A stretch of 9,719 nucleotides of DNA from Pseudomonadota bacterium. GTDB lineage: Bacteria > Pseudomonadota > Alphaproteobacteria > Rhizobiales > Xanthobacteraceae. This document shows positions 1 through 9,719 of the stretch, piece after piece. Both the position numbers and the translations under genes were made by a program. Below the pieces are notes generated by a model, which saw nothing but the letters and a program-made list of their open reading frames with translations, ran no database searches and had not been told where the DNA came from. Position 1 is the first letter of the stretch; each line of letters begins with the position of its first letter. Location: NCBI GenBank assembly GCA_023390695.1, contig JAEWCJ010000255.1, positions 1-9,719 of the forward strand. The letters are read 5' to 3'.

Positions 1-567
1 GCCCGAGGCCGCGCTGGTGGTTTCGCGATCGACGATCAGCTTTCCGTTGCGGCGGACATGTTCATCGTTCTCCTTGATGAGCAGCCAGTTGTCCGAATCT
101 TTCTTGTATCGGTCCTTCGGACTGCGCGCGCGCAAGCGCACCAGCGCCCAATTGCCGTGCAGCCTTTTGCCATGCAGTTCGAAACTCAGCTTGCCCTTCT
201 TGAGCGCGGCCTCGACGTCGTCCTGATGCGGCGCCCAGGTCCCGCGATCCCACAGCATCACCGTGCCGCCGCCATATTCGCCTTTCGGAATCGTGCCTTC
301 GAAATCGCCATACTCGACCGGATGATCCTCGACATGCACGGCGAGGCGCTTGTCGTCGGGGTTTTCGCTCGGGCCCTTGGGCACGGCCCAGCTCATCAGC
401 GTGCCGTTCCATTCCAGGCGGAAGTCGTAATGCAGCCGCCGCGCCGCATGTTTCTGAATGAGATAGCGCAGCGTGGGTCCGGATTTGCGGGCCCTGCCCT
501 TCGGTTCCGCCGTGCGCGTGAAATCGCGTTTCGCCTGGTATTCCTGCAGACGATCCGCTTTCGGCAT
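1..567 (-). CDS. ligD: DNA ligase D, N-terminal 3'-phosphoesterase domain (partial, runs off the left edge)
   Basis: This is the first 189 codons of a LigD-type protein of bacterial non-homologous end joining. LigD trims, fills and seals double-strand breaks held by Ku. The visible part is the phosphoesterase (PE) domain, which removes 3'-phosphates and 3'-ribonucleotides. Its signature runs from QKHAARRLHYDFRLE (residues 38-52) through WAVPKGPS, EDHPVEY and FEGTIPKGEYGGG to WLLIKENDEH. The known Pseudomonas aeruginosa catalytic set (H42, H48, D50, R52, H84, Y88) maps with a constant offset of two to H40, H46, D48, R50, H82 and Y86, so the domain looks active. The start ATG (567-565) lies 2 bp after the ku stop (sequence TGATCATG), implying translational coupling. 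Ligase and polymerase domains would lie outside the window. A stand-alone PE protein cannot be excluded, because the stop is not visible. Confidence 0.93.
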   Translation of the reverse strand, partial: MPKADRLQEYQAKRDFTRTAEPKGRARKSGPTLRYLIQKHAARRLHYDFRLEWNGTLMSWAVPKGPSENPDDKRLAVHVEDHPVEYGDFEGTIPKGEYGGGTVMLWDRGTWAPHQDDVEAALKKGKLSFELHGKRLHGNWALVRLRARSPKDRYKKDSDNWLLIKENDEHVRRNGKLIVDRETTSAASG

Positions 568-569
568 GA

Positions 570-1484
570 TCAGGCCGCCGTCTTCTTGCGGGTCGTCTTG
601 CGCCGCGAGGCCCCCGCGGCTTTCTTCTTGGCGGTGCGCCGTCCGCCGCCGGAGGCACGCGCCGGCTTCTCGCTCTCCCTGTCAGCGTTCCGCTTGGCGC
701 CGCCCTCCTTGCCGACAGAGCGGCGGAGCGCATCCATCAGGTTGATGACATTGCTAGCGGGCGCGGCTTCCTCGATTTCCTTCGGCGGACGTTTCTCGAG
801 CTTGGCCTCGATCAGTTCGCGCAGGGCGGTGGTGTAGGTGTCCTTGAACTGCTCGGGGTGGAAATCGCTTGCCTTCTTCTCGATCAGGGTTTCCGCCAGC
901 TCGATCAATTCGGCATCGGCCTTCTTGGCCGGAATGGTATCGAAGGCGCTGTCCGGCTTTTTGACCTCGTCGGCATAGCGCAGCGTCTCCATCATCAGCC
1001 CCTTGCCGTTGGGCTTGATGGCGACGATCGAGCCCTTGCCGCGGACCACCAATTGTCCCAGCGCCACCTTGCCGGTTTTGCGCAACGCTTCCCGCAACAC
1101 GATATAGGCCTCTTCGGCGTCCTCGTCCTCCTCCTTCGGCAGCACGAAATACGGTTGCTCGAAATAGATCGGGTCGATCGCGTCCGCGTCGACGAATTGC
1201 ACGAGGTCGATGGACTTCTTCGCCTCCAGCTTCACGCCTTCGATGTCCTCGTCGGTCAGCAGCACGTATTTGCCCTTCTCGACCTCGTAGCCCTTCACAA
1301 TATCCTCGGCCTCGACGGGGCCCACGCCCGGCACCACCTTCTCGTAGCGGATGCGCTTGCCGGTCGGCTCGTGGATCTGGTTGAAGGAAATGCGGCTGGC
1401 GGATCGGGTGGCCGGGATGACCTCGACCGGAATGGATACGAGGGCCAGCCGGATACGGCCGGACCAATATGCGCGGGTCGCCAT
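570..1484 (-). CDS. ku: Ku, NHEJ DNA-end-binding protein (304 aa)
   Basis: Bacterial Ku forms a homodimeric ring around double-strand break ends and recruits LigD. The protein opens [20 protein letters not shown], the typical Ku N-terminus. It continues with the core motifs [35 protein letters not shown] and [18 protein letters not shown], and then [22 protein letters not shown]. The last ~49 residues are a Lys/Arg/Ala-rich tail ([13 protein letters not shown] and following), as in many Ku proteins where it contributes to DNA binding and LigD contact. At 304 aa it is of normal family length. The start at 1484 is supported by a purine-rich Shine-Dalgarno sequence (GAGGGGA, complement of 1491-1497) 6 nt upstream. 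Longer readings of the same frame extend antisense through uvrA and are spurious. It precedes ligD by 2 bp on the same strand and diverges from uvrA. No promoter was identified with confidence. Confidence 0.96.
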
Positions 1485-1613
1485 GCGGATTCCCCTCTTA
1501 CTCGCGACAAACGGGGCCTGAGAGAAGGAGGAACGGCTGGACCGGAAACGGGTTCCCGCCCTGCACCCAAGGAAGCGGTGATATGTGGAGCGAGGGGCTG
1601 GCGGAACGCCGCC

Positions 1614-1628
1614 GTTCTCATTACGTTC
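1614..1628 (+). promoter_or_regulatory. Candidate LexA (SOS) box upstream of uvrA
   Basis: The sequence GTTCTCATTACGTTC is an exact GTTC-N7-GTTC direct repeat, the LexA-binding form established for alphaproteobacteria such as Rhodobacter and Rhizobium. It ends 87 bp before the uvrA start at 1716 and 66 bp before the alternative start at 1695. Its other edge is about 130 bp from the divergent ku start. uvrA is a classical SOS gene, so LexA control of uvrA is the natural reading; control of ku from this site is possible but not indicated. No confident -35/-10 pair was recognised around it. Confidence 0.8.
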
Positions 1629-1715
1629 CCCGCCATTAAACCATCCGAGTCTTGTGGCGCAGTGCCGGTCCTGGGGCACCGCCTTGACCTTCCTATGCCC
1701 CGGAAACGGCCGCCC

Positions 1716-4661
<2,946 letters not shown>

Positions 4662-4663
4662 TG

Positions 4664-5422
4664 CTAGTACTTGGAGTAAACGTTGAGCATGAGTATTTCT
4701 AAGTGAGACGCGACCGCATGTTCGGCGACGATCAAAGGATTAGGATGTCCACATTGATTTCTCAAATCTAATCGATCCTGCAATATCTTTTTTTCTGCCT
4801 TATGCAAAATACTTGCGTCTTGAGAGAGCTGTAACAGGTCCGCCTCTCCCATGGTACCAAAGTCCTTTATGGTTCTTACAGGTGTGAAACTCCACGTCTT
4901 GCCATTTGATGCCGCCCTCGCCATCCTAGCTAGTCCTGCTGCATTAAAATCGCCAATATGATTTGCGACTATGTGCTCCTGAAGGATGTGGGCGGCCCCC
5001 ACCCAAGAAAGCACTACTGCAGAACGATAGGCTTTTGCGTCAAAACAGCGAATTGCTTCCTCAACAAATGCTCGGCGCTGCTCGTTTGATATCTTTGCTA
5101 AATGCGACTTAAGCGAATGTCGCGTCTCTGCGACCATTGGAGCTTCAGGGTTGTAGTGGCTGGCAATTGCTTTCAACCCGGGGGTCAATAACTTCCAGCC
5201 ATGGGCAAGTTGAGCAACTTGTCCCTCATTGGCAGCGCTCTTCAGAACGTCGCTCAGGTTCCACTGGGTGATAGCTCTAAACCCAATCTGAAGACCTTTA
5301 TTTCTAACTGCTACCGTTTTTGCGGGCTGTTCAATATGAGCCAGTATCAAGAGGGCCGGCACCCTTCGGTTAATTTTCGCCAGATCTTGAACTGCTAAAA
5401 GCAAATCTTCATCGCTCAGCAA
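4664..5422 (-). CDS. Putative HEPN-domain protein with N-terminal winged-helix-like module (252 aa)
   Basis: I do not recognise a named family. The last gene of the operon appears to have two parts. Residues 1-90 look like a small winged-helix or helical module ending GWKLLTPGLKAIASHY, which resembles the C-terminus of the upstream gene product. Residues ~105-252 are all-helical and resemble a HEPN domain, with AYRSAVVLSWVGAAHIL (131-147) and near the end DRLDLRNQCGHPNP (217-229). R221-N222-x3-H226 fits the HEPN RNase motif, R plus a polar residue with His after a four-residue gap. HEPN proteins of this type are usually metal-independent RNases in toxin-antitoxin, abortive infection or CRISPR systems; RNase activity here is inference. 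The start is TTG, because an in-frame TGA lies just upstream and a strong GGAGGA sits 7 nt before it. The gap to the upstream gene is 15 bp. The stop lies 2 bp from the uvrA stop, with no terminator visible. Confidence 0.8.
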   Translation of the reverse strand: MLSDEDLLLAVQDLAKINRRVPALLILAHIEQPAKTVAVRNKGLQIGFRAITQWNLSDVLKSAANEGQVAQLAHGWKLLTPGLKAIASHYNPEAPMVAETRHSLKSHLAKISNEQRRAFVEEAIRCFDAKAYRSAVVLSWVGAAHILQEHIVANHIGDFNAAGLARMARAASNGKTWSFTPVRTIKDFGTMGEADLLQLSQDASILHKAEKKILQDRLDLRNQCGHPNPLIVAEHAVASHLEILMLNVYSKY

Positions 5423-5429
5423 TCTTCAA

Positions 5430-5435
5430 TCCTCC
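5430..5435 (-). promoter_or_regulatory. Shine-Dalgarno site fixing a TTG start
   Basis: On the minus strand this reads GGAGGA, 7 nt before the TTG at 5422-5420. It lies in the 15-nt gap between the stop of the 195-aa gene and the HEPN gene. No ATG is available in frame near the N-terminus, and an in-frame TGA directly precedes AGA-TTG, so this site decides the start. Confidence 0.75.
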
Positions 5436-5437
5436 GA

Positions 5438-6025
5438 CTATTTGACCAATTCTCTTATCAAGTTTGCCGCAGCCTTAAGGCCAGGTGCAGTTAGCTTCCA
5501 ACCACCACTTTTGGAGCCAGTGAGGCCGTTGCCAATCTCCTTCATAAATCTTGAATGATTGGCGACATCGTAACAACCAAGGGCTTCACAAAGACTCCGC
5601 GCCGTCTTATCGGCGAATGTAGGCTCCCCAGAAGTCAAGAGCCCAACTAAGCCGGACAACAGATAAGCTTTCGCCGTCTTTTCCGCGTTGCTTTTTCCAG
5701 AAATTTCAGACGCAATCACAGCCACTTTTCCGTCAGCAATATCAAAAACGTGCTGCAAATCATCAATCGTGAGCGAATTCTGCTTCATCCACAGCCGCGC
5801 CCGCGCGGGCAGATCGCCTGCTTCGCCCAACGCAGCACTATCTTCGCTAGAAGAAGCATGGGACTTTGATATCGGGGCCTCGCCCAAAATAACCAAAGCC
5901 GCTTGAACGACTTTCTGCCTTTCTGGCGATGTCAATGGACCCAACGTTCGCACGACATTTTCGATGGCAGCCATTGCTCTTTCAGCATCGGCCATCGGTG
6001 TTTCCGGTGCTGAACTATTTGCCAT
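5438..6025 (-). CDS. Unassigned protein, middle gene of the SOS-linked operon (195 aa)
   Basis: No family was recognised. Residues 15-50 form a helical stretch (AMAAIENVVRTLGPLTSPERQKVV) resembling residues 12-40 of the upstream gene product. Residues 51-75 are a Ser/Ala/Glu-rich linker. Residues 76-195 look like a compact folded domain with SLTIDDLQHVFDIADGKVAV, then FADKTARSLCEALGCYDVANH, ending in SGGWKLTAPGLKAAANLIREL. That end closely matches GWKLLTPGLKAIASHY in the downstream HEPN protein, suggesting a shared winged-helix-like element for DNA or partner binding. There is no signal peptide or membrane segment, so it should be cytoplasmic. The start at 6025 overlaps the end of the upstream gene by 11 bp and has AAGGAAAA about 10 nt upstream; an in-frame ATG at 6094 lies deep in the upstream gene and is less likely. 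ATG at residue 11 is another option. It is probably a DNA-binding, regulatory or antitoxin-like partner, but this is not demonstrated. Confidence 0.82.
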   Translation of the reverse strand: MANSSAPETPMADAERAMAAIENVVRTLGPLTSPERQKVVQAALVILGEAPISKSHASSSEDSAALGEAGDLPARARLWMKQNSLTIDDLQHVFDIADGKVAVIASEISGKSNAEKTAKAYLLSGLVGLLTSGEPTFADKTARSLCEALGCYDVANHSRFMKEIGNGLTGSKSGGWKLTAPGLKAAANLIRELVK

Positions 6026-6497
6026 CGCTGAGTTTTCCTTCAATTTCGGCAAGCGCAGCATCCGACAGGCTGAATACGTTCTTCGACTTTTCAAAGAGCG
6101 TTCCCGCCTCCATCATTCGCTTAATATTTATGGCCATTTGATTTGAGTAATTGGACTTCCAATTCCGCGCGTCCTTTGCGCAAGCGACCAAATCTTCTTT
6201 GGTGAAACTATCTTTGCCTTGAAACAGAGTAAGGTGACCGGCCGCGGCCAAAACTAAGTCGCGCGCCGATTTGGCTCCAATCTTTTGAGCCACAACGCTG
6301 ACAGTTCCGTCACGTCGCGCCGCTTGTGGAGTTTGAGCTGTCGTTCCGTGATCTGCGGTCTTACGTGCTTTGCGGCCAATTTGGCCATCGATCCACGACA
6401 GCACGGATTCTTTCGCGTCATCATCAAGGGGCTTTAACGCCTCCATGATGGTCCGCATCGCTGCGAGTTGAACTTCATAAATAGGTTGGTCAGACAT
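6015..6497 (-). CDS. Unassigned winged-helix-like protein, first gene of the SOS-linked operon (160 aa)
   Basis: No named family was recognised. The N-terminus (residues 10-40, LAAMRTIMEALKPLDDDAKE and following) is a helical segment with a '...LKPL..dak..vl.w' pattern common in small regulatory proteins and similar to that of the next gene. Residues 42-65 are a basic, Thr/Ala-rich linker. Residues 75-157 look like a winged helix: helices through SARDLVLAAAGHL and FTKEDLVACAKDA, a Lys/Asn-rich recognition-like helix with NYSNQMAINIKRMMEAG, and a hairpin GTLFEKSKNVFSLSDAALAE. It is probably cytoplasmic and DNA-binding, or a scaffold for its neighbours; this is inference from pattern, not from a match. 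The ATG at 6497 has a clear AGGAG 6 nt upstream. It is the promoter-proximal gene, 23 bp from a LexA box, and overlaps the next gene by 11 bp. Confidence 0.85.
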   Translation of the reverse strand: MSDQPIYEVQLAAMRTIMEALKPLDDDAKESVLSWIDGQIGRKARKTADHGTTAQTPQAARRDGTVSVVAQKIGAKSARDLVLAAAGHLTLFQGKDSFTKEDLVACAKDARNWKSNYSNQMAINIKRMMEAGTLFEKSKNVFSLSDAALAEIEGKLSDGK

Positions 6498-6503
6498 TCT
6501 ATT

Positions 6504-6508
6504 CTCCT
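6504..6508 (-). promoter_or_regulatory. Shine-Dalgarno site of the operon's first gene
   Basis: The minus strand reads AGGAG, followed by a 6-nt spacer (AATAGA) and the ATG at 6497. It supports this start and shows that the operon has a good translation initiation site. Confidence 0.8.
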
Positions 6509-6520
6509 AAAAGTTGAATA

Positions 6521-6535
6521 GAACATACTGCGAAC
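6521..6535 (-). promoter_or_regulatory. Candidate LexA (SOS) box of the HEPN operon
   Basis: The minus strand reads GTTCGCAGTATGTTC, an exact GTTC-N7-GTTC direct repeat. It lies 23 bp before the first ATG of the operon and covers the predicted -10 and the downstream half of the spacer, the position expected for repression by steric exclusion of RNA polymerase. It has the same form and spacer length as the box upstream of uvrA in this window, though the seven spacer bases differ. Confidence 0.75.
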
Positions 6536-6551
6536 AGAAACCACCCGTCAA
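6522..6551 (-). promoter_or_regulatory. Sigma70-like promoter of the HEPN operon
   Basis: On the minus strand, TTGACG (complement of 6546-6551, 5 of 6 to consensus) is followed by an 18-nt spacer and TATGTT (complement of 6522-6527, 4 of 6). Transcription would begin about 10-18 nt upstream of the ATG at 6497, leaving room for the AGGAG at 6504-6508. The LexA box overlaps the -10 and spacer. Confidence 0.6.
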
Positions 6552-6561
6552 GCGAGTGTTT

Positions 6562-6599
6562 CTTGAAAACAGCAACCCTTATATGTATTTGATTTCAAG
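6562..6599. repeat. Short inverted repeat upstream of the operon promoter
   Basis: CTTGAAA (6562-6568) is repeated inverted as TTTCAAG (6593-6599) around a 24-nt AT-rich loop. It starts 11 bp upstream of the -35 element of the HEPN operon. It could be a regulator site or chance. The remaining DNA from 6600 to 6742 is low-GC with no gene that I can support. Confidence 0.35.
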
Positions 6600-6742
6600 T
6601 GAATAATTCCACTGTTGGCGTATTGGCTCGCATTTTGCGCGTAGCGTTGATGTTGGAGTCAGATGATCACGTCCCTCAAACTTACAGCTCTATCAATGCT
6701 TGCAGAACTTTGTTGCGGAGAACAGCGGAGGTCTATCCTCAC

Positions 6743-7120
6743 TCAAAACGGCCCCTTCTCCATCACCCGCGTCATCACCGCCAGCAACTGGTTGATCCGC
6801 CCGTCATAGACTCTTCGCAGGCAATCGACCTTCGCGCCGCAGGCATTGCGTTCCTTCAGGAAGGCGCGCTGCGCGTCCTGGATGTCGCCGCGCTGGCCCA
6901 TCGGAACGAACGACGTCGCCCATTGATACAGCGTCGCCATGCGCGCCTCCTGCTGGCCGAGGCCGTAGTTGCCGCAGATGGTTTTCTCGGTGGCGTTTGA
7001 TGCGGCGGCGCAATTCAGCGGCGCGTAGTCGGCGGCGCGGGCGGGCGCTGTGGCGAGCGTGAATGCGGCAAGTGCAATGGCGATCGTGAGACGAATAGGG
7101 ACTTCGGATGTCGCCCGCAT
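6743..7120 (-). CDS. Secreted LprI/DUF1311-like protein (125 aa)
   Basis: This is a small exported protein resembling the LprI/DUF1311 family, whose best-known members include a mycobacterial lysozyme inhibitor. Residues 1-29 form a signal peptide (basic start MRATSEVPIR, hydrophobic LTIAIALAAFTLA, cleavage likely after APARA). There is no lipobox, so it is probably periplasmic rather than a lipoprotein. The mature part has the family pattern C37-x3-S-x3-EKTIC49, later DAQRAFLKERNAC94, then DC100LRRVYDGRINQLL. Its four cysteines would give two disulfides. The start at 7120 is chosen because it places the signal peptide correctly; the frame is open to 7195 but that extension (PIVIVVPHCAKFIIG) spoils the signal sequence. 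The ribosome binding site is weak. It lies on the same strand as the HEPN operon, 245 bp upstream, but has host-like GC and no evident link to it. The inhibitor function is family knowledge and may not apply. Confidence 0.82.
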   Translation of the reverse strand: MRATSEVPIRLTIAIALAAFTLATAPARAADYAPLNCAAASNATEKTICGNYGLGQQEARMATLYQWATSFVPMGQRGDIQDAQRAFLKERNACGAKVDCLRRVYDGRINQLLAVMTRVMEKGPF

Positions 7121-7202
7121 GGCGCCAATGGTCCGCGCGAAGCACGGCCCGATGATAAACTTCGCGCAATGTGGGACAACAATGACAATGGGCACATGTT
7201 AC

Positions 7203-7230
7203 CCCGGATTTTTGCTTCGCTTCATCCGGG
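7203..7230. repeat. Intergenic palindrome (CCCGGAT...ATCCGGG)
   Basis: CCCGGAT (7203-7209) pairs with ATCCGGG (7224-7230) around a 14-nt loop. The sequence and its GTAGCCCGGAT edge on the minus strand resemble an interspersed palindromic element I know from Bradyrhizobiaceae genomes. Copy number cannot be checked from one window. Confidence 0.6.
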
Positions 7231-7272
7231 CTACAGATTTTGCACTCCGTCATGCGCAGGCTTGGCGCGCGC

Positions 7273-7311
7273 ATCCCGCCCAGATGGGCACTGCGCGTCC
7301 GCAAGCGGGAT
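7273..7311. repeat. Intergenic palindrome (ATCCCGC...GCGGGAT)
   Basis: ATCCCGC (7273-7279) pairs with GCGGGAT (7305-7311) around a 25-nt GC-rich loop. It abuts the next palindrome, sharing bases 7310-7311, so the two form one compound repeat. Confidence 0.5.
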
Positions 7312-7332
7312 GGCCGGGTCAAGCCCGGCCAT
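7310..7332. repeat. Intergenic palindrome (ATGGCCGGG-TCAAG-CCCGGCCAT)
   Basis: A perfect 9-bp inverted repeat (7310-7318 and 7324-7332) has a 5-nt loop. The minus-strand form GGCCGGGCTTGACCCGGCC is of a type repeated between genes in many Bradyrhizobium/Rhodopseudomonas-like genomes. It could fold as RNA, but there is no T-tract to make it a classical terminator. Confidence 0.65.
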
Positions 7333-7596
7333 GACCCAATGTCCGCGACGCCCCGCGCCGCCGCCGCAACAGCCCTGTCCCGCCGAGACGGCGCGCGGGG
7401 GCGAGACCCTCCTGCGCACGCCTTGCGCCGCGCCATCTTCATCGGCGGCCTCCGCCGGCATTTTCGCGCTGCTGCCGGCGCGCTGGCGGCGTGAAGCCGC
7501 AGGCCTTGCGCAAGGGATGCGCGCGGCGCGGCTTTGGTGCTAGCGTGGCCGCGTTCTGCGGCGTGTGTCGTCTGCCGCGCGTTGCCATGAGGAATA

Positions 7597-8088
7597 ATGT
7601 CCGAGCCGACACTTCGAAGAGGCCGCCTCGTCCGGGCGGTGATGACAGCCGCCGTCGCGGGACTGCCGATATTCGGGCCGCCCGCCCTTGGCCCTGGCCT
7701 TGCCGACGATGACGTGCTGCAGCAGGCGATCAATTATGTCTTCACGGGCCGGATCGATCCCGAGCGCGGTCCCGAGATGGTCGATCGCAACGGCTGCGTC
7801 GTTGCGGTCGCGGATCCGCGCAGCAACCGGATGACCCGCTATCATCTGGGCCGCTTCCGGCTGGACGCGCCGCGGTTCGAGAAAGTCTATGTCGGGCGAA
7901 CGCCGAATTACCGGCTGGTGGCCGAAGGCGATGACAACGTGATCGAGTTTCTCAATCCCGACGGGAGCGTCTCGCATGGCCAGCGGACCGTGCAGATTCC
8001 GCTGCCGGGCGATTTCGACCAGAGCGAGCGCGCCTTGCGGCTGATTGCCGAGCAGTGCAAGCCGGCAAAGCCGAAGCCGTTATTCTAA
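7597..8088 (+). CDS. Unassigned exported protein (163 aa)
   Basis: I do not recognise the family. Residues 1-36 resemble a signal peptide: a basic region RRGRLVR, then the hydrophobic stretch AVMTAAVAGLPIFGPPAL, with cleavage likely near GLA-DDD. The mature part (~127 aa) begins DDDVLQQAINYVFTGRIDPE. It looks beta-rich in the middle (CVVAVADPRSNRMTRYHLGRF, YRLVAEGDDNVIEFLNPDG) and ends with a helix, SERALRLIAEQCKP. C67 and C154 could form a disulfide. The start at 7597 has GAGGA only 3 nt upstream; ATG at codon 16 is an alternative but would remove the basic region. The codon use matches the high-GC host. It is monocistronic, with repeat-containing gaps on both sides, and is probably periplasmic. 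Function unknown. Confidence 0.8.
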   Translation: MSEPTLRRGRLVRAVMTAAVAGLPIFGPPALGPGLADDDVLQQAINYVFTGRIDPERGPEMVDRNGCVVAVADPRSNRMTRYHLGRFRLDAPRFEKVYVGRTPNYRLVAEGDDNVIEFLNPDGSVSHGQRTVQIPLPGDFDQSERALRLIAEQCKPAKPKPLF

Positions 8089-8148
8089 AGCGTTTTCGAG
8101 CGAAGGGGGCACCGGTTCGCATAAAGAAACGCGCCTGATCAAAAACAC
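8088..8148. repeat. Possible interspersed repeat downstream of the exported protein
   Basis: The stretch beginning AAAGCGTTTTCGAGCGAAG and continuing through CACCGGTTCGC to AAGAAACGCG resembles an element I know as scattered through Bradyrhizobium-like intergenic regions. AAGCGTTT at one end and AAACGCG at the other form short inverted termini. The identification is from memory of the pattern; a copy count would settle it. Confidence 0.5.
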
Positions 8149-8153
8149 CTGGC

Positions 8154-8182
8154 GTCTTTCGCCGTTTCAAACGGTGAAAGAC
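8154..8182. repeat. Strong hairpin, possible terminator or part of a repeat
   Basis: GTCTTTC-g-CCGTTT-c-AAACGG-t-GAAAGAC is a 29-nt near-perfect palindrome (two perfect arms and one G-T pair). A 7-bp direct repeat CTGGCGT flanks it at 8149-8155 (sharing 2 bp with the hairpin) and 8184-8190. The stem is long enough to stop transcription after the exported-protein gene 66 bp upstream, but there is no T-run after it, so it is not a classical intrinsic terminator. The 150 bp from here to 8340 hold nothing else I can support. Confidence 0.55.
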
Positions 8183-8340
8183 TCTGGCGTTGCCCTCGCC
8201 CGCCCTGTGCCGTCTTCGCGCTCCCCCGGGCCGGCGAAAGCGGCATCCGGCATTTGAACCTGCCGCCGGACTCACGCCACTAACCGGTTCCCGCCTTGCG
8301 CGGCTTTGCGCCGCGCCGTCATTTCAACCGGACTGTCCGC

Positions 8341-9719
8341 ATGTCGAATCTGTCGCTGGGTCTCTTCCGCTGTCTCGCCGGGCTTGCGCAGGGCGTCGCG
8401 CTCTATCTCCTGTATCATGCGGCGGACCGGAGCGTCTGGCCGGCGACCGACGGCCCGCTCTTCGCCGCCCTGCTCGTCGCCGTCGCCATCGTGCCGCTGA
8501 TCCTGATCGCCGGCGCCGGCCAGATGCGGCCGCGTACGCTCGCGGTCTGGACGCTCGTCGCCGTCGTGCTCTGCGCCGCTGCCGGCGCCTACGACATCCT
8601 CCGCGATCCGGTGATCATCTCCACCGACGCGATCCGGCCGCGCCACCTGCCAAGCCCGCAATTCTGCCTGGCCTTCGCAGCGGTCCTGTTCATCCTGCAT
8701 GCATTCGTCGCCGCGGGCGACGCCGACCGCCGCCGCATCGCCACCTATCCGACCTATTTCGACATCGCCTGGAAACTCGGCGTGCAGGCCGCACTCGCCA
8801 CCCTGTTCGTGAGCGTCTTCTGGGTGCTGCTCTGGCAGGGCGCGGGACTGTTCAAGCTGATCGGGATCGGCGTCATCGGCGATCTGTTGAGGGAGCGCTG
8901 GGTCGCCATTCCGGCAAGCGCGGTGGCCTTCGCCTGCGCGCTGCACATCACCGCCACCCGCGCCGGCCTCGTCACCGGCGCGCGCACGCTGACGCTCACG
9001 CTGCTGTCCTGGCTGCTGCCGGTGATGACGCTGTTCGTGGTGGCCTTCCTGCTTACGCTGCCGTTCACCGGGCTGGAACCGCTGTGGAGCACCCGCCGCG
9101 CCACATCCATTCTTCTTGCCGCCGCCGCCGCGCTGATCATTCTCGTCAACACCGCCTATCAGGACGGCCGCCCGGACAACCCGGTTGCGGCGGTGCTGCG
9201 CTGGGCGCGGCTCATCGCGGCGCTCGCCCTGTCGCCGCTGGTCGTGCTCGCCGGCTACGGGCTGCTGCTGCGCGTGCAGCAATATGGATGGACGCCCTCG
9301 CGCATCCTGACGCTGGCCTGCGTCATCGTCGCCGCCTGCTACGCAGCGGGCTACGGTTATGCCGCCCTCCGCTCCCGGCTCGCCCTGAAGCAGTTCGAGA
9401 TCACCAACATCGCAACGTCGTGCGCAATCGTCGCCGTCATCCTCGCGCTGCTGTCGCCGCTGGCAGACCCGGCGCGCATTTCCGTCGCCGACCAGATGCA
9501 GCGCCTGCAATCGGGCAAGGTCGCGCCGGAAAAATTTGATCTCGCCTTCCTGCGCTTTCATGCCGGCCGTTATGGCGCGGCGGCGCTGGAGCGCATCGCC
9601 GCGGACGTTCCCGCGCTGGCCGAGCGCGCGAAACTGGCGGCGGAGGCCAAAAGCAAATGGCAGATCCTGCATCAGACGCAGCCGGTGACCGCCGAAAACC
9701 GCCGCAGGCATATCAGCGT
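8341..9719 (+). CDS. DUF4153-like polytopic membrane protein (partial, runs off the right edge)
   Basis: The first 459 codons of an inner-membrane protein resemble the DUF4153 family, which has no established function. About eleven hydrophobic segments are visible, roughly at residues 10-27, 38-58, 66-84, 107-125, 146-170, 188-206, 217-242, 254-272, 286-311, 321-343 and 355-374. A soluble C-terminal part follows (from SVADQMQRLQSGKVAPEKFD), with FLRFHAGRYGAAALERIA typical of the family end. The ATG at 8341 is chosen because an in-frame TAA lies at 8281 and no ATG falls between; a TTG at 8296 is possible. No strong ribosome binding site is seen. Codon use is strongly G/C at third positions. 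Long open frames on the other strand and in frame +3 (from 8190) over the same DNA are Arg/Gly/Ala-rich shadows. The stop is beyond the window. Confidence 0.85.
   Translation, partial: MSNLSLGLFRCLAGLAQGVALYLLYHAADRSVWPATDGPLFAALLVAVAIVPLILIAGAGQMRPRTLAVWTLVAVVLCAAAGAYDILRDPVIISTDAIRPRHLPSPQFCLAFAAVLFILHAFVAAGDADRRRIATYPTYFDIAWKLGVQAALATLFVSVFWVLLWQGAGLFKLIGIGVIGDLLRERWVAIPASAVAFACALHITATRAGLVTGARTLTLTLLSWLLPVMTLFVVAFLLTLPFTGLEPLWSTRRATSILLAAAAALIILVNTAYQDGRPDNPVAAVLRWARLIAALALSPLVVLAGYGLLLRVQQYGWTPSRILTLACVIVAACYAAGYGYAALRSRLALKQFEITNIATSCAIVAVILALLSPLADPARISVADQMQRLQSGKVAPEKFDLAFLRFHAGRYGAAALERIAADVPALAERAKLAAEAKSKWQILHQTQPVTAENRRRHIS

Follow-up and report, generated by a model that had tools for sequence, protein, structure and literature searches.

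The stretch of DNA analysed here (the window, 9,719 nucleotides of an alphaproteobacterial contig) carries a three-gene operon, A to C, whose probable product is an enzyme that cuts RNA and is controlled by DNA damage. Its most likely purpose is either abortive defence against phages or a damage checkpoint. The analysis itself provides the gene layout, the predicted HEPN fold of protein C, the kept motif of that fold, a near-constant partner gene and LexA-type boxes that recur upstream of related operons. From these we infer that LexA represses the operon, that C cuts RNA, that the partners inhibit or target C, and that the benefit is defence. HEPN ribonucleases are the end point of many defence and toxin systems. 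To our knowledge, few of them are wired to LexA, and the collection of papers searched contained none that combines 'LexA box' and HEPN.

The compact three-gene operon described in the initial annotation was reproduced in all its coordinates, including the 11-bp overlap of A and B and the 15-bp gap between B and C (Table 1). The unusual start codon of C has a GGAGG ahead of it (read by eye), and its position is common to the relatives of C in the alignment. The operon was said to sit in low-GC DNA, and indeed its GC content is 49% against 65% in uvrA, a textbook SOS gene whose 3' end flanks it on one side, a stretch of normal GC content lying on the other. The Rfam, tRNA and repeat searches revealed no feature marking an insertion. 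Elsewhere in the window, Pfam recognised a LigD phosphoesterase domain and Ku beside uvrA (1-1496, minus strand), which is an end-joining repair pair adjoining an SOS gene, and a DUF4153 protein that runs past the window end (8296-9717, plus strand).

Table 1. Features of the operon and of the neighbouring uvrA gene, in window coordinates.
Feature	Position	Strand	Remarks
Gene A	6497-6015	minus	ATG start, 160 aa
Gene B	6025-5438	minus	ATG start, 195 aa
Gene C	5422-4664	minus	TTG start, 252 aa; predicted winged helix and HEPN
Winged-helix domain of C (predicted)	5144-5380	minus	residues 15-93, from the model alignment
HEPN domain of C (predicted)	4667-5089	minus	residues 112-252, from the model alignment
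Catalytic-type motif R221-N-Q-C-G-H226 of C	4745-4762	minus	conserved in the family
LexA-type box GTTC-N7-GTTC of the operon	6521-6535	minus	near edge 24 bp upstream of the A start codon
Promoter-like hexamers TTGACG-18-TATGTT	6522-6551	minus	TATGTT inside the LexA-type box
uvrA	1716-4661	plus	convergent with gene C, 2 bp apart (junction 4659-4664)
LexA-type box upstream of uvrA	1614-1628	plus	internal comparison

The AlphaFold2 model of C (pLDDT 90.1, pTM 0.63) was divided by structural alignment into an N-terminal winged helix, which resembles PadR/MarR regulators, and a C-terminal HEPN bundle. A Foldseek search with this model gave no match below E 0.001; the HEPN protein 2hsb was found at a probability of 0.99. 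HepT was among the matches of the structural alignment. Structure prediction thus upholds the HEPN fold that had been proposed for this protein. The proposed RNase motif is present as well: R221, N222, G225, H226 and P227 do not vary across 24 of 24 sequences, one of them from the window. The pattern R-N-x-x-[GA]-H-P was retained by 89 of 90 C proteins (the window's again counted, and 13 partial, duplicate or differently built rows excluded), some of which are only 23-29% identical to the C protein of the window. In the sole exception, L063, the reading leaves the family right after RNGC. The motif that defines the HEPN superfamily is R-x4-6-H, and C combines it with a predicted helical bundle. 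Searched against Pfam, C had no match, and other searches returned weak ones; all 61 of its family matches, counting the window's own protein, carry the precomputed Pfam label PF27235. The close relatives among them come from metagenomes and share 56-71% identity with C. Phage sequences contained no match to C. On its sequence and predicted structure, C would act as a HEPN ribonuclease that cuts RNA and carries a winged helix at its N-terminus.

The other two proteins found 56 (A) and 8 (B) matches, the window's own again being counted. A gene of 120-260 aa lies directly upstream of C in 61 of 68 loci from several phyla (60 of 67 without the duplicate L070), the remaining seven being contig-edge, fragment or differently built rows, and when these 61 genes were clustered (single linkage, E 1e-3), 57 grouped with A of the window and four with B. 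The constant part of the family is a two-gene core, namely a small partner gene directly 5' of the winged-helix-HEPN gene. Around this core the related operons carry one to three small partners: a 121-aa protein and a B-type protein before C in L076, a protein of about 140 aa, a B-type and an A-type protein before C in L055 and L078, three partners in L082, and one protein of about 200 aa in the class II loci (e.g. L083, L084, L086, L087, L091 and L092). In L085 and L153 no more of a partner can be recognised than its last 36 residues, which we count against our best explanation. With partner number varying in this way, and with so few matches for B, the idea that the three genes are conserved as a fixed unit had to be rejected; presence across unrelated loci was borne out for relatives of the core pair, which were found in many of them. 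For eight of the C and A homologues the longest contig is equal in size (counted by eye), which suggests that these homologues share contigs.

Neither Pfam nor PADLOC 2023, in the versions used, has a model dedicated to these operons. Their occurrence is scattered: one bacterial family had matches in 20 of its 391 genomes (E up to 1e-3) and an order in 9 of 397 (E up to 1e-20), while class II was present in 6 of 265 genomes of one genus (E up to 1e-30). Because of this scatter and of its low GC content, the window's operon looks like a foreign, acquired cassette, and horizontal gain is the likely origin. Viral contigs yielded one locus with C, whose upstream protein has the same sequence as the one in L059, and none when searched with the alignment of close relatives of C. 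Among plasmids there was one distant relative of C, and no match for A or for the operon DNA. This relative (L158, plasmid pLM19O1) belongs to a pair annotated merely as hypothetical proteins; roughly 2 kb away lie an annotated antitoxin/VapC toxin pair and a site-specific integrase. Two genomes hold a further, altered locus: that of L093 has a decaying copy with an internal TGA in the HEPN gene (L155), and that of L090 has a shortened partner gene (L150).

Protein A is predicted to have an N-terminal helical hairpin, a low-confidence linker and a C-terminal domain in which a winged helix is suspected, but its model is poor (pLDDT 70.1; best Foldseek E 4.2) and profile comparison with the winged helix of C lends no support (about 1%). 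Residues 90-147 of A match AbiEi weakly, at E 0.0086. B starts with a hairpin like that of A (hhalign 79%), continues with a middle part and ends in a segment similar to the winged helix of C (hhalign 84%). Hence, the earlier description of A and B as two winged-helix-like proteins holds for the C-terminus of B, by profile similarity, and is not confirmed for A; a winged-helix-like part is also predicted at the N-terminus of the third protein, C. Two kinds of N-terminus were distinguished by eye among the partners, a probable strand-helix type and the helical hairpin type, to which both A and B of the window belong. The A-type is the commonest partner in the family, and B is an accessory one. 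Neither A nor B matches a nucleotidyltransferase in Pfam at E up to 10, as had been stated. We take both to be small partner proteins that would bind C.

The exact LexA-type box of the window overlies a promoter-like site. GTTC-N7-GTTC is given as the LexA motif of Alphaproteobacteria in PMC3323433. In the window the pattern (read as GAAC-N7-GAAC) occurs twice, where 0.23 is expected, a count reached in 5 of 200 shuffles. As to the operon's own promoter, the promoter-like hexamers exist as described, but their consensus match alone lies within chance (one found, 2.1 expected). In the window, L076 and L055, a TTGAC hexamer is followed by a box overlapping the expected -10 (by eye).

Comparison across relatives shows that the box is not family-wide, but recurrent in three clades. 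Exact boxes were found up to 200 bp upstream of the first gene in 8 of 84 loci (the window, L055, L076, L087, L090, L091, L092 and L093; duplicates and loci without an identified first gene excluded), a test that is partly post hoc, as the stretch was widened to 200 bp and some start codons were moved after boxes had been noticed. GTTC at 13 other spacings (2-15 except 7) occurs in 0 or 1 of the 84 loci. When all 256 half-sites were tried at the same spacing, just TGTT, a shifted version of GTTC, also reached 8; TTCT, which overlaps GTTC as well, reached 4, and the next 3. Three loci added later (a box in L156, none in L157 or L158) bring the overall count to 9 of 87. In the narrower stretch from -120 to +40, exact boxes number 6 of 83 against 0, 0, 1, 0 and 0 in five controls. 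Tolerating one mismatch leaves a small excess over these controls (21 of 83 against 13, 7, 15, 9 and 10). The first test, run before the loci from L071 on were available and with B counted as the first gene of L055, had given no box at any of 61 loci. Gammaproteobacterial LexA boxes were absent from 61 loci. The class II boxes lie mostly near -150, which is far for a repressor site (L087 has its box at -41), and they are not all independent because the upstream DNA is partly similar. L055 comes from Rhizobiales, and the other box loci besides the window come from the family of L025, a Rhodopseudomonas. On a quick tree of 88 C proteins, in which 37 of 85 inner branches are open and which leaves L093, L157 and L063 outside, the rows with boxes fall into three separate clades, with at least 6 changes. 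SOS control is thus not supported as a trait of the whole family, and the box of the window, recurring as it does upstream of related operons, is unlikely to be a product of chance.

The tail-to-tail arrangement of C and uvrA is found in four genomes (the window, L055/L078, L105 and L112) and amounts to four changes in four places of the same tree. The side of uvrA, occupied by HEPN operons that lie in separate parts of the tree, is possibly an integration hot spot. In L111, the operon sits between ssb and gyrA. Among the neighbours with a Pfam match, housekeeping and transport functions predominate in the 25 of 127 families listed. Proximity to defence genes, which had been suggested as a check, was not supported: PADLOC families number 57 near the operons and 39 far from them, in samples of 148 of 315 near ORFs (60 loci) and 146 of 223 far ORFs (52 loci) chosen by a simple composition rule; among the families listed (25 of the 57 and 25 of the 39) there is no clear difference that would signal a defence island. 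We count this against a defence reading.

The closest relatives of the HEPN domain of C are PD-T7-3 and the solved protein Dandelion (PDB 9wx2 and 9wxf), both of which are built differently. PD-T7-3 is described as an anti-phage protein of E. coli in PMC9519451; PMC10799925 relates BxaP/ORF376 to it structurally and says that PD-T7-3 is absent from defence islands. The PADLOC model of PD-T7-3 has a weak match in C of the window (E 1.8e-4, spanning 39 residues). Of ten related proteins compared with this model, 7 match it at E up to 0.1, the best being L096 (1.8e-27) and L088 (2.3e-6). Dandelion was matched in its HEPN part at E 3.5e-4 with the class II profile and at 0.022 with the A1 profile. 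However, PD-T7-3 and BxaP/ORF376 are single genes, whereas C has separate partner genes; the PD-T7-3 model spans 432 positions and Dandelion 460 aa (motif region RHLSAHP), both HEPN first, whereas C is shorter and begins with its winged helix. C does not fit this architecture of a single gene of about 430-460 aa, and we rejected its identity with PD-T7-3 for that reason. No paper on the Dandelion HEPN was found in the literature. L095 and L096 encode HEPN proteins of 440-449 aa like PD-T7-3, the latter matching solved Dandelion at 3.8e-13. The claim that the operon bears no known defence signature has to be qualified for the HEPN part of C. A HEPN/MNT (HepT-MntA) pair was likewise rejected, because Pfam gave no nucleotidyltransferase match in A or B. 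The operon may nonetheless work like HEPN/MNT or PD-T7-3. AbiE resembles it in the weak AbiEi match of A and differs in that the presumed effector C is a HEPN protein; AbiEii models had no match in C at E up to 1. Some EC042_2821-type HEPN proteins also have a wHTH fused to HEPN, but this type has a restriction-enzyme-like domain as well and lies in restriction-modification operons (PMC3710099).

The explanation that we favour, with a likelihood only slightly short of even, is an acquired, LexA-gated HEPN ribonuclease effector that is held or aimed by small partners and cuts RNA after damage. A rather doubtful contender is an ordinary toxin-antitoxin system, in which A (with B) would be the antitoxin of the HEPN toxin C, kept by addiction, and LexA control a later addition in some lineages. 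The near-constant small gene directly upstream, the short overlaps, the plasmid-borne relative close to a toxin pair, the weak AbiEi match and the HepT match would all suit it, but up to three partner genes would be unusual for such a pair, and LexA-type boxes in three clades suggest a regulated response over addiction. We consider it unlikely that C is a checkpoint ribonuclease without a phage role, slowing translation during repair. SOS control and the repeated place at the side of uvrA would fit this, yet the patchy presence (20/391 and 9/397, at different E limits) together with the low GC content better fit an acquired accessory system, and 78 of 87 operons are without an exact box.

Alternatively, the winged helix of C could bind DNA while the HEPN domain merely senses a ligand or dimerises, which its resemblance to PadR/MarR regulators would allow, and PMC3710099 lists some HEPN families as inactive; with the motif kept in all but one member, including some of only 23-29% identity, a regulator that cuts no RNA is improbable. 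Least probable of all is a chance origin of the window's box, with the operon having no connection to SOS. In a related genome, exact matches do turn up roughly every 45 kb, near the frequency of a control pattern (129 and 110), and the first test was negative at all 61 loci, but the contrast with other spacings and the TTGAC hexamer shared with L076 and L055 speak against this.

In the LexA-gated effector that we favour, LexA would repress the operon until DNA damage, for example from phage replication, removes it and expression rises. A and B would bind C and either block its activity or guide it to nucleic acid, and a second cue, relayed by the partners, would free it. Freed C would then cut cellular or phage RNA, stopping growth or phage production. 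A broader proposal, which we regard as somewhat doubtful, is a modular family of DNA-damage-gated RNA-cutting immunity, in which interchangeable partners with two kinds of docking module serve one winged-helix-HEPN effector, LexA control arose on several occasions, SOS primes the system and the partners time its firing. Should this hold, the operon family would be a widespread one whose RNA-cutting effector is armed by DNA damage, and its partner swapping would offer a natural series for learning what the partners sense.
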